Origin: Terrabacter sp. Ter38
Lineage (GTDB): Bacteria > Actinomycetota > Actinomycetes > Actinomycetales > Dermatophilaceae
Length of the DNA: 64,000 bases
NCBI RefSeq assembly: GCF_024519435.1
Contig: NZ_JALJRZ010000004.1
Span: 248,001 to 312,000, forward strand
Direction of reading: 5' to 3'
In this document: positions 1 to 64,000 of the stretch, one piece after another
How positions within the stretch are numbered: position 1 is the stretch's first letter
How the letters are laid out: each line of letters opens with the position of its first letter
Position numbers and translations under genes: made by a program
Notes under the pieces: model-generated
The model's database searches: none
Seen by the model: only the letters and a program-made list of their open reading frames with translations
What the model was told of the DNA's origin: nothing

Positions 1-238
1 ACGCCGTGGCCTCGAGGGGTCGCGACTCGATGGTGAGGTCACGCTCCTCCGCGAGGACGTGGTGGACGTAGTCGACGATCTCGCTCGCGTCTGCAGCGGG
101 CTCGACGGTGAGGACGTGGTCGTACTTGTTCCTGTAGTAGCGCGCCTCGTTGGCCCGGAGGCCCGCCAGCGCCTCCGCGACGGGGGAGCTCTCGAGCCCC
201 TCGGTGGACACGTCAACGAAGTCGACGACGTACGACAC
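1..238 (-). CDS. conserved hypothetical protein (3' end cut by window edge)
   Basis: This reading frame begins at a GTG (238-236) and runs off the left edge without a stop, giving 79 residues. The start is chosen because AGGAGG (250-245) lies six bases upstream; the nearby ATG at 243-241 is in another frame. The visible protein begins MSYVVDFVDVSTEG and is acidic, with a central basic stretch RYYRNKYDHV. I recognise no family. The spacer between Shine-Dalgarno and start contains the repeated word CGGCATAC (238-245). Codon use and the good RBS support a real gene, but its function cannot be told. Confidence 0.6.
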   Translation of the reverse strand, partial: MSYVVDFVDVSTEGLESSPVAEALAGLRANEARYYRNKYDHVLTVEPAADASEIVDYVHHVLAEERDLTIESRPLEATA

Positions 239-290
239 GGCATACCTCCTGGTCTCGGGGCTTCGTCGCCACAGTAGCGCCGTGCCCACG

Positions 291-333
291 GGATGACCCC
301 TCCACCGGACCGAGTCCGGTGGAGGGGTCATCC
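291..333 (-). terminator. perfect 20-bp hairpin after the DUF2383 gene
   Basis: Arms 291-310 and 314-333 are exact reverse complements (GGATGACCCCTCCACCGGAC) around a 3-nt CGA loop. It lies 22 nt beyond the stop of the gene ending at 355 on the minus strand. There is no T-tract, as is common for actinobacterial terminators. Confidence 0.75.
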
Positions 334-354
334 CGGGTCGTGCTCGGGAGCCCG

Positions 355-798
355 TCAGTCGGCGATCTGGAGGGCCTTGATCTCGTCGCGGGCAGCCACG
401 ATCGCGGCGCGCTGGCGGGACACGACGGCACGGAAGCCGTCGCTGAGGTCGGCCTTCTCGGCCTTCTCGTACTCCGAGACCGCGTGGTCCTCGCCGGTCA
501 CGGCCGCTCCGAGGACGCCGCCTGCGTCGTCGCCGGTCAGGGCGTCCTTGAGCGAGATCCAGCCACGGTGCACGGTTGCTGCGACCGAGCCGCTCTCGTC
601 GACGTCGTCGCCGTACTCGTGGCCCATCTCGACGATCTCGCGGCGGAAGCCCGCGCGCTGCTCGGAGAGCCGCTGCAGGGTGGTGGCCCACTCGGCGCGG
701 TCGCTGTCCCGCAGTTTCTCTGCAGCCGAGGCGAATCCGCGCTCGCCGTCCTTCAGCGTCTCCACGAGGTCCTTGGCGACCTTCTCGTCATCCGACAT
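355..798 (-). CDS. PA2169/DUF2383-type four-helix-bundle protein
   Basis: The 147-residue protein is all-helical and charged. It matches the DUF2383 (PA2169) ferritin-like four-helix family in its features: an N-terminal helix with a KDLVETLKDGERGF motif, a central HRGWISLKDALTG segment and a C-terminal helix ending VSRQRAAIVAARDEI. Members are stress-associated and of unknown biochemistry; a bound metal is speculative here. The ATG at 798 is preceded by GAAGGAG. It is divergent from the GAF-ANTAR gene across 207 bp and ends in a perfect hairpin terminator. Confidence 0.8.
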   Translation of the reverse strand: MSDDEKVAKDLVETLKDGERGFASAAEKLRDSDRAEWATTLQRLSEQRAGFRREIVEMGHEYGDDVDESGSVAATVHRGWISLKDALTGDDAGGVLGAAVTGEDHAVSEYEKAEKADLSDGFRAVVSRQRAAIVAARDEIKALQIAD

Positions 799-1005
799 GT
801 GCACTCCTTCGGTCAGGTTGCTGGTCCTCCGAGTCCTACCCGACGGTGGTGCGGCCCAACCGCGGGCGGGCCCGCATCCGCATCTGCGTCGGGCGCGCCG
901 CGAGTCGGTTCGCGCGGTGGGTGCTTCACGCGTAGCGATCTGATCCACACGCCTCGACGCGTAGAGTCGAAGAAGCATCCGGGCGTCTGGGAGGAGGCCA
1001 CGACG

Positions 1006-2100
1006 ATGACATCGGAATCGGTCGAGGACGAGCGCCAGTGGGCGGCCGAGAAGCGCGACTTCGTCGCTGCCCGACGTGATGAGCTCGCAGCGGAGCGCGA
1101 CGCCGTCGCGGACGCGATGGACGCGCTCGCGGACGCGCGACAAGCTCGGCTGGACGAGCGAGAACGGCAGCTTGACGTCCGCGCGGCCGAGCTCGGATCT
1201 ACAGGTGACAGTGTTGAATCGGCTGTTTCACGGGTTGCCGACCGGGCCGGCCGGGCGCGGGCGCGCCAGCACCGTGAGGAGATGGCCGCCGCACGCGATG
1301 CCTCCGAGGTCGACCGGGACCAGGCTGGCGAGCGACGGCTCGCTGCCAATCCGACGACCAGGTTGGCCGCTGCGTTCGCCGAGGTCGCCGAGCACCTCTA
1401 CGCCGCCGACTCCTTCGACGAGGTCCTGTCGCGGATCGCCCAGGCTGCGGTGAGCACCGTCGCGGGATGCCAGATGGCCAGCGTGACCCTCAAGCAGGGA
1501 GGAGCGTTCCGGACGGCGGCGACCACGGCCCTGGCGGCATCGGCCGTCGACGAGGCGCAGTACGACGCACGCGAGGGCCCCTGCCTCGACGCGGTGGATG
1601 AAGCCCTCGTGTACGCGCGGGCCTTCCCCGACACCCGCTGGCCGACGCTGGCGTCACGTCCGGTCGACCACGGCGTCGAGTCCGCCGCCTCCTACCGCCT
1701 GGCCGCGCCGAGACTGTGGACCGACGGCGGAGGGGGATCGTTGAACACGTACGGGACCGAACCGGATGCGTTCAACGACGACGCGCGGAACATCGGTCTC
1801 ATCCTGGCTGCGCACGCGGGCCTGGCCGCGGGAGCAGCCCACGACCGTCGCGACCTCACAGCTCTGGCCGGCGGGCTGCAGCAGGCACTCATGTCCAGGG
1901 ACGTCATCGGTCAGGCCAAGGGGATCCTCATGGAGCGGCTGAAGCTCACCCCGGAGGATGCGTTCGACGTCCTGCGACGGACGTCCCAGCGGCTGAACGA
2001 GAAGCTCCGGTCGGTGGCCGTCACCGTGGCGCAGACGGGCGAGTTCGACAGCAGCGACACTCTGCGGGCGGACTCGGAGGCGTCCCGTCCCGCTGGGTGA
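1006..2100 (+). CDS. GAF and ANTAR domain regulator with N-terminal coiled coil
   Basis: The 364-residue protein has three parts. Residues 1-110 are a highly charged, Glu/Arg-rich coiled coil. About 115-270 is a GAF-like sensor domain containing the typical DAREGPCLDA segment. About 285-345 is an ANTAR RNA-binding domain (LQQALMSRDVIGQAKGILMER, then FDVLRRTSQRLNEKLR). ANTAR proteins bind paired hexaloop hairpins in nascent mRNA and prevent termination. The ATG at 1006 follows GAGGAGG (991-997), and TAGAGT (962-967) is a plausible -10. The long coiled coil ahead of GAF is less usual than the two-domain form and suggests dimerisation or partner binding. The ligand cannot be told. Confidence 0.85.
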   Translation: MTSESVEDERQWAAEKRDFVAARRDELAAERDAVADAMDALADARQARLDERERQLDVRAAELGSTGDSVESAVSRVADRAGRARARQHREEMAAARDASEVDRDQAGERRLAANPTTRLAAAFAEVAEHLYAADSFDEVLSRIAQAAVSTVAGCQMASVTLKQGGAFRTAATTALAASAVDEAQYDAREGPCLDAVDEALVYARAFPDTRWPTLASRPVDHGVESAASYRLAAPRLWTDGGGGSLNTYGTEPDAFNDDARNIGLILAAHAGLAAGAAHDRRDLTALAGGLQQALMSRDVIGQAKGILMERLKLTPEDAFDVLRRTSQRLNEKLRSVAVTVAQTGEFDSSDTLRADSEASRPAG

Positions 2101-2160
2101 GTCGGCAGGGCGGCCGGGCCTGACGCACCCGGCACACGACGGTGACGCTCCTGGTGCTGG

Positions 2161-2748
2161 TCAGCCGTAGCCGCCCGAGCCCGGCCAGCCCCGGACTGCG
2201 ATGTACCAGACGGCCGACGTCAGCACGGCGCTGATGAGCAACGCGAAGAGCAGGCCCCCTGCGACGGGAAGGAACCAGCCGGGTGCGCGCCGGGACCGGA
2301 CCGCGACGACCTTGACGACGACGGCACCGATGACGGCGCACCCGAGGATGCCGTGCACGACGGTGCGCGTGGAGACGGGCTCCCCGTCACGGAGCGTCCC
2401 CGACTCGAGGCCGAGGGCCCAGAGGCAGTGGTAGGCGACGACGACGACGAGCCCGAGGGCGACCGCGCCGCAGAGGCGGTGGGCGGTGCCGAGCCACGAC
2501 GGGGCTCCGATGCCGAGCCTGCCGTAGAGCCAGAAGGCACCGATGAGCTGGAGCAGCGCGAGCACCCCGATCACGACGGACAGCACGACCTTCATGTCGA
2601 TCACCGTGCGGAAGCCGAACGTGGTCGTGCCGGCGAGCGTCGGGTCGTGGACCGTGCCGAAGATCCCGACGAGCAGGGCGACGACGGCGCCCGCGGCGAA
2701 CGCCGCCAACGGGATCGCCAGGCTCTTCGCAGGCTTGCTGTCAGCCAT
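2161..2748 (-). CDS. four-helix integral membrane protein (DUF6529-like)
   Basis: The 195-residue protein has four or five hydrophobic helices: about residues 9-30, 50-75, 85-108, 130-150 and 160-180. The FGTVHDPT segment and overall pattern resemble DUF6529 / cytochrome b561-like actinobacterial proteins. His residues inside helices (TAHRLCG, VAYHCLW, VVHGILG) could bind haem, but this is inference. The ATG at 2748 has AGGAGG 11 nt upstream, which is a long spacing. The neighbours on the same strand are other small membrane or enzyme genes with no shared pathway. Confidence 0.6.
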   Translation of the reverse strand: MADSKPAKSLAIPLAAFAAGAVVALLVGIFGTVHDPTLAGTTTFGFRTVIDMKVVLSVVIGVLALLQLIGAFWLYGRLGIGAPSWLGTAHRLCGAVALGLVVVVAYHCLWALGLESGTLRDGEPVSTRTVVHGILGCAVIGAVVVKVVAVRSRRAPGWFLPVAGGLLFALLISAVLTSAVWYIAVRGWPGSGGYG

Positions 2749-2928
2749 GGGTTCAGGATCCTCCTGCCCGGCCCGTGCGGGGGAGGAACGGGCCAAGACC
2801 GAGTCCGTCGCCCGAGGCGCGATGGCGAGGCGTGGCGTGCACGAGCCGGTCAGTGCGCGCAGGCTGACCGGCCCCACGCCGACCAGGGTTGCGCCGGCGA
2901 AACGGCTCAGAGGCCGACGGCCGTGACG

Positions 2929-3333
2929 CTAGTCGGACGACAGCTCGTGCACGAGCCAGGCGAGGGCCGCGCCGTTCGCGAGGACGGTGAGCCAGAAGAC
3001 GGTGCGGAAGGGCTGCTTGATCGTCTTGTGTCGGAAGACGTGCCGGGCGACGAGCCCTCCCGGCCAGCCGCCCAGGAGGTCGACCGTGTGCAGGGTGGAC
3101 TCGGGCGTACGCCGTTTGCCGCTGACCGATGCCGCGGACTTGTCGGCGCGGTACATGGCGAAGGCGGTGACGCTGAGCAGGAGGTAGGCGACCGGCATCC
3201 AGGCAGGGAGGATGTTCCGCGCCACGAGGAACCCCAGGAGGCCGAAGAAGAGGATCACGACGGCGAGCGCCAGCAGGCTGCCGCGCGCTCGGGGGCGTCC
3301 ACGCCGGTGGCCGCCGTGCTCGTCTGCAGGCAT
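2929..3333 (-). CDS. DUF1294 membrane protein
   Basis: The 134-residue protein starts at ATG 3333, with GAGGAG eight bases upstream. Two hydrophobic helices (about residues 20-60) are followed by the DUF1294 core: a YRADKSAA motif, then HTVDLLGGWPGGLVARHVFRHK, then a final helix. Many relatives carry an N-terminal cold-shock domain; this one has only a basic tail (GGHRRGRPRARG). Its function is unknown, and it is thought to sit in the inner membrane. Confidence 0.8.
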   Translation of the reverse strand: MPADEHGGHRRGRPRARGSLLALAVVILFFGLLGFLVARNILPAWMPVAYLLLSVTAFAMYRADKSAASVSGKRRTPESTLHTVDLLGGWPGGLVARHVFRHKTIKQPFRTVFWLTVLANGAALAWLVHELSSD

Positions 3334-3493
3334 CTCCTGGGCTCCTCGGCCGTGGATCGTCGGGCCGGACAGCCTGGCTCGAGGGGGGAGCGAGTCGTCC
3401 TGATCGGCATTATGCGTCCCGTGCTGCTGCCCGCGGCGAGGATTCGCCAACGACGGTCGGGTCGGCGGCGCGGCCGATCCGGGCGAGCGGCCG

Positions 3494-4099
3494 TCAGGCG
3501 GACTGGGCCGGGCGCACCGGGTAGCGCAGGTGCGTCACACCGACCCCGGCGATGACGCTCGGGTCCCCGAGGACGGCCGGGGTCGTCTCGAGATGGTCGA
3601 AGAGCCGCACCCCGGAGCCGAGCAGCAAGGCGGCGACGTCGATCTGGAGGTAGTCGACCAGTCCGGCGTTGAGCAGCTGCTGGATCGTGTCGGCGCCGTG
3701 GACGCCGACGGATTTCGCACCGGCGGCGTCCTTGGCCTGGCGCACGGCGCTCTCGAGGCCGTCCGTCACGAAGTGGACGGTCGAGTCGGGCCGGGGCCAC
3801 CCGTCCGGGACGTCGTGCGTGACGACGAAGGCCGGGCCCCACGCGTGGTTCCCGCCCCAGCCCTGGGCGACCTCGAAGGTGCGGCGTCCGGTGAGGACGG
3901 CCCCGAGCTGGGGCGTGAGCTCGCGGAGGTGCCGGGCGCTCGGCTCGGACACCCTGAACGTCATGGGGTCCGAGCCGCCCGTGGTGAACTCGACGTCACC
4001 GGAGGCGAAGTACCAGTCGAAGACCTGCATCACGTCGTCGTCGGGACCGGCGACGAAGCCGTCGAGCGACATGGACATGATGGCGACAACGTCGGACAT
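3494..4099 (-). CDS. dihydrofolate reductase family protein (RibD C-terminal fold)
   Basis: The 201-residue protein has the RibD C-terminal/DHFR-like fold: an N-terminal MSMSLDGFVAGPDDD strand, the LTGRRTFE turn, and KSVGVHGADTIQQLLNAGLVDYLQ near the end. Such stand-alone proteins are presumed NADPH-dependent reductases with unknown substrate. The ATG at 4099 is preceded by GAGAGGAACC. An upstream in-frame ATG at 4144 has no RBS and was not used. Confidence 0.85.
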   Translation of the reverse strand: MSDVVAIMSMSLDGFVAGPDDDVMQVFDWYFASGDVEFTTGGSDPMTFRVSEPSARHLRELTPQLGAVLTGRRTFEVAQGWGGNHAWGPAFVVTHDVPDGWPRPDSTVHFVTDGLESAVRQAKDAAGAKSVGVHGADTIQQLLNAGLVDYLQIDVAALLLGSGVRLFDHLETTPAVLGDPSVIAGVGVTHLRYPVRPAQSA

Positions 4100-4258
4100 G
4101 GTGGTGGTTCCTCTCCACTGTGGGTGCGTGTGACCTGCTCTCACTCTGGCAACGAACGGGACCGCCTCGGTCGGACAGCGACCTGCGAACTCGTCCCGCG
4201 ACGGCGCCCGGTCTCTCCCGGCGAAGGGCCCAGGACCCGGGTGCGGTGGGCGCCGGGG

Positions 4259-5233
4259 TCAGCGCCAGAACTCGGCGAGGTGCGCCGCGAGGTCGAGGCC
4301 CTGGTCGTAGCCGCCCCGCGCGGCAGGCAGGCGCGTCGACGGGTCGAGCGCGTTGGCGCCGAAGACGTCACCCGCGCGGCTGTCCGGAAAGACGGTCTCG
4401 ACGCTGCTGCCGCCCGCCCTCAGCTCCGCGACCTGACTGGCCAGGTCCATGCCCCACTCGAGCGGCATGCGCGTCCGGCCGCTGAAGGGGGACAGCACGA
4501 CAACCCGCCCGTGGCCGGCAGCGAGGTCGGCGTTCTCGCTGCGCCGGTAGCCGCCGTTGAGGTAGTGGTGCTCGCCGATCCGGTAGGGCGTCATGGCCGA
4601 GGTGCTGGCAGCAACGGCGTCCACGAGGTCGACACCGCTGTCCCGGTCGAAGACGACGGGCTCCCCGGTGTCCGCATCGACGGCGGCGATGAGGACGCGT
4701 TGTCGCGGCCAGTCGTGGTGCGGGAGCCGGGCCGCGACGATGTCGCGCCATCGCGTCGGCTCGGACGGGCTGGCCGCCTCCCGCTCCAGGGCAGCCGCAC
4801 CCATCCGGCGACGCATGTCGTATGCGCTCTCCGACGTCGCGATGATCGTGTCCGACCACTCCAGGTAGTTCGGGCCCGAGGCGTTCGGTGCGCCTCGTCG
4901 GTGGGCCGCGCCACCGCGTGACGGTGGCGGGGGCGCCTCGGCGAGGATGGCGGCATACAGCTCGGTGGGGCGGGCGGCGCCCGTGATCTGGGCGGCCACG
5001 GTGGACCCGGCCGAGGTGCCGACGACGAGGTCGGCCTCGGTGAGGTCGACCCCGGCGTCCGAGAGCCCGGCGATGAGGCCGAGCTCCCACGCGTTGCCGG
5101 CAGCTCCCGCGCCCGCCAGCACGAGGGCGCGCTGGTCGGGATGGGCGGGTTCGCTTGTGGGCTTGGCTGGTTGGGGGGTCGACCAGTTCCCGTGCCGTGG
5201 GTTCCGTGGCGCCGACGAGGAGGTGGTGTCCAT
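4259..5233 (-). CDS. patatin-like phospholipase family protein, catalytic Asp replaced
   Basis: The 324-residue protein has the patatin layout: glycine-rich loop LAGAGAAGNAWELG (about residues 38-51), nucleophile elbow GTSAG, and a C-terminal NADLA segment. In active patatins the dyad Asp lies in a DG[GA] motif before that segment; here it reads YLNGGYRRSENADLA, with AAC for Asn. Either the enzyme is inactive, or another acid serves. The start at ATG 5233 follows CGAAAGG. A possible short leader ORF with a strong RBS lies just upstream. Lipid acyl hydrolase activity is inferred from family only. Confidence 0.8.
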   Translation of the reverse strand: MDTTSSSAPRNPRHGNWSTPQPAKPTSEPAHPDQRALVLAGAGAAGNAWELGLIAGLSDAGVDLTEADLVVGTSAGSTVAAQITGAARPTELYAAILAEAPPPPSRGGAAHRRGAPNASGPNYLEWSDTIIATSESAYDMRRRMGAAALEREAASPSEPTRWRDIVAARLPHHDWPRQRVLIAAVDADTGEPVVFDRDSGVDLVDAVAASTSAMTPYRIGEHHYLNGGYRRSENADLAAGHGRVVVLSPFSGRTRMPLEWGMDLASQVAELRAGGSSVETVFPDSRAGDVFGANALDPSTRLPAARGGYDQGLDLAAHLAEFWR

Positions 5234-5277
5234 GGGAATGCCTTTCGCGGGGTGCTCGGAGGGCGTCCCAGTGGCGG

Positions 5278-5337
5278 CTACGTCAGTCGCGCGATCGTGG
5301 ACTTCGGGGGAGCGCCCGGTGCGGTTGCTGCGTTCAC
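5278..5337 (-). CDS. possible 19-residue leader peptide upstream of the patatin gene
   Basis: AGGAGGTGAG sits eight bases before a GTG (5337-5335). The frame reads 19 codons (MNAATAPGAPPKSTIARLT) to a TAG at 5280-5278, ending 44 nt before the patatin start. The strong RBS in front of such a short frame suggests a leader peptide or upstream ORF. No attenuator hairpin or codon run makes a mechanism obvious, so it may be chance. Confidence 0.3.
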   Translation of the reverse strand: MNAATAPGAPPKSTIARLT

Positions 5338-5489
5338 GGGTCTCACCTCCTGCCGACGGATCACGATCCCTCGGACGGTAGCAGTCCGACGACGCAGTGA
5401 GCATCGTCTTGCGACCACGGGCGTCCTGCCACCTTCCGGGCCGTATCTCGGCGGGGGCTCGGGGAGCGTCACCCCTGTGGGGCGCCTCT

Positions 5490-5533
5490 GTCAGCATGTG
5501 TTGACGGCCTGGGTGTCGTCAGCATATGCTGAC
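5490..5533 (+). promoter_or_regulatory. promoter overlapped by two palindromic operators
   Basis: GTCAGCATATGCTGAC (5518-5533) is a perfect 16-bp palindrome. GTCAGCATGTGTTGAC (5490-5505) is an imperfect copy whose centre lies 28 bp upstream. They cover a TTGACG -35 (5501-5506) and a TATGCT -10 (5525-5530) separated by 18 bp. The predicted start of transcription falls on the GTG at 5538. Binding by a dimeric repressor, perhaps the HTH protein encoded here, would block the promoter. Confidence 0.7.
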
Positions 5534-5537
5534 AGGC

Positions 5538-5750
5538 GTGACCAGGACCGCCACGGACCTTGCAGGCGACCTCGACAGCTCCGACCCGAGGGTCGGACTG
5601 CGGGCCGTTGCCGCGCTGGGTCGGCTGCTCGACCAGCTCGAGGCTCTGCACGTGCGCAACGCCCGGGGCAAGGGCTGGTCCTGGCAGGAGATCGCCGACG
5701 CGCTCGGTGTCTCGAAGCAGACCGTCCACCGCAAGCACGCCCGGAGGTAG
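5538..5750 (+). CDS. small helix-turn-helix DNA-binding protein
   Basis: The 70-residue protein consists of an acidic N-terminal helix region and a C-terminal HTH (GWSWQEIADALGVSKQTVHRKH), ending directly after the recognition helix. The GTG at 5538 is preferred over ATG 5526 because a TATGCT -10 lies seven bases before it, so the message would be leaderless. The stop is 3 nt from the next start. Pairs of such HTH proteins with a Clp-N protein are common in actinobacteria. Autoregulation through the palindromes at 5490-5533 is inference. Confidence 0.8.
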   Translation: MTRTATDLAGDLDSSDPRVGLRAVAALGRLLDQLEALHVRNARGKGWSWQEIADALGVSKQTVHRKHARR

Positions 5751-5753
5751 ACC

Positions 5754-6386
5754 ATGTTCGAACGCTTCGCCCAGGATGCGCGCGCCGTCGTGGTCTCGGC
5801 CCGAGTCCGCGGCCGCGACCTCGGAGCCGAGGACGTGCGCCCGGTGCACCTCCTCCTCGCACTGACAGAGGAAGGCAGCGCGGTCGCAGACGTGCTCGCC
5901 GCCCACGGCGTCACGACCGATGCCGTCGCCGAGTGCCTGGGTGTGGCGCCACCTCAGCAGGGGGTTCCGCTGGGCGAGGAGGACGCGGCGGCGCTGCGAT
6001 CACTCGGCATCGATCTCGACTCCATCCGTGAGGCGGCCGAGCGTCGCTTCGGCCACGGGGCACTCGACGAGCCGGTCACCGGAGCGACCCGGGACGCGGG
6101 CCGCACCGCTCTGTCGCGAGAAGCCGCTGACGCCGACTCACGAGACGCCGAGGGCTGGTTCGGGTGGGGTGGTCGCATCCGGTTCGGACGTGGTTCGAAG
6201 ACGGTCCTCGAGCTGGCACTGCGCGAGGCGATCGGCGCCGGCGACCGCGAGATCCGCACCGAACACATCGCCCTCGGGCTGCTGCGCGCCGACGACGAGG
6301 CGGTGACCCTGCTGATGCGGACCATCGGCGCCGACCCCCTGGCCCTGCGCGCTGAGCTCCTGGACCTCGGCCGCCGCGCCGGCTGA
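5754..6386 (+). CDS. Clp N-terminal (double Clp-N) domain protein
   Basis: The 210-residue protein has two Clp-N-type repeat regions: residues 1-65 (MFERFAQDARAVVVSA, ending HLLLALTEE) and about 150-205 (LELALREA, then TEHIALGLLRAD). They are joined by a linker of about 70 residues containing a Gly/Trp/Arg patch. There is no AAA+ ATPase module, so it is not a ClpC unfoldase; it may act as an adaptor or decoy that binds Clp substrates. GGAGGT overlaps the upstream stop codon, so translation is coupled to the HTH gene. Confidence 0.85.
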   Translation: MFERFAQDARAVVVSARVRGRDLGAEDVRPVHLLLALTEEGSAVADVLAAHGVTTDAVAECLGVAPPQQGVPLGEEDAAALRSLGIDLDSIREAAERRFGHGALDEPVTGATRDAGRTALSREAADADSRDAEGWFGWGGRIRFGRGSKTVLELALREAIGAGDREIRTEHIALGLLRADDEAVTLLMRTIGADPLALRAELLDLGRRAG

Positions 6387-6507
6387 TCGGCACGCGCGAG
6401 GCGAGGCGGTGCCGCCCTGTCCAGATCAGGCCGGCCTCGCACCTGGGGCAGTTCATCCCTTGCGGCGCCGGCGACTGCGTCATCGCTGACGGATGTGTGC
6501 GAAACGG

Positions 6508-6537
6508 TGTCAGACCGGGCCATTCCGGCGCTAACGT
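6508..6537 (+). promoter_or_regulatory. candidate promoter of the secreted phosphatase gene
   Basis: TGTCAG (6508-6513) and TAACGT (6532-6537) are spaced 18 bp. They would start a transcript about 30 nt before the GTG at 6575, leaving room for the RBS AAGGGGGAG. Confidence 0.4.
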
Positions 6538-6574
6538 CTTGAGGTCGGAAAGTCTTCGGCCCTAAGGGGGAGCC

Positions 6575-8098
6575 GTGCGTACTACCGGATGGCGAGTTGG
6601 TGCGTGGGTGACGGTGCCGATCGTCGGGGCGTTGTCCTTTGCCCCGGTCGGTTCGGCGTCGACGCAGCTGAATCCGAAGGTGGAGCATGTGCTGCTGCTC
6701 AGCCTCGACGGGTTTCACGACGTCGACCTGACGACCTACGTCGCGGCGCATCCGACGTCCGCCCTGGCGGAGGTCGTGGCACGGGGACGTCGCTACTCGA
6801 ACGCGGCGGCCCAGACACCGTCTGACTCGTTTCCCGGCACGCTCGCCATGGCGACAGGTGGGTCACCGCGGTCGACCGGGGTCTACTACGACGTGTCCTG
6901 GGACAACAGCCTCTCGCCGGCCGGCTCCGACTGCAGCACGCGGGGCGCCCTCGTTCCGTTCAACCAGACGATCAACGTCAACGCCAACACGGGCGACAGC
7001 GTCGCCGACATCAACCCGGCCAAGCTGCCGCGCGACCCGGACCACGGGTGCAGCATCGTCTATCCGCACCAGTTCCTCAAGGTGAACACGATCTACGAGG
7101 TGGCCCACGCGGCGGGGCTGCGCACGGCAGTCGCCGACAAGCACCCGAGCTACGAGATCCTGTCCGGTCCCTCCGGGACCGGCATCGACGACTTCTACGG
7201 TCCCGAGTTCAACGCCGCCAAGGCCGACATCACGAAGATCATGGCCAACGACGAGCTCAAGGTCAGCGCAGTGCTGAACGAGATCGACGGGCTCGACCAC
7301 GACGGCACCGCGGTCGTCGGCGTCCCAGCCATCTTCGGCATGAACTTCCAGGCACCGAACATCGGGCAGAAGTTCTCCGGCTACGTCGACGGCGCCGGCA
7401 CGATTCCCCAGAGCGTCACCACCATCGGGCCCCTCGCCGGGAGTGCCCCCGGGCTGGCGCAGGCGCTCGACTACGTGGACGGCGCGGTCGGCCGGATGCT
7501 GGATCGGATCGAGTCCGACGGGCTGATCGGCGACACGATGATCATCCTGACCGCCAAGCACGCCAACAGCCCGGTCGACCGGTCCAGCCTGCGGTGGATA
7601 GACCCATCCGGCTTCGCTCCGCTCATCAACAGCGTCCAGCCCGGGTTGACCGCACAGGTGACGGCGGACACGATGGCGCTCATCTGGCTCAAGGATCGCA
7701 CCCGGGCAGCCGACGTGGCGGCCGTGCTCGAGGCGAACGCCGCGACGGTGGGGGCCAGCACCGTCACCAGCGGTGCCGCAGTTGCTGAGCTCTTCGCCGG
7801 GCAGCTCGGCGGCAACGCGAGCCGGATCCCCGACGTCGTCGTGCAGCCGGCGACCGGGGTCGTCTGTGCGGCGCCGAATGCGAAGCTGGTCGACCACGGC
7901 AGCGGCAGCGCCGAAGACACCCACGTCCCTCTGGTGATCATCGAACCCGGTCGCAAGGGCGGTCGGACCCTCAGCTGCCCCGTCTCGCTGCGACAGATCG
8001 CGCCGACCGTCCTGCGCGCCCTCGGGCTCAGGGAGGACCTGCTCGACGCTGTTCGACTGGAAGGGACGCGGCGACTGACGAACGGCGACGACTGTTGA
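6575..8098 (+). CDS. secreted alkaline phosphatase / nucleotide pyrophosphatase family enzyme
   Basis: The 507-residue protein has a signal peptide (hydrophobic residues 8-27, cleavage near GSAS) and the alkaline-phosphatase superfamily fold. Visible metal/nucleophile motifs are LLLSLDGFHDVDL (about 41-53), SDSFPGTLAMATGG (nucleophile region, about 84-97), and LTAKHANSPVD, corresponding to the usual DHG/KHG site. VDHGSGSAEDTHVPL lies near the C-terminus. It probably cleaves phosphodiester or phosphate monoester bonds outside the cell. The GTG start follows AAGGGGGAG. Confidence 0.8.
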   Translation: MRTTGWRVGAWVTVPIVGALSFAPVGSASTQLNPKVEHVLLLSLDGFHDVDLTTYVAAHPTSALAEVVARGRRYSNAAAQTPSDSFPGTLAMATGGSPRSTGVYYDVSWDNSLSPAGSDCSTRGALVPFNQTINVNANTGDSVADINPAKLPRDPDHGCSIVYPHQFLKVNTIYEVAHAAGLRTAVADKHPSYEILSGPSGTGIDDFYGPEFNAAKADITKIMANDELKVSAVLNEIDGLDHDGTAVVGVPAIFGMNFQAPNIGQKFSGYVDGAGTIPQSVTTIGPLAGSAPGLAQALDYVDGAVGRMLDRIESDGLIGDTMIILTAKHANSPVDRSSLRWIDPSGFAPLINSVQPGLTAQVTADTMALIWLKDRTRAADVAAVLEANAATVGASTVTSGAAVAELFAGQLGGNASRIPDVVVQPATGVVCAAPNAKLVDHGSGSAEDTHVPLVIIEPGRKGGRTLSCPVSLRQIAPTVLRALGLREDLLDAVRLEGTRRLTNGDDC

Positions 8099-8147
8099 GC
8101 CGGCCTGCCATGGGCTGCCCAGCCTCGAGTGCATCCGGACCCGGTCG

Positions 8148-8348
8148 ATGACGTACGTCTGGGTCGTCGTCGGCGTGCTGCTCGTCGTCGGCCTCGGCAT
8201 GATCGTGTGGGCTTCGCAGTCGGGGCCGGGACGGTCCGGGCAGGACCTCTCGGCACGGCGGAGCAGGGAGACGCAGGTCGGCGCGCTCCTCGTGGCCGTC
8301 TCGCTCGGCGTCCTCGTCGTCGCCTACCTCACGGCCAACTGGCCCTAG
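8148..8348 (+). CDS. small two-helix membrane protein
   Basis: The 66-residue frame encodes two hydrophobic helices (about 4-22 and 42-62) joined by a polar loop rich in Arg and Ser. It lies between the phosphatase gene and the NYN gene on the same strand. There is no clear RBS before ATG 8148, but the composition and the tight fit between neighbours support coding. Function unknown. Confidence 0.5.
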   Translation: MTYVWVVVGVLLVVGLGMIVWASQSGPGRSGQDLSARRSRETQVGALLVAVSLGVLVVAYLTANWP

Positions 8349-8408
8349 GGGCGGCTCGCCTACCGTCGGCGCGGCTACGGGGGCGGCCGGGCACGTAGGC
8401 TCCGTCCC

Positions 8409-8969
8409 ATGGCTGAGTCTCCTCGCATCACGTACGTCCTCATCGACGGGGAGAACATCGACGCCACGCTCGGGACCTCGATCCTGGGACGGCGCCCGCG
8501 CCCGGAGGAGCGACCGAGGTGGGAACGGCTCCTCCAGTTCGCGCAGGAGCTGTGGAACCAGCCGGCCGCCGGGCTCTTCTTCCTCGCCGCCAACAACGAG
8601 CTCCCGATGCCGTTCGTCCAGGCGCTGATGGCCATCGGCTACCGGCCCGTCCCCCTCTCCGGAGCGCCGGGCGAGAAGGTCGTCGACATCGCCATCCAGC
8701 GGACGCTCGTCGAGATCCGTCAACGCCGTGCGGACGTGCTCCTCGTCAGCAACGACGGGGACTTCGTCGACCAGGTGGGCGATCTGCTGGACGGTCGGCG
8801 GGTGGGCGTCGTCGGGTTCCAGGAGTTCCGCAGCAACACGTTCCTGGAGCTGACGGCCCAGGGTCTGGCCACCTTCGACCTCGAGTACGACGTGCAGGCG
8901 TTCAGGGAGTCGCTGCCGCGCATCCGGGTCATCGCGATCGAGGACTTCGACCCGGCCGACTTCCTCTAG
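8409..8969 (+). CDS. NYN domain (LabA-like) putative ribonuclease
   Basis: The 186-residue protein carries the NYN/PIN-like nuclease signature: TYVLIDGENIDATL at residues 9-22, VDIAIQRTLVEI in the middle and VLLVSNDGDFVDQV (about 112-125). The acidic residues in these motifs form the predicted metal site. NYN proteins are usually RNases. The gene has no RBS; TAGGCT (8396-8401) lies seven bases before the ATG, so the transcript is probably leaderless. Confidence 0.85.
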   Translation: MAESPRITYVLIDGENIDATLGTSILGRRPRPEERPRWERLLQFAQELWNQPAAGLFFLAANNELPMPFVQALMAIGYRPVPLSGAPGEKVVDIAIQRTLVEIRQRRADVLLVSNDGDFVDQVGDLLDGRRVGVVGFQEFRSNTFLELTAQGLATFDLEYDVQAFRESLPRIRVIAIEDFDPADFL

Positions 8970-8984
8970 CCACGCCGTGCGCCG

Positions 8985-9395
8985 TCATCGGTCGAGAAGG
9001 CGCCTCAGCTTGTCGGGCGCGCAGAACCGGTAGCTCTCGGTCACCAGCTCGGCGACCTCGTCCCAGTCGGTGCCATCGTCGAGCACCATGCCGACGACGG
9101 TCGGTGACCAGGGCGGCCGGTAGAACGGTGGCCCCGCGTTGATGAGGGCCGACAGCTCGTCGCCGGACGAGCGGAAGGTCAGCACCGTGGTCGGCTCGGT
9201 CACCCCGGTCACGTCGCGGTAGGCCGAGGTGTATCCCTCCTGGGCCACGAGGACGTGGGCGAACGTCTTGGCCCGGACCCGCCAGCGTATGCCGGTCCAG
9301 GCGTCCTCCTCGTAGGCGTCGGGCAGTGCCAGCGCCCTGGACCCGATGCGCGCGACGACGTCTCCGGAGGGCTCGATGCGCGGCGGCCTGGACAC
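8985..9395 (-). CDS. MmcQ/YjbR family DNA-binding protein
   Basis: The 136-residue protein has the MmcQ/YjbR (CyaY-like) fold: the early LPDAYEEDAWTGIRWRVR strand, a FAHVLVAQEGYTSAYRD central part, and WDEVAELVTESYRFCAPDKL at the C-terminus. Function in the family is poorly known. The GTG at 9395 is the only start consistent with the domain length. It is divergent from the GNAT gene. The word GTATGCCG (9287-9294) falls inside it and forces a rare ATA Ile codon. Confidence 0.75.
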   Translation of the reverse strand: MSRPPRIEPSGDVVARIGSRALALPDAYEEDAWTGIRWRVRAKTFAHVLVAQEGYTSAYRDVTGVTEPTTVLTFRSSGDELSALINAGPPFYRPPWSPTVVGMVLDDGTDWDEVAELVTESYRFCAPDKLRRLLDR

Positions 9396-9473
9396 GGCCT
9401 GAGTCTGCCAGCGCCCGCCGACAGCCGGCCGCTCGTCCGGGCGCGTGCCCGTGGCCGCTACTAGTCTCAGGGT

Positions 9474-10067
9474 GTGCCCGAGTTCAGCTGGCGACCGGCC
9501 AACGACGCGACGATCGCGGACGTCGAGGTCGTGTTCGATGCGGGCGGCGCCGCCAAGTGCCGCTGTCAGGCGCTCAAGGTCCCGGGCTGGATCTGGCGCG
9601 ACACGACCCAGGACGAGCGCGACGCCGCGCTCCTGGAGCAGGCCGGCTGCGGCACGAGCGGCCCCACGTCCGGACTCGTCGGCTACGTCGACGACGAGCC
9701 CGCTGGTTGGGTCGCGGTCGAGCCGCGAGAGAACTACCCGAGGATCTGGGCCCGGCAGAAGGCGTGGATGCGGATGGACCCCGAGCTCGAGGGGGTCTGG
9801 TCGGTCACCTGTTTCGTCGTGCGCAAGGGCTTCCGTCGACAAGGACTGATGTACGAGCTCGCCGCCGCCACCGTCGAATACGGAAGACAGGTCGGCGCTC
9901 GCGTCCTCGAGGGCTACCCGACGGAGCCGCCTCCCGGGAAGACCGTGATCTGGGACGAGGCGTCGGTCGGGCTGCTCCAGGTCTTCCTCGACGCCGGCTA
10001 CGAGGTCGAGGCCTCGCCCACCCTCCGCCGGAGGGTGGTGCGGCACCGACTCGGTGCGTCGACCTGA
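9474..10067 (+). CDS. GNAT family N-acetyltransferase
   Basis: The 197-residue protein shows the GNAT core: strand LVGYVDDEPAGWVAVEPRENY, then VWSVTCFVVRKGFRRQGLMYELAAATVEYGRQVGA, where RKGFRRQG is the acetyl-CoA loop. An early CRCQ segment is typical of a subgroup of uncharacterised GNATs. The substrate is unknown. The GTG at 9474 lies six bases after TAGTCT, so the message is probably leaderless. It is convergent with the DUF1801 gene. Confidence 0.8.
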   Translation: MPEFSWRPANDATIADVEVVFDAGGAAKCRCQALKVPGWIWRDTTQDERDAALLEQAGCGTSGPTSGLVGYVDDEPAGWVAVEPRENYPRIWARQKAWMRMDPELEGVWSVTCFVVRKGFRRQGLMYELAAATVEYGRQVGARVLEGYPTEPPPGKTVIWDEASVGLLQVFLDAGYEVEASPTLRRRVVRHRLGAST

Positions 10068-10097
10068 AGGTCGGATGCCCCTGAGCGGATCCGACCT
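10068..10097. terminator. hairpin between convergent GNAT and DUF1801 genes
   Basis: AGGTCGGAT (10068-10076) pairs with ATCCGACCT (10089-10097) over a 12-nt loop, placed directly after the GNAT stop and 17 nt before the opposing gene's stop. It probably serves both directions. Confidence 0.55.
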
Positions 10098-10114
10098 CCC
10101 CGCTCAGAGGGCCG

Positions 10115-10546
10115 TCAGGAGACGGCCTGCTTCACCAGCTCGATGATCTTCTTCTCCTCGGCCGGTCCGATCGTGAGGATCGCGAACGCGGTCGGCCACA
10201 TGTTGCCGTCGTCGAGGTGCGCCGTCGGATCGAAGCCGATCGTGGAGTACCGGACCTTGAACTTCGTCGCCGGCTGCATGAACACGCAGACCTTGCCCTC
10301 ACGCGCCCATCCCGGCATGCCGTAGTACGTCTTCGACGCGAGCACGGGGGCGTGCTCGCGCACGATCGCGTCGATCTTCTCTGCCATCGCCCGTTCGTCG
10401 TCGGGAAGCTGGGCGATGGCATCTGCGAGGGCCCGGTCGAGGTCCTCCTGCTTCTGTGACGCCTTGCGCTCGGCGGCGGCCGCTTTCATCGCGGCGCGTT
10501 CCTCGGCACTGAACCCGCTCTTCGTCTTCTTCTTGGTCTCAGCCAT
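10115..10546 (-). CDS. DUF1801 (YdhG-like) family protein
   Basis: The 143-residue protein has a Lys-rich N-terminal tail (MAETKKKTKSGFSAEERAAMK), then the DUF1801 domain: DAIVREHAPVLASKTYYGMPGWAREGKVCVFM and a C-terminal helix AEEKKIIELVKQAV. The family fold resembles frataxin-like/MmcQ proteins and its role is unknown. The ATG at 10546 is set by the start of the basic tail. Confidence 0.8.
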   Translation of the reverse strand: MAETKKKTKSGFSAEERAAMKAAAAERKASQKQEDLDRALADAIAQLPDDERAMAEKIDAIVREHAPVLASKTYYGMPGWAREGKVCVFMQPATKFKVRYSTIGFDPTAHLDDGNMWPTAFAILTIGPAEEKKIIELVKQAVS

Positions 10547-10833
10547 ACCGCCTACGCTGCCGAACACGGGGCGGCCTGTCGAGCGTCCGAACCCTGCGTG
10601 CATCCGACGTCCTGACTCCGTGCTGCGGATCTGATGGCGCGGCCCGCCAGCACCGGGGTCGGGACCGCGGCCAGTCCTGCACATCTCCCCAGGAAGACGG
10701 ATCAGGCCCCTGCTGGGTTGATCGTGTCGGCACCGATCCCGCCCCGCCGACCCCTGGTTGACCATGAGGCGGCCGCGGGGGTACGGGTTGGACAGGACGT
10801 AGCGGTAGACCCAGGCCCACGAGGAGAAGCGAA

Positions 10834-11436
10834 ATGAGCTCAGTCGAACGGCCCCCGACCATCGTGCGCTGGACCCTGCGGCTCGAGGAGACGGCCGCGC
10901 TCGACGGCGCCGTGCAGGTGCTCGAGCCGACGATACGATCCGCGTTCGGCACCGGCCGGCGCGGCTCCGTGCTGCGCGGCGAGTGGTTGGGTCACTCGAT
11001 CCACCCCGTGCTCACCGACGTCGTCCTCGGCACCTGGACCTCGGCCACCGTGCTCGACCTCTTCGGTGGCCGTGAGTCGTCCGCGGCGGCCCAGAGGCTC
11101 GTGGGCACCGGCCTCCTCGCAGTGGCACCGACAGCGTGGGCCGGATGGGCCGAGTGGTCGGCAGCGGGGTCGCGCGACAAGCGGGTGGGCATCGTGCACG
11201 CGGCGACCAACGCCGTGGCGATCGGCGTGTATGCCGCGTCGTGGGTCGCGCGGCGACGGGGTCGGCACGGCACCGGTGCCGGTCTGGCGCTCGCCGGCGC
11301 AGCCATCTCGGGGGTGGGCGCCTACCTCGGCGGGCACCTGACCGAAGCCCGCAAGGTGGCCAGCCACGACCCGGCATACGACGAGGCTCCACCGCAGGCC
11401 CAGCCCCCCACCCCCGTGGACGCGACTTTCGGCTGA
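10834..11436 (+). CDS. DUF2231 family membrane protein
   Basis: The 200-residue protein has a soluble N-terminal 40 residues, then the DUF2231 motif GEWLGHSIHPVLTDVVLGTW and four hydrophobic helices (about 55-75, 88-108, 125-145, 153-172). It ends HLTEARKVASH followed by a Pro-rich tail. The conserved His residues could bind haem or metal, by family inference. AGGAG precedes the ATG at 10834. The 287 bp upstream (10547-10833) contain nothing else that I can support. Confidence 0.8.
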   Translation: MSSVERPPTIVRWTLRLEETAALDGAVQVLEPTIRSAFGTGRRGSVLRGEWLGHSIHPVLTDVVLGTWTSATVLDLFGGRESSAAAQRLVGTGLLAVAPTAWAGWAEWSAAGSRDKRVGIVHAATNAVAIGVYAASWVARRRGRHGTGAGLALAGAAISGVGAYLGGHLTEARKVASHDPAYDEAPPQAQPPTPVDATFG

Positions 11437-11466
11437 GAGCGCTGTCAGCGCGCCGCCGGACACGTG

Positions 11467-12492
11467 TCACTGCAGGGGGAACGGCGACTGCGACCACCAT
11501 GGCCGTGGGTCGACGCTCACCTCCTCGACCCACTTGACCCACCAGAAGCCGCGGCGTCCGGGGGCGACCAGCCTGACCGGCGCGCCGTGACCGGGCGAGA
11601 GCGGGGCGCCGCCGACGTGGGTGGCGAGCAGCAACGCGGAAGCATCCTCGGCGGGGAACAGCCGGGTGTAGCCGGTCACCGAACGCACCACGATCGACCC
11701 GTGGTCCGGCGTCCCGAGCAGCGCGTCGAGCGGGACGCCGCGCCAGGCCTGCTCGGCCCACCAACCGCCCGTGCAGTCCAGGACCGTCGCCCGGGTCGTG
11801 CCCGCCATCGCGAGCAGGTCGCGGTAGGGCACCCGCAGCGTCGAGGCGTCCGGCCCGCCGACGAGCAGCTCGTAGGCCGTCACGTCGACGCGGGGCACGC
11901 CGTCGGTGAACCACTGGGTCACCGGCATCGCGGCGGGCACACCGGATCCGACCTCGTAGGACCCGGTTGCGCGACGGCGGGCACCGGGCAGACCCGCTCC
12001 CGTCGAGACGGACTCCACCGCGCCGTAGACGAGTGCCGAGGCGCCTCCAACGGCCAGGGCTCGCAAGGCGGTCCGCCGGGACACGTCGGTCGCCCGGAGC
12101 CGCTGCCGTCGCCGGACCACGTGGAGCAGCGCGAACGGCACCGCAGCCACCGCGGAGGCCACGTGCACGGCGAGCACGTTGACCCCCGCGATCTCGACCG
12201 GACCGAGCGTGGCGTGCACGAGCCCCGAGAGCAGGGTGACCATGACGACGAGCGAGAAGGCGATCGCGGCAGCGTGCCGGCGCCGACGACGCATCCCGCG
12301 CCGCACGATGACGCTCTTCCACGGGGCGAGCACGAGGATGCCCAGGCCCAGGATGCCGTGGGTGATGCTGACCGCCAGGGACCCCGGCGAGCTCTCGACG
12401 CCGAAGGCCAGCCAGCCCGTCACGAAGGCCCCTGACAGGAGCACCAGGAGTGCGATGTTGGTCTGCCGGCTCGGCCGGGACGAGGCGACCAT
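11467..12492 (-). CDS. molybdopterin-dependent oxidoreductase with fused cytochrome-b-like membrane domain
   Basis: The 341-residue protein joins two parts. Residues 1-130 form about four helices with intramembrane His (SITHGILGL, GLVHATLG, LAVHVASA, LLHVV), like a b-type cytochrome. After a twin-Arg-like SRRTALRAL stretch and another helix, residues 170-341 are a sulfite-oxidase-type Moco domain with the Cys ligand in TVLDCTGGWWAEQ and the end motif GRRGFWWVKWVEEV. It likely transfers electrons between an extracytoplasmic substrate and the quinone pool. It overlaps no neighbour; the start at ATG 12492 has no strong RBS. Confidence 0.75.
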   Translation of the reverse strand: MVASSRPSRQTNIALLVLLSGAFVTGWLAFGVESSPGSLAVSITHGILGLGILVLAPWKSVIVRRGMRRRRRHAAAIAFSLVVMVTLLSGLVHATLGPVEIAGVNVLAVHVASAVAAVPFALLHVVRRRQRLRATDVSRRTALRALAVGGASALVYGAVESVSTGAGLPGARRRATGSYEVGSGVPAAMPVTQWFTDGVPRVDVTAYELLVGGPDASTLRVPYRDLLAMAGTTRATVLDCTGGWWAEQAWRGVPLDALLGTPDHGSIVVRSVTGYTRLFPAEDASALLLATHVGGAPLSPGHGAPVRLVAPGRRGFWWVKWVEEVSVDPRPWWSQSPFPLQ

Positions 12493-12549
12493 CCGTCCAG
12501 TGTGCGTCCGAAGGCGCAGGACGGGAACGGCCGGCGTAGCGTTCCGACC

Positions 12550-12966
12550 ATGAGCGACTGGAATGACAAGGTCATCGCCGAGTTCCGGGGCAACGGCGGG
12601 AAGGTCGGGGGCAACTTCGAAGGTGCGCCCCTGCTCCTGCTCCACACCACCGGCGCCAAGTCGCGGGAGTCCCGCGTGAACCCGATGATGTACCAAGCCG
12701 TCGACGGAGGCTGGGCCGTCTTCGCGTCCTACGCCGGCCTCGACGTGAATCCGGCGTGGCTCCACAACCTCAAGGCCCACCCCGACGTGGCGATCGAGGT
12801 GGGCGCCGAGGGTGAGGTCGAGACGATCGACGTGCACGCGAAGGTCATGACCCCCGAGGACCGCGAGCCGGTCTGGGAGGAGCAGAAGCGCCGCTACCCG
12901 GGCTTCGCCGAGTACGAGCAGAAGACCGACCGGGTCATCCCGGTCGTCCTCCTGACGCGCCGCTGA
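12550..12966 (+). CDS. nitroreductase family deazaflavin (F420)-dependent oxidoreductase
   Basis: The 138-residue protein is a Ddn-type split-barrel: FRGNGGKVGGNFEGAPLLLL near the N-terminus, TGAKSRESRVNPMMY, then NPAWLHNLKAHPDV. These are hallmarks of the F420-binding DUF385 family. It would reduce an unknown substrate with F420H2. TAGCGT (12537-12542) ends seven bases before the ATG, indicating a leaderless message. The F420 theme recurs at 36746-37438. Confidence 0.85.
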   Translation: MSDWNDKVIAEFRGNGGKVGGNFEGAPLLLLHTTGAKSRESRVNPMMYQAVDGGWAVFASYAGLDVNPAWLHNLKAHPDVAIEVGAEGEVETIDVHAKVMTPEDREPVWEEQKRRYPGFAEYEQKTDRVIPVVLLTRR

Positions 12967-12992
12967 CGCCGCCGCTGGCGCCCGAGCGCCGG

Positions 12993-13862
12993 TCAGGCGG
13001 CGACCGTCGCCAGCTCGGCCAGGTCGGCGTCGGTCAGCTCGAGCTCGGCGACGGCCATGTTCTCCTCGAGGTGCGCGACCGACGACGTGCCCGGGATGAG
13101 CAGCACGTTGTCGGCGCGGGCCAGCAGCCAGGCCAGGCCGACCCTCGCCGCCGGCACGCCGCGGCGCTCCGCCACGGCCTGGACGGCCTGCTGGTCGACG
13201 ACCTTCGGTAGGTGCGGGAAGGCCGACCCGAGCGGGAAGTAGGGCACGTACGCGATCCCGGCCGACGTGCACGCGTCGAGGACGTCTGCGTCTGTCTGGT
13301 CGACCAGGCTGAAGGGGTTCTGCACGCACACGATCTCCGTGATCGTCTGCGCCGCAGCGAGATCCGCAGCCGACACCGTCGAGAGGCCGACCCCGGCGAT
13401 CTTGCCTTCGTCGCGCAGGGCGGCGAGCTCGGCGACCTGGTCCTCGAGCGGCACCTCACCGGCACCGGGCGCGTCGGCGTCCATCCGACGCAGGTTCACC
13501 GCCGTCAGGCGGTCGACCCCGAGGGCGCGCAGATTCGCCTCCACGTCGGCGCGCAGCTCTGCAGGCTTCTGGGCCGGCAGCCACGCGCCGGCCGAGTCAC
13601 GACGCGCCCCCACCTTGGAGACGAGAGCGAGGTCGTCGGCATACGGGTGGAGGGCCTCGCGGATCAGCTCGTTGCTGACGTCGGGCCCGTAGAACTGGGC
13701 CGTGTCGATGTGGTTGACGCCGAGCTCGACGGCTCGGCGGAGCACCCGCAATGCCTCGTCGCGGTCACGGGGCGGTCCCAGGACCCCGGCGCCAGGGAGC
13801 TGCATGGCGCCGAAGCCCACGCGTCGGACGGTGCGGTCTGCCAGGGGGAAGGTATCGGTCAT
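12993..13862 (-). CDS. aldo/keto reductase
   Basis: The 289-residue TIM-barrel protein shows the AKR motifs: VNHIDTAQFYG (catalytic Asp and Tyr), LVSKVG (Lys) and a late NADP-binding loop LLIPGTSSVAHLEEN. The usual catalytic His is in LLH or QLH; here the equivalent segment reads TAVNLRRMD, so the His appears replaced by Asn/Leu. The enzyme may still use the Tyr/Lys pair. TAGCGT lies seven bases before the ATG on the minus strand, so it is probably leaderless. Confidence 0.8.
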   Translation of the reverse strand: MTDTFPLADRTVRRVGFGAMQLPGAGVLGPPRDRDEALRVLRRAVELGVNHIDTAQFYGPDVSNELIREALHPYADDLALVSKVGARRDSAGAWLPAQKPAELRADVEANLRALGVDRLTAVNLRRMDADAPGAGEVPLEDQVAELAALRDEGKIAGVGLSTVSAADLAAAQTITEIVCVQNPFSLVDQTDADVLDACTSAGIAYVPYFPLGSAFPHLPKVVDQQAVQAVAERRGVPAARVGLAWLLARADNVLLIPGTSSVAHLEENMAVAELELTDADLAELATVAA

Positions 13863-14104
13863 CCCATCGACGCTAGGTGTTGGAGTGCGCTCCAACGCAA
13901 GGCCGCCGGCCCAGGCGCTACTTCCGTTCCGAGCCGCTGGCCCCTCCTGGGCCGCGCGGTCGCCGAGACTTCACCGGCCCGTCGGCGCGATCTTCCACGC
14001 CGTTCACGGGATCCGAAGGGTTCTCCCAGACTCCGCCGAAAGTGTGGAGAGGTCTCAACTCACCCACCCCGGGCACTCACACCGGGCGCACGAGAGGCTT
14101 CTCC

Positions 14105-15700
14105 GTGAACACTCCCACCATCGTCAAAGCGGGGCTCGTCGGCACCCTCGCCGCGGCCGCCGCCTTCGCCCTCGGCGGCTCGTCGGCCGACGCGCACGGC
14201 GGCCTGCCCGTCGTCAACGTGACGCATGCCAACCCCAAGTTCGGCGTCCAGAACAACGTCCTCACCCCGTCGGCCAGCCAGACGTCCGTCGCCTGGGGCA
14301 ACTTGCCGCTGACGAACCCCGACACCGCCGACGGCGTGACCCACTACGGCTTCAACACCCTCGACGGTGCGCCTCTGACGCAGACGAAGAACGAGGCCCA
14401 CAAGACGGAGCCCGACAAGAACGTCTACCTCGTCCTCGGCGGAAGGCACTACCTCTACCAGGGCCACGAGACCGGCCCGCGCGGCTACGTCACGCGCATC
14501 AACCTCGACGAGACCGACCCCCTCAAGAGGGTCACGTTGGTCTCCGACACCGACGTCGCGGGCAACGCCTACCCGACGATCGACGGCATCACCTGGGACC
14601 CGTTCACCCGCCAGCTCCTCCTCACGGCCGAGTCGAGCGCCCCCAAGGGTGGCGTCTTCGCCGTCGGCCTCGACGCGAACGGCGACCCGGTCGACGGCGG
14701 CAGGGCGACGCGGCTCGCGGCGCTCGGCTCCGGTGGCTTCGAGGGCATCCAGAACGACGCCGCCGGCAACGTCTGGATGCTCGAGGACATCGGCGGAGCC
14801 GGCTCGAGCGGCGGGAAGGTGCCCAACAGCTTCGTCTACCGCTTCGTGCCGGACGACAAGAACGACCTCGCCCGGGGAGGCACGCTCCAGGCCCTGCAGA
14901 TCAAGCGCTCCGACGGCACACCGGCCACGACGTCGCAGCTCCAGGCGAACCCGTCCGATCCCTTCATCAGCCAGCTGCACACCTACGGCTCGTCCTTCCG
15001 GACGACGTGGGTGACGATCCACACCGGCACGGGCGACGCGTTCGACGCGACGGCTGCGGCGAAGGCCGCGAACGCGACGCCGCTCAAGCGCCCCGAGAAC
15101 GGCGTCTTCCGGCCCGGCACGGGATTCAAGGAGTTCTACTTCACCGAGACCGGTGACACGAGCACCTCCAGCACCCTCCCCGGCGCGTACGGCGGCGTCT
15201 TCCGCATCTCGCAGGCGAGCTCGACCTCCGACACCGGCCGCATCTCGATCGCCGCGGTCGGCGACGTCGAGCACACCGGGTTCGACAACATCGCCTTCGC
15301 GACGAAGGACGACCTGCTCGTCGTCGAGGACGCCGGCGACGGCCTCCACACCCAGCGCAACGCGCTCGACTCGGGCTACGTCTTCAACCTCGCCGACGGT
15401 CGCGAGCAGGAGCGGTCGTATGCCGCCGGGCCGAGTCGTGCTCCGAAGCCCGTCCGTTTCCTGGCGGAGGGCCGCGACGCGTCCGCGACGTTCGACTCGA
15501 TGAGCGGCCCGTCCTACAACGACGGCGACAACGAGATCACCGGCATCCACGTCTCCGACGGCGACCCGACGGTCGGCGGTCTGCTCGGCGCCAAGCTGCC
15601 CCAGCCCACGACATCGGCCTCCTGGCGGACGTTCTGGACCCAGCAGCACGGTGACAACACGACGTGGGAGATCAGCTGGAACGGCGACCGCCAGCACTGA
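14105..15700 (+). CDS. secreted PhoX/DUF839-like phosphatase family protein
   Basis: The 531-residue protein begins with a signal peptide (hydrophobic residues 9-24, cleavage near ADAHG). The mature part is a beta-propeller-like PhoX/DUF839 protein: repeated strands with TRINLDETDPLKRVTLVSD, DGITWDPFTRQLLLTAES, GFEGIQNDAAGNVWMLED and FTETGDTSTSS. PhoX enzymes are Ca/Fe-dependent phosphomonoesterases; metal ligands cannot be assigned with certainty here. The GTG at 14105 follows GAGAGG. Upstream in-frame sequence is basic and unlike a signal, so it was excluded. Phosphate control is likely by family but no clear PHO box was found. Confidence 0.75.
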   Translation: MNTPTIVKAGLVGTLAAAAAFALGGSSADAHGGLPVVNVTHANPKFGVQNNVLTPSASQTSVAWGNLPLTNPDTADGVTHYGFNTLDGAPLTQTKNEAHKTEPDKNVYLVLGGRHYLYQGHETGPRGYVTRINLDETDPLKRVTLVSDTDVAGNAYPTIDGITWDPFTRQLLLTAESSAPKGGVFAVGLDANGDPVDGGRATRLAALGSGGFEGIQNDAAGNVWMLEDIGGAGSSGGKVPNSFVYRFVPDDKNDLARGGTLQALQIKRSDGTPATTSQLQANPSDPFISQLHTYGSSFRTTWVTIHTGTGDAFDATAAAKAANATPLKRPENGVFRPGTGFKEFYFTETGDTSTSSTLPGAYGGVFRISQASSTSDTGRISIAAVGDVEHTGFDNIAFATKDDLLVVEDAGDGLHTQRNALDSGYVFNLADGREQERSYAAGPSRAPKPVRFLAEGRDASATFDSMSGPSYNDGDNEITGIHVSDGDPTVGGLLGAKLPQPTTSASWRTFWTQQHGDNTTWEISWNGDRQH

Positions 15701-15711
15701 CGGTCCGCTGA

Positions 15712-15778
15712 CCGACCACCCGGTTGGGGTATCGCTGCCGCAGCATCTGCGGTGCGCCTACCTCGACCGGGTGGTCGG
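15712..15778. terminator. nested hairpin terminator between convergent genes
   Basis: CCGACCACCCGGT (15712-15724) pairs with ACCGGGTGGTCGG (15766-15778). An inner CCGCAG-CAT-CTGCGG hairpin lies between them. It separates the PhoX-like gene from the convergent isomerase gene. Confidence 0.6.
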
Positions 15779-15787
15779 ACTGCCGGG

Positions 15788-16774
15788 TCAGATGCCGTTC
15801 GCGGCCTCGATGAGGGTGGTGGCGGCGAAGCGGAGGCCTTCGAGCTGGTCCAGCTCCTGGTCCTCGTGCTCGATGTTGACGGGCATGTCCGGGTCGATCT
15901 TGTGCAGGGCCCGGAGGAACTCGGTCCAGTAGGGCGTGTCGTGGCCGCGGCCGACCGCGACGAAGTCCCACGACGGGGTCTTGGGCCAACCGCTGAGGGT
16001 CGTGCCGCCGCCGAGCGGCAGGTAGCCAGGCTGGCCCTCGGCGACCCGGTGGAAGGAGTCGTCGATGACGCCGTTCACCTTGGCGGCGTCGTTGATGCGC
16101 GTGTCCTTGGCCGCGGCGACGAAGACGAGCTCGCCGAGGTCGGCCACGGCGAGGACGGGGTCGATGCCCTGCCAGAAGAGGTGGCTCGGGTCCATCTCGG
16201 CGCCGACGTGGGTCGCGTTGGTCTCGGCGACGAGGCGGTGCAGGGTCCGCGCGTTGAAGACGATGTTGCCCGGGTGCATCTCGATGGCGACGCGGACGTC
16301 CGCCGCGGCGGCCCGGGCCTGGATGTCCTTCCAGTAGGGCACGGCGACGCTCCACTGGTGGTCCTGCACATCGAGGAAGGGACTCCACCACGGGAGCGGG
16401 TTCCACACGGGGACAGAGGTGCCCGGCTCGCCGCCAGGAGCGCCGGACATCGTGATGACGCGCGGGACGCCGAGGAGCGCGGCGAGCTCGATCGAGTCGA
16501 CGAGGTCCTGCGAGTGCGGGAAGCCGGCAGCCGGGTGCAGCGGGTTGCCGTTGCAGTTGAGGGCGGTCAGGGTCAGGCCGCGCGAGCTGAACTCGCCGAG
16601 GTAGTCCTGCCGGGCCTGCTCGCTCGCCCGGAGGTCGTCGACGGGCAGGTGGATGGGCGGCAGGAAGCCGCCGGAGTTGATCTCGACGCTCGTGAGCCCG
16701 AGGCTCGCGATCAGGTCGAGGGCCTCGCCGAGGGGCTTGTCGCCGAGGCAGGCGTTGTAGGCGCCGAGCTGCAT
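15788..16774 (-). CDS. sugar phosphate isomerase/epimerase (xylose isomerase-like TIM barrel)
   Basis: The 328-residue protein has an AP-endonuclease-2/IolE-type barrel: SVEINSGGFLP near residue 30, VRVAIEMHPGNIVFN (metal Glu and His) near 165, VGAEMDPSHLFWQGID, and NIEHEDQE near the end. It probably isomerises or epimerises a keto-sugar or inositol derivative. It is downstream of the dehydrogenase gene at 16824-18002, 49 bp apart, and both are opposite a LacI regulator. GAAAGG precedes ATG 16774. Confidence 0.85.
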   Translation of the reverse strand: MQLGAYNACLGDKPLGEALDLIASLGLTSVEINSGGFLPPIHLPVDDLRASEQARQDYLGEFSSRGLTLTALNCNGNPLHPAAGFPHSQDLVDSIELAALLGVPRVITMSGAPGGEPGTSVPVWNPLPWWSPFLDVQDHQWSVAVPYWKDIQARAAAADVRVAIEMHPGNIVFNARTLHRLVAETNATHVGAEMDPSHLFWQGIDPVLAVADLGELVFVAAAKDTRINDAAKVNGVIDDSFHRVAEGQPGYLPLGGGTTLSGWPKTPSWDFVAVGRGHDTPYWTEFLRALHKIDPDMPVNIEHEDQELDQLEGLRFAATTLIEAANGI

Positions 16775-16823
16775 GGTCGTACCTTTCGAAAGCGTCGGGG
16801 GTGGTGAGGGATTCGAGCGCGTG

Positions 16824-18002
16824 TCAGGCGAGCGAGACGGACGCCCCGTCGGCCGCGGCCGAGCGGGTGACCGCGTCGATGATGGTGAGGTCGCGCAGGC
16901 CGTCCTCGAAGGTCGCGACGGGCGGCAGACCCTCGATGCCGGCGACCTGCTCGAGGAAGGCGCGGCACTGGTAGCCGAAGAGGTCGCCGACACCGAAGGA
17001 GACGCCGGGGAAGTCCATCGGCAGGCCGCCCTTGACGTAGGGGTGGGCCGGGCCGGCGAGCACCTGGTTGTAGCCGTCGAGGCCGTCGTCGCGCAGCTTG
17101 CGGATGACGGAGAACTCGGCGGGTCGGTCCATGTCCCATTTCGCGGCGCCGTGCTCGGCCATGAGGTCGAAGGCGAGCGAGTTCGCGTGGCCCGGCGCGA
17201 TGCGCGAGATCGAGAAGGTGCCGAGGGCGCCGGACTCGAAGTGCGCGGTGAAGGTCGCGACGTCGTCGTTCTCGACCGGTTCGCGCACATCGGACAGCTC
17301 GGCCCTGGCGTGGCCGTAGGTCGTGCCGAGCGGCACGGCGCGCTCCGTGACCTTCGTCGTGAACGTCGCGCCGCTCACGGAGTCCATGGGCCCGCAGAGG
17401 AACTCGGCGAGGTCGATGAGGTGGCTGCCGATGTCGGCGAGGGCTCCGGTGCCGGGACCGCCCTTGTAGCGCCACGCCATCGGGGTCTCCGGGCTGCGGG
17501 CGTAGTCGCACCAGTAGCGGCCGTTGAAGTGGCTGACCTCGCCGAGCTCGTCGCGCAGCAGGTCGCGGATCGCGGCGACGGCGGGCTGGCGCCGGTAGAC
17601 GAAGGCCGTGCCGGTCGCGAGCTCCGGGTGCTTCTCGGCCGCGGCGATCATGGCCCGGGCGTCGTCGATGCTCGCCGCGATCGGCTTCTCGCAGAGCACG
17701 TGCTTGCCGGCGTCGAGGAGGGCCTCGACGATCTCGCGGTGCAGGTGGTTGGCGACGACGACGCTGACGACCTGGACGTCGTCGGCCGTCAGCAGCTCGC
17801 GCCAGTCGGCGCCGTGGCGTTCGTAGCCGTAGCGGGCGGCAGCGTCCTTGGCGACGGCCTCGTTCGCGTCGATGACGGCTGCGTACCGGATGGGCGGCAG
17901 CGGCGGGTCGAAGAGCGTGGGGGCGGTGCGGTAGCCGGCACAGTGCGCCCGCCCCGCCATGCCTGCGCCGATGACGGCGACGCCGATGGGTGACTGCGTC
18001 AT
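16824..18002 (-). CDS. Gfo/Idh/MocA family oxidoreductase
   Basis: The 392-residue protein has an N-terminal Rossmann fold (GVAVIGAGMAGRAHCAGY, residues 6-23), the family motif GKHVLCEKPIA (catalytic Lys), and a C-terminal alpha/beta domain with GTGALADIGSHLIDLAEFL carrying the catalytic His. It oxidises a sugar or polyol with NAD(P). AGAGAGG lies before ATG 18002. It heads a two-gene operon with the isomerase at 15788-16774, and the operator TTAAAGCGCTTTAA is 50 bp upstream. Confidence 0.9.
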   Translation of the reverse strand: MTQSPIGVAVIGAGMAGRAHCAGYRTAPTLFDPPLPPIRYAAVIDANEAVAKDAAARYGYERHGADWRELLTADDVQVVSVVVANHLHREIVEALLDAGKHVLCEKPIAASIDDARAMIAAAEKHPELATGTAFVYRRQPAVAAIRDLLRDELGEVSHFNGRYWCDYARSPETPMAWRYKGGPGTGALADIGSHLIDLAEFLCGPMDSVSGATFTTKVTERAVPLGTTYGHARAELSDVREPVENDDVATFTAHFESGALGTFSISRIAPGHANSLAFDLMAEHGAAKWDMDRPAEFSVIRKLRDDGLDGYNQVLAGPAHPYVKGGLPMDFPGVSFGVGDLFGYQCRAFLEQVAGIEGLPPVATFEDGLRDLTIIDAVTRSAAADGASVSLA

Positions 18003-18051
18003 GGGATGTACCTCTCTGGACATCTCGGTCTGGGTGCGCAACACGCTCGTT

Positions 18052-18065
18052 TTAAAGCGCTTTAA
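18052..18065. promoter_or_regulatory. LacI-type operator TTAAAGCGCTTTAA
   Basis: This perfect 14-bp palindrome with a central CG is the classical LacI/GalR operator form. It lies between the divergent dehydrogenase (start 18002) and LacI gene (start 18168). The LacI protein at 18168-19277 is the expected ligand-responsive binder. Confidence 0.8.
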
Positions 18066-18167
18066 GTTACGATGGCTCCAGTGTGCTGAGCGCCGCCCGC
18101 GCCTGTCAACACTTTGTTCTGACAATCTGTCCTGAACCGTCGCGACGCCGCCACCCGAAGGAGCCGT

Positions 18168-19277
18168 ATGCCGTCCCGCCCCGCGCGCCCCCGCCTCGAG
18201 GACGTCGCCTCCCGGGCCGGCGTCAGCACCGCCTCGGCGTCCCTCGTCCTGCGTGGACGCCCGGGTCCGGGTGCCGCGACGCGCGAGGCCGTCCTCGACG
18301 CCGCCCGAGAGCTCGGCTACCGGGCCGACCGCACCGCGAGCCTCCTCGCCCGGCGGCGCACCCAGCTCCTCGGCGTGACGATGGACGTCAGCAGCACCTT
18401 CCACGCCGAGCTGCTCGAGGACCTCCAGGCGGCCGCCGACGAGCGCGGCTACGACATCGTCGTCAGCCCGCAGACCCGCACCCGCGACGAGCGCCGCGCC
18501 ATCGAGTCGCTCCTCGACTTCCGCTGCGAGGCCTTGCTCCTGCTCGGTCCCCGGTTGCCCGACGCCGAGCTCGCGGCCCTCGCGGAGGAGCAGCACGTCG
18601 TGGCCGTGGGCCGCCGGGCCCGGGCGACCGGGGTCGACGTCGTGCGCGCGGCCGACGACGCCGGCGTCGGCCTCGCCGTCGAGCACCTCGTCGGGCTCGG
18701 CCACCGCGACATCGCCTTCGTCGACGGGCCGCGCGGTCCGATCGCCACGCTGCGCCGGCAGGGCTACCGCCGCGCCATGAAGCGCCTGGGTCTCGCTGAC
18801 GAGATGCTGGTCGTCGACGGCGGGGGAGACGAGGAGTCCGGCGCCAGCGCCGCCGCAGCCCTCCCCCTCGCCCTCCCCCCTGAACCGTCGAGAGGCCACG
18901 CCGCGCCGCTCTCCGGCCCTCGAAAGGCCACCTCTGGCCGATCGCGTATGCCGTCCGCCGTCGTCGCGTTCAACGACCGGGCCGCGCTCGGCCTCCTCGA
19001 CCGCCTGCGGCGCAACGGTGTCGACGTCCCCGGGGACGTCTCGGTCGTCGGCTACGACGACAGCTTCATCGCCCGGCTCGCGACCGTCGACCTCACCAGC
19101 GTCAGCCAGATCCCCGAGGCGATGGCGACCGCCGCGGTCGAGGCAGCGACGCAGCGCCTCGACGAGGGGCGCACCGAGCCCATCGAGCTCGTCCTCGAGC
19201 CGCAGCTCGTGGTCCGCGGCACGACGGCCCCGCGCGGTGACAGGACGACCCGGGGCGGCGGCATACGCGAGCCGTGA
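18168..19277 (+). CDS. LacI family transcriptional regulator with unusual insertion
   Basis: The 369-residue protein has an N-terminal HTH and hinge (RLEDVASRAGVSTASASLVLRG, then GYRADRTASLLARRR) and a periplasmic-binding-like effector domain (LGVTMDV, FVDGPRGPIATLRRQGY, AVVAFNDRAALG, VSVVGYDDSFIARL). Compared with the paralogue at 21650-22690, about 30 low-complexity residues (Pro/Arg/Ser-rich) are inserted at about 231-262, before the AVVAFND strand. Their DNA resembles repeats elsewhere in the window. GAAGGAG is four bases before the ATG, which itself sits inside a GTATGCCG word. It probably represses 15788-18002. Confidence 0.9.
   Translation: MPSRPARPRLEDVASRAGVSTASASLVLRGRPGPGAATREAVLDAARELGYRADRTASLLARRRTQLLGVTMDVSSTFHAELLEDLQAAADERGYDIVVSPQTRTRDERRAIESLLDFRCEALLLLGPRLPDAELAALAEEQHVVAVGRRARATGVDVVRAADDAGVGLAVEHLVGLGHRDIAFVDGPRGPIATLRRQGYRRAMKRLGLADEMLVVDGGGDEESGASAAAALPLALPPEPSRGHAAPLSGPRKATSGRSRMPSAVVAFNDRAALGLLDRLRRNGVDVPGDVSVVGYDDSFIARLATVDLTSVSQIPEAMATAAVEAATQRLDEGRTEPIELVLEPQLVVRGTTAPRGDRTTRGGGIREP
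18858..18955 (+). repeat. repeat-like insertion inside the LacI reading frame
   Basis: The segment adds an in-frame, Pro/Arg/Ser-rich stretch. It contains CGTCGAGAGGCCACG, the exact reverse complement of a word in the 48968-49044 tandem repeat. It also has a second variant (CTCGAAAGGCCACC) and a GTATGCCG word at 18946-18953. It looks like a dispersed repeat captured by the gene. Confidence 0.5.
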
Positions 19278-19314
19278 GGACCCGCGCGTCGGTGCAGCGG
19301 ACTACCGTCGGGGC

Positions 19315-19971
19315 ATGGCCGACAAGCTGACTCGACAGGCGGCGTCCGACGCCCTCCCCACGTGGCGCTTCCTGCTCCAGCGGTTGCACCTCACGGTGCG
19401 GGCGCACGACGTCGCGACGGCCTTCGACTTCGTCGCGCGGGTCGGCGCCGCGGCGGCACCCTTGGGCCGGCAGCCCGACCTCGACGTGCGCGGTGCCGTC
19501 GTGCACCTGGCCGTGTCGACCGAGCCGGCCGGCGGTGTCAGCGACGCCGACATCGCGGTCGGCCGGGCCGTCGACGCCGTGGTCGACGAGATGGGGCTGA
19601 CGTCGCAACCAGGCACCCTCACGGTCGTCGAGATCGCCATCGACGCCATCGACATCGACGCGGTCCGCCCCTTCTGGGACGCCGTCCTCGGCTGGGACGT
19701 CATCGCCCCCAACGACGTCCAGGACCCGCTCCGGCTGGGGCCGGCCGTGTGGTTCCAGCAGATGGACGAGCCACGGCCGCAGCGCAACCGGATCCACCTC
19801 GACGTCACCGTCGCCCACGACGAGGCGCCCGGACGCATCGAGCGGGCCTTGGCCGCCGGGGGCCACCTCGTCTCCGACGACCGGGCGCCGGCCTTCTGGA
19901 TCCTCGCCGACCCCGAGGGCAACGAGGCGTGCGTTTGCACGTGGCAAGGCCGTGACCCCGTTCCGGGCTGA
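19315..19971 (+). CDS. pterin carbinolamine dehydratase-like domain fused to VOC (glyoxalase) domain
   Basis: The 218-residue protein has two parts. Residues 15-95 resemble pterin-4a-carbinolamine dehydratase (WRFLLQRLHLTVRAHDVATAFDF, LGRQPDLDVRGAVVHLAVST, GVSDADIAVGRAVD). The usual catalytic His residues of PCD are not all present: LGRQPDLDV replaces a typical HHPDI-like motif. Residues 100-218 are a VOC domain ending ILADPEGNEACVCTW. Reaction unknown. TACCGT ends six bases before ATG 19315, so the gene is probably leaderless. Confidence 0.75.
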   Translation: MADKLTRQAASDALPTWRFLLQRLHLTVRAHDVATAFDFVARVGAAAAPLGRQPDLDVRGAVVHLAVSTEPAGGVSDADIAVGRAVDAVVDEMGLTSQPGTLTVVEIAIDAIDIDAVRPFWDAVLGWDVIAPNDVQDPLRLGPAVWFQQMDEPRPQRNRIHLDVTVAHDEAPGRIERALAAGGHLVSDDRAPAFWILADPEGNEACVCTWQGRDPVPG

Positions 19972-19977
19972 CGCTCC

Positions 19978-20814
19978 TCAGTTCTCGAGCGCGGCCGACA
20001 CCAGACGCGCGAAGCGGCCCGGGTCGTCCACCCAGGGGAAGTGGCCGGCACCGGGCTGCACGACGGAGCGGCCGTCGACGAAGAGCGCGGCGAGCTCCGC
20101 GCCGACCTCCGGGCCCGGCATGAGGTCGAGCTCGCCGACGATGACGCGCACCGGGGCGGTCACTGACCTGAGTGCCGCCCGCGTCGTGGCCGTGTCGACG
20201 GCTTCGGCGCGGAAGGCCAGGGTGCCCCCGCGGTTGCGCTGGGCCTCGTCCGTCACGGCGTGCCGCCGTGCGGCCTCGGTCCACGGCCCGTAGAGGAAGG
20301 GCGACATCGCCTGCCGCGTCGCCGGGGAGTCGTCGTCGGAGTCGAGGGCGACCCTGGCCGCCGCGAACCACGGCTCGCCGGAGCGCAGCGCGACGCGCTC
20401 CTCCCAGTCGTCGTCGCTGATGTCGAGGCCCACCGCCGAGGTGCCGGGGGTGACGAGCACGAGGCGACCGACGCGTGCAGGGTGGCGTGCGGCATGCAGC
20501 AGGCACACGGATGCCCCGGCGGAATGGCCGAGGAGGTCGACGCGCTCGAGCCCGAGGTGGCCGCGGAGCGCGTCGAGGTCGTCGGCGAGCCGCGACGGGC
20601 CGTATGCCGTCGGGTCGGCCGGCTCCGGGGAGGCGCCGGTGCCGCGCGGGTCCGGGACGACGAGCGTGCGCCCGGCCACTCGCGCGAGTCCGCCGAGGTC
20701 CCCGAGGTACGCCGCGTCACGGGCGGGGCCGCCAGGCCAGACGACGAGCGGGTCTCCGGTGCCCTCGGTGCGGTAGGCGAGCTCGGTGCCGTCGTCGGAC
20801 AGGTAGGTCGGCAT
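19978..20814 (-). CDS. alpha/beta hydrolase
   Basis: The 278-residue protein carries the alpha/beta-hydrolase signature: VVWPGGPARDAAYLG, PDPRGTGASPEP (oxyanion turn region), the nucleophile elbow GHSAGAS, the acid in VGELDLMPG and the His in GAGHFPWVDDP. The pattern is closest to proline iminopeptidase-like enzymes. ATG 20814 is taken because it opens directly into the first strand. It lies 26 bp downstream of another hydrolase gene on the same strand. Confidence 0.85.
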   Translation of the reverse strand: MPTYLSDDGTELAYRTEGTGDPLVVWPGGPARDAAYLGDLGGLARVAGRTLVVPDPRGTGASPEPADPTAYGPSRLADDLDALRGHLGLERVDLLGHSAGASVCLLHAARHPARVGRLVLVTPGTSAVGLDISDDDWEERVALRSGEPWFAAARVALDSDDDSPATRQAMSPFLYGPWTEAARRHAVTDEAQRNRGGTLAFRAEAVDTATTRAALRSVTAPVRVIVGELDLMPGPEVGAELAALFVDGRSVVQPGAGHFPWVDDPGRFARLVSAALEN

Positions 20815-20840
20815 GGGTCCACCCTGCCAGTCCGGACGGC

Positions 20841-21653
20841 TCAGACGGAGGCCGCGGCCGTCGCGTCGGCTGCCGCCCGCACGACGAGCCCGGCGATCTC
20901 CTCCGGGTGCGTGAAGAGGTTGTTGTGCGAGCCGCCGAGCAGTGACGTGCGCACGCTCGGCGCGCTGAGGGCGGACGAGGCGAGCTGGTCGAGCCATGCG
21001 ACCGGCACGAAGGCGTCGTGCACCCCAGCGGTCACCGTCACGGGCACGGGAAGGTGCGCGATGCGCTCCTCGGGGACGTCGTGGATCCCCGACCGGAGCA
21101 TCGCGATGATGCCGGCACGACCTCGGTAGACCTCCGTGGGGTCGATCTCGTCGAGGCCGTCGTCGCGGTAGGCGAAGGGGGTAGCCAGGGCCAGTCGGTG
21201 CAGGCGGCGTTGCTCCGGGGCGAAGGTCGTCCCGGCGAGCACGAGCGAGAAGTCGCGACGGCGGGCACCGAGGGCGAGGGCGGCGGTCAGCGCGGCCTGC
21301 CCGCCCGTCGAGTGACCGAGCACGACGACCGGGCGTCCGGCGGCCTGGGCCTCGATCCACCGTGCCGCAGTCAGGCCTGTTGCGTGGATCGAGGGGCTCG
21401 TCGGCCGCGGCAGGTCGGAGCCGAAGCCGGGCAGGTCGAGCACCGTGCAAGCCAGGCCGCGGGCGACGACGGCCCGCGCGGTCGGGATCGTGTAGAACGG
21501 CAGACCGAGACCGGGCAGGACGACGACGAGCGGCGTCGTGCGGGGCGCGTCCCCGCCGAGGGCCAACGACCGCACGACCCGGCCCGGGAGGCTCGTGAAC
21601 TGCATGCGCACATCCGGCCCGACGTCGCGGCCGAGCCCAGCACGCGGTTTCAC
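20841..21653 (-). CDS. alpha/beta hydrolase coupled to LacI gene
   Basis: The 270-residue protein has PLVVVLPGLGLPFY, the oxyanion/cap region LDLPGFGSDLPRP, the elbow VVLGHSTGGQAAL, the acid region TAGVHDAFVP and a C-terminal His in LLGGSHNNLFTHPEE. Its GTG start (21653-21651) overlaps the TGA of the upstream LacI gene in GTGA, so translation is probably coupled. ATG 21605 is an alternative start. Substrate unknown; linkage to a LacI regulator hints at an ester- or lactone-containing carbohydrate. Confidence 0.8.
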   Translation of the reverse strand: MKPRAGLGRDVGPDVRMQFTSLPGRVVRSLALGGDAPRTTPLVVVLPGLGLPFYTIPTARAVVARGLACTVLDLPGFGSDLPRPTSPSIHATGLTAARWIEAQAAGRPVVVLGHSTGGQAALTAALALGARRRDFSLVLAGTTFAPEQRRLHRLALATPFAYRDDGLDEIDPTEVYRGRAGIIAMLRSGIHDVPEERIAHLPVPVTVTAGVHDAFVPVAWLDQLASSALSAPSVRTSLLGGSHNNLFTHPEEIAGLVVRAAADATAAASV

Positions 21654-22690
21654 GAGCGCGCACCGCGGCGCGTGGCCGGAGCCGTGCTGGCACGCACGAC
21701 CAGCTCGGGCTCGATGACCACCGGGGCGGCCGGTGTCGTGCCGATGTTCTGGTCCGGGGACCCGCTGTCGAGCCGGTCGGCGAGGGTGCGCACGACCTCG
21801 GCCCCGAGCCGCTCGGCGTCCTGGCGCACCGTCGTCAGGGCCACGTGCGGGTAGCCAGCCTCGGTGATGTCGTCGAAGCCGACGACGGACACGTCGCCGG
21901 GCACGTGGAGCCCGGCCTGCCGCACCACGTCGACGAAGCCGATCGCGCAGCGGTCGTTGAAGGCGGCGACAGCCGTGGGGCGTTCGCGCGGGCCGATTCC
22001 GAGGAAGGCGCGGGCCGCCTCTGCACCCTCGAGCTCGCTGACACCGCCGGGCAGGACCATCTCGGTCAGGGGCGGTGAGCGGCGCATCGCCGTGCGGTAG
22101 CCGCGTCGCCGCTCGGCCGCCCCCGCGGTGCGACCGCCGTCGAGGAAGGCGATCCGGCGGTGGCCGAGGCCACGGAGGTGCTCGACCGAGAGGCGCAGCC
22201 CGGCGGCGTCGTCGGTCCGCACGACGCCGACCTCACCGCCGGGAACGGGCCGTAGGACGCTGACGACCGGAAGGCGTGCGGCGAGTCGCTCGAGCTGGGC
22301 CGTCTCCTGGCTGCTGCCGAGCAGGATGATGCCCTCGCACCGCTCGGCGAGGAGGGTCTCGACCGCGGCCGCCTCCGAGCGTGACGGCGTGACGCCACTC
22401 AGGACGAGCTCGTAGGCCGCCGCGTCGGCGTGCGTGTAGAGGCTCTCCAGCAGGTCGCCGTGGAAGGCGTGGCCGACGCTGAACGTCACGCCGAGCGTGC
22501 GGGTGCGGCTGCTGCCGAGGCGGCTGGCGCGGGTGTCCGGGCGGTAGTCGAGCTCGCGTGCGGCGGCGAGGACGCGCTCGCGGGTCGCCTCGGACGCGCC
22601 GGCGACACCGCGGAAGACGATCGAGACGAGGGCGCGCGAGACGCCCGCACGTGCGGCGACGTGCTCCATCGTCACTCTCTCGCTGCCCAC
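21650..22690 (-). CDS. LacI family transcriptional regulator
   Basis: The 346-residue protein has an HTH and hinge (RVTMEHVAARAGVSRALVSIVFRG, then YRPDTRASRLGSSRT), followed by a type 1 periplasmic-binding domain (LGVTFSV, IAFLDGGRTAG, AVAAFNDRCAIG, VSVVGFDDITEAGYP). The GTG at 22690 gives the typical short N-terminal extension; ATG 22669 is a possible alternative. It is divergent from the dehydrogenase at 22808. Palindromes built on TAGAGCGCTC in between are the likely operators. Confidence 0.9.
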   Translation of the reverse strand: MGSERVTMEHVAARAGVSRALVSIVFRGVAGASEATRERVLAAARELDYRPDTRASRLGSSRTRTLGVTFSVGHAFHGDLLESLYTHADAAAYELVLSGVTPSRSEAAAVETLLAERCEGIILLGSSQETAQLERLAARLPVVSVLRPVPGGEVGVVRTDDAAGLRLSVEHLRGLGHRRIAFLDGGRTAGAAERRRGYRTAMRRSPPLTEMVLPGGVSELEGAEAARAFLGIGPRERPTAVAAFNDRCAIGFVDVVRQAGLHVPGDVSVVGFDDITEAGYPHVALTTVRQDAERLGAEVVRTLADRLDSGSPDQNIGTTPAAPVVIEPELVVRASTAPATRRGARS

Positions 22691-22700
22691 GCCGCGACTC

Positions 22701-22784
22701 TAGAGCGCTCCATGAATGTCGGCCAGCCCTTGACCGGCGTGGCGGTGGGGCGCTTCAATGAGTCACGAACTAGAGCGCTCTAGT
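22701..22784. promoter_or_regulatory. two LacI-type operators (TAGAGCGCTC core)
   Basis: ACTAGAGCGCTCTAGT (22769-22784) is a perfect 16-bp palindrome 24 bp before the dehydrogenase start. TAGAGCGCTCCA (22701-22712) is a partly symmetric copy just upstream of the LacI start. Their centres are 70 bp apart, which would allow looping. Confidence 0.8.
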
Positions 22785-22807
22785 CATCATCTGCGAAGGA
22801 GCAGCCC

Positions 22808-23848
22808 ATGACGCGCATCGACCCGGTCCGGATCGGTCTCATCGGAGCCGGCCGCATCGGCACCCACCACGCCACGACGCTGGCTCGGAGGCTCGGGGAG
22901 GCCGAGCTCGTCGCCGTCGCCGACCCCCGGGCGGCCGCGGCCGAGCGGCTCGGCGAGGAGCTCGGCGTCGACTGGCTCACCGACCCGCAGGTCCTCCTCG
23001 ACGACCCACGGGTCGAGGCCGTCGCCATCACGTGCGCCAGCACGGCGCACGCCGATCTCGTCGTCGCTGCCGCCAAGGCCGGCAAGGCGGTCTTCGTCGA
23101 GAAGCCGATGGCGATGACCCTTGCCGACGCCGACCGCGCCGTCTCCGCGGCCCGAGCTGCCGGCATACCCCTGCAGGTGGGCTTCAACCGGCGCTTCGCC
23201 CGCGACTTCGCCGCCGCCCACGACACCGTCGCCGCGGGGGGCATCGGGACGCCGCAGCTGCTCCGCTCGGTCACCCGCGACCCCGGGCTCGCCGACCCGG
23301 CCGGTGTGCCGCCGTGGACGATCTTCACCCAGACGCTCATCCACGACTTCGACGCGCTCAACTGGTTCAACGCCGGTGCGACAGCCGTCGAGGTCTCCGT
23401 CATGGCCGACGCCCTCGTCGCGCCCGACTTCAAGGACGCCGGCCTGCTCGACACCGCCGTCGTGACCATCCGCTACGACAACGGCGCGATCGCCGTCGCG
23501 GAGGCGAGCTTCTCGGCCGCCTACGGCTACGACGTGCGGGCCGAGGTCTTCGGCTCGGCCGGCATGGTCACCGTCGGCAGCCCAGCCCACCTCAGCACGG
23601 CGCACTGGAGCGCGGCCGGGGTCGCCGCCCCGACGGCCCGCGCCGACACGGACCTCTTCACCGACGCGTATGCCGCCGAGCTCGCGGCCTTCTGCGCCGC
23701 GGTTCGTGCCGGTGGGCCCACGCAGGTCGGTGGTGAGGACGCCCGTGCCGCGCTGCGGATCGCGCTCGCCTGCATCGAGGCCGTCGAGACGGGCGGCACG
23801 GTGACGATCCGCGACGCCGACCGCGTGGCGACCGGAGCGGGTGCCTGA
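22808..23848 (+). CDS. Gfo/Idh/MocA family oxidoreductase, inositol 2-dehydrogenase-like
   Basis: The 346-residue protein has the Rossmann motif RIGLIGAGRIGTHHATTLARR, the EKP motif (AVFVEKPMAMTLADADR, catalytic Lys) and the C-terminal FTQTLIHDFDALNWF segment, with Asp/His as in myo-inositol 2-dehydrogenases (IolG). NAD(P)-dependent oxidation of inositol or a similar polyol is the best guess. GAAGGAG precedes the ATG. The stop overlaps the next start (TGATG). Confidence 0.85.
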   Translation: MTRIDPVRIGLIGAGRIGTHHATTLARRLGEAELVAVADPRAAAAERLGEELGVDWLTDPQVLLDDPRVEAVAITCASTAHADLVVAAAKAGKAVFVEKPMAMTLADADRAVSAARAAGIPLQVGFNRRFARDFAAAHDTVAAGGIGTPQLLRSVTRDPGLADPAGVPPWTIFTQTLIHDFDALNWFNAGATAVEVSVMADALVAPDFKDAGLLDTAVVTIRYDNGAIAVAEASFSAAYGYDVRAEVFGSAGMVTVGSPAHLSTAHWSAAGVAAPTARADTDLFTDAYAAELAAFCAAVRAGGPTQVGGEDARAALRIALACIEAVETGGTVTIRDADRVATGAGA

Positions 23849-24639
23849 TGGCGAGCCCGTTCACGCTCGCGGTGAGCGCCGAGATGGTCTACCTCGGCCT
23901 GCCCTTCGCCGAGCGGGTGCGCCGCATCCACGCGCTCGGCTTCCAGGTCGAGATCTGGGACTGGACGCGTCACGACGTCGACGAGCTCGTCGCCCTGCGC
24001 GACGAGGGCGTCGTCTACTCGTCGATGACCGGCTACGCCCGCGGCCGGCTCGGCGACGCGGAGGGGGCGGACGAGCTGCTCGCGACCGCCGCCGAGTCGG
24101 TGCCGGTGGCGCAGCGGCTCGGCATCCCGAGGCTCAACCTCCACGGCACGGGCCTCGACGACCGGGGACTGCCCGTGCGGCCCGAGCCCGTCGCGACCGG
24201 GCCGATGTGGCTGACCGCCGAGCGCACCCTCGGGCGCATCGCCGCGCTGGGAGAGCGCGAGGGTGTGACGTTCGTGCTCGAGAACCTCAACACCGCCGTC
24301 GACCATCCCGGCGTGCCCTTCGCGACCGCCGCCGACTGCCTCGCCCTCGTCGAGGCCGTCGACAGCCCGCACCTCACGCTGATGCTCGACCTCTACCACG
24401 CCCAGATCGGCGAGGGAAACCTCATCGAGCTCTGCCGCCGGGCCCTGCCGCACATCGGCGAGATCCAGGTGGCCGACGTGCCCGGCCGTCGCGAGCCCGG
24501 CACCGGCGAGATCGCCTTTCCAGCCATCGCGCGCGCCCTGGTCGAGATGGGCTACACGGGCCCCGTCGGTCTCGAGGGCTTCGCGTCGGGCGACGACGAG
24601 CAAGCGCTGCAACGCTTCCGCGACGCCTTCACCCCCTGA
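23848..24639 (+). CDS. hydroxypyruvate isomerase-like TIM-barrel protein
   Basis: The 263-residue protein has a xylose-isomerase-like barrel: RIHALGFQVEIWDW near residue 30, VTFVLENLNTAVDHPGVPF (metal Glu) near 150, LTLMLDLYHAQIGEGN, IGEIQVADVPGRREPGTGEI and GLEGFASGDD at the end. This pattern matches Hyi/OtnI-type isomerases. The one-base overlap with the dehydrogenase implies a common pathway and coupled translation. It probably converts the dehydrogenase product or a related keto-acid. Confidence 0.85.
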   Translation: MASPFTLAVSAEMVYLGLPFAERVRRIHALGFQVEIWDWTRHDVDELVALRDEGVVYSSMTGYARGRLGDAEGADELLATAAESVPVAQRLGIPRLNLHGTGLDDRGLPVRPEPVATGPMWLTAERTLGRIAALGEREGVTFVLENLNTAVDHPGVPFATAADCLALVEAVDSPHLTLMLDLYHAQIGEGNLIELCRRALPHIGEIQVADVPGRREPGTGEIAFPAIARALVEMGYTGPVGLEGFASGDDEQALQRFRDAFTP

Positions 24640-24670
24640 CGTCGGCTCGAACCCGCGGGGGCGCCGGCTC

Positions 24671-24718
24671 GTTCGAGGTGATCCCGACACCGACGTGCGT
24701 CGCAGGATCACCTCGAAC
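24671..24718. terminator. 14-bp hairpin between convergent genes
   Basis: GTTCGAGGTGATCC (24671-24684) and GGATCACCTCGAAC (24705-24718) are exact complements. It lies after the isomerase stop (24639) and before the opposing gene's stop (24734). No T-tract. Confidence 0.7.
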
Positions 24719-24733
24719 CGCGATGGGGGCATG

Positions 24734-25588
24734 TCAGCCGCGGGAGCTGACCCAGTCGGGGAGGATGCCGCTGCCGAGCGCGGCCGCCCGGAGCGGCGCG
24801 GTCAGCTCGGCGACCCGGCGCGTGCCCTCGAGCCCCAGGTGCACCCAGCCCTCGAGGGCCATCCGGTCCGTCTCGCGCTCGAGGTCCTTGCGGAAGGCGA
24901 GCCCTCCCTCCGTGAGCCCGTCGCCGTCGACGAGTCCCCGGTCGGTGAGCCGCTCGACGCCGGCCGCCCACTCGTCGTCCGACCAGCCGCGGCTCGACCT
25001 CATGAAGCCGGTGTTGCCGGAGAAGAGGCCGCCGATGACGATCGACTCGACGGGGTCGAGCCCGGCGCGGAGCAGGGCTGCCACGTGACCGTCCCCACGG
25101 TGCTCGCGGACGAGGGTCGCGGCGTGCCAGAGCGCGAGGCGGGGCTCGTCGGGCCACGCGAGCCCTGCGTGGGCGGCATACAACGGACGGCCGGGGGCCG
25201 TGAGGCCCGCGCAGACGGTGCGGCCGAGGTCGAGCAGCTCCGTGACGTCGGTGTCCCCGACGACGCGGTCGAGCACGACGGTCATGCCGTCCCGACGGGC
25301 CCGCTGCACCTGCTCGGGGCTCGCCACCGCCCACGACGCGGGCAGCGCCTTGGCGTGCAGCCACGGTGCGAAGACGTAGAACGTCGCGGTCGGGACCTCC
25401 GGCCCGACCGCCCCGAAGGCGGCCGACCGCGCGGCGAAGTAGCTGAGGCGAGGGTGCAGGCCGAGGGCGACATAGGCGTCGCGCACCTCGTCGGCGAAGT
25501 AGCCGAGCACGTGGAGCGTCTCGAGACCTCCCCAGGCCTGTCGAGAGGCGCGGATCAGATCGAGGTCGTCGTCGGCGTCGCGGCTCAT
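24734..25588 (-). CDS. SCO6745 (SalK-like) family protein
   Basis: The 284-residue, mainly helical protein resembles actinobacterial SCO6745-family proteins: LGYFADEVRDAYVALGLHPRLSYFAARSAAFG at the start, ALWHAATLVREHRGDGHVAALL in the middle, and a C-terminal winged-helix-like part with SDDEWAAGVERLTDRGLVDGDGLTEGG. Function unknown. TAGGGT ends seven bases before ATG 25588 on the minus strand, so the message is probably leaderless. Confidence 0.75.
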   Translation of the reverse strand: MSRDADDDLDLIRASRQAWGGLETLHVLGYFADEVRDAYVALGLHPRLSYFAARSAAFGAVGPEVPTATFYVFAPWLHAKALPASWAVASPEQVQRARRDGMTVVLDRVVGDTDVTELLDLGRTVCAGLTAPGRPLYAAHAGLAWPDEPRLALWHAATLVREHRGDGHVAALLRAGLDPVESIVIGGLFSGNTGFMRSSRGWSDDEWAAGVERLTDRGLVDGDGLTEGGLAFRKDLERETDRMALEGWVHLGLEGTRRVAELTAPLRAAALGSGILPDWVSSRG

Positions 25589-25622
25589 GATGAGCACCCT
25601 AAGGCGCGAACCCCGGCGAGCC

Positions 25623-26357
25623 TCAGCGGACGACGAGCGCGAGCGCCGAGACGATGGTCGCGGCGAGCACGAGCTGGTCGAAGCGGGTCTGGCTGAGACG
25701 CCGTGCCGTGTGCAGCCCCACCCAGGTGCCGACGAGCACGAGCGGGGCGAGCAGGGCTGTGCGCCAGAGGGTCTCGGTGCTGAAGAGACCGAGCCCGATG
25801 CTGAAGGGAAGCTTGCACAGGTTGACGCCGAAGAAGAAGAGCGCGCCCGTGCCGAGGAAGCGGCGCTTCTCGACGCCCTGCGCGACGAGGTAGAGGGTCA
25901 TGACGGGGCCGGCAGCGTTCGCCGTCATCGTGGCGAAGCCCGCGGCTGCCCCCGTGCCGAGCGCGGCAGCGCGTGAGGAGCCGACCCGGGCCGTGTCGGG
26001 GGCGCGCCACGTGAGGACGAGCTGGAGGGCCGCGAGGACGAGGAGGAGGCCGCCGATGGCGCGGCGCAGCGTCGCGTCGTCGACCCACGAGAGGAAGAGG
26101 GCTCCGAGGGCGAGTCCGGGTAGCACGGCGGGGATGAGCCGCTTCAGCAGACCGAGGTCGGCGTCGCGGCGGTAGTGCCACACGGCGACGACGTCACCGA
26201 TGAGCAGCAGCAGCAGGATCGCCGCCGTCGACTCCTTCGTCGGCAGCACGAAGGCGAAGATCGCGATGGAGATGCTTGCGACTCCGCCGATGGCGGTCTT
26301 GGCGAAGCCGATGAGCAGCGCGGCGACGCCGAGCAGTGCCAGCGACGTGACGGTCAT
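25623..26357 (-). CDS. sulfite exporter TauE/SafE family permease
   Basis: The 244-residue protein has seven or eight hydrophobic helices in two similar halves, each with the TauE/SafE motif: IGFAKTAIGGVASISIAIFAF near residue 17 and GFATMTANAAGPVMTLYL near 140. The family exports sulfite, sulfoacetate or related anions; the substrate here is not evident. TACGCT ends eight bases before ATG 26357, suggesting a leaderless message. Confidence 0.85.
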   Translation of the reverse strand: MTVTSLALLGVAALLIGFAKTAIGGVASISIAIFAFVLPTKESTAAILLLLLIGDVVAVWHYRRDADLGLLKRLIPAVLPGLALGALFLSWVDDATLRRAIGGLLLVLAALQLVLTWRAPDTARVGSSRAAALGTGAAAGFATMTANAAGPVMTLYLVAQGVEKRRFLGTGALFFFGVNLCKLPFSIGLGLFSTETLWRTALLAPLVLVGTWVGLHTARRLSQTRFDQLVLAATIVSALALVVR

Positions 26358-26378
26358 GGAATCGGAGCGTAGGCCCCG

Positions 26379-26876
26379 TCAGACCCCGAGCGAGGCGCCG
26401 AGCTTGCCGAGCAGGCGCGCGAGGGTGGCGCGCTCTGACGCGGTGAGTGGCTCGAGCAGGCGCGCCTCGTTGGCGAAGTGCTCGGGCGCCGCGCGATCGA
26501 TGAGCTCACGCCCCTTCTCGGTGAGCACGACGATGCGGCTGCGGCGGTCGCCGCCAGCGACGCGGCGCTCGACGAGGCCGGCGCCCTCGAGGCGGTCGAG
26601 CCTCTTGGACACGGCGCCCGACGTCACCATCGTCTGGTCCATGAGCTCGGTCGGGGTCAGCTCGTGCGGCTCGCCGGTGCGACGGAGGGTCGCGAGCACG
26701 TCGAAGTCGCCCTCGCCGAGACCGTGTGCGTTGTAGACCTTGACGAGCTCGGTCGTCAGGGCCAGGGCGACGCGGTGCAGCCGGCCGATGACGAGCACGG
26801 GGGTGACGTCGAGCTCAGGGCGCACGACCGCCCACTGGTCGACGACGTGCTGTGCGTGGTCCTCGCGTCGCTCCAT
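26379..26876 (-). CDS. MarR family transcriptional regulator
   Basis: The 165-residue protein has the MarR winged helix: LGEGDFDVLATLRRTGEPHELTPTELMDQTMVTSGAVSKRLDRLEGAGLVERR, then the wing GGDRRSRIVVLTEKG. It is divergent from the EamA permease. TATATT (26888-26883, minus) lies six bases before the ATG, so it is probably leaderless. Palindromes at 26890-26922 let it control both genes. Confidence 0.9.
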   Translation of the reverse strand: MERREDHAQHVVDQWAVVRPELDVTPVLVIGRLHRVALALTTELVKVYNAHGLGEGDFDVLATLRRTGEPHELTPTELMDQTMVTSGAVSKRLDRLEGAGLVERRVAGGDRRSRIVVLTEKGRELIDRAAPEHFANEARLLEPLTASERATLARLLGKLGASLGV

Positions 26877-26922
26877 GGGTGGAATATATCTTCCCCGGAA
26901 GGTAGTTTGCCTTCCATGGAAG
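26877..26922. promoter_or_regulatory. overlapping divergent leaderless promoters with two CTTCC-N2-GGAAG operators
   Basis: CTTCCCCGGAAG (26890-26901) and CTTCCATGGAAG (26911-26922) have centres 21 bp apart, two helical turns. The minus -10 TATATT is at 26888-26883 and the plus -10 TAGTTT at 26903-26908. The second palindrome includes the EamA start codon. A bound MarR dimer pair would shut both promoters. Confidence 0.75.
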
Positions 26923-28046
26923 ATAATCGGAGGAGCTGGACGAACGTCGCGCTGACGGCGCTCCCCGCCGCCATCTGGGGATCGACGTATGCCGTCACGC
27001 AGCAGTGGCTCCCCCCTGGCCGTCCGCTGTTCGCCGCCACCGTGCGGGCCCTGCCCGTCGGCCTGCTCATGCTCCTGTGGCTCCGGCGCCTGCCTCGGGG
27101 CGACTGGTGGTGGCGCTCGCTCGTCCTCGGCTCGCTCAACATCGGGCTCTTCTACGCGCTCCTCTTCGTCGCGGCCTACCGCCTCCCGAGCGGCCTCGGG
27201 GCCACGCTCGTCGCGACCGCTCCCATGGTGACGATGGGTGTCTCGTGGTTGCTCCTTGACCAGCGACCTGCCCGGGTCTCGGGGGCGGCCGGCCTGGTCG
27301 GCCTCGTCGGGGTGGCGCTGCTCGTGCTCCAGAACGGACTCGACAAGCCACTCGACCCGGTCGGTCTCGGAGCCGGGCTCCTCGCCGTCGTGCTGTCGTC
27401 GTGCGGCTTCGTCCTCACGAGGAAGTGGGCGCCCACCGTCGACGTCGTCACGATGACGTCGTGGCAGCTCGTCGCGGGTGGGCTCGTGCTGCTGCCGATC
27501 GGGCTCGTCGTCGAGGGGGCACCGCCGGCCCTCGACCTGCCGGCTGCGGGGGCGCTCGCCTACCTCGGTCTCCTCGGCAGCGGCGTCGCCTACGTCCTGT
27601 GGTTCCGGGGGTTGGCGATCCTCGGCCCGACCTCCGCCTCGATCATCGGCCTCGTGAACCCGGTGGTCGGCGTCCTGCTCGGCGTCGCGCTCCTCGGCGA
27701 GCCCTTCGGTCCGGTGCACCTCGTCGCCATGGTCCTCGTCATCGGCAGCGTCCTCGCCGCGCAGGAGCCGGTCCGGGCCCGATTCTCCCGTCGCGCCCGG
27801 TCGGCCGGCGAGCGCGCGTCGACCCGGCGGCATACGCCCGCTCTTCCCAGCGGGGCCCCGGCGGGTAAGGCTGTGGCATGGCCACCGACACCGACCACAC
27901 CTTCGACGTCATCGTCATCGGGCTCGGACCGGGCGGTGAGCACGTCGCCGGGAGCCTCGCGGAGCGCGGCCTGCGCGTGCTCGGCGTCGACCGCAGACTC
28001 GTGGGCGGCGAGTGCCCCTACTGGGGCTGCATCCCCTCGAAGATGA
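26916..28046 (+). CDS. EamA/DMT family transporter with extended C-terminus
   Basis: The protein reads 376 residues, of which about 1-290 are the ten-helix EamA (drug/metabolite) fold: PAAIWGSTYAVTQQWLPP near the start, a second repeat from GAGLLAVVLSSCGFVLTRKW, and FRGLAILGPTSASIIGLVNPVVGVLLG. The last 80 residues are Ser/Pro/Arg-rich and not EamA-like; the frame passes 169 bp into the next gene before stopping. A lost stop or frameshift near 27800-27870 is likely. ATG 26916 is seven bases after TAGTTT. Confidence 0.8.
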   Translation: MEDNRRSWTNVALTALPAAIWGSTYAVTQQWLPPGRPLFAATVRALPVGLLMLLWLRRLPRGDWWWRSLVLGSLNIGLFYALLFVAAYRLPSGLGATLVATAPMVTMGVSWLLLDQRPARVSGAAGLVGLVGVALLVLQNGLDKPLDPVGLGAGLLAVVLSSCGFVLTRKWAPTVDVVTMTSWQLVAGGLVLLPIGLVVEGAPPALDLPAAGALAYLGLLGSGVAYVLWFRGLAILGPTSASIIGLVNPVVGVLLGVALLGEPFGPVHLVAMVLVIGSVLAAQEPVRARFSRRARSAGERASTRRHTPALPSGAPAGKAVAWPPTPTTPSTSSSSGSDRAVSTSPGASRSAACACSASTADSWAASAPTGAASPRR

Positions 28047-29245
28047 TGATCCGCGCCGCCGATGCTCTCGCCCAGGCCCGCCGTGTCGACGGGCTGGCCG
28101 GATCGGTCGGCGACGTCACGCCGGACTGGTCGGTCGTCGCCACGCGCATCCGCGAGGAGGCCACCGACACCTGGGACGACAGGGTCGCCGTCGAGCGCCT
28201 GACCGGCAAGGGCGCGACCTTCGTGCGCGGCACGGCCCGGATCGCGGGCCCGGGACGCGTCGACGTCGACGGCACCGCCTACTCGGCGACCACGGGCATC
28301 GTCGTCAACACCGGCACGACGGCGGCGATCCCACCCGTCGACGGCCTCGCGGACACGCCCTACTGGACCAACCACGACATCGTCGAAGCCACCGAGCTGC
28401 CCGGGTCGGTCGTCGTCCTGGGCGGTGGTGCCATCGGCTGCGAGCTGAGCCAGGTCATGGCCCGGTTCGGCGTCGACGTGACGGTCGTCGAGGCCGCCGA
28501 CCGCATCCTCGCGCTCGAGGAGCCGGAGGCCTCCGAGCACCTCAAGAGTGCTCTCGAGGCGGACGGCATCACGGTGCGGGAGGGGGTCGGTGCCGAGAAG
28601 GTCACCCACGACGGCTCGACGTTCACGGTCACGCTGGGCGACGGCTCGACGCTGGCAGCTGAGAAGCTCCTCGTCGCCACCGGCCGCCGCGCCGACCCCG
28701 CCGCCGTCGGTCTCGACACGGTCGGCGTCGCCAGGGACTCGCGCACCGCGCCCGTGGACGACCGCTGCCGCGTCGCCGATGGCGTCTGGGCCGTCGGCGA
28801 CATCACCGGCAAGGGCGCCTTCACCCACGTCTCGATGTACCAGGCCGGTGTCGTCATCCGTGACGTCCTCGGCGACGACGGCCCCCCGGCGGAGTATGCC
28901 GCCCTCCCGCGCGTCACGTTCACCGATCCCGAGGTCGGCGCCGTCGGGATGACGGAGGCGCAGGCTCGCGAGAAGCTCGCGAACGTCCAGGTGGGCGTGA
29001 CTCCGCTGGGCGAGACGACGCGCGGCTGGATCGCCAAGGCGGACGGCCTGATCAAGGTCGTCGCGGACGCCGACCGCGGTGTCCTAGTCGGTGCCACGAC
29101 GATGGGCCCGGCTGGGGGAGAGGTGCTCGGGGCGCTCGCCGTGGCCGTGCACGGCGAGGTCCCGATCGAGCGGCTCCGCTCGATGATCTACGCCTACCCG
29201 ACGCTCCACCGCGGCATCGAGGACGCGCTCGGCCGCCTCGCCTGA
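27878..29245 (+). CDS. pyridine nucleotide-disulfide oxidoreductase (mercuric reductase/Lpd-like)
   Basis: The 455-residue flavoprotein has an FAD motif (VIVIGLGPGGEHVAGSLAERG), a redox-active disulfide in GGECPYWGCIPSK, an NAD(P) motif (VVVLGGGAIGCELSQVMARFG), a second FAD motif (VWAVGDITGKGAFTHVSMYQ) and a dimerisation domain ending YAYPTLHRGIEDA, with the catalytic His. It lacks the C-terminal vicinal Cys and N-terminal HMA domain of true MerA. Likely a disulfide or quinone reductase. Its first 169 bp overlap the EamA frame. Confidence 0.85.
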   Translation: MATDTDHTFDVIVIGLGPGGEHVAGSLAERGLRVLGVDRRLVGGECPYWGCIPSKMMIRAADALAQARRVDGLAGSVGDVTPDWSVVATRIREEATDTWDDRVAVERLTGKGATFVRGTARIAGPGRVDVDGTAYSATTGIVVNTGTTAAIPPVDGLADTPYWTNHDIVEATELPGSVVVLGGGAIGCELSQVMARFGVDVTVVEAADRILALEEPEASEHLKSALEADGITVREGVGAEKVTHDGSTFTVTLGDGSTLAAEKLLVATGRRADPAAVGLDTVGVARDSRTAPVDDRCRVADGVWAVGDITGKGAFTHVSMYQAGVVIRDVLGDDGPPAEYAALPRVTFTDPEVGAVGMTEAQAREKLANVQVGVTPLGETTRGWIAKADGLIKVVADADRGVLVGATTMGPAGGEVLGALAVAVHGEVPIERLRSMIYAYPTLHRGIEDALGRLA

Positions 29246-29278
29246 GGCCCCGCGTCGCCGACGTCAGCGGGTCGCGTC

Positions 29279-29313
29279 TGCGTCACTGCTCCGTGTGGTG
29301 GAGCAGTGACGCA
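29279..29313 (+). terminator. 14-bp hairpin after the flavoprotein gene
   Basis: TGCGTCACTGCTCC (29279-29292) pairs exactly with GGAGCAGTGACGCA (29300-29313) across a 7-nt loop. It lies 33 nt after the stop codon and has no T-tract. Confidence 0.7.
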
Positions 29314-29413
29314 GGCGACATTCGGGTGACGGGGCTGTGACGGTTGCGCGGCGCTCCGGCGACGAGCGTCCGGGCCTGCATGGGCGGCTCGAGCCGGACG
29401 ATACGGTGAGCGC

Positions 29414-30271
29414 ATGGCACAGCGACTGCTCGCCCTCGACCTCGACGGCACGACTCTCAACCACATGGGCGAGCTCTCCGACCGCGTCCGTGACGCCGTC
29501 CAGGCGCTGCCCGACGACGTCGCCGTCGTCATCGCGACGGGCCGTTCGATCATCGCGACGACGCCGATCCTCGAGGCGCTCGGCCTGCGCCAGGGATACG
29601 CCATCTGCTCCAACGGCGCACTGACGCTCAGGATCGACCCCTCTGCGGCAGAGGGCTACTCGATCATCGACATGGTGACCTTCGACCCGCGGGCGGTGCT
29701 CGAGAAGATGCGCGTCGCCCTCCCCGACGCGCTCATCGCCGTCGAGGAGCCGGGCGTCGGCTTCAAGGTGAGCAAGCACTTCCCCGACGGTGAGCTCATG
29801 GGTGAGTCGCGCGAGGTCGACTGGGACGAGCTCATCGCGCACCCCGTCACCCGCGTCACCCTGCGCCAGCCCGAGGCCACGGCCGAGGAGTTCATGGAGC
29901 TGGTCGAGCGCGCCGGTCTGCACGGGGTGTCGTATGCCGTCGGCTGGTCAGCGTGGCTGGACATCAACCCCGAGGGCGTGTCCAAGGCGAGTGCGCTCGA
30001 GCTCGTCCGTCGCCAGCTGCACGTCGAGCCGATCCACACCGTCGCGTGCGGCGACCAGCGCAACGACCTCGAGATGCTCCACTGGGCTGCGTGGGGCGTC
30101 GCCATGGGCAACGCCCCCGACCAGGTCAAGGCCGTCGCCGACGAGGTGACCGGCCACGTCGACGACGACGGCCTCGTCCCCGTGCTCGAGGCCGTCGGGC
30201 AGGCCGCGCGGGCAGGCGTCCCCTTCCGCGACGGCGTCGAGTCGGCCGCGACCGCGCGGCTCGAGCTCTAG
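29414..30271 (+). CDS. Cof-type HAD family hydrolase
   Basis: The 285-residue protein has HAD motif I LLALDLDGTTLN (nucleophile Asp), motif II VVIATGRS, a C2 cap (about 80-190), Lys in SKASALELV and motif IV VACGDQRNDLEMLHWAAWGVAMGNA. It is a Mg-dependent phosphatase of sugar phosphates or cofactors, exact substrate unknown. TACGGT (29402-29407) ends six bases before the ATG, so it is probably leaderless. Confidence 0.9.
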   Translation: MAQRLLALDLDGTTLNHMGELSDRVRDAVQALPDDVAVVIATGRSIIATTPILEALGLRQGYAICSNGALTLRIDPSAAEGYSIIDMVTFDPRAVLEKMRVALPDALIAVEEPGVGFKVSKHFPDGELMGESREVDWDELIAHPVTRVTLRQPEATAEEFMELVERAGLHGVSYAVGWSAWLDINPEGVSKASALELVRRQLHVEPIHTVACGDQRNDLEMLHWAAWGVAMGNAPDQVKAVADEVTGHVDDDGLVPVLEAVGQAARAGVPFRDGVESAATARLEL

Positions 30272-30396
30272 ACCCGGTAGGCCACCGAGACGTCGCCGAA
30301 GGACTCTCGGGTGTCGTGTCGAGAACGGTCCGCCCCGTTCGACGTAGAGGTGAGCACGGTCCGACGACCGTGCACCGACTGCAGGAGGAGACCGCC

Positions 30397-30837
30397 ATGC
30401 GTTTCATGATCATCGTCCACAGCACCCCCGAGACCGAGCAGGGCACGACCGGCACGGAGCAGCAGTTCGCCGACATGCAGGCCTACAACGAGGAGATGCT
30501 CAAGGCCGGCGTCTTCGTCGACGGGCAGGGGTTGCACCCGACCGCCAAGGGTGCGCGCGTCACGTACGAGGACGGCGACTGGGTGGTCACCGACGGGCCG
30601 TTCGCCGAGGCCAAGGAGCTCGTCGCCGGCTTCACGATCATCGACGTCAGCTCCCGCGAGGAGGCGCTCGAGTGGATCCGGAAGTGGCCGGTGTCGTGCG
30701 CGCCCGACCCCGGTCAGGCGCTCGAGCTGCGCCAGGTGTTCGCCGCTGAGGACTTCGGCGACGCCTTCACACCCGAGATGCGCGAGCGCGATGAGCAGAT
30801 GCGCGCCGAGGCCGCGCGCAACGCCGCCCGGGGCTGA
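30397..30837 (+). CDS. YCII (DGPF) domain protein
   Basis: The 146-residue protein has the YCII/DGPF fold: MRFMIIVHST, then YEDGDWVVTDGPFAEAKELVAGFTIIDVSSREEALEWI. The motif DGPFAEAKE is diagnostic. Such proteins are regularly encoded beside ECF42 sigma factors, as here (30 bp upstream), and may be partners or targets. GCAGGAGGAG precedes ATG 30397. Confidence 0.9.
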   Translation: MRFMIIVHSTPETEQGTTGTEQQFADMQAYNEEMLKAGVFVDGQGLHPTAKGARVTYEDGDWVVTDGPFAEAKELVAGFTIIDVSSREEALEWIRKWPVSCAPDPGQALELRQVFAAEDFGDAFTPEMRERDEQMRAEAARNAARG

Positions 30838-30866
30838 ACGACACCGGTCCGTGCCAGAGTGTCGGG

Positions 30867-32192
30867 GTGTCATCGACCGCCGACCAGACCCACGAGACCA
30901 CCGCGTCACAGGCCACCCGCGCATCGCACGACGACGTCCAGCGCACGCTCGAGGCCGTGTGGCGCATGGAGGCCGCCAAGGTGACGGCCGTCGTCGCCCG
31001 CGTCGTCGGGGACGTCGGTCTCGCCGAGGACCTCGCGCAGGACGCGTTCGTGCAGGCGCTCGAGCAGTGGCCCCGCGACGGCATCCCGACGAAGCCGGGT
31101 GCCTGGCTGACGGCGACCGCGAGGCGGCGCGCCATCGACCGCATCCGGCGCGACGTCAACCTCGCGAGCAAGCTGCAGCAGGTGGGACACGTGGAGGAGC
31201 TGCGCGTGGCCGAGCTGGCCGAGGGCGACTTCGACGCCGCGCTCGAGGACATCGACGACGACGTCCTCGGCCTGGTCTTTGCCGCGTGCCATCCCGCCCT
31301 GACCGCTCAGGCGCGAATCTCCCTGACGCTGAGGATGATCGGTGGGCTGACGACGCGTGAGATCGCCCGTGCCTTCCTCACCACCGAGCCGACCATCGCC
31401 CAGCGCATCTCGCGGGCCAAGAAGACCCTGAGCCAGGACGGCGTCACCATCGAGGTGCCGTCGGGCGCCGAGCTGGCACCACGGCTCGCGTCGGTCCTCG
31501 AGGTCGTCTACCTCATCTTCAACGAGGGGTATGCCGCCACGTCAGGTCGCGACTGGGTGCGCGGCGACCTCATGGAGGAGGCCATCCGGCTCGGGCGCGT
31601 CCTCGCGGCCCTGGCGCCCGGAGAGCCCGAGGTGCACGGCCTGCTCGCCCTCATGGAGATCCAGGCCTCGCGCACCCGGGCCCGCATCGGTCACGACGGC
31701 GAGCCGGTCCTGCTCCTGGACCAGGACCGCACGAAGTGGGACTGGGCCCTGATCCGCCATGCACTCGCCGCTCTCGATCGGGCCGTGTCGCTCGTCGACG
31801 CTGCCCGGGGGCCCGCCGGTCCCTATGTGCTGCAGGCCGCCATCGCCGCCTGCCACGCCCGCGCCCGCACGCCCGAGGCCACCGACTGGCCGCGCATCGT
31901 CGCGCTCTACGCGCAGCTGGGAGCGAGTCGCCCGTCGCCCGTCATCGACCTCAACCGTGCGGTGGCCCTGTCCTACGCCGACGGGCCGGCCGCCGCACTC
32001 GAGGTCGTCGACGGACTCGTGGCGTCAGGCGCGCTCGCCGACTACCACCTGCTGCCGAGCGTCCGTGGCGACCTGCTCGCCCGCCTCGGCCGCGACGAGG
32101 AGGCCCGCGCCGAGTTCGCCCGCGCTGCCGGCATGACGCAGAACGACGCCGAGAGGGCGCTCCTCCTGCGCCGGGCGGCCCGCGAGGACTGA
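30867..32192 (+). CDS. ECF sigma factor, ECF42 type with C-terminal TPR-like extension
   Basis: The 441-residue protein has sigma region 2 (VGLAEDLAQDAFVQALEQWPRDG, then RAIDRIRRD) and region 4 (TLRMIGGLTTREIARAFLTTEPTIAQRISRAKK). It then has an extension of about 230 residues with the DUF6596 part (YLIFNEGYAATSG, then DLMEEAIRLGRVLA) and TPR-like helices. No anti-sigma gene is adjacent, which fits ECF42, where the extension itself controls activity. The partner is the upstream YCII gene. GTG 30867 is the first start in frame. Confidence 0.9.
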   Translation: MSSTADQTHETTASQATRASHDDVQRTLEAVWRMEAAKVTAVVARVVGDVGLAEDLAQDAFVQALEQWPRDGIPTKPGAWLTATARRRAIDRIRRDVNLASKLQQVGHVEELRVAELAEGDFDAALEDIDDDVLGLVFAACHPALTAQARISLTLRMIGGLTTREIARAFLTTEPTIAQRISRAKKTLSQDGVTIEVPSGAELAPRLASVLEVVYLIFNEGYAATSGRDWVRGDLMEEAIRLGRVLAALAPGEPEVHGLLALMEIQASRTRARIGHDGEPVLLLDQDRTKWDWALIRHALAALDRAVSLVDAARGPAGPYVLQAAIAACHARARTPEATDWPRIVALYAQLGASRPSPVIDLNRAVALSYADGPAAALEVVDGLVASGALADYHLLPSVRGDLLARLGRDEEARAEFARAAGMTQNDAERALLLRRAARED

Positions 32193-32290
32193 ACGCCACA
32201 GACACGAAACGGCCGACGAGGTCGATGTATCAGGACTACCGTCGAGACACCCTGCACTGACAACGGCTGTCGATCGGGTGGAGGTCTGCC

Positions 32291-33124
32291 ATGGCCGTGG
32301 TGCACCAGAGCTGTGTCGGCTACGGCGCCGAGCCCTTCGCGTCGCTCGTCTCCGACTATCCCGGCGACGACGTCTACCCGTCGGACGACTTCCGCACCGA
32401 GTGGGGGCCTGTCTTCCACCGTGGCCGGCTCGACGGCAGCGCCCGCGTGCTCGTCCTCGGTCAGGATCCGGCGACCCACGAAGCGATCTCGCGCCGCATC
32501 CTCGTCGGTGAGGCCGGGCAGCGCGTCCAGGGGCTGCTGGCCAAGGTCGGCGTCCACACGGCATACGCCATGGTCAACGTCTACCTCTACAGCGTGTTCG
32601 GGCAGGCCGCCGGGAGCCGCCACGCCAAGGACCCCGCCATCGCGGCCTACCGGAACCGCTGGCTCGACGCCCTTCTCGTCGGCACGGACGTCACCGCCGT
32701 CGTCGCGCTCGGCGACCTCGCGGCCACGGCGTACGCCGCATGGGCGCGGACCCAGCCCGACACCGCTGGATCGTTGCACCTCGCAGCGATCCGGCACCCC
32801 ACGTACGCCGAGGGATTCGCACGTGCCTCCGGCAAGCCGCTCGCCGAGACGACAGCCGCTCAGATCGCCAACTGGAACGAACACCTCGCCGACCTCGCGG
32901 CGCACGTCACCCCCGAGGGGCCTACCGACCTGACCCCGTATGCCGCCACGTGGGGTCCCACGGACCTCGCGCCCATCCCGGAGGTCGACCTCCCGCCCGG
33001 TGCGCCCGCGTGGTGGCGCGACGTGGACGCGTGGGCGAGCCGCACCGGCGACGACAAGCAGACGAAGCGCGCGACGATCACCGTCGTCGTCCCGAAGGGA
33101 GCCCGCACATGGCCAGCTCTGTGA
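32291..33124 (+). CDS. uracil-DNA glycosylase superfamily protein
   Basis: The 277-residue protein has a UDG-like core: RVLVLGQDPATHEAISRRIL (compare GQDPYH), YAMVNVYLYSVFGQ, VVALGDLAATAY and a late LAAIRHPTYAEG in place of HPSP. A Pro/Trp-rich tail follows. Base excision activity is plausible but the catalytic motif is divergent, so it could bind rather than cut. GGAGG precedes the ATG. Its end overlaps the amidohydrolase start by 16 nt, suggesting an operon. Confidence 0.75.
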   Translation: MAVVHQSCVGYGAEPFASLVSDYPGDDVYPSDDFRTEWGPVFHRGRLDGSARVLVLGQDPATHEAISRRILVGEAGQRVQGLLAKVGVHTAYAMVNVYLYSVFGQAAGSRHAKDPAIAAYRNRWLDALLVGTDVTAVVALGDLAATAYAAWARTQPDTAGSLHLAAIRHPTYAEGFARASGKPLAETTAAQIANWNEHLADLAAHVTPEGPTDLTPYAATWGPTDLAPIPEVDLPPGAPAWWRDVDAWASRTGDDKQTKRATITVVVPKGARTWPAL

Positions 33125-34551
33125 CCCGACCGGCGCGACCCAGCGCCGGCACGACGTCCGCCAACGAGCACTGGGAGCCGGGCGGGTCCGGCGCAGGCCC
33201 GGGGCCGTTCGCCAAGGCCTACGCCCGCGGCATCACCGAGGAGCTGCCCGAGCCGACGCGCCGCTCCCGGGCGCTGCCGCCGGCACCCTTCGCGCTGCAC
33301 GGCGCCGTCATCACCCCCGACGGGGCGTGGTCGAGCGGCTACGTCACGGTCGCGGGCGGGCTCATCGACCGAGTCTCCAAGCGCAAGCCGACCGACGTCG
33401 CCGTGCTCGAGACCGACGGCGTCATCCTGCCCGGCCTGCTCGACCTGCACGGTCACCCGGAGTTCAACGTCTTCGCCGCGTGGGAGCCGCCGAAGCTCTA
33501 CGACAACCGCTACGCGTGGCGGCGGTCCAAGCCCTACCAGGCTCTCGTCCGCGACCCGCAGAACCTCCTGCTCACGCAGGTGCCGCCCAAGACACAGACC
33601 CGCTACGCCGAGGTGCGCGCGCTCGTCGGCGGCGTCACGGGCATCCAGGGCGCGTCGGGTGCGAGCAGCGCGTCGTCCGAGCCGCTCGTGCGCAACCTCG
33701 ACCAGTGGGCCTTCGGTGCACACCGCGCGCGCTCGATGATCGACCTGCCCTCGGGGTCGTTCGGGCTGCCGAGCTTCGAGGCCGTCATGGCGCGGATCGC
33801 GGCCGGAGACGTCAACGCCTTCTACCTGCACCTGTGCGAGGGGAGGCGTGGGGATGCTGTGAGCGCCAAGGAGTTCCAGCGTTTCCTGACGCTCGGCGGG
33901 GCGACGTCGGCGACGAACATCATCCACGGCAGCACCCTGACCGCCGACGACCTGCACACCGTCGCGGAGCTCGGCTGCCGGCTCGTGTGGTCGCCGCAGT
34001 CCAACCTGCGCCTCTACGGCGAGACGACCCTCGCGGGCGAGGCGATCGCGGCCGGGATGCCGGTCGCCCTCGGGGCCGACTGGCTGCCCTCGGGCTCCAC
34101 GAGCCTGCTCGCCGAGATGAAGGTCGCCCGCCGCGAGCTCGCTCGGCAGGGACACTCGATCGCAGCCGCCGACCTCGTGGCCATGGTCACCTCCGTCGCT
34201 GCGCGGCTGGCCGGGCTCGACGACCACCTCGGCTCCGTCGCGCAGGGCCGCCCCGCCGACCTCGTCGTGCTGGAACGGCACCACCCGGACCCCTACGAGA
34301 ACGTGTGCCTCGCGGACCCGTCGTGGGTCGACCTCGTCTGCATCGGGGGCGACGTCACGTACGGCCGCGCCGACTGGTTCGGGCAGCTGTCCGGTGCCGC
34401 GACCGGCACGACGATCGAGGACCTCACCGCGTGGGGCAAGCCGATGCGGCTCGACACCGGCTTCCAGGGTGGCAGCGACGTGCCGTCCCTCTCGGCGGTC
34501 CGCACGGCCCTCACCGGCGCCTACGCCGCGGTGGGCCCGGTCTTCGCCTGA
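33109..34551 (+). CDS. amidohydrolase family protein
   Basis: The 480-residue protein is a metal-dependent TIM barrel. VILPGLLDLHGHPEFN holds the HxH motif, HLCEGRRGDAVSAKEF and IIHGSTLTADDLH hold later His residues, and VALGADWLPSGSTSLLAEM holds the conserved Asp. GRPADLVVLERHHPDPYENV closes the beta-sandwich. The family deaminates or hydrolyses cyclic amides and nucleobases. Overlap with a UDG-like gene makes a base-related substrate attractive, but this is speculation. Confidence 0.85.
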   Translation: MASSVTRPARPSAGTTSANEHWEPGGSGAGPGPFAKAYARGITEELPEPTRRSRALPPAPFALHGAVITPDGAWSSGYVTVAGGLIDRVSKRKPTDVAVLETDGVILPGLLDLHGHPEFNVFAAWEPPKLYDNRYAWRRSKPYQALVRDPQNLLLTQVPPKTQTRYAEVRALVGGVTGIQGASGASSASSEPLVRNLDQWAFGAHRARSMIDLPSGSFGLPSFEAVMARIAAGDVNAFYLHLCEGRRGDAVSAKEFQRFLTLGGATSATNIIHGSTLTADDLHTVAELGCRLVWSPQSNLRLYGETTLAGEAIAAGMPVALGADWLPSGSTSLLAEMKVARRELARQGHSIAAADLVAMVTSVAARLAGLDDHLGSVAQGRPADLVVLERHHPDPYENVCLADPSWVDLVCIGGDVTYGRADWFGQLSGAATGTTIEDLTAWGKPMRLDTGFQGGSDVPSLSAVRTALTGAYAAVGPVFA

Positions 34552-34684
34552 CGGCACACGCCCCTGGCGTGCGGTGGGCGCGTCCATCGCTCGTGGCGCA
34601 CACCGTGGAGCCAGCCACCCGCCGCGTCCGGTGTGTGGCTGACTCCGACCGGCTGCGCCTGCGCTCTGGCCCAGCGGCCGCCGC

Positions 34685-34706
34685 CCGAACACGATCCGAA
34701 CACGAC
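34685..34706 (+). promoter_or_regulatory. 11-bp direct repeat CCGAACACGA(T/C), probable response-regulator box
   Basis: CCGAACACGAT (34685-34695) is followed directly by CCGAACACGAC (34696-34706). Two head-to-tail 11-bp units are the classic site for an OmpR-type dimer. A matching pair lies before the response-regulator gene at 39816-39842. Confidence 0.6.
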
Positions 34707-34746
34707 CCGGACCGAGGCTTCACCTGGGTGCGCGAACGTAGGGGCC

Positions 34747-35364
34747 ATGAACACCGACACCCGCCGGGCGACCGGCCTCAAGCGCTCCTCCACCGCCCTC
34801 GGTGCGGCGGTCCTCGTCCTCGGCAGCCTCGCGCTCGGCGCCTGCTCGAAGACCGACTCGACCGGCCCCGCAGCCAGCGCCGTGGGTGCCACGGCCGTGC
34901 AGGACGCGGCCGCGACGGACGGCGACACCATCGACCTCGTCTCGGCAGCCGTAGCCACCCCGGCCCTCGACGACTCGAGCCAGGGGGCGGCCGCCGTGAA
35001 GGGTGACCGCAAGGGTCTGCGCGCCCGGATGCTCCGGGCGCTGCACGGCACGTGGGTCACCGAGGCCACGTCCGGTCCGGTCACCCACCAGGCGATCCGC
35101 GGCGACGTCACCGCCGTCTCGAAGGGCTCGATCACGGTCAAGGCCAAGGACGGCTTCTCGCAGACCTTCGCCATCGCAGCCGACACCAAGGTTCGCGTCC
35201 GCTCCAACGGCAAGGGCGTCGACTCGACCATCGGGGCCGTCACGGTCGGGGCCAAGGCGCTCGTCACCGGCATCGGCGCGACGAACCCGACGGCCCGTCT
35301 CGTCGTCTTCAAGGTCACGACGTCCCAGCCCGGCGGCTCTCCCTCCCCGAGCGCGACGAGCTGA
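34747..35364 (+). CDS. lipoprotein (DUF5666-like)
   Basis: The 205-residue protein has a lipoprotein signal: basic start (RRATGLKR), hydrophobic core and lipobox LALGAC at about residues 27-33. An Ala/Ser/Thr/Asp-rich linker follows. The C-terminal 85 residues (IRGDVTAVSKGSITVKAKDGFSQTFAIAADTKVRV, then GAKALVTGIG) resemble the beta-barrel DUF5666 domain. It is anchored outside the membrane, function unknown. The 11-bp repeat box 41 bp upstream links it to the two-component system at 37621-39782. Confidence 0.75.
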   Translation: MNTDTRRATGLKRSSTALGAAVLVLGSLALGACSKTDSTGPAASAVGATAVQDAAATDGDTIDLVSAAVATPALDDSSQGAAAVKGDRKGLRARMLRALHGTWVTEATSGPVTHQAIRGDVTAVSKGSITVKAKDGFSQTFAIAADTKVRVRSNGKGVDSTIGAVTVGAKALVTGIGATNPTARLVVFKVTTSQPGGSPSPSATS

Positions 35365-35370
35365 GACGCG

Positions 35371-35443
35371 GCACCCCGTCCGGGGACGGGCCGGACGGGG
35401 TGCGCAGTCGATGTAGGCGTCCCGGCCGCCCCACGGGACGCCT
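35371..35443. terminator. two tandem hairpins between convergent lipoprotein and TerC genes
   Basis: GCACCCCGTCCGG (35371-35383) pairs with CCGGACGGGGTGC (35391-35403). AGGCGTCCCG (35415-35424) pairs with CGGGACGCCT (35434-35443). Both stems are perfect. They probably terminate the two converging transcripts. Confidence 0.7.
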
Positions 35444-35460
35444 CCCTCGTGGCCGTCGGC

Positions 35461-35484
35461 ACGGCATACGACCGCGTATGCCGT
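35461..35484. repeat. inverted pair of the repeated word (ACGGCATACG/CGTATGCCGT)
   Basis: ACGGCATACG (35461-35470) and CGTATGCCGT (35475-35484) are exact complements separated by four bases. This is the only place in the window where two copies of the over-represented GTATGCCG word face each other to form a hairpin. Confidence 0.6.
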
Positions 35485-35507
35485 GTGGCCGGCCGGCCCA
35501 CGTCCGG

Positions 35508-36557
35508 TCAGGCGTGCGGCACGGACGACGCCTCGTCCTCGGGCTCGTCGGCCTGCTCGGCCGACCGCGTGTTGGCCGCCAGGCTCGTCACGGTGACGAC
35601 CGCGAGGATGCCGATGATGACACCGAGCGAGAGCAGCGTCGGGATCTCGGGAACGGCCGGCCACACGCCGTGCGCCCAGTGCAGGACGAGCTTGACGCCG
35701 ATGAAGGCGAGGATGAGCGACAGGCCGTGGCCGAGGTGCACGAGCTTGGCCAGGGCGCCCTCGAGGACGAAGTAGAGCGCGCGCAGGCCGAGCAGCGCGA
35801 AGGCGTTCGTCGCGAAGACGAGGTAGGGGTCGCCGGTGATGCCGTAGACGGCCGGCACCGAGTCGATGGCGAAGACGATGTCGGTGCCGAGGATGGCGAC
35901 GGCGACGAGGGCGAGCGGCGTCAGGGCGCGCCGGCCGCCTTGGCGGACAACGAGACTGGTGCCCGCGTAGGTGTCGGTGACGGGGTGGAATCGGCGGATC
36001 AGCCTGACGCTGCGCAGCTGGTCGACGTCGATGCTGTGGTCGGTGGGCGAGAGGGCGTCGCGGCCGACCTTGACCGCCGTGGCGAGCAGGATCGCGCCGA
36101 AGAGCAAGAAGGTCCAGGCGAAGCTCGCGATCATCTGCGCGCCGAGCGCGATGAAGATGCCACGGAGGACGAGGGCGCCCCCGACGCCGATGAGCAGCAC
36201 CCGCTGGCGCAGCTCGCGCGGCACGGCGAAGGCCGAGAGCAGGATGATGAAGACGAAGAGGTTGTCGACCGAGAGCGACTTCTCGACGAGGTAGCCGGCG
36301 TAGTACTCGACGCTCTGCTGGGAGCCGTACCGCCACCAGAGCCAGCCGCCGAAGACGACGGGGATCGCGATGTAGAACGCCGACCAGCCGATCGCCTCGC
36401 GCATGCTCGGGTCGTGCGGGCGGCGGGTGACGAGGAAGTCGATCGCGAAGAGGGCGGCGACCCCGGCGATCGTCGCGATCCACAGTGTGGGCGTGCCGAT
36501 CGACTCGAGCGAGCCAGCGGGCGGCGCCGGGGTGGCGGCGGATAGGGCAGTGAGCAT
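35508..36557 (-). CDS. TerC family membrane protein (Mn2+ exporter type)
   Basis: The 349-residue protein has about nine hydrophobic helices with the TerC signatures: FDFL-type motif AIDFLVTRRPHDPSMREA, EKSLSVDNLFVFIILL (Asp and Asn in the membrane) and GTDIVFAIDSVPAVYGITGDPYLVFATNAFALLGLRALYF. TerC/Alx proteins export manganese. The Mn riboswitch-like leader upstream supports this. GAGGAG precedes ATG 36557 and lies inside a hairpin. Confidence 0.9.
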   Translation of the reverse strand: MLTALSAATPAPPAGSLESIGTPTLWIATIAGVAALFAIDFLVTRRPHDPSMREAIGWSAFYIAIPVVFGGWLWWRYGSQQSVEYYAGYLVEKSLSVDNLFVFIILLSAFAVPRELRQRVLLIGVGGALVLRGIFIALGAQMIASFAWTFLLFGAILLATAVKVGRDALSPTDHSIDVDQLRSVRLIRRFHPVTDTYAGTSLVVRQGGRRALTPLALVAVAILGTDIVFAIDSVPAVYGITGDPYLVFATNAFALLGLRALYFVLEGALAKLVHLGHGLSLILAFIGVKLVLHWAHGVWPAVPEIPTLLSLGVIIGILAVVTVTSLAANTRSAEQADEPEDEASSVPHA

Positions 36558-36559
36558 GA

Positions 36560-36680
36560 GTCTCCTCAGACCGTGATGTCTGAGGTCTCCTTCACCGACT
36601 GCCGTCGGCCGCGGACCGGGGTGGTCGTCGGACCACCGTACTGACCGGAGCGCGCGAGGAAGTACTCCCCTCGCGGATCA
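36560..36680 (-). ncRNA. yybP-ykoY (manganese) riboswitch leader of the TerC gene
   Basis: On the minus strand the leader has CGAGGGGAGTA near 36678, GGTCAGTACGG near 36640, and GTGAAGGAGACCTCAGAC ending near 36578. These elements are typical of actinobacterial yybP-ykoY leaders before TerC genes. CCTCAGAC (minus, 36585-36578) pairs with GTCTGAGG (36571-36564), which contains the GAGG of the Shine-Dalgarno. That suggests control of translation: Mn2+ binding would free the RBS. Structure was judged by eye only. Confidence 0.7.
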
Positions 36681-36745
36681 TCGTACGGGTGGCGCGACCG
36701 CCGCCCAAACGGCCTGTCGAGGGTTGCGCGCCGGCAGCGTCGCCT

Positions 36746-37438
36746 TCAGGCCTCGCGCGTGGCCCGCATGGCGCGGCCGGCGAGCTCGTCGGAGCTGACC
36801 GGGCGGGCCCCGGCAGTCCAGTCGGCCTCGTCCTTGGCGTACTGGAGCCCGTAGGCCGGCTGGCCGGGCTGGGTGCGCCAGCCCTCGGCGAGCGGGCCGA
36901 GGTCGAGGGTGTCGTAGCCGATGGCGTCGAAAGCGCGGCGCACGGCGTCCTTCGCGGCGGGCCCGTCGCCGGCGATCGCCAAGGCACTACGGCCGTCGGC
37001 GCCGGCAGGCAGCAGCGGCTGGGCGAGGTCGCGCAGGTGCTGGACGTAGATGTTGTTGAAGGCCTTGACGACGTACGACTGCGGCAGGTGCGCCTGGAGC
37101 AGCTCGGAGCTCGTCGTGGAGCCGTCGTCGAGAGCCTCGATCTGACCGTCGCGCTGAGGGTAGTAGTTCATCGTGTCGATGACGACCTTGCCGGCGAGCT
37201 CGTCGACGGGCACGTCGCGGTAGGCCTTGAGCGGGATCGTCACGACGACCAGGTCGCCGGCAGCGGCGGCCTCCTGCGCCGTGGCGGCTCGGGCATGCGG
37301 GCCGAGCTCGGCCACGAGCTCCGCGAGGGTCTCGGGACCCCTGCTGTTGCTCAGGACGACGTCGTGCCCGGCCGCGATCGCGAGCCGGGCGACGGTGCTG
37401 CCGATGTTGCCGCTGCCGATGAAGCCCCAGGTGGTCAT
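36746..37438 (-). CDS. NADPH-dependent F420 reductase-like protein
   Basis: The 230-residue protein opens with a Rossmann motif (TTWGFIGSGNIGSTVARLAIAAGHDVVLSNSRGPE), followed by VVVTIPLKAYRDVP, KVVIDTMNYYPQRDGQIEAL and SYVVKAFNNIYVQHL. These are features of the F420H2:NADP oxidoreductase (NPD) family. It may transfer hydride between NADPH and F420 or act on another substrate. The start is at ATG 37438. Confidence 0.85.
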   Translation of the reverse strand: MTTWGFIGSGNIGSTVARLAIAAGHDVVLSNSRGPETLAELVAELGPHARAATAQEAAAAGDLVVVTIPLKAYRDVPVDELAGKVVIDTMNYYPQRDGQIEALDDGSTTSSELLQAHLPQSYVVKAFNNIYVQHLRDLAQPLLPAGADGRSALAIAGDGPAAKDAVRRAFDAIGYDTLDLGPLAEGWRTQPGQPAYGLQYAKDEADWTAGARPVSSDELAGRAMRATREA

Positions 37439-37502
37439 GCCTCGTCAACCGACGGGGTGCCCGGCTCATTCCGAGAGCCGGATGGTCCTGCCGATGGTGT
37501 GG

Positions 37503-37532
37503 CCTCCGGTGGGGTCCTGACCCCACCGGAGG
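37503..37532 (-). terminator. 12-bp hairpin after the histidine kinase gene
   Basis: CCTCCGGTGGGG (37503-37514) pairs exactly with CCCCACCGGAGG (37521-37532) across a 6-nt loop, downstream of the minus-strand kinase stop at 37621. Confidence 0.7.
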
Positions 37533-37620
37533 GAGGACGATGCGCCGATCCATGCGACGCGCGCCCCGCGGACGGCGCCGAGGGCGTATGCCGTCCGCTG
37601 CCGACGGCGGGCCGGCGCCG

Positions 37621-39009
37621 TCAGGACGTGGTGGCGTGGGGGAGGCGCAGGGTGAAGCGGGCGCCTCCCTCGGCCGCGTGCCCGGCCTGCACGGTCCCGC
37701 CGAGCAGGTGGGCGAGCCGCCCGACGATGGCCAGGCCGAGGCCGGTGCCGACGGGACGGATGCCGCGGTAGCGCTCGTGCAGGACCGACGGCTCGAACGC
37801 GACGGCGAGGTCCTCGTCGGTCAGGCCGGGACCGCCGTCGCGCACCTCGATGACGGCCACGTCCGTGGGGGAGCCCGGTTCGCGGCGCACCTCGACGACG
37901 ATCGGGCGGCCCGACGGCGTGACTCGTAGGGCGTTCTCGAGCAGCCCGTCGAGGAGCTGGCGCACCCGAGCCGGGTCGGTGACCGTCCACACGACGGCCA
38001 CGGCCGGGACGAAGGTGAAGGACACCCCCACGGCAGCGCACCGCCGGGACCAGACCGACTCGACCTCGCGGCCGAGGGCGACGAGGTCGGTGCGCTCAGG
38101 GTGGACGCTCTGGCTGTCGGCGCCGAGCCGCGCGAGGTCGAGCAGGTCGCCGACGAGCCGCTCGAGACGCTTCGCCTCGGTGAGGACGACGCCGCCGACC
38201 CGGGCGGTGTCCTCGGCGGGGACGACGCCGCTCGCGAGCGACTCGGCGTAGCCGCTGATGCCGGTCAGGGGCGTGCGCAGGTCGTGCGACACCGAGAGGA
38301 GGAAGTCGCGCTGGCGCTCCTCGGACCGGGCCAGCGAGCTCGACAGGGAGTTGAGGGCGCTCGCCACCTCCGCGACCTCGTCGGGACCCTCGACCGGCAC
38401 CCGCACGTCGCGCTGACCGGCCGCGAGGGCGTGTGCCGCGTCGGCCGTGCGCCGCAGCGGCCGGGACAGGCGCTTCGCGACGGCGATGCTGACGACGACC
38501 GCGACGACGGCGGCGATGACGAGCGCGAGCAGGACGCGGCGCACGAGCCGGTCGGAGTCCGCCGTCGCATCGGACCGGCGCTGTACGAGGATGATGCCGC
38601 CGGCGTCGGTCGGTCGCCCCTCGACGAGGACGAGTGCGCCACCGAGGTCGTCGCGGGTCGAGAGGGTGCGGCCGGCGAGGAGGGCCCTCTGCCGGGCCGG
38701 GGTCAGGGCGTCACGGGCGAGGGCGCTCGTCGACGTCATGGCGCCGCCGCGTCCGATGCTCGCGGACTCGATCCCGAGCGCGCCGAGCGTGCGGACCGCC
38801 TTGTTCTGGGCCGCCCGTGCGACGACGCCCGAGTCGGCGCGCTCGGCGGCGGCGTCGGCGATGCGCGACAGCGTGCGCCGGGCCGCGTCGTCGGCGGACG
38901 TGCGGGTCAGGCCGACGGCGAGCAGGCCGGCGAGGAGCGCGGTCAGCACCGCGATGCCGACGGCGAGCAGGACGATCCGTCGCGACAGCGTCCCGCGCGA
39001 GCCCGTCAC
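37621..39009 (-). CDS. sensor histidine kinase
   Basis: The 462-residue protein has two membrane helices (about 12-35 and 160-185) flanking an extracytoplasmic sensor of about 125 residues. HAMP follows (RLSRPLRRTADAAHALAAGQ), then HisKA with the phospho-His near residue 242 (LLSVSHDLRTPLTG), then HATPase motifs (LLENALRVTP, VRDGGPGLTDED, GTGLGLAIVGRL). The GTG start overlaps the response-regulator stop in GTGA, so the two are coupled. The signal is unknown; the shared 11-bp box suggests envelope-related targets. Confidence 0.9.
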   Translation of the reverse strand: MTGSRGTLSRRIVLLAVGIAVLTALLAGLLAVGLTRTSADDAARRTLSRIADAAAERADSGVVARAAQNKAVRTLGALGIESASIGRGGAMTSTSALARDALTPARQRALLAGRTLSTRDDLGGALVLVEGRPTDAGGIILVQRRSDATADSDRLVRRVLLALVIAAVVAVVVSIAVAKRLSRPLRRTADAAHALAAGQRDVRVPVEGPDEVAEVASALNSLSSSLARSEERQRDFLLSVSHDLRTPLTGISGYAESLASGVVPAEDTARVGGVVLTEAKRLERLVGDLLDLARLGADSQSVHPERTDLVALGREVESVWSRRCAAVGVSFTFVPAVAVVWTVTDPARVRQLLDGLLENALRVTPSGRPIVVEVRREPGSPTDVAVIEVRDGGPGLTDEDLAVAFEPSVLHERYRGIRPVGTGLGLAIVGRLAHLLGGTVQAGHAAEGGARFTLRLPHATTS

Positions 39010-39782
39010 GGTCTCGGCCCGGGCGCTCGCGGGGCGTCCGGGGGCGGGGCGGCACCCTCGTGCGGAGCCCGCGCGGCGGCATACCCGACGGATCGCACGG
39101 TGCGGATCGGGCTGGCGTCGCCGAGCTTGGCGCGCAGCTGGGCGACGTGGACGTCGACGGTGCGCCCGCCGGCCGTCGCGGCATATCCCCACACGTCACT
39201 GAGCAGCTGCTCGCGAGTGAAGACGACCCCCGGACGGCGCACGAGGTGCGTCAGGAGGTCGAACTCCGTGGCGGTCAAGGCGATCTCGCGCCCGGCGACC
39301 CGCACCTCGTGGCTGGTCAGGTCGATGCTCAGGTCGCCGGCGCTGAGCACCTCGGGTGACTGGGACTCCCCGCGGGTGCGTCGCAGCACCCCCCCGAGCC
39401 GTGCCACGACCTCCCGCGGGGAGAAGGGTTTCGTGATGTAGTCGTCGGCTCCGAGCTCGAGACCGACGATGCGGTCGACCTCGTCGTCGCGCGCCGTCAC
39501 GAAGAGGACCGGCGTCCAGTCGCCGCGCCCGCGGAGGCGGCGACACACCTCGATCCCGTCGAGGACCGGCAGGCCGATGTCGAGCACGATGGCACTCGGG
39601 CGCAGGTCGCGCGCCGCGTCGAGGGCGCTCGCCCCGTCCGTGACGACCTCGACGCCGTAGCCGGCCGCCCGGAGGTTGAGCCGCAACACGTCCGCGATGG
39701 CCGGCTCGTCCTCGACGACGAGCACGAGACCGCGGCCGGGGTCGGGGCGGCGCTCAGGGCCGGAGCCGGGCTCGGTGGACAC
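39006..39782 (-). CDS. OmpR/PhoB family response regulator
   Basis: The 258-residue protein has a receiver domain with acidic VVEDEP, phospho-acceptor Asp68 (IVLDIGLPVLDG) and Lys in YITKPFSPRE. A winged-helix output domain (LTATEFDLLTHLVRRPGVVFTREQLLSDVWGY, then VDVHVAQLRAKLG, then TVRSVGYA) follows. GTG 39782 lies six bases after TACGCT, so it is probably leaderless; ORF extension upstream is not supported. A direct repeat at 39816-39842 suggests autoregulation. Confidence 0.9.
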   Translation of the reverse strand: MSTEPGSGPERRPDPGRGLVLVVEDEPAIADVLRLNLRAAGYGVEVVTDGASALDAARDLRPSAIVLDIGLPVLDGIEVCRRLRGRGDWTPVLFVTARDDEVDRIVGLELGADDYITKPFSPREVVARLGGVLRRTRGESQSPEVLSAGDLSIDLTSHEVRVAGREIALTATEFDLLTHLVRRPGVVFTREQLLSDVWGYAATAGGRTVDVHVAQLRAKLGDASPIRTVRSVGYAAARAPHEGAAPPPDAPRAPGPRP

Positions 39783-39815
39783 GATCGCAGCGTAGTGAGC
39801 GCAGGCGGCGCGCAC

Positions 39816-39842
39816 GTCACGCCCGTGTTCGGGTCGTGTCAG
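39816..39842 (-). promoter_or_regulatory. 11-bp direct repeat upstream of the response regulator
   Basis: On the minus strand CCTGACACGAC is followed directly by CCGAACACGGG; the two ACACG cores are 11 bp apart. The second unit closely matches the units at 34685-34706 before the lipoprotein gene. Autoregulation by the OmpR-type protein is likely. Confidence 0.55.
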
Positions 39843-40176
39843 GGGATGGGGCGCTGACTAGGGGGAAACGGAGCGTTCACTCGACCGGGGACGGGCTGCG
39901 CTCTCAGGTGGGCACGGCGGCGATGGGACACGACCCACACGACGGCTCCGGCCACGACGAGGACGACGACCACCACGCCCCACCACGACCCGGCCTCGGC
40001 TGCGAGCCAGGCCTGCACCACGGCGAGCCCGACCGTCGCGTAGAGCACCGCCCAGAGGGTCGACCCGACGACGGCGGCCGGCTGACCCAGTAGGTGCCGT
40101 TGGACCGCACCATCGCGCTCGCGAAGAGCGCGAGGAACGCCTGCCAGACGGGCAGCGCGGCCACCGTGTCGAGCAT
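39839..40176 (-). pseudogene. small membrane protein gene with a probable single-base frameshift
   Basis: From ATG 40176 the frame reads MLDTVAALPVWQAFLALFASAMV to GTYW and then turns Ser/Arg/Pro-rich. One frame over, sequence continues sensibly: GQPAAVVGSTLWAVLYATV, a second hydrophobic helix, then a third ending WVVSHRRRAH to the stop at 39839. One extra G in the GGG run at 40088-40086 (minus) would join them into about 112 residues with three helices. This is either a real frameshift or a base-calling error. Confidence 0.6.
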
Positions 40177-40229
40177 GGCTTCAGCCTGGGCCGGCGCTCG
40201 TGCCCGGCCGTCGCGGGCTACGCCCCTGG

Positions 40230-40790
40230 TCAGCGCGGGTCGAAGTCGACCTCGGCCGCGGGCACGACATCACCCGTGCGGCCGGGCGCGTCCGACCAGG
40301 ACCAGTACGTGTTGGTGTGGGCGATGACCTGCTCGGGGGCGACGGGGACACCCCACTGACGGAGGTCCTCGGTCGTGTGGGCGTCGCCGACGAGCGTCGT
40401 GTCGTAGCCACGCACGAGAGCGCCGTGCAGTGTCGAGCGGATGCAGGCGTCGGTCTGGGCGCCGGTGACGACGACCCGACCGACCCGGCGCTCGGCGAGG
40501 ACCGACTCGAGGTCGGTGTCCTCGAAGGAGTCGCCGTAGCGCTTGTGGACGAGCGGCTCGGACTCGGCACGGGCCAGCTCGGGGACGTACTGCCAACCCT
40601 CGGTGTCGATCTGCATGTTGTCGTCGGAGTGCTGCACCCAGATGACGGGGACCTGCTCGTTGCGCGCCTTGTCGACGAGGCCGTTGATGCGGGCGATGAC
40701 GCCGTCGCGGTCGTGCGCGCCCGAGACGACGTCGTTCTGGACGTCGATGACGAGCAGTGCGGTGTTGGGGCGTCCTTCGAGGGTGGTCAT
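40230..40790 (-). CDS. isochorismatase family cysteine hydrolase
   Basis: The 186-residue protein has the cysteine-hydrolase triad: Asp16 (LLVIDVQND), Lys83 (LVHKRYGDSF) and Cys116 (TGAQTDACIRSTLHGA), with a cis-peptide-like VVVTG before the Cys. Family substrates include isochorismate, nicotinamide and N-carbamoyl amines. GGAGG is upstream of ATG 40790; a GTG at 40802 is a possible alternative start. Confidence 0.9.
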   Translation of the reverse strand: MTTLEGRPNTALLVIDVQNDVVSGAHDRDGVIARINGLVDKARNEQVPVIWVQHSDDNMQIDTEGWQYVPELARAESEPLVHKRYGDSFEDTDLESVLAERRVGRVVVTGAQTDACIRSTLHGALVRGYDTTLVGDAHTTEDLRQWGVPVAPEQVIAHTNTYWSWSDAPGRTGDVVPAAEVDFDPR

Positions 40791-40866
40791 GGCGGCTCGC
40801 ACCTCCGGGTCTCGGTCTGGTTCCTCGCTCCGACGACGCTACGCCTGCGCACCGACACCGTGGCTC

Positions 40867-41286
40867 TCAGGGCGCGACGAGCAGGCAGAACGGGTGGCCG
40901 GCCGGGTCGGCGAGCACGACGAGCGGCTCACTGTCGTCGTCGGTACGGTCGAGCAGCACCTGCGCGCCCAGTGAGAGCGCCCGGTCCCGATGACGCTCGA
41001 GCTCGGCGAAGGTCGGCACGGCGTAGTCGACGTGCAGCTGCATCGGCACCTCGTGGGTGGGCCACGTCGAGCGCGGCAGCGGACCGTCGACCTGCTGGAC
41101 CGCGAGTCGCCGGACGCCCTCGGCGTCGAGCAGGACGAGCCAGTCGGCGTCGTCCTCGGCCCCGCCTGCCGGGGGCTCGTCGCCGGGCCGGTAGTGCAGG
41201 CCGAGCAGCGCGCGGTAGAACTCGGCGAGGGCGCGGGCGTCCTCGGTGTCGAGGGCGGTGTGCATCAGGCGGGGGAACTCGGTCAC
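40867..41286 (-). CDS. VOC (glyoxalase/bleomycin resistance) family protein
   Basis: The 139-residue protein has paired beta-alpha-beta-beta-beta units. LMHTALDTEDARALAEFYRALLGLHY opens it and PLVVLADPAGHPFCLL closes it; MQLHVDYAVPTFAELERHRD is the second module. Metal-binding His/Glu positions are partly present (His9, His91). Function unknown. AGGAGG is five bases before the GTG at 41286. Confidence 0.85.
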   Translation of the reverse strand: MTEFPRLMHTALDTEDARALAEFYRALLGLHYRPGDEPPAGGAEDDADWLVLLDAEGVRRLAVQQVDGPLPRSTWPTHEVPMQLHVDYAVPTFAELERHRDRALSLGAQVLLDRTDDDSEPLVVLADPAGHPFCLLVAP

Positions 41287-41361
41287 GGAGCCTCCTCGAT
41301 CGCGATCGACCTCCACCATAGAAGTGCGGCCCGCGCACAGCCCCCGAGTGCACCCACCGGA

Positions 41362-41430
41362 CAACACACCGAGAAGGTCGCAACACACCGTGGTCGGATC
41401 ACGGGGTGTTGCGACCTTCTCGGTGTGTTG
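41362..41430. repeat. 25-bp perfect inverted repeat in a divergent intergenic region
   Basis: Arms 41362-41386 and 41406-41430 are exact complements (first arm starts CAACACACCGAGAAGG). After one mismatch, CCGTG/CACGG adds five more pairs. It lies between the start of the VOC gene (41286, minus) and the methyltransferase start (41455, plus), so it terminates neither. If transcribed toward the methyltransferase it forms a very stable 5' leader hairpin. Confidence 0.8.
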
Positions 41431-41454
41431 CGGGGATGGGATGCTGGGCCGGCC

Positions 41455-42321
41455 ATGACGAAGATGACGAACCCGACCCACGCCTCCCGCGAGCTCACCA
41501 TCACGTCCGCGTCCAACCCGCGCCTCAAGGGCCTGCTCTCCCTGCGCCGCCGACGCACGCGCGAGGAGACCGGCCAGACGCTCGTCGAGGGCTACGAGGA
41601 GATCGGCCTCGCCCTGTCGGCCGGCGTGCGCCCGGGGACCGTCTACGTCTGCGAGGAGCTCTTCAGCCCCGCCGGCCAAGCCGGGAGCCAGGACATCGGC
41701 CACCAGACCGACCTGCTCGCGCGCCTGCGCGACGACCGCGTCGAGGTCGTGCACCTCAGCCGCGGCGCTTTCGAGAAGGTCAGCTATCGCGAGGGACCCG
41801 ACGGCCTCATCGCCGTCGTCGACCGCATCGGCGTCTCCCTCGGCGACCTGCGCGTCGACGGGCCCGACCACCTCACCCTGCTCAGCCAGGGCGTCGAGAA
41901 GCCCGGCAACCTCGGCGCCATGCTCCGCACCGCCGACGCCGCGGGGGTCGACGCCGTCGTGGCGGCCGACCCCGTCACCGACTGGGGCAACCCCAACGTC
42001 GTGCGCGCCAGCAAGGGCACGGTCTTCGCCGTGCCGGCCGCGAGCGCGACGACGGCCGACGCGCTCGAGTGGCTCGCGAGCCACGACATCCGGCTCGTCG
42101 TCACGACCCCGGAGACCGACGTGCTGCACACCGACGTCGACTACACCGGCCGCGTGGCCATCGCCGTCGGCAGCGAGAAGCACGGCGCCGACCGCACCCT
42201 GCTCGACGCCGCGACCCATCGCGTCCGGATTCCCATGCACGGCAAGGCCAACAGCCTCAACGTCGCCGCATCGGCCGCGATCGTGCTCTACGAGGCGGTC
42301 CGCCAACGCGACGCGCGCTGA
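41455..42321 (+). CDS. TrmH/SpoU family RNA 2'-O-methyltransferase
   Basis: The 288-residue protein has an N-terminal substrate-binding part (ITSASNPRLKGLLSLRRRRTREETGQTLVEG) and a SPOUT knot domain. The knot motifs are LLSQGVEKPGNLGAMLRTADAAGVDAVV (motif 1), GRVAIAVGSEKHGADR (motif 2) and IPMHGKANSLNVAASAAIVLYE (motif 3, SAM binding). It methylates ribose in rRNA or tRNA. ATG 41464 is an alternative start. Confidence 0.9.
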   Translation: MTKMTNPTHASRELTITSASNPRLKGLLSLRRRRTREETGQTLVEGYEEIGLALSAGVRPGTVYVCEELFSPAGQAGSQDIGHQTDLLARLRDDRVEVVHLSRGAFEKVSYREGPDGLIAVVDRIGVSLGDLRVDGPDHLTLLSQGVEKPGNLGAMLRTADAAGVDAVVAADPVTDWGNPNVVRASKGTVFAVPAASATTADALEWLASHDIRLVVTTPETDVLHTDVDYTGRVAIAVGSEKHGADRTLLDAATHRVRIPMHGKANSLNVAASAAIVLYEAVRQRDAR

Positions 42322-42461
42322 CCGGACGGCCCTCCGGGAGCCAGCGGGACGGCATACGAGATGACACTCAGGTTTCATTCATGTGACGCGTGTGACGAGC
42401 CCCGCAAGAGACGGGGAGGGGTGGTCAAGAGCACCCCTTGGCGTGTGTCACGATGTTCTGT

Positions 42462-43097
42462 ATGCGAGTTGACCACGTCTCCTATGCAGCGGAGGCCGGT
42501 GGCCTCAAGGCCACAGCCGCCCGACTGTCCGAGCTCATCGGCGTCGCGCCGGTCGACGGAGGGGTGCATCCCCGGTTCGGCACGCGCAACGTGATCTTCC
42601 CCTTGGCCAAGGACCACTACCTCGAGGTCGTCGAGGTGCTGGACCACCCGGCCTCCGACAAGGCCCCCTTCGGGCAGGCCGTCCGCGCCGCGTCCGAGGC
42701 CGGCGGTGGCTGGCTCGGCTGGGTCGTCGCCGTCGACGACATCGCCGTGGTCGAGCAGCGCCTCGGCCGCGAGTCGGTCCCGGGCAACCGGCACCGTCCC
42801 GACGGCACCGAGCTCAAGTGGCGCCAGCTCGGCATCAAGGGCCTCATGGCGGACCCCCAGGTCCCCTACTTCATCGAGTGGGACGACATGACGGTGCACC
42901 CCTCCGCGGGCGCCGACACGTCGGTCTCCATCGACAACCTCCAGATCGCCGGTGACCCCAAGCGCGTGCGCGAGTGGCTCGGCCCGGAGGACACCTTCGA
43001 CAAGGGCGGCATCGACTTCACCTTCGTCGCCCCACACGGCACGCCGGGTCTGCTGTCGGTCACCTTCGACACCCCGGCCGGCAAGGTCACCATCTGA
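42462..43097 (+). CDS. VOC family protein (glyoxalase-like domain)
   Basis: The 211-residue protein begins MRVDHVSYAAEAGGLKATAARLSELIGV and continues with GTRNVIFPLAKDHYLEVVEVLDHP, which is typical of the single-chain glyoxalase-like fold with His and Glu ligands. The C-terminal half contains IDNLQIAGDPKRVREWLG. Function unknown. There is no strong RBS; GATGTT a few bases before the ATG could be a -10 of a near-leaderless message. Confidence 0.8.
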   Translation: MRVDHVSYAAEAGGLKATAARLSELIGVAPVDGGVHPRFGTRNVIFPLAKDHYLEVVEVLDHPASDKAPFGQAVRAASEAGGGWLGWVVAVDDIAVVEQRLGRESVPGNRHRPDGTELKWRQLGIKGLMADPQVPYFIEWDDMTVHPSAGADTSVSIDNLQIAGDPKRVREWLGPEDTFDKGGIDFTFVAPHGTPGLLSVTFDTPAGKVTI

Positions 43098-43118
43098 CCG
43101 AGTCACCAACTCGCACGC

Positions 43119-43153
43119 GAACGGCGGTCACCCCTTCGGGGTGGCCGCCGTTC
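43119..43153 (+). terminator. 16-bp hairpin after the VOC gene
   Basis: GAACGGCGGTCACCCC (43119-43134) pairs with GGGGTGGCCGCCGTTC (43138-43153) around a TTC loop, with one G-T wobble. It begins 21 nt after the stop. Confidence 0.7.
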
Positions 43154-43220
43154 GTCGTCCCGAGGGCGTATGCCGTGTCGCGGACCGGGCAGCCGCGCGC
43201 GGTTCGGTTACGGTGCCTGA

Positions 43221-43910
43221 ATGCCGCTGGAGCTGCCGGTGCCGGGACGCGACCGTCGGGGGGCCGTGCCGTCCCTCGACCTCGAGACGCTGCCCCGCGA
43301 GGTGCGCGCGGCGGTGGAGGCGATGGTCGCCGGTCACGAGGTCGTGCTCCGCCGCGACGGGCGTGAGATCGGCGTGCTCGTGCACCAGCCGAGCGTCCTG
43401 GTGGGCACCGTCGTGGGCGGACCGGAGCCGGATCGGGTCGGTCGCGAGGACGACGGTCGTGGTCCGGAGCGGGTGCCCGAGGGGGTCGTGGTGGTGGCGA
43501 CCGCGACGAAGCTGTCGACGGCCGCGCGCCAGCGACTCTCCGACGAGCTGGGCGACGGCTACATCGTCCTCGACCTGCTCAGGGCCCCGACGAGCGCCGA
43601 CGTCGTGCTGACCCACCCGGTGAGCCCGCAGCTGCTCGGGTCGCTGCGCGGGATGTTCCCCCGGGCCCGGATCATCGTCACCGAGATCGAGGACGACGAG
43701 CTCGGCGTCAGCGCACCGGGCCCCGTCAGCCGCCTGCTCGACGCGGGGGCGTCGGCCTACCTGCCGCCCCGCCCGCTGCGCGAGGTGGCCGCGAACGTCC
43801 ATGCGTACCTGACCGGCTCCGGTGCGCCGCAGCTCACGGCCGGCGACTCGGGGACGCCGCCGCGTGGGGCGCTGGGGTCGTCGCCCGGGGACGCCCCGCC
43901 TCCCGGTTGA
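43221..43910 (+). CDS. hypothetical protein with Phd-like N-terminus
   Basis: The 229-residue protein is not a family I can name. Residues 17-55 (LDLETLPREVRAAVEAMVAGHEVVLRRDGREIGVLV) resemble a Phd/RelB-type antitoxin strand-helix unit. Residues 85-200 look like an alpha/beta receiver-like fold (VVVVATATKLS, YIVLDLL, ARIIVTEIEDDELG, AGASAYLPPRPLREVAANV), but without a clear phospho-Asp set. A Pro/Gly tail ends it. No toxin gene is adjacent. TACGGT lies six bases before the ATG, so it is probably leaderless. Confidence 0.7.
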   Translation: MPLELPVPGRDRRGAVPSLDLETLPREVRAAVEAMVAGHEVVLRRDGREIGVLVHQPSVLVGTVVGGPEPDRVGREDDGRGPERVPEGVVVVATATKLSTAARQRLSDELGDGYIVLDLLRAPTSADVVLTHPVSPQLLGSLRGMFPRARIIVTEIEDDELGVSAPGPVSRLLDAGASAYLPPRPLREVAANVHAYLTGSGAPQLTAGDSGTPPRGALGSSPGDAPPPG

Positions 43911-43976
43911 GGTAGCCGCGCCGCTGAGACTGCCGCGCGTTCACGTCGACCGACAGTGTCGTGCCCGCGGCGTCTG

Positions 43977-44315
43977 TCAGGACTCGACGCAGAACTCGTT
44001 GCCCTCGGGGTCGGCCATGACCACGACGTCGCCGTCGCGACCGGTGACGGTCGCGCCCAGGGCGACGAGACGCTCGACCTCGGCCTCGACGGTGTCCATG
44101 GTGCGCAGGTCGAAGTGCTGCCGGTTCTTCGCGGTCTTGGGCTCGGGGACGGGCTGGAACCACAGGGTCGGGCCGCCCCAGCCTGCCGGCTCGACCCAGG
44201 CCCGCTCGTCCGTGCTGTCCTCGTCGACGTTCGAGCCGAGGGCGGCGGCCCAGAAATTCGCGAGCCGCAACGGCTCGGCGCAGTCGAACGTCACCGACTT
44301 CACGAAGGCCACCAT
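43977..44315 (-). CDS. VOC family protein
   Basis: The 112-residue protein is a single VOC module: VAFVKSVTFDCAEPLRLANFWAAALG, WVEPAGWGGPTLWFQPVPEPK, QHFDLRT and VVMADPEGNEFCVES. This is the common actinobacterial glyoxalase-like form. TAGGTT lies six bases before ATG 44315 on the minus strand, consistent with a leaderless message. Confidence 0.85.
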   Translation of the reverse strand: MVAFVKSVTFDCAEPLRLANFWAAALGSNVDEDSTDERAWVEPAGWGGPTLWFQPVPEPKTAKNRQHFDLRTMDTVEAEVERLVALGATVTGRDGDVVVMADPEGNEFCVES

Positions 44316-44352
44316 GACCCGAACCTAGCCGCCACCGGTCGCCACCACCCGC

Positions 44353-44395
44353 TTGAGGTATCCGAGGTGCCGGACTCGCGGTCGCGATACCTCAA
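44353..44395 (-). terminator. 10-bp hairpin after copA
   Basis: TTGAGGTATC (44353-44362) pairs with GATACCTCAA (44386-44395). It lies 28 nt beyond the copA stop (44423) on the minus strand. Confidence 0.6.
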
Positions 44396-44422
44396 CCCGG
44401 GCGCGCAGGGCTGAGCAGCGCG

Positions 44423-46900
44423 TCAGCGGCCCCAGCGCTTGAGGCGCAGCGAGTTGCTGACGACGAGCACCGACGACAGGGCCATCGTCGCGCCGGCGAT
44501 CATCGGGTTGAGCAGGCCGAACGCGGCGAGCGGGATGGCGGCGGTGTTGTAGCCGAAGGCCCAGGCGAGGTTCTGCTTGATGATGCGCAACGTCTCGCGG
44601 GAGAGACCGATCGCGTCACCGACGGCGTCGAGGTCGGTGCGCACGAGGACGATGTCGGCCGAGTCCATGGCGACGTCGGTGCCCGAGCCCATCGCGAGAC
44701 CGAGGTCGGCCTGGGCGAGGGCGGCGGCGTCGTTGACGCCGTCGCCGACCATGGCGACGACCCGGCCGGACTTCTGCAGCTCGGTGACGACGGCGTGCTT
44801 CTGCGCCGGCAGCACGTCGGCGCGCACGTTGGAGGCGTCGATGCCGACCTGCTCGGCGACGCTGCGCGCGTTGGAGGCGCTGTCGCCGGTGAGCAGGTAG
44901 GGCGTCAGGCCGAGGGCCCGGAGCCGGGCGATCGCGGCCGTGGACGAGTCGCGCACCGTGTCCTCGACGGTGAGAGCCGCCTGGGCGACGCCGTCCCAGC
45001 CGACGTAGACGGTCGTGCCGGCGTGACTGCGGGCGTGGGCGACGAGCTCGGGGTCGACGCTCTCGAAGAGGACGGCCTTGCCGACCGTGACCTCGGTGTC
45101 CTTGATCCGCGCCGTCGCCCCCTCGCCCGGGTTCGACTGGAAGTCGCGGATGCGCGGCAGGTCGAGCTTGGCCAGCCGGGCGCCGTCGACGACGGCCTGC
45201 GCGATGGGGTGCTCGCTGCCCTGCTCGACGGCGGCGGCCGCGATGAGGGCGGCCTTCTTGGAGAGCTTGCCGCGCACGGAGATGCTCCGTAGTCGCAGCT
45301 CGCCGGTCGTCACCGTGCCCGTCTTGTCGAGCACGACGGTGTCGACGCGGCGCGTGTCCTCGAGCACCTGCGGCCCCTTGATGAGCGTGCCGAGCTGGGC
45401 GCCGCGGCCGGTTCCGACGAGCAGCGCGGTCGGCGTGGCCAGACCGAGGGCGCAGGGGCAGGCGATGATGAGCACCGTCACGGCGACGGCCAGCGACGTG
45501 CCGAGGTCGTGGCCCGTGAGGAGCCAGGCGACGAAGGTGACGACGGCGATGACGAGGACGACCGGGACGAAGATCGCGGAGACGCGGTCGGCGAGCCGCT
45601 GGACGTCGGCCTTGCCGGTCTGGGCGGTCTCGACGAGACGCTGGATGCCGGCCAGCATCGTGTCGGCGCCGACCTTGCGGGCCTCGACGACGATGCGTCC
45701 GGTCGTGTTGATCGAGCCGCCCGTGACCTCGTCGCCGGGGGAGACGTCGACGGGCGTCGACTCGCCGGTGACGAGGCTCGCGTCGACCGCGCTCGACCCG
45801 TCGCGCACCGTGCCGTCGGTCGCGACCTTCTCACCGGGCCGGACGACGAACTGGTCGCCGACGACGAGCTGGTCGACGGGGATGCGCAGCTCGCTCGTGA
45901 TCCGCGACTGGGGGTCGATGCGCAGGACGGAGACGTCCTTGGCGCCGAGGTCGAGCAGCGAGCGCAGGGCGTCCTTGCCGGAGTCCTTGGCGCGCGCCTC
46001 GAGGAAGCGGCCGACGAGCAGGAACGTCGTGACGACCGCGGCGACCTCGAAGTAGAGGTGCATGCCGCCCTGGAGCAGCTCGACGACGGAGTAGCCCCAG
46101 GCAGCGAGCACCCCGAGGGACACGAGGGTGTCCATCGTCGAGGCGAGGTGACGGGCGTTGACGGCAGCGGCGCGGTGGAACGGCCACGCGCACCAGAAGA
46201 CGACGGGCGTCGCGAGGAGCAGCTCGAGCCACGGGCTCGCCCCGAACGTCGGCAGCACCATGGCGAGCAGCAGCACCGGGATCGTCAGCGCGATGGCGAC
46301 GACGAGCCGGGGCTTGAGGACGTCCTGCGCGGGCGTGTGGTCGAGGTGGTTCTCAACGGAGCCGCCGCGACCCGTCCCGGCCTCGTGACCCGCCTGACCG
46401 GAGGGGCCCGCGTGGTCCTCGTGCGCTGCGGGCGGCGTCGGGGTCGTCGCGGGACCGGCGTCGACCGTCGTGGTCGCAGCGGCGGCGCGGACCTTCCGGC
46501 GAGCCAACTCCTGGGCGCGCAGCTTCTCGAGCAGCGCACCGGCGGCGGGCCTCGCCACCTCGCCACCCGGGGAGCCGCCCGGGGCACTGTCGGACGACAC
46601 GGCATACGTGCTCGGGGCGGTGGGGGCCGGCGGCGCAGGGCGAGAGCCGTCGATGACGGTGGCGCCGTAGCCGGTCTTCTTCACCTCGGCGACGATCTGC
46701 TCGATCGTGACGGGGGCGGTGAACGAGACGAGGGCCTTCTCGGTGGCGAGGTTGACGGTTGCGGACTCGACGCCGGCGACCTTCGACAGCTTGCGCTCGA
46801 TGCGGGCCGAGCAGGAGGCGCAGGTCATGCCGGTGATGGCGAGGCGGACCTCGTCGGGGGTCCGCTCGGCCGTGGTCACCGGCGCCTGGCCCTCGGTCAT
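44423..46900 (-). CDS. copA: copper-translocating P-type ATPase
   Basis: The 825-residue ATPase has one N-terminal heavy-metal domain with GMTCASC (Cys27, Cys30). A flexible linker of about 100 residues rich in Ala, Pro and His follows, then eight membrane helices with the transport CPC motif (IIACPCALGLATPTALLVG). Catalytic motifs are VTGEST, DKTGTVTTGE (phospho-Asp), GSEHPIAQA and GDGVNDAAALAQADLGLAMGSG. It exports Cu(I). The start overlaps the copZ stop (ATGA). Confidence 0.95.
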   Translation of the reverse strand: MTEGQAPVTTAERTPDEVRLAITGMTCASCSARIERKLSKVAGVESATVNLATEKALVSFTAPVTIEQIVAEVKKTGYGATVIDGSRPAPPAPTAPSTYAVSSDSAPGGSPGGEVARPAAGALLEKLRAQELARRKVRAAAATTTVDAGPATTPTPPAAHEDHAGPSGQAGHEAGTGRGGSVENHLDHTPAQDVLKPRLVVAIALTIPVLLLAMVLPTFGASPWLELLLATPVVFWCAWPFHRAAAVNARHLASTMDTLVSLGVLAAWGYSVVELLQGGMHLYFEVAAVVTTFLLVGRFLEARAKDSGKDALRSLLDLGAKDVSVLRIDPQSRITSELRIPVDQLVVGDQFVVRPGEKVATDGTVRDGSSAVDASLVTGESTPVDVSPGDEVTGGSINTTGRIVVEARKVGADTMLAGIQRLVETAQTGKADVQRLADRVSAIFVPVVLVIAVVTFVAWLLTGHDLGTSLAVAVTVLIIACPCALGLATPTALLVGTGRGAQLGTLIKGPQVLEDTRRVDTVVLDKTGTVTTGELRLRSISVRGKLSKKAALIAAAAVEQGSEHPIAQAVVDGARLAKLDLPRIRDFQSNPGEGATARIKDTEVTVGKAVLFESVDPELVAHARSHAGTTVYVGWDGVAQAALTVEDTVRDSSTAAIARLRALGLTPYLLTGDSASNARSVAEQVGIDASNVRADVLPAQKHAVVTELQKSGRVVAMVGDGVNDAAALAQADLGLAMGSGTDVAMDSADIVLVRTDLDAVGDAIGLSRETLRIIKQNLAWAFGYNTAAIPLAAFGLLNPMIAGATMALSSVLVVSNSLRLKRWGR

Positions 46901-47118
46901 CGGAGGCTGTAGCCGGCCTCGGCGACGGCGTCCGCGATGGCGGACGGGTCGAGGGGGGCCTCGCTCGTGATGGTGACGGGGGAGTCCTCGCCGGGGTGCA
47001 GGTCGACCGCGACCGCGACGACGCCGGGCAGCGCCGAAAGCTCACCGCTCACGGCGGCGGTGCAGTGGCCGCACGTCATGCCGGTGACGGTGACCTCGGT
47101 CTGGGTGGTGGTGCTCAT
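46897..47118 (-). CDS. copZ: copper chaperone, heavy-metal-associated domain
   Basis: The 73-residue HMA protein has the metal loop VTVTGMTCGHCTAAVSGELS (Cys15, Cys18) and a ferredoxin-like fold ending AEAGYSLR. It would deliver Cu(I) to CopA or to CsoR. It is separated from csoR by 34 bp and overlaps copA by 4 nt, forming csoR-copZ-copA. GGAGGCACCCG precedes the ATG. Confidence 0.92.
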   Translation of the reverse strand: MSTTTQTEVTVTGMTCGHCTAAVSGELSALPGVVAVAVDLHPGEDSPVTITSEAPLDPSAIADAVAEAGYSLR

Positions 47119-47152
47119 CGGGTGCCTCCTCGGGCGGTGGTCGGTGGGGTGC

Positions 47153-47434
47153 TCAGCTGCGCACGAGTCGGGCAATGGCCTCCGAGGCCTCGCGCACCTT
47201 CTCGGCAGCAGCCTCGTCGGACTCTCGGGCGGCATCGACGACGCAGTGGGCGACGTGGTCCTCGAGCAGGCCGAGGCTGACCGCCTGCAGCGCCTTGGTG
47301 ATGGCGCTGACCTGGGTCAGGATGTCGATGCAGTAGGTGTCGGTGTCGACCATCTTCTGCACCCCCCGCACCTGACCCTCGATGCGGCGCAGCCGCTTCA
47401 GGTAGTCGTCCTTGCTGCCGGCGTATCCAGCCAT
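47153..47434 (-). CDS. csoR: copper-sensing repressor CsoR
   Basis: The 93-residue all-helical repressor has YLKRLRRIEGQVRGVQKMVD at the start and the Cu(I) ligand set Cys35, His60 and Cys64 (TYCIDILTQ, EDHVAHCVVD). Cu(I) binding releases it from DNA. AGGAGGTGCC precedes ATG 47434. The operator at 47461-47477 lies just upstream, so it controls its own operon. Confidence 0.95.
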   Translation of the reverse strand: MAGYAGSKDDYLKRLRRIEGQVRGVQKMVDTDTYCIDILTQVSAITKALQAVSLGLLEDHVAHCVVDAARESDEAAAEKVREASEAIARLVRS

Positions 47435-47460
47435 GGCACCTCCTCGTCCTCCTCAACAGG

Positions 47461-47477
47461 ATACCCCTCTGGGGTAT
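47461..47477 (-). promoter_or_regulatory. CsoR operator ATACCCC-TCT-GGGGTAT
   Basis: A perfect 7-bp inverted repeat with a 3-bp centre, rich in the C and G runs typical of CsoR/RcnR operators. It is centred 35 bp before the csoR start. Confidence 0.85.
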
Positions 47478-47487
47478 TCCCCTCCCG

Positions 47488-47895
47488 TCACGGACCGCCG
47501 AGCACCTCCTTCGCCAGCCGCTTCGGCGCCTTGGTCAGCCACGCGTCGGTGACGACCTCGCGGATCTCCTCCGCCGTGAGCCTGCCGAGGTCCCGCTCGA
47601 GCAGGAGCACGGCGTTGTAGCCGTTCCAGTGCGGCGTCGTGAACCACGGGGAGTCAGGGTCGGCGACCATCGACTCCTTGTCCTCGGGCGTGCACATGAA
47701 GGCGAGGACGTCGTCGTAGGGCTCGCCCGTCTCGGGGTCGACGGCGTCCTTGCGCGGACCGCGGGCGAAGGCGAAGGTCTTGCCCCTGACCTGGAAGCCC
47801 GGTCGACCGCCGACCGGTGGGTCGCGGGTCACCTCGGGCAGCGCGGCGGCTGCCTCGTCGACGTCACTGAGCCGGGCGGGACGCGAGCGGGCCAT
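47488..47895 (-). CDS. MmcQ/YjbR family protein
   Basis: The 135-residue protein has VDEAAAALPEVTRDPPVGGRPGFQVRGKTFAFARG, then a MmcQ-like YDDVLAFMCTPEDKESMVAD, WFTTPHWNGYNAVLL and a C-terminal helix TAEEIREVVTDAWLTKAPKRL. It is a second member of the family beside 8985-9395. TAACGT lies eight bases before ATG 47895, so it may be leaderless. Confidence 0.85.
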   Translation of the reverse strand: MARSRPARLSDVDEAAAALPEVTRDPPVGGRPGFQVRGKTFAFARGPRKDAVDPETGEPYDDVLAFMCTPEDKESMVADPDSPWFTTPHWNGYNAVLLLERDLGRLTAEEIREVVTDAWLTKAPKRLAKEVLGGP

Positions 47896-48016
47896 GCCTT
47901 CGCACGTTAGCCCGCCGGACGGCATACCTGAAGGGGCCACGCGCACTCCCTGGCCAGAGGTCGACGGATCCGGCCAAACCGGTCACGAAAGTCGCGGTTC
48001 GGGCGTATTTTTTGGG

Positions 48017-48922
48017 GTGAGCAGCCCACCTCGATGTGTGGGGGTTAGCGTGGCCGTCTCGGGGCTCAGACTCAATCTTCTCGGTGCTCCGACGCTCGTC
48101 TCGGGAGACGATCCCGTGGCGCTGTCGCCGGGTACCGCGGTGCTCGTCGCCTATCTCGCGCTCGCACCACGCGAGGGGCGCCAACGCGCGGTCGCGGCTG
48201 CCCAGCTCTTCGCCGACTGCCCCGAGGACTCGGCCCGCCGCCGGTTCAACACCGCCGTCTGGCGGCTCCAGTCCGAGGTGCGCGCGAGCACGGGCGTCGA
48301 GCTCGTCGGCCGCTCCGGTGGACGGTCGGTCGCGTTGAGCCGGGCCGTGCCGATGACCGTCGACGCGGTCCGCTTCGAGGACCTGCTGGCTCCCGTCCTG
48401 CGCCGCAACGTCGTCGACCTCACGGACGACGACGTCCACCGGCTCGAGGACGCCGTCGCGCTGCACCGCGGCCGGCTCGTCGAGGTCTGCGACGACGAGT
48501 GGGTGCTCGGGGCGCGACACCGCATCGAGACCCTCTACCTCACCGCCCTCGACTACCTCGTCCAGCACCACGGCAACCGCGGCGACGTCGCCGCCGTCGA
48601 CCGCTACGGGACGCTCGCGCTCGCCGTCGAGCCGCTGCGCGAGGACATCCACCGCCACCTCATGGGCGCCTACGCGGCGTCCGGCCGGCACGATCTCGTC
48701 GAGCGGCAGTTCGAGCAGTGCCGCCTGACGCTGCTCGCGGAGCTCGGCGCCGACCCGATGCCCGAGACGGTCGCGCTCTACGCCCGGATCACCCGGGGCG
48801 ACGCCGGCCAGGCCGCGTCGGTGGCCGCGCTCGTCGCCGAGCTCGAACGGGCCCGACGCGAGGTCGTGCGCCTCGCCGAGATCGTCGACCGCGCGCTCGA
48901 CCGCCTGCACCGCATGCCCTGA
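48017..48922 (+). CDS. SARP-type (BTAD) transcriptional regulator, probable eCIS activator
   Basis: The 301-residue protein has an OmpR-like winged helix (residues about 14-105: LRLNLLGAPTLVS, then FADCPEDSARRRFNTAVWRLQSEV) and a BTAD domain (about 120-255: VDLTDDDVHRLEDAVALHRGRL, ALAVEPLREDIHRHLMGAYAASGRHDLVERQFEQCR, LLAELGADPMPETVALYARI). A C-terminal helix of about 30 residues is likely a coiled coil. No ATPase module follows. GTG 48017 lies five bases after TATTTT, the most AT-rich stretch nearby; GTG 48038 and 48050 are alternatives. It heads the eCIS cluster. Confidence 0.85.
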   Translation: MSSPPRCVGVSVAVSGLRLNLLGAPTLVSGDDPVALSPGTAVLVAYLALAPREGRQRAVAAAQLFADCPEDSARRRFNTAVWRLQSEVRASTGVELVGRSGGRSVALSRAVPMTVDAVRFEDLLAPVLRRNVVDLTDDDVHRLEDAVALHRGRLVEVCDDEWVLGARHRIETLYLTALDYLVQHHGNRGDVAAVDRYGTLALAVEPLREDIHRHLMGAYAASGRHDLVERQFEQCRLTLLAELGADPMPETVALYARITRGDAGQAASVAALVAELERARREVVRLAEIVDRALDRLHRMP

Positions 48923-48967
48923 CGGGCAACGAGGGCGTATGCCGTGTCGCCGGGAGCGGCATGAGGT

Positions 48968-49044
48968 GGCCTCTCGACGTGACGAGGTGGGCCGGACGTG
49001 GCCTCTCGACGTGACGAGGTGGGCCGGACGTGGCCTCTCGACGG
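48968..49044 (+). repeat. 32-bp tandem direct repeat (2.4 copies)
   Basis: Copies start at 48968 and 49000, each 32 bp and beginning GGCCTCTCGACGTGACGAGG. A third partial copy covers 49032-49044. It lies between the SARP gene and the first eCIS gene. The word CGTGGCCTCTCGACG also occurs, reversed, in the LacI insertion at 18885-18899. Confidence 0.85.
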
Positions 49045-49055
49045 TGGGGTCGGTG

Positions 49056-49127
49056 GTGATCAGGCGGTGAGCAGGCGGTGAGCGGGTCGTGATCGGGGGG
49101 CGCGGGTCTCGTGAGCGGTCGGTGATC
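49056..49127 (+). promoter_or_regulatory. 11-bp phased GTGA(T/G)C array, probable SARP binding region
   Basis: GTGATC or GTGAGC occurs at 49056, 49067, 49078, 49089, 49111 and 49122, exactly 11 bp or 22 bp apart; only the 49100 position is missing. SARP regulators bind direct repeats spaced one helical turn (11 bp). The array sits between the SARP gene and the eCIS operon and ends 16 bp before the GTG at 49144. Confidence 0.75.
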
Positions 49128-49143
49128 GGTTGCCGGGACGCTC

Positions 49144-49380
49144 GTGGCTGAGCAGAAGGGTCACGGCCTGGTGATGCGAGCGTGGAGGCGGCGATTCCTC
49201 ATCGACGTGTGGGCCGAGCCCCGCGACGTCGACACGCTCCCGGCCGTCATCAGGGCCCGGGTGCGCGACATGGCCACGGACGAGGAGACCTACGTGGGAT
49301 CGTTCGCCGAGATCGAGCAGATCGTCGAGGCACGCCTCGACGACGACGGCGTGAGCCCGAGGCGTTGGGAGCGACCGTGA
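49144..49380 (+). CDS. small unknown protein, first gene of the eCIS operon
   Basis: The frame gives 78 residues from GTG 49144, or 68 from ATG 49174. The core is VMRAWRRRFLIDVWAEPRDVDTLP, then VRDMATDEETYVGSFAEIEQIVEARLDDDG, a small alpha/beta protein with a basic start and acidic end. I do not recognise a family. Its stop overlaps the next start (GTGA), which places it firmly in the eCIS operon. It could be a structural cap component or a regulator. Confidence 0.7.
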   Translation: MAEQKGHGLVMRAWRRRFLIDVWAEPRDVDTLPAVIRARVRDMATDEETYVGSFAEIEQIVEARLDDDGVSPRRWERP

Positions 49381-49919
49381 TCCGCGAGGTCAGCGAGGCG
49401 CTGCGAGACGTCATCCACCGGGCCACCCCCGACCTCGGGACGTGGATCGTGCTCCACTCGCTCTCGCAGGGCGACAAGACGGCCCTGCCGGACACCAAGG
49501 GCATCCTCGCGCTCATCGCGGTGGCCGAGCACCCGCACCTGCGCAACCGACCCCTCGTCGACGGGCTCACCGGCCTCGTCCGGGCGCCGCTGTCGCTCCA
49601 GCTGACCTACCTCGTCACCTACGTCGGCGACCACGACGAGGCGCAGACCCGGCTCGGCCGCGTCGTCCAGGCCTTCCACACGACGCCGATCGTGCGGCCG
49701 CCGGACCTGACGCCGCCGCTGTCGGACGAGGTCGAGAGCATCGCCGTCCGGCTGCTCGCGCCGAACGCCGACGAGCGCAACCAGGTCTGGGGGTCGCTCG
49801 GTCGGGCCGGGCGGCTCGCCCTCTTCTACGAGGTCGACGTCGCTCCGGTGCCGGTCCTCGAGCGGGACGGTCGCGGCCGGGTCCGCGAGCACCGCATCGA
49901 CTGGGTGGGGGCGACGTGA
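49377..49919 (+). CDS. DUF4255 (Pvc16/Afp16-like) tail terminator protein
   Basis: The 180-residue protein begins IREVSEALRDVIHRATP and continues with IAVAEHPHLRNRPLVDGLTGLVRAPLSLQLTYLVTYVGDHDEAQTRLGRVVQAFHTTPIV. That is the DUF4255 domain of eCIS tail-terminator/cap proteins (Pvc16, Afp16), related to phage gp3-type completion proteins. It caps the sheath-tube end and sets tube length with the tape measure. It is flanked by 4-nt overlaps on both sides. Confidence 0.9.
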   Translation: MIREVSEALRDVIHRATPDLGTWIVLHSLSQGDKTALPDTKGILALIAVAEHPHLRNRPLVDGLTGLVRAPLSLQLTYLVTYVGDHDEAQTRLGRVVQAFHTTPIVRPPDLTPPLSDEVESIAVRLLAPNADERNQVWGSLGRAGRLALFYEVDVAPVPVLERDGRGRVREHRIDWVGAT

Positions 49920-50527
49920 GCGTCCAGCCGGCGGCCCCGCACCTCGCAACGGTCACGACGACGCTGCGCCACACCGTGCGCCTCGTCCACGCCTCGACCG
50001 GGGCGCGGCTGCGCGGCCTCGACGCCCACCTCGAGCCGGCCCCGGCCGGCTGGACCCTCCGCGTGCTCCCGGACGTCCTCGTCGTCGCCGTCCGCGCCGA
50101 CGCCCCGGTGCCCGCCGTGCCGCCGAGGGTCGTGGTCACTCTGACGAACGGGGCGCTCGCCGACGTCCTCGTCGTACCGCCGCTCACCGGTCGACCCCCG
50201 CGGACCTTCGTCGTCGACCTCACCGCACCCGACGTCGAGGTCGTCGTCCACCCCGTCCCTTCGAGCCTGACCGTCGTCCTCACGACCCCGTCGACCGGAG
50301 CGCCGCGCACCGGTGTCGCCGTCACGGCGCGCGCGACTTCGGGTCCCGACCCGAAGCCGAGCGTCGCGCTCCCCGAAGTCGATCCGGGCACCTACCGGTC
50401 CGCGCCCGTCGAGTGGACCGCCGCCTTCACGCCGCTCGACCTGCTCGTCGGTGGCCAGCCGCTGCGCACGCTCTCCGTCGACGTCTCGAGGGCGACGACG
50501 ACCGTCCACCTCGTCGACACGACCTGA
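49916..50527 (+). CDS. beta-rich eCIS-associated protein of unknown function
   Basis: The 203-residue protein is almost all beta strand, with alternating Val/Thr/Ala and few helices, and looks like two sandwich domains (about 12-110 and 115-200). Segments include TLRHTVRLVHASTGARLRGLDAHLEPAPAGWTLRVLPD and LTVVLTTPSTGAPRTGVAVTARAT, resembling carboxypeptidase-regulatory-like or Ig-like folds. It lies between the cap and the sheath genes. It may decorate the particle surface or cap; no family is known to me. Confidence 0.7.
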   Translation: MSVQPAAPHLATVTTTLRHTVRLVHASTGARLRGLDAHLEPAPAGWTLRVLPDVLVVAVRADAPVPAVPPRVVVTLTNGALADVLVVPPLTGRPPRTFVVDLTAPDVEVVVHPVPSSLTVVLTTPSTGAPRTGVAVTARATSGPDPKPSVALPEVDPGTYRSAPVEWTAAFTPLDLLVGGQPLRTLSVDVSRATTTVHLVDTT

Positions 50528-50540
50528 CGACGGCGCCAAG

Positions 50541-50630
50541 GGCAACCACCGCACGACCCGCACCGCACCACACCACGACCCGCACCACGACCGAATCGCA
50601 CCCGAACCGCACCCCACCTGAACCGCACGA
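50541..50630 (+). promoter_or_regulatory. C-rich, G- and T-poor leader before the sheath gene
   Basis: By hand count these 90 bases are 47 C, 25 A, 16 G and only 2 T, with repeated CACGACC and GAACCGCAC words. Such unstructured C-rich RNA is what Rho loads on (rut), or what keeps an RBS open. It separates the upstream three-gene block from the sheath gene and could set their different expression. Confidence 0.45.
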
Positions 50631-50655
50631 CAGAGCACGAGCCGAGGAGGGCACC

Positions 50656-53271
50656 GTGACGACCTACCTTTCACCCGGCGTCTACGTCGAGGAGGTCCCC
50701 TCGGGGCCGCAACCGATCGCAGCCGCCCCCACGAGCGTCGTGGCCGTGCTCGGCACGACGCGCCGCGGGCCCGTCAAGGAGCCGACGCGTGTCACGGGAT
50801 GGGCCGACTTCGTGCGGACCTTCGGGGCCGCCACGTCGCGGGGCTTCACGGGGGAGTCGGTCTTCGGCTACTTCGAGAACGGCGGCCCCGCCGCCTGGAT
50901 CGTCCGGGTCGACCCGTCGACCGGCGCCTCGTGGACCGTCTTCGACGTCGCGGGCACGGAGAGCTTCGACATCGAGGCGAGCTCGCCCGGCACGTGGGGC
51001 AACGACCTGTCGGTCGCCGTCTCCGCCGACGAGTCGGCCGCGTCGGGCTCGTTCTACCGCGCGACGACGACGTCGGCGACGGGCGCCATCGCGAGCGGGG
51101 GGAACGGCACGATCGCTGTCGCCTCGACCGCGGGGCTCAAGCCCGGAGACACCGTCGCCCTGGTGGCTGCGCCGACGAGCGGGTCGGTCGCGGCACCGCC
51201 CACCGCGCTCGTGACGGCCCTGACCACGACGTCGATCACGGTCGGCAGCGCGAGCGCCGCCGTCACCCTCCCCGCTGGCTCGGTCGTCGCGAGCGCGGCC
51301 GCCGCGGCGGCCACCGCCGTCTTCCTCCCGTCCGGCAAGGGCTTCAAGAAGGGTGACGTCGTCGTCGCCGTCGCCCCCAACGGCACGCGCTCGAGCGCGG
51401 TCGTCACCGACGTCACGACCGCCGGCAGCGGGGTCACCCTGACCCTCGACGCGTCCCTCGGCGCCGTCCCCGGCGCGGCCTTCGTCCAGCGGCGCACCGA
51501 CTACCGGGCCACCGCGACGATCGCCGGCGCCCCGGCCGGGTCACCGCCGTCGCTCAACGTCTCGGCCTCGGCCCTCGCGTTCGACCGTCCGCTCACCGCG
51601 CCCATCGCGTCCGAGCTGACGGCGAGCGGCGTCGAGCACGCGGCAGCGCGCCTCACGACCAGTGACGGCCGCACCGCCTCCTGGCAGACGAACCGCTTCG
51701 TCGTCGTCGGCGCCACCGCCGCCCCGAGCGGCCCGGTCACCGTCAACGCGGCGGTCACGGCGGTCCTGCTCGCGGACTCGGGCCTCGGCATCACCGGGCT
51801 GTCCGCGGCCGACGTCGGCAACGCGTACGGCTTCCTCCCGGCGGGTGCCAAGGTGACCTTCACCGGCGCGGGGTCGACCCCCGCCGTCGTCGCGACCCGG
51901 ACGGCCGGCGGGTTCACGCTGGCTCCCGCGCCGGTCGCGACCGACACGTACACGGACGCGACGTTCACCCTCCAGGCCGACGCCGACGACGGCATCGCCG
52001 TCCGATGCGCCGTGGCGCCCCGGGTCGGCGACGTGCTCGGTCTCGGGACGGCCTACGCGCCGATCACGGGCGTCGACGCAGCGGGTGGCGACACGTACGT
52101 GCTCCGGTTCGCGGCCAGCACGGCCGTCTCCAACGCCGCCCAGGCGCGTTTCCCGCTGTATGCCGTCGAGTCGGCGTCCGTCGTGGCCGCGCGGTTCACG
52201 CTGGCGGTCTCCGTCGGCGGCGCCCCCGCCGAGACGTTCGGCGGCCTGTCCCTGAGCCCCGACCACCCGGCGTACTTCGCCAAGGACGACGTCGTCAACG
52301 GCGCCTCGTCGCTCGTCACCGTGACCGCGCGGGCCAGTGGTGCCCCGGCGGTGTCGCTCGCGGCGGCGCCGTTCTACACGGCCGTCGACCGGATCGGCGC
52401 CGACAAGGCCCCGACGAACGACGACTTCCGCGCCGGCCTGACCCGGCTCGAGGAGGTCGCCGAGCCGGCCATGGTCATCTGCCCGGACGCGCTGACGCTC
52501 GGCGACCCGCTCCTGCAGGCCGACCTCGTCGGCCAGGTCGTGACGCACTGCGAGAACTTCCGGCGCTTCGCCATCGTCGACGCGCCCGACCTCGACGACA
52601 CGGAGCTGCTGTCGTGGCGCAACACGACGCTCTCGAGCACGTATGCCGCCCTCTACGCGCCGCACCTGCAGATCGTCACGATCGACCCCGACTCGATCGA
52701 CCGCTTCACGACCGTGCCGCCGTCGGGCTTCGTCGCCGGGGTCTTCGCCCGCACCGACCGGCTGCGCGGCGTGCACAAGGCGCCCGGGAACGAGACGGTC
52801 ACCGGCATCGTCGGGCTCTCGCAGGCCTACACCCAGCGCCGGCAGGACCTGCTCAACCCCGGCGGCGTCAACCTCATCCGAGCCTTCCCGGGCCGCGGCA
52901 CGAGGCTCTGGGGTGCCCGCAACGCGACCGACGACACGACGTGGCGCTACGTCAACGTCCGTCGGCTCTTCAACATGGTCGAGACGTCGGTCGACCGCGC
53001 CACCCAGTGGGTCGTCTTCGAGCCCAACACCGCCCAGACGTGGATCCGCGTCAAGGTCTCGGTGGAGAACTTTCTCGACCAGCAGTGGCGTGCAGGGGCG
53101 CTCGCGGGCACCAAGCCGGAGCAGGCCTACCGCGTGCGCGTCGGGCTCGGCGAGACGATGACGGAGACGGACATCGACCTCGGGCTCATCATCACCGAGG
53201 TCGCGATCGCGCCGGCCAAGCCCGCGGAGTTCGTCGTCTTCCGCTTCAGCCACAAGCGGCTGTCCGAGTGA
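50656..53271 (+). CDS. contractile sheath protein with large internal insertion
   Basis: The 871-residue protein begins like tail sheath proteins (TYLSPGVYVEEVPSGPQPIAAAPTSVVAVLG, then FGYFENGGPAAWIVRVD). It ends like them too (VPPSGFVAGVFARTDRLRGVHKAPGN, NVRRLFNMVETSVDRATQWVVFEPN, IDLGLIITEVAIAPAKPAEFVVFRF). About 450 residues between 125 and 580 are extra, Thr/Ala/Val-rich beta domains with repeated GDTVALVA/GDVVVAVA units. Typical eCIS sheaths are 350-500 residues, and AFP uses three genes; only one is here. GAGGAGG precedes the GTG. Confidence 0.9.
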   Translation: MTTYLSPGVYVEEVPSGPQPIAAAPTSVVAVLGTTRRGPVKEPTRVTGWADFVRTFGAATSRGFTGESVFGYFENGGPAAWIVRVDPSTGASWTVFDVAGTESFDIEASSPGTWGNDLSVAVSADESAASGSFYRATTTSATGAIASGGNGTIAVASTAGLKPGDTVALVAAPTSGSVAAPPTALVTALTTTSITVGSASAAVTLPAGSVVASAAAAAATAVFLPSGKGFKKGDVVVAVAPNGTRSSAVVTDVTTAGSGVTLTLDASLGAVPGAAFVQRRTDYRATATIAGAPAGSPPSLNVSASALAFDRPLTAPIASELTASGVEHAAARLTTSDGRTASWQTNRFVVVGATAAPSGPVTVNAAVTAVLLADSGLGITGLSAADVGNAYGFLPAGAKVTFTGAGSTPAVVATRTAGGFTLAPAPVATDTYTDATFTLQADADDGIAVRCAVAPRVGDVLGLGTAYAPITGVDAAGGDTYVLRFAASTAVSNAAQARFPLYAVESASVVAARFTLAVSVGGAPAETFGGLSLSPDHPAYFAKDDVVNGASSLVTVTARASGAPAVSLAAAPFYTAVDRIGADKAPTNDDFRAGLTRLEEVAEPAMVICPDALTLGDPLLQADLVGQVVTHCENFRRFAIVDAPDLDDTELLSWRNTTLSSTYAALYAPHLQIVTIDPDSIDRFTTVPPSGFVAGVFARTDRLRGVHKAPGNETVTGIVGLSQAYTQRRQDLLNPGGVNLIRAFPGRGTRLWGARNATDDTTWRYVNVRRLFNMVETSVDRATQWVVFEPNTAQTWIRVKVSVENFLDQQWRAGALAGTKPEQAYRVRVGLGETMTETDIDLGLIITEVAIAPAKPAEFVVFRFSHKRLSE

Positions 53272-53332
53272 CCCGCCGTGACCAGCCGACGCACACGCCG
53301 CCTGAATCCTCTTGTGAGCCAAGGAGCCTGAC

Positions 53333-53770
53333 ATGTATCCCATGACCACCCTGCACTTCACCGTCAGCTGGGGCGACCGCCAGCAGACCTCGAGCTTCTC
53401 GGAGGTGAGCGGGCTGACGATGGAGGCCGAGGTCGTCGAGTACCGCGGCGGCGCGGACCCGCAGTTCTCGACGCGCAAGCAGCCCGGGCTGCGCAAGTTC
53501 TCCAACGTCACCCTCAAGCGGGGCATCGCCCCGACGGAGGCCGGCAACGGGCTCTTCGAGTGGTACAACTCCATCACCATCGGCGCGGTCGAGCGGCGCG
53601 ACGTCACGGTGAGCCTCCTCAACGAGGAGCGCGAGCCGGTCATGACGTGGAAGATCAAGGAGGCCTGGCCGGTCAAGATCGAGGGCCCCGGCCTCAAGTC
53701 GACCGGCACCGACGTCGCCATCGAGTCGGTCGAGTTCGCCTGCGAGGGCATCGAGATCGAGGCGAAGTAG
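53333..53770 (+). CDS. inner tube protein (gp19/Hcp-like, Afp1 type)
   Basis: The 145-residue protein matches the eCIS tube family: HFTVSWGDRQQTSSFSEVSGLTMEAEVVEYRGGADPQFSTRKQPGLRKFSNVTLKRG, then WYNSITIGAVERRDVTVSLLNEE and IKEAWPVKIEGPGLKSTGTDVAIESVEFACEG. It would stack as hexamers inside the sheath. AAGGAG precedes ATG 53333. Confidence 0.92.
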   Translation: MYPMTTLHFTVSWGDRQQTSSFSEVSGLTMEAEVVEYRGGADPQFSTRKQPGLRKFSNVTLKRGIAPTEAGNGLFEWYNSITIGAVERRDVTVSLLNEEREPVMTWKIKEAWPVKIEGPGLKSTGTDVAIESVEFACEGIEIEAK

Positions 53771-53773
53771 CCG

Positions 53774-54235
53774 ATGCTCCCGCTCGCCTCACCCGCGCTC
53801 GTGCCGTTCACGACGGCGCACTTCGTGCTGGCCATCGACGGGCTCACGTCCGTCAGTTTCAGCAAGTGCACCGGGCTCGCGGGTGAGGTCGCCGTCGAGG
53901 AGTACCAGGAGGGCGGCGAGAACCGCTTCGCCCACCGCTTCCCGACGCGGGCGTCCTTCCCCAACCTCGTCCTCAACCAGGGCGCCGGCCCCCTCCAGGA
54001 GCTGTGGGACTGGTTCTACGAGTTCCACGTCACGGGTGTCGTGACGCCGCGCGACGGGACCGTCGTGCTCATGAGCACCGTCGAGGGCGCGCTCGCGCCG
54101 GTCCGCGTGTGGGCCTTCACGCGCGGCTGGCCGGTCAAGCTCACCGGCCCCGACCTCGATGCCCAGAGCTCGGCTGTCGCCGTCGAGGCCGTCGAGATCG
54201 CCCACCACGGGCTCGTCCTCAAGAAGGTGGTCTGA
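53774..54235 (+). CDS. second tube/tube-initiator protein (Afp5 type)
   Basis: The 153-residue protein is related to the first tube protein but distinct: HFVLAIDGLTSVSFSKCTGLAGEVAVEEYQEGGENRFAHRFPTRASFPNLVLNQGAGPLQELWDWFYEF, then FTRGWPVKLTGPDLDAQSSAVAVEAVEIAHHGL. In eCIS such paralogues form the first ring on the baseplate hub. The start is 3 nt after the tube stop. Confidence 0.9.
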   Translation: MLPLASPALVPFTTAHFVLAIDGLTSVSFSKCTGLAGEVAVEEYQEGGENRFAHRFPTRASFPNLVLNQGAGPLQELWDWFYEFHVTGVVTPRDGTVVLMSTVEGALAPVRVWAFTRGWPVKLTGPDLDAQSSAVAVEAVEIAHHGLVLKKVV

Positions 54236-54403
54236 GTGCCCGTCGTCATCAGCGAGATCGTCACCGAGGTCGTCGTCGCACCGAGGACGGATGCCCCCGG
54301 GCCGGCGCCCGACGCGCCGCTCGGTGACGCCGCCATCGAAGCCATCGTGCGGCGGTCGGTGGAGCGGGTCCTCGAGGTGCTCCGGCGGGAGTGGGACCGG
54401 TGA
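54236..54403 (+). CDS. small DUF5908-like eCIS protein
   Basis: This 55-residue frame (GTG 54236) begins right after the preceding stop and ends in a GTGA overlap with the next gene. It starts MPVVISEIVTEVVVAP and ends with a basic helix VRRSVERVLEVLRREWDR. Short proteins starting MPV-I-EL/I with a polar middle (DUF5908) occupy this position in many eCIS clusters. Their role is not known; baseplate assembly is a guess. Confidence 0.75.
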   Translation: MPVVISEIVTEVVVAPRTDAPGPAPDAPLGDAAIEAIVRRSVERVLEVLRREWDR

Positions 54404-55074
54404 ACCTCACGGCCACCCAGCTGACCAAGCTGACCATCGACGCGTACGCCGACCTGAAGTTCGAGCAGCCCGCCGGGCTGCGCTGGCAGGCCCTGCTCAA
54501 CCCGACCGAGCTGTCCTTCTCGCGCAAGAACCTCTACCAGGCGACGCAGTCGGCCGGCACGTCTGCGCCGCAGCAGTCCTTCAGCGGTGGCGAGCCCGAC
54601 CAGGTGCAGATCGACCTGTTGCTCGACGGCACCGGGGTCGTCGGCGAGCCCGGTGGCATCGGTGAGCTGCTCGACGCCCTCCTCGCGCTGACGAAGTTCC
54701 AGGGCGACACGCACCAGCCCTACTACGTGCACTGCTACTGGGGGCGGTTCAGCTTCCGCGGCATCCTGACCCAGGCCGACGTGACGTACAAGCTCTTCAA
54801 CCGGGCGGGGGAGCCGCTGCGGGCGACGGTCAAGCTGTCACTCAAGGAGGCGCTGTCACCGCAGGAGGTTGCCGCCGAGGACCGGCCGGCCTCGCCCGAC
54901 CTCTACCAGACGTGGCTCGTCACGGACGGCGACGCCCTCGACGCCATCGCCGCCCGGGTCTACGGTGACCCCGCCTACTGGCGCCCGCTGGCGGCGGCCA
55001 ACCGGCTGACCAACCCGCGCGGGCTCACCACCGGGCAGCTGCTCCTGCTCCCGCCGCTGGGGACGACCCGATGA
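54400..55074 (+). CDS. LysM-containing baseplate hub protein (Afp7/gp53-like)
   Basis: The 224-residue protein has an N-terminal CIS-tube-type domain (LTIDAYADLKFEQPAGLRWQALLNPTELSFSRKNLYQATQSAG, then GGEPDQVQIDLLLDGTGVVG and YYVHCYWGRFSFRGILTQADVTYKLFNRAGEPLRATVKLSLKEAL). A C-terminal LysM (LVTDGDALDAIAARVYGDPAYWRPLAAANRLTNP) follows. It links the tube to the spike. GTG 54400 is chosen for its GTGA overlap; GTG 54391 is possible. Confidence 0.9.
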   Translation: MNLTATQLTKLTIDAYADLKFEQPAGLRWQALLNPTELSFSRKNLYQATQSAGTSAPQQSFSGGEPDQVQIDLLLDGTGVVGEPGGIGELLDALLALTKFQGDTHQPYYVHCYWGRFSFRGILTQADVTYKLFNRAGEPLRATVKLSLKEALSPQEVAAEDRPASPDLYQTWLVTDGDALDAIAARVYGDPAYWRPLAAANRLTNPRGLTTGQLLLLPPLGTTR

Positions 55075-56822
55075 CCGCGCCGACGACCCAGCGCGACCGA
55101 CCGGCCTTCGAGGTGCGGGTCGGCGGGACCGCGCTCGAGCCGATCGTCGCCGCCGACGTCGTCGAGCTCGAGGTGCACGAGGAGGTCGGTCGCCACGGGC
55201 GGCTCACGCTCCTCGTCCAGAACTGGGACGCCGACCAGCGCGTCGTGCGGCACAGCGACGACGGGCCGTTCACTCCCGGAGCGGGCATCGCGGTCTCCGT
55301 CGGCTACCACTCCGACCTCACTGAGGTCTTCGACGGCGTCATCGCCTCGCTGACGACGCACTTCCCGAGCGGCAGCCCTCCCGTGCTCCGGGTCGAGGGC
55401 CGGTCGCGGTCGGTCCTCATGGACCACCCGCCGCGGTCGCGCCAGCTCGCCGATGTCACCGACGCCGACATCGCCTCCGCCGTCGCTGCCGACTACTCGC
55501 TCGAGACCGACGCGGCCGACGGCGTCACCCACCCCTTCTGGGCCAGCGACCGGGTCAGCGACTGGGATGCCCTGACGACCCGGGCGTGCGAGCTCGGCTG
55601 GGTCCTGTTCGTCCGCGGCACGAAGCTCGTGCTCCGGCCGCCGTCGGCCGCGCAGAACCCGCTCGAGCTCGACTGGACCCGGTCGCTCGTCGAGCTGCAC
55701 CTCACCGAGGACCTGACCCGGGCCATCGACACCGCGGTCGGGGTCGGCTGGGACGTCGACGCCGCCGAGGCGACCGAGAGCGAGCAGAGCGCGAGCGCGG
55801 CCGACCTCGACGTCGGTGACCGGCAGAGTCACTCGGCGGCCGTCGGCGACGCCGGGTGGCCGCTGCGAGCCGAGCGTGTCGAGTCGGACGCGGTCGGTGC
55901 CGCCGACGAGGCCGACGCGAGAGCCGTTGCCGCCCAAAGGCGCTCCGCCCTCGGGCACGTCCACGGCACCGGCGTCGTGCAGGGCGAGCCGGGGCTGCGC
56001 TGCGACGGCTGGCTCTCCATCGCCGGTGTCGGACGGCGGATGTCCGGACCGCACTACGTCACCGCTGCACGACACCGGCTCTCGGCCCGGGGCTACGTCA
56101 CCGAGTTCCAGGTGGGATCGCCCCCGCGGCTCGTGCCGCGGGCAGCGGCCGACGACGGGTCGGGGCGCCGCGGCGACCGCGGACCGGCGCTCGGGATCGG
56201 CCTCGTCGAGGCGCTCGACGACCCGGCGTCGCTCAACCGGGTCAAGGTGCGCCTGCCCTGGCGCAGCGACGGCGGTGACGGCGTCTGGGCTCGCCTCTCC
56301 AACGTCGACGCGGGCGACGGCTACGGGGCCGTCATCGCCCCTGCCGTCGGGCAAGAGGTGCTCGTCGGCTTCGTCGGCGGCGACCCGGCACACCCCGTCG
56401 TCCTGGGCTCGCTCTACAACGGGAGCCAGCAGCCCCCCTTCACCGTCGACCCGGACACGAACGCCGTGCGAGCGCTCGTCTCGCCCGACCAGCACACCCT
56501 CCGCCTCGAGGACGGCACCGACAGCGCCGTGACTCTCAAGACCGGCAAGGGCCACTCGATCCTGCTGTCCGACAAGGACTCCGAGGTCGTCATCACCCAC
56601 AAGGACAGCGGCAACGCGATCCGCCTGTCCGCCGACGGCATCGAGCTGACGGCGGCGCAGGGCGACATCACCCTCTCGTCGTCGTCCGGGACCATCTCGC
56701 TCGACTCGCTCAAGCTCGCCGCCAAGGCGTCCGGCCCGTCGAGCATCGAGAGCTCGGCGACCCTCGACGTCAAGGCCTCGGGATCCCTGGGCCTCAAGGG
56801 GTCCCTCGTGACCATCAACTGA
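55071..56822 (+). CDS. VgrG-like spike protein (Afp8 type)
   Basis: The 583-residue protein has a gp27-like hub (FEVRVGGTALEPIVAADVVELEVHEEVGRHGRLTLLVQNWD, VSVGYHSDLTEVFDGVIASLTTHFP), then an OB-fold gp5-like domain (VKVRLPWRSDGGDGVWARLSNVDAGDGYGAVIAPAVGQEVLVGFVGGDPAHPVVLGSLYNG). A C-terminal triple-stranded beta-helix follows, with short repeats (HSILLSDKDSEVVITHKDSGNAIRLSADGIELTAAQGDITL). There is no extra enzymatic domain. ATGA overlap with the previous gene. Confidence 0.93.
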   Translation: MTAPTTQRDRPAFEVRVGGTALEPIVAADVVELEVHEEVGRHGRLTLLVQNWDADQRVVRHSDDGPFTPGAGIAVSVGYHSDLTEVFDGVIASLTTHFPSGSPPVLRVEGRSRSVLMDHPPRSRQLADVTDADIASAVAADYSLETDAADGVTHPFWASDRVSDWDALTTRACELGWVLFVRGTKLVLRPPSAAQNPLELDWTRSLVELHLTEDLTRAIDTAVGVGWDVDAAEATESEQSASAADLDVGDRQSHSAAVGDAGWPLRAERVESDAVGAADEADARAVAAQRRSALGHVHGTGVVQGEPGLRCDGWLSIAGVGRRMSGPHYVTAARHRLSARGYVTEFQVGSPPRLVPRAAADDGSGRRGDRGPALGIGLVEALDDPASLNRVKVRLPWRSDGGDGVWARLSNVDAGDGYGAVIAPAVGQEVLVGFVGGDPAHPVVLGSLYNGSQQPPFTVDPDTNAVRALVSPDQHTLRLEDGTDSAVTLKTGKGHSILLSDKDSEVVITHKDSGNAIRLSADGIELTAAQGDITLSSSSGTISLDSLKLAAKASGPSSIESSATLDVKASGSLGLKGSLVTIN

Positions 56823-56879
56823 CCGGACGCCGCACGTCCGGACCAGTCCACACCACCGATCATCCAACGAGGAGGAGAC

Positions 56880-57155
56880 ATGCCGGGGGCAGCACGCGTC
56901 GGTGACACCACCGCGCACGGGGGCACGGTCGTCGGGCCGGGCGTCGCCACCGTGCTCATCGCCGGGATGCCGGCCGCCGTCCTCGGGGACATGCACGCCT
57001 GCGTCATCCCGCCGCCCTCGCACATCCCGGCCAGCCCGTTCGTCGCGGGCTCCGCGACCGTCCTCGTCCAGGGCCGACCAGCCCTGCGCGCCGGTGATGC
57101 CTGCGGCTGCGGCGCCTCGGTCGTCGTGGGCAGCCCGACGGTGGTGATCGGATGA
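56880..57155 (+). CDS. PAAR spike-tip protein
   Basis: The 91-residue PAAR-like protein has repeated turns GDTTAHGGTVVGPGVATVLIAGMPAAVLGDMHACVIPP, then GSATVLVQGRPALRAGDACGCGASVVVGSPTVVIG. His and Cys residues (His13, His39, Cys41, Cys75, Cys77) could bind the tip metal ion. It sharpens the VgrG spike. A strong RBS (GAGGAGGAG) suggests independent initiation after the only real gap in this part of the operon. Confidence 0.92.
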   Translation: MPGAARVGDTTAHGGTVVGPGVATVLIAGMPAAVLGDMHACVIPPPSHIPASPFVAGSATVLVQGRPALRAGDACGCGASVVVGSPTVVIG

Positions 57156-57586
57156 GCACCAGCGACTACCCGCAGGTCGGACGCGGCTGGGCGTTCCCGC
57201 CGCGCTGGGAGCGCGCGGGCGGCGACGGCACCGGCACCACCGGGTCCGTCGAGCTCGTGACGAACGACGGCGCCGAGCACGTCGGGGAGGCGCTCGTGCT
57301 GCTCCTGCGCACGATGATCGGCAGCCGCGTCATGCGACCGGACCTCGGGGCCGGCGTCGACCGCTACGTCTTCGAGCCGCGCACGTCGGAGGCCTGCCAC
57401 CGGCTCGCCGACGACGTCCGCCGGGCCCTCGTGCTCGGCGAGCCGCGGGTCATCGTCGACGCCGTCGACGCGGTGCCGGCCGGTGAGGCCGACGACCGGG
57501 TCGACGTCACCATCGAGTTCCGCATCGACCGGCACCGGCGGCCGACGAGTCTCGTCGTGCCCTTCTACCTGGCCGGTGCGTCATGA
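57152..57586 (+). CDS. gp25-like baseplate wedge protein
   Basis: The 144-residue protein has the gp25 fold: GWAFPPRWERAGGDGTGTTGSVELVTNDGAEHVGEALVLLLRTMIGSRVMRPDLGAGVDRYVFEPRTSEACHRLADDVRRALVLGEPRVIVDAVDAV. The usual EPR motif is present as EPR in GEPRVIV. It joins the baseplate to the sheath. It overlaps both neighbours by 4 nt. Confidence 0.92.
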   Translation: MSTSDYPQVGRGWAFPPRWERAGGDGTGTTGSVELVTNDGAEHVGEALVLLLRTMIGSRVMRPDLGAGVDRYVFEPRTSEACHRLADDVRRALVLGEPRVIVDAVDAVPAGEADDRVDVTIEFRIDRHRRPTSLVVPFYLAGAS

Positions 57587-60300
57587 CCGCGGGCGGACGC
57601 ACCCCCGGGCAGGTCGCCGCCGCGATGGCCGCCGCCGCGCGTCTGGCGCCCTATGACACCGCGGGGACCTGGGCCGACGTGCTCTTCGCGACCGACCCCG
57701 ACGGCGTGACGGCGCCTTCGCCGGCAGGTGCCCCCGACCGCGAGCTGCTCGCGGCGGTGGCCGCCGAGTACGCCGCACTCGACGCGCACCTCGCGACGTT
57801 GCCGGAGCGGACCCGCCGCACGTGGCTCGAGGAGATCCTCGGCGTCGGCCGCCTCCCCGCGCTGCCGGACCGCATCGTCGCGCACGCGACCGTCGACCCC
57901 AAGGCGGCACCCGCGGTGCTGCCGCCGGGCACGCCCTTGCGCGGTGGCAAGGACGCCTTCGGCAACGAGCGCCGCTACGTCACCCTCGACGCCCTGACGG
58001 CGCACGGTGCGGCCCTCACGGGGGTGCGGTCCTTCGCCCCCGGCGAACCCGTCCGCGCCCACGGGGTTGCGGCCGTGGCACCGGACTTCCCGCTGCGACC
58101 CTCGGCCGGACCGGAGGCCGCGCACTCCCTGCGGATCCACTCACCGGCGCTGGCCTTCGACGCCGGTGACCTCACCGCCGAGGTGTCCTTCACGGGTGCG
58201 GCCGGCACCGAGGGCCTGTCCGCGCTCGTCTGGCGCTGGTCGCACGCCGACGGCACGACGAGCGGGACGACCGGCGGCGCCGTTTCCGGTGGCACGGTCA
58301 CGGTCACGCTGACCGGTGGCTGCGGCGCGCGCGACGGCGAGGTGCCTTGGCTCGAGGGCGTCGTCGCGACGAGCACGGCGGTGCCTGTGGGCTTCTCGTT
58401 CACCGGGGTCACGGTGCGCGTGACGGACCGAACGGCATACGTCCCCGAGGCGGCCTTCTACAACGACGGCGCGGTCGACGTCACGAAGGAGTTCCAGCCG
58501 TTCGGCGCCGTCGCGAAGCGCGGTGACGCCTTCTACGTGCGCTCGGACGAGGCGTTCGGCAAGGCACTGGCGACCGTCGAGGTCGCGGTGCAGGTCATGC
58601 AGGAGGGCGGTGCGCCGCTCTCGTCATCGGCCGGCGGCACGGGCATCCCCGTCTGGCTGGCCGACACGCTCAAGACGCAGCTGCTCAGCATCAAGAACAC
58701 ACTCGGCTCGCAGTACGCGTCGGTCGAGACGCAGTGGACCTCGATCTACGGCGCGGTCTCGACGACGACGACGCCGTCGGTCGTGTGGCAGCGCCGCGAG
58801 GACGGCGCGTGGAAGCAGGTCGGGACGGCGTCGTCGAGCTTCGGCACGCTGTCGGCGCCGGTGACCGGGTCGGCCGTGGCGTCCGAGACCTTCGCGGTCG
58901 CGGGACAGGCCGGCCACTACCTCCGGGCCTTCCTCGCGCAGGGCGACTTCGGCTGGACCGACTACCAGGCCAAGGTCGCCGACTTCGCGACGCGGGCCGT
59001 CGCAGGCACGGGTCCCAAGCCGACCATGCCGCCCGTACCGGTCCCGCCGATCGCCTCGGCCGTGACGGTGCGGTACACCACGACTCCGGTCGAGGCCTCG
59101 CTCGTCGATTCGAGCAGCGGCTGGCGGCGACAGCGGCGCGTCGGCGGAGCGGCCGGACGCTTCACGCCGTTCCGGCTCGTCGTGTCCGACCTCGGCGCGA
59201 CGGCCATGGTCGCCATCGGGCTCGAGCTGCCCGACGCCGGGCTCGGGTCGAGCGTCTCGCTCTACCTCGACGTCGACTCCGCGTCGCCGTGCGGCAGCTC
59301 CGACTCGGTCGTGGCCTCCTGGCAGTTCTGGGACGGCACGACGTGGGCGCCGCTCGCGGTCGCCGACGGCTCACACCAGCTCCGCGAGGCGGGTCTGCTC
59401 CGCTTCGTCGCCCCGCGCGCGTGGGCCGTCGGCTGTGACGACCTGTCGGCCGACACCGGTCGCTGGGTGCGGATCGAGACCGACCAGCCGGACCGTCTGG
59501 GCGTCCTGCTCGCCGTGGTCGTCGACGCCGTCGTGGCCGAGTTCGTCTCCCGGGCGGCGGATCCCGCCCTCGACCCCAGCTCGGCGCAGGCCCTCCCGGT
59601 GGGCACGATCAAGGGCACCCTCGCACCGGTTCCCGGCGTCAAGAAGGTCACCAACCTCGCGTCCGTGCGTGGCCGTGCGCCCGAGACGGACGCCGAGTAC
59701 CTCGCGCGCGGCTCGGCGCGGGTGCGCCACCGCGACCGGGCGCTGACCCCTTGGGACCTCGAGCAGCACGTCGCGCTCGCGCTCCCCGAGGTGGCCGCCG
59801 TGCTGTGCCTGCCACACACCGGCGGCGACGGGCTGCGCGCTCCCGGCCACGTCGGACTCGTCGTCGTGCCGGACCGACCGCTCGACGTCGCCCCCCGGCC
59901 GTCCGTCAGCCTCGCCGGCCGTGTCGTCGGCCTCGTGCAGCCACGCGCGCCGATCGGTGCCACCCTCCACGTGCTCTGCCCGGACTACCGTCCCGTCACC
60001 GTCGTCGCCTCGATCCGGCTGCGCCCGGGCGTCGCGGCCCTCACCGGCACCCAGGCGCTCACCGCCGCCCTCGAGCGGGTGCTGCACCCGACGGGCACCG
60101 TGCCCGTCCGCTGGGGCCGCGACCTCTACGCCTCGACCCTCATCGCCGTCCTCGAGCGCCAGCCCGACGTCGACGTCGTCCTCGACTTCGCCCTGCACGA
60201 CGGGTCGGGCGGGCCCGTCGAGGTCGTCGCCGTCGACCCGTGCCGCGGGCTCTACTGCTCGTCCGGCGACCACCACCTCTTGTGCGAGGAGCAGCTGTGA
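57583..60300 (+). CDS. baseplate J-like protein (Afp11 type)
   Basis: The 905-residue protein has an N-terminal wedge part (RTWLEEILGVGRLPALPDRIVAHATVDPKAAPAVLPPGTPLRGGKDAFGNERRYVTLDALT). Long beta domains (about 150-600) follow, then the gp6/J core (TNLASVRGRAPETDAEYLARGSARVRHRDRALTPWDLEQHVALALPEVAAVLCLPHTGGD). The C-terminus ends LYCSSGDHHLLCEEQL with several Cys. It forms the ring that triggers sheath contraction. Confidence 0.9.
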   Translation: MTAGGRTPGQVAAAMAAAARLAPYDTAGTWADVLFATDPDGVTAPSPAGAPDRELLAAVAAEYAALDAHLATLPERTRRTWLEEILGVGRLPALPDRIVAHATVDPKAAPAVLPPGTPLRGGKDAFGNERRYVTLDALTAHGAALTGVRSFAPGEPVRAHGVAAVAPDFPLRPSAGPEAAHSLRIHSPALAFDAGDLTAEVSFTGAAGTEGLSALVWRWSHADGTTSGTTGGAVSGGTVTVTLTGGCGARDGEVPWLEGVVATSTAVPVGFSFTGVTVRVTDRTAYVPEAAFYNDGAVDVTKEFQPFGAVAKRGDAFYVRSDEAFGKALATVEVAVQVMQEGGAPLSSSAGGTGIPVWLADTLKTQLLSIKNTLGSQYASVETQWTSIYGAVSTTTTPSVVWQRREDGAWKQVGTASSSFGTLSAPVTGSAVASETFAVAGQAGHYLRAFLAQGDFGWTDYQAKVADFATRAVAGTGPKPTMPPVPVPPIASAVTVRYTTTPVEASLVDSSSGWRRQRRVGGAAGRFTPFRLVVSDLGATAMVAIGLELPDAGLGSSVSLYLDVDSASPCGSSDSVVASWQFWDGTTWAPLAVADGSHQLREAGLLRFVAPRAWAVGCDDLSADTGRWVRIETDQPDRLGVLLAVVVDAVVAEFVSRAADPALDPSSAQALPVGTIKGTLAPVPGVKKVTNLASVRGRAPETDAEYLARGSARVRHRDRALTPWDLEQHVALALPEVAAVLCLPHTGGDGLRAPGHVGLVVVPDRPLDVAPRPSVSLAGRVVGLVQPRAPIGATLHVLCPDYRPVTVVASIRLRPGVAALTGTQALTAALERVLHPTGTVPVRWGRDLYASTLIAVLERQPDVDVVLDFALHDGSGGPVEVVAVDPCRGLYCSSGDHHLLCEEQL

Positions 60301-62051
60301 GCCCCAGACCGGCCGCCGGGCCGTTTGCCGAGCAGGCCACGCCGATCACCCGGTTCGTGCCGGTCGCGCCCGACGCGGACTGGGAGACCGTGCGCGCCCG
60401 CATGGTCGACCACCTCACTGCCACGGCGACGCCCGGGTGGACCGACCACAACGCCGCCGACCCGGGCATCACGCTGCTCGAGGTCCTGGCCTACGGCCTC
60501 GCCGACCTGCACTACAGGGCGGCCGAGCGCCACCTCGACGACTGGCCGCTCGAGGTGCGCGCCTGGGCGTCAGACGCGGAGCGGCACTGGGGCACCACGC
60601 TGCCCGCGGGACGGTGGGACCCGGAGACCGACCCGTCCGACCCCGCGCTCGCCGCCGCCGACCTCGCGCCGGTGTCGGCCGTGGCTGCCGTCCTCGCCGC
60701 CCCGGCGACGTCCGCGACGGTGCTCGAGCCCCTCGTCCGGGTGTGCCGGTCGCGCGCCGACGCGGTCGCCCTGCTGTCGGCCGAGCCCTGGGCGAGCGCC
60801 TTCCGGGCCACCGACCGTCCGGCCGTGGTCGCGCTGATGCGCGCCCGGCTCGTGCGCCAGGTCGCGCAGGAGCAGGCCGGTGTCGTCGCGTCCGCCGTGA
60901 CGGCTGCACAGGCCGCCGCCGTCGCCGCCGCCCCGCGACGCGCCGATCCCGACGCGCCGCTCGACGTCCCGGCCGTCGATGCCGCGGCCGCCGCAGAGCT
61001 CGCCTGGTCACTGCCGCTCTGGGACGAGGAGGTCGTCGCCCTCGTGCGCCGTGAGCGGTGGCGGCGCTCGCGCGAGGTCCTCGTCGACGGCCTCGACGTC
61101 GTCCGCGCGACGACGACCGACACCCGCGCGGCGACGTGCTCTGCCCTGACCCTCGCGGGACTCGACGCCGACGAGGTGACGTATGCCGTCGCGGCCTCCC
61201 CGCAGGCGGCGGGCCTGCTCCCCGAGGACCTCGAGGACGAACAGGGCCGCTCGCTGGTCTGGCCACCGCATCCGGTGCAGGCGCTGACGTGCGAGCCGGT
61301 GACCGCCGACGACTACGCCGGCCGGGCGCGGGCCCACCCGGAGGTCGTGCGCGCCTGGACGGTCCCGGGCCGTTTGACCGGTATCGCCTGGAACGGGCTG
61401 CCCACCGACGCCATCGCGTCCGTCGCCGTCGACGAGCACGCCGCCGCGCTGACGCTCGTCGTCGAGAGCCGCACCGAGCCCACCACGCCCGCGCGTCGGG
61501 ACGCCTTCCTGCGCGACGTCCTCACGATCGCCATCGGACCGGAGGCAGGCGCGCCCTTCCCCGACTGGCGCGACGGCGTCGACGACCTCGAGCCGCGGCG
61601 CGTCGTCTGCGACGAGGTGGGCGCAAGCCTCCTCGAACGGGCGCCCGTGCTCGTCCAGGCGACCCTCGTCACCGAGGTCGGCGCCAACCGCGAGGCCGTC
61701 GTCGACGACGCCCGGGCCCGGATCGCCGCCTTCTTCGAGCGCGGTCGACCCGAGACCTTCGCCCCCACCCCGGCGCCGGTCGTCGACGGTCCGTGGCCCC
61801 GCCACGACCAACCCATCCTCGGCTGGGTGCCGGGGGAGCCGGTGCGCTTCACCGAGGTCGTCGAGGCGATCGTCGGCAACCCGCTGGTGCGTGGCGTCGA
61901 GGACCTTGCGATGAAGGTCGACGGCGACCCCGACTTCATGCCCGCGAGCCACGGCTACCTGCCGATCCCGCGCAACGCGGTGCCCCGGCTCGCGGACGCC
62001 CGCTGCATCCGGGTGCGCTTCTCGCTGACGAGTCGGTGCGGCGATGCGTAG
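60297..62051 (+). CDS. second baseplate wedge protein (Afp12-like)
   Basis: The 584-residue protein begins ITRFVPVAPDADWETVRARMVDHLTATATPGWTDHNAADPGITLLEVLAYGLADLHYRAAERHLDDWP, the J/Afp12-type wedge opening. A helical Ala-rich part (about 120-270) and a C-terminal beta domain (ARIAAFFERGRPETFAPTPAPVVDGPWPRHDQPILGWVPGEPVRFTEVVEAIVGNPLVRGVEDLAMKVDG) follow. It pairs with the J protein around the hub. GTGA and ATG overlaps link it to its neighbours. Confidence 0.85.
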   Translation: MSPRPAAGPFAEQATPITRFVPVAPDADWETVRARMVDHLTATATPGWTDHNAADPGITLLEVLAYGLADLHYRAAERHLDDWPLEVRAWASDAERHWGTTLPAGRWDPETDPSDPALAAADLAPVSAVAAVLAAPATSATVLEPLVRVCRSRADAVALLSAEPWASAFRATDRPAVVALMRARLVRQVAQEQAGVVASAVTAAQAAAVAAAPRRADPDAPLDVPAVDAAAAAELAWSLPLWDEEVVALVRRERWRRSREVLVDGLDVVRATTTDTRAATCSALTLAGLDADEVTYAVAASPQAAGLLPEDLEDEQGRSLVWPPHPVQALTCEPVTADDYAGRARAHPEVVRAWTVPGRLTGIAWNGLPTDAIASVAVDEHAAALTLVVESRTEPTTPARRDAFLRDVLTIAIGPEAGAPFPDWRDGVDDLEPRRVVCDEVGASLLERAPVLVQATLVTEVGANREAVVDDARARIAAFFERGRPETFAPTPAPVVDGPWPRHDQPILGWVPGEPVRFTEVVEAIVGNPLVRGVEDLAMKVDGDPDFMPASHGYLPIPRNAVPRLADARCIRVRFSLTSRCGDA

Positions 62052-62964
62052 CCAGAGCGCGGTGACCGCGACCCCCGCCCGCGGGCCCGACCACACCCGG
62101 CTCGCGTCGCAGCTGCCTGCCGTCTACCAGGAGGACGAGCTCTCGTTCGCCCAGGTCGACGCCTACCTCGGCCTCGCCGACGAGCTGAGCCACGCCGTCG
62201 TCGAGCACCTCGAGGACCTGCTCACGGCGCTCGGGCCCGACGCGACGCTGCGCTGGCCCGCAGCCCTGTCCCTCGACGCGGGGGCCGAGGCGCTCGTGGC
62301 GCACCACCTCGAGACCTACGACGAGGTCGCGCGGTGGGCGAGCGTCACCTTCCCGACCAGCTGGCCGGGCACCGAGCGAGGCCTCCAGCAGCGTCGCGAG
62401 CTCCTCGCTCGGTGCACGAGGCTGTGGCGCCGCCGCGGCACCCCACGCGGGTTCCTCAGCTGGTTCTGCCTGTGGTTCGACCTTCCGGCCGCCGGCCGGC
62501 CCTACCTGCTCGAGCACTTCAAGGCACCGGGTGCCGGCCTCACCGCCGAGCCCTACACCGCGACCCTCTTCGTCCCGACGAGCGTGCCCGTGCCGAGCAC
62601 GGGTGACCCGTCGACGGCGAAGGGCTTCGTCGACTGGGAGCGGCGCGAGGAGGCGGTCGACTTCGTGCGGCGCTACGCCCCGGCCCACGTCGACCTGCGC
62701 GTCTGCTTCACCGACCCGGCCGTCTTCACCGACCTCGCGGTGCTCGCGTCCCCGCCGACGCTCCCGGCCACGCCCACGGCGGACGAGGTGACGGCATACG
62801 CCCTCGCCGTCCAGCAGCAGCAGGCCGACCTCAATGCGCTCCTGTGCTCCGTCGTGTCGGTCGTGAGCCACGCGAGCGGCATCCACCTCTACGAGTGCAT
62901 CGACGCCGGCCGAGGCATCGACCGCCTCGGCGTCGGCCTCCTGCCGACCGATTCGACGACGTGA
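62044..62964 (+). CDS. phage tail protein I-like baseplate protein
   Basis: The 306-residue protein has the P2 gpI / eCIS tail-I pattern: LASQLPAVYQEDELSFAQVDAYLGLADELSHAVVEHLEDLLTALGPDATLRW, then RCTRLWRRRGTPRGFLSWFCLWFDLPAAGRPYLLEHFK and VDFVRRYAPAHVDLRVCFTD. In phages it caps the wedge and carries the fibre. The ATG overlaps the stop of the previous gene by 8 nt. Confidence 0.88.
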   Translation: MRSQSAVTATPARGPDHTRLASQLPAVYQEDELSFAQVDAYLGLADELSHAVVEHLEDLLTALGPDATLRWPAALSLDAGAEALVAHHLETYDEVARWASVTFPTSWPGTERGLQQRRELLARCTRLWRRRGTPRGFLSWFCLWFDLPAAGRPYLLEHFKAPGAGLTAEPYTATLFVPTSVPVPSTGDPSTAKGFVDWERREEAVDFVRRYAPAHVDLRVCFTDPAVFTDLAVLASPPTLPATPTADEVTAYALAVQQQQADLNALLCSVVSVVSHASGIHLYECIDAGRGIDRLGVGLLPTDSTT

Positions 62965-62984
62965 GTCCCGAAGGGAATCCAGCG

Positions 62985-64000
62985 ATGGCAGACAACCAGT
63001 ACCCCGTCTTCGTGGACGGCCAGACTCTCACCGAGGCCGAGCTCAACGACCTCCGGGACTTCCTCCACCAGCGCGACCGTCTCGTCGGGCGGCTCGTGGG
63101 CTTCGGCGTCAACGCCGGGCTGGGCGGCACGGTCTCGACGCCGACGACCTTGACGGTCGGGCCCGGCCTGGCAATCGACCAGCGCGGTGAGCCGCTGCTC
63201 CTCGGGGTGGAGCAGACACTGCCCCTGCCGCCCGTCGCCGAGTCGGTGACCTATGACTTCGTCGATGCCACGGCCGAAGGGTTCAGCCTCGTCCTCGAGT
63301 CCACCGACGCGATCGAGCCCACCCCGGACTGCGGCGAGTCGGGCTGCGCCGGGCACGCCGAGCTGCACACGCGTGGGGTCGCGCTGCGCATCGTCGCCGG
63401 TCGGGTGACCGGCACGCGGATGGACTTCGCGGCCGAGCCGCTGCTCAGCGTCGAGCCGATCCGGCTCGCCCTCGACTCGTCGCCGATCAACTCCTACCCG
63501 ACCCTGCGCAACGCCATCGCCGCCCGACTGACGAACGGCACCGCGCCCCTCGTCGACCCCACCCTCATCGCCAGGCTCCAGGCCACGTCGATCGCAAGCA
63601 CCGACACGGCGGGCATCCGCGGCTACAAGTGCGGTTGGCTCAACATGGTGCTCTTCGCGACCCTCGACCTGCTGCGCGTCCGCGCCCTGCTGGCGCTCAC
63701 CTGGGACCGCGACACGACGCGGCCGGGTGTCGTCCTCGGCTCGGTGCACCAGGTGGCGGGCGTGTGGGTCTTCGACTGCACCTACCGACACGCGTGGGAG
63801 CCGCCGCGGGGGTTCACCGAGGCCTTCCTCGGCGGGTCGTGCACCGACCCGGCGGGTGCCTTCCGCGACGAGGTCGAGGCGCTCCTGACCGGCTACGCGC
63901 CACCCGACCCGGCACCGGTCGGCGACCCCAAGCCGCCCGTCGCCTGTCCCGTCGGGTCCATCCGCGTCGGCGACCGGTGCGTCAAGATCGTCTTCCCGCC
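62985..64000 (+). CDS. fibre-adaptor-like eCIS protein (3' end beyond window)
   Basis: From ATG 62985 (AAGGGA upstream) the frame stays open to the right edge, giving 338 residues. The N-terminus reads NQYPVFVDGQTLTEAELNDLRDFLHQRDRLVGRLVGFGVNAGLGGTVSTPTTLTVGPGLAIDQRGEPLLL. This type of opening, with a PGLAID-GEPL turn, is seen in eCIS baseplate proteins that hold fibres. Later parts have CGESGCAGH and several other Cys. The rest and the downstream genes are missing, so the assignment is tentative. Confidence 0.7.
   Translation, partial: MADNQYPVFVDGQTLTEAELNDLRDFLHQRDRLVGRLVGFGVNAGLGGTVSTPTTLTVGPGLAIDQRGEPLLLGVEQTLPLPPVAESVTYDFVDATAEGFSLVLESTDAIEPTPDCGESGCAGHAELHTRGVALRIVAGRVTGTRMDFAAEPLLSVEPIRLALDSSPINSYPTLRNAIAARLTNGTAPLVDPTLIARLQATSIASTDTAGIRGYKCGWLNMVLFATLDLLRVRALLALTWDRDTTRPGVVLGSVHQVAGVWVFDCTYRHAWEPPRGFTEAFLGGSCTDPAGAFRDEVEALLTGYAPPDPAPVGDPKPPVACPVGSIRVGDRCVKIVFP

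What the first reader, a model, noticed from the sequence alone, without database searches (positions are those of the whole stretch)
49056..49127. Six GTGA(T/G)C words on an exact 11-bp lattice between the SARP gene and the eCIS operon
Positions 49056, 49067, 49078, 49089, 49111 and 49122 all carry GTGATC or GTGAGC; spacing is 11 bp with one slot (49100) empty. Chance agreement of six hexamers on one lattice is very unlikely. SARP proteins (ActII-ORF4, DnrI) bind heptamer direct repeats spaced 11 or 22 bp. The array is longer than the usual two or three repeats, which suggests cooperative loading and a sharp switch.
Basis: partly seen in the sequence, partly recalled or inferred. Interest (0 to 1): 0.8.

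Follow-up and report, generated by a model that had tools for sequence, protein, structure and literature searches.

The report
SARP-type promoter driving injection machine operon
A row of short DNA words repeated once per helix turn sits just before a phage-tail-like injection machine operon and looks like the landing strip for the activator encoded next door, an activator family best known for switching on antibiotic genes.

Summary
GTGA(T/G)C stands at 49056, 49067, 49078, 49089, 49111 and 49122 on an 11-bp lattice, with slot 49100 empty. It is the only 6-of-7 hexamer lattice in the 64-kb window for periods 8-16, and 0 of 3000 shuffles match it. Best reading: a SARP operator-promoter for the eCIS (contractile injection) operon, bound by the adjacent small SARP (48017-48922). 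In 11 of 11 loci with an orthologous SARP (30% hit L013 left out) GTGA words precede the operon's first gene, and a -10-like nAnnnT starts exactly 8 bp after the last heptamer, the published SARP spacing; background is about 2%. Among 186 family genomes, the same 7 carry both SARP and the Pvc16-type eCIS gene. The conserved core is usually pair-skip-pair; the window's two most upstream repeats are lineage-specific. Binding and activation are not shown, and 'sharp switch' is untested. BTAD regulators beside eCIS are already published; my searches found no described operator. Verdict: a new member of a known kind, with a long, skip-containing array on a non-antibiotic target.

The parts
48017..48922 (+). 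small SARP gene (N-terminal DNA-binding region + BTAD, 301 codons), presumed activator
   Evidence: Pfam BTAD 1.2e-20; NCBIfam AfsR model matched over residues 13-268, 8.9e-7, far below that model's cut-off; profile hit to AfsR 8hvr over the BTAD part only
49056..49077 (+). two extra upstream repeats (49056, 49067), lineage-specific
   Evidence: slot of 49067 GTGAGC only in window and L004; slot of 49056 GTGATC only in window
49078..49099 (+). upstream conserved repeat pair (49078, 49089)
49100..49110 (+). skipped lattice slot
   Evidence: no GTGA in 9 of 10 aligned loci; filled in L012
49111..49132 (+). promoter-proximal repeat pair (49111, 49122), inferred activating SARP box covering the -35 position
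   Evidence: geometry read from sequence
49137..49142 (+). -10-like GACGCT, 8 bp after the last heptamer
   Evidence: nAnnnT at this offset in 10 of 10 aligned loci and in L061
49154..49176 (+). AGAAGGG ribosome-binding-like sequence (49154-49160) and start codon GTG 49171 or ATG 49174
   Evidence: read from sequence; inference
49171..49380 (+). small first ORF of the eCIS operon (69 aa, no family found)
49377..49919 (+). Pvc16_N-domain gene, second in operon
   Evidence: Pfam PF14065 1.8e-22
50413..60300 (+). stretch with eCIS structural genes: sheath, two tube proteins, VgrG-related/baseplate V, Baseplate_J
   Evidence: five ORFs of this stretch scanned

Best explanation
The array is the operator of a SARP-dependent promoter for the eCIS operon. 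SARP monomers made by the gene next door bind the repeats side by side, one per helical turn on one DNA face. The pair at 49111/49122 covers the place of a missing -35 element and, by analogy with AfsR, holds sigma region 4 so that RNA polymerase can use the weak -10 (GACGCT, 49137-49142) and start near 49150. The second conserved pair (49078/49089), one skipped turn upstream, and the lineage-specific extras are inferred to add binding sites that raise occupancy. Shown here: the lattice, its conservation, the 8-bp spacing to a -10-like hexamer, and SARP-operon-array co-occurrence. Inferred: binding by this SARP, direction of regulation, start site, cooperativity.
For: (1) Lattice beyond chance. 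(2) GTGA words in register before the first operon gene in 11 of 11 loci with the orthologous SARP (window, L004-L009, L011, L012, L014, L061), each with a Pvc16-type gene downstream. With the register chosen by program, nAnnnT starts 8 bp after the last heptamer in 11 of 11 (six, five). On 10 loci aligned by a last repeat that I picked, offset 8 has 10 of 10 and no other offset from -40 to 44 more than 5; background 1.8-2.2%. (3) Null: in up to 20,000 random 260-bp stretches of the window none had 3 or more GTGA in register, nor 2 with nAnnnT. (4) Published rule: repeats 11 or 22 bp apart, 3' repeat 8 bp from the -10 (PMC10936776 passages; PMC4393881 passages). (5) Same 7 of 186 family genomes have SARP and Pvc16-type gene. 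Pair + 8 + nAnnnT occurs in 5 of 9 genus genomes, the same 5 that have the SARP. (6) Hexamer columns invariant in 22 of 24 against 14 of 35 other columns in five Terrabacter loci, P = 9e-5. (7) In L008/L009 further sequence with a gene lies between SARP and array; the array stays with the operon. (8) T66 and R70, matched by ungapped spacing to AfsR's base-contacting T88 and R92, are invariant in the eight aligned SARPs. (9) No sigma-70 consensus promoter in 48850-49420.
Against: No binding or expression data. The N-terminal wHTH is not confirmed: model pLDDT below 50 for residues 1-102, the Pfam hit is BTAD only. L061 has one 12-bp step, so only 2 of its 4 GTGA are on the lattice; L011 has a fourth word off by one base; L008, L009 and L014 have ACGA or GAGA instead of GTGA in slot -1. 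L012 and L061 lack the skip. The heptamer differs from published ones such as CGGCAAG. The six lineages share ancestry, so conservation partly reflects descent. G094 has one further site fitting the pattern (C13, GTGACC type, not followed up) and G130 one control match.
Confidence: 0.88

Rival explanations
1. The array is the site of another tandem-binding OmpR-type regulator such as PhoP (PHO box: 11-nt direct-repeat units, GTTCACC in S. coelicolor), read on the minus strand (GMTCAC), or of a global AfsR-like SARP, rather than of the local SARP.
For: PHO boxes have the same 11-nt unit build (PMC4415409, passages), and AfsR and PhoP share sites (PMC10972967). The reverse complement GMTCAC differs from GTTCAC by one base.
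Against: The + strand reading gives the 8-bp spacing to a -10-like hexamer for the + operon in 11 of 11 loci. The pair + 8 + nAnnnT pattern is absent from the 4 of 9 genus genomes without SARP and Pvc16-type hits, one of them only 74% complete. The words drift towards GTGACRC in loci whose SARP has S for N in the recognition helix, although the tree needs only one change and single words break the rule.
Confidence: 0.07
2. A decaying tandem duplication with no regulatory role.
For: The first two units are alike in 10 of 11 bases, and a separate 32-bp tandem repeat lies directly upstream.
Against: Hexamers are conserved while spacers diverge; register and -10 spacing are kept across six lineages.
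Confidence: 0.02
3. The SARP represses the operon, or the array serves an RNA-level leader function.
For: Occupancy over the -35 region could in principle exclude polymerase (inference).
Against: Described SARPs activate from this geometry (PMC10936776). The stretch has no unusual RNA folding, z = -0.33, and lies upstream of the inferred start.
Confidence: 0.03

Closest known systems
afs box of the afsS promoter (AfsR, Streptomyces coelicolor)
   Same: 11-bp direct repeats over the -35 position, weak -10 (CACTGT there, GACGCT here), 8-bp rule; repeat CGTT(T/C)ATCGNN resembles gGTGATCG
   Different: two repeats rather than 4-6; [quoted passage not shown] target afsS, not an eCIS
Small pathway-specific SARPs and their heptamer operators (ActII-ORF4, DnrI, OtcR)
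   Same: cluster-situated SARP, repeats at 11 or 22 bp
   Different: two or three repeats in the cases listed by PMC10972967 and PMC4393881; antibiotic clusters; other repeat words
PimR operator (SARP-LAL)
   Same: heptamers with 4-bp spacers in a triplet plus a separate doublet, so a multi-repeat operator
   Different: does not overlap the -35; large SARP-LAL
eCIS-linked regulators (GerE/LuxR and BTAD) of Geller et al. 2021
   Same: BTAD gene next to an eCIS operon and proposed to regulate it
   Different: no operator described in the passages read

Membership tests
SARP operator/promoter | direct repeats spaced 11 or 22 bp | tested here: met
   window exact; 10 of 11 loci hold 3 or more GTGA on the lattice, L061 has 2 plus a 12-bp step
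SARP operator/promoter | 3' repeat 8 bp from the -10 element | tested here: met
   nAnnnT at +8 in 11 of 11; that it is a working -10 is not tested
SARP operator/promoter | repeats overlap the -35 position, no good -35 | tested here: met
   geometry read from sequence; no sigma-70 promoter match
SARP operator/promoter | bound by a SARP, which activates transcription | not testable with these tools
   needs EMSA, footprint, reporter
SARP protein family | BTAD domain | tested here: met
   PF03704 1.2e-20
SARP protein family | N-terminal OmpR-type wHTH | tested here: inconclusive
   AfsR model aligned over 13-268, but no Pfam wHTH hit and low-confidence model there
eCIS operon | sheath, tube, baseplate genes | tested here: met
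PHO box | 11-nt units with a GTTCACC-like core | tested here: inconclusive
   unit length fits; the core is GMTCAC, one base off, on the strand opposite to the operon (read); no PhoP test was made

The most novel reading that the evidence does not exclude
A mobile eCIS module carries its own SARP and a matched multi-turn operator of pair-skip-pair build. Two SARP dimers one empty turn apart, with variable extra repeats (up to 6 in all), would form a higher-order activation complex not described for two- or three-repeat SARP promoters, and protein and operator would change together (N to S in the recognition helix with GTGAKCG to GTGACRC-type words).
Probability: 0.35. Interest if true: 0.7.

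Novelty: new member of a known kind. Interest (0 to 1): 0.55.

Why it matters
What turns on phage-tail-like injection systems in Gram-positive bacteria is, as far as I know, largely open. This names a candidate regulator, its exact operator and a predicted start site, so one EMSA and one reporter can settle it. It would extend SARP-type activation from antibiotic clusters to an injection machine, and gives a simple sequence rule (11-bp GTGA lattice + 8 bp + nAnnnT) for finding more.

Tried and rejected
PHO-box, duplication and RNA-leader readings: see rivals. A lattice before the SARP gene itself (autoregulation): in the 420 bp upstream of the matched start, at most 1 GTGA per register in each of the 11 loci. 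Plasmid relatives (two rhizobial records, 29-34% identity): not pursued; of L064 only an ORF list was seen (BTAD protein about 700 aa, neighbours not scanned), and L065 was not examined because the script stopped. Viral-contig scan with the Pvc16 alignment: no relative. L013 (30% SARP hit) and L018 (divergent Pvc16-like gene in G284, no SARP hit): no array. Fold of the SARP: DNA-binding half too uncertain to use.

Own errors: the second eCIS gene was given out of frame (49379 for 49377). Corrected.

Full report
Setting. The window lies in a 4.83-Mb actinobacterial genome (G000:C43). A same-genus genome carries a contig of the same length (640,991 bases) as Terrabacter sp. Root181 NZ_LMHU01000005.1, so the genus is inferred to be Terrabacter. 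The order of genes is: SARP (48017-48922, BTAD 1.2e-20), 32-bp tandem repeats (48958-49053), the array, a small ORF (49171-49380), a Pvc16_N gene (49377-49919), then sheath, two tube genes, VgrG-related/baseplate V and Baseplate_J genes: an eCIS operon.

Observation. The six words are exactly where stated. No other place in the 64-kb window reaches 6 of 7 on any lattice of period 8-16, and none of 3000 dinucleotide shuffles of the intergenic region does. Three in a row is unique in the genome.

Relatives. Searches with the SARP found it in 7 of 186 family genomes, 5 of 9 genus genomes (a subset), 4 of 396 sampled order genomes including the own genome and the 30% hit L013, and 2 of 394 sampled class genomes including the own. 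Profile searches of samples of 130 and 129 genomes from the families of L014 and L011 found only those two. One viral-contig record (L061) was added. That gives 11 loci: window, L004-L007 (genus), L008-L009 (another genus of the family), L011, L012, L014 (other families) and L061. All 11 have a Pvc16-type gene downstream: window, L004-L009; L011, L012; L014, L061.

Operator anatomy. Read backwards from the last repeat, slots 0, -1, -3 and -4 carry GTGA-type words, and slot -2 lacks GTGA in 9 of the 10 aligned loci. L012 fills slots 0 to -3 without a skip and has none in -4. L008, L009 and L014 have ACGA or GAGA in slot -1. L011 keeps slots 0, -1 and -3, with a fourth word off by one base. L061 has four words spaced 11, 12 and 11 bp. 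GTGA occupies 36 of 50 cells of slots 0 to -4 in register and 0 of 50 at every other shift from -5 to 5. Among five Terrabacter loci, 22 of 24 hexamer columns are invariant against 14 of 35 spacer, empty-slot and gap columns; over ten loci 10 of 24 against 0 of 35. The tables are anchored on the last repeat, so slot 0 is aligned by construction. The extra repeats at 49056 and 49067 are not conserved (window only; window and L004).

Spacing to the -10. The published SARP rule is that the 3' repeat lies 8 bp from the -10 element (PMC10936776 passages; PMC4393881 passages). With the register chosen by program, nAnnnT starts 8 bp after the last heptamer in 11 of 11 loci (for six, for five): GACGCT (4), GACCCT, CAGCGT (2), AAACGT, CATCCT, GAGGGT, CAGCCT. 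No other offset from -40 to 44 exceeds 5 of 10, and the background is about 2%. L061 was fetched after the rule was set and fits. In up to 20,000 random stretches (those overlapping the intergenic region were skipped and not counted), none had 3 or more GTGA in register, nor 2 with nAnnnT.

Who binds. The SARP and the Pvc16-type gene occur in the same 7 of 186 family genomes. In the order sample G442 and G449 have both; G284 has a divergent Pvc16-type gene without a SARP hit and without an array, and G208 only the 30% SARP hit, without an array. In the genus the pair-plus-8-plus-nAnnnT pattern occurs in 5 of 9 genomes, the same 5 that have the SARP, with one extra unexamined site in G094. In L008/L009 further sequence lies between SARP and array (an AbiEi_4 gene in L008; L009 not scanned), and the array remains with the operon. 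AfsR contacts the repeat through T88 and R92 (PMC10936776 section 7); matching by ungapped spacing, these correspond to T66 and R70, invariant in the eight SARPs of A1. The residue before that threonine is N in the loci with mostly GTGAKC words and S in those with mostly GTGAC words; single words break this (GTGACC in L011, GTGACG in L061, GTGAGA in L012, GTGATG in L014). The SARP tree needs one change only, with modest support (75/78), so this is consistent with, not proof of, joint change. The tree also puts L008/L009 with L014 rather than with the same-family Terrabacter, so the module has probably moved between lineages.

Mechanism. By analogy with the AfsR initiation complex (side-by-side dimer on two repeats over the -35, engaging sigma region 4; PMC10936776 abstract, passages and section 7), the pair 49111/49122 is the inferred activating box. 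The upstream pair and extras are inferred auxiliary sites. Whether they add cooperativity is open; in PimR an added heptamer did not substantially improve output (PMC5930380 passages).

What is known. A model with eCIS operons regulated by adjacent GerE or BTAD genes is in Geller et al. 2021 (PMC8213781 passages). A SARP-family gene linked to CIS genes by predicted co-occurrence in S. clavuligerus is in PMC13102240 (passages). S. coelicolor eCIS promoters and bldA dependence are in PMC10020575 (passages). Searches showed no paper describing a SARP operator before an eCIS operon; this holds only for the open library searched and the rows listed (15 of 25, 10 of 37; all rows in 23, 67 and 76; none found in 79), most seen as listings only. 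The review of SARPs lists two or three heptamers (PMC10972967 section 8).

Noticed in passing
window 48958-49053: Three copies of a 32-bp tandem repeat (third copy 66% alike) between the SARP stop and the array; it is not on the 11-bp lattice. No unusual RNA folding of 48923-49060 (z 0.19).
   Followed up: partly
L008 and L009, between SARP and array: Extra sequence with an AbiEi_4-type gene (scanned in L008 only) and several GAACTTCTGCGT/ACGCAGAAGTTCGGAT-like words, possibly an inserted element.
   Followed up: partly
window 47960-48019: A stretch GCGGTTCGGGCGTATTTT just before the SARP start is conserved in Terrabacter relatives (altered in L007), perhaps the promoter of the activator itself.
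   Followed up: no
L012 (minus strand), SARP stop: The SARP stop codon TGA lies inside the first repeat word GTGACG, so coding sequence and operator overlap.
   Followed up: no
G094:C13:204222-204253 (L060): One further site fitting the pair + 8 bp + nAnnnT pattern (GTGACC type) in a Terrabacter genome; a possible second target or chance.
   Followed up: no
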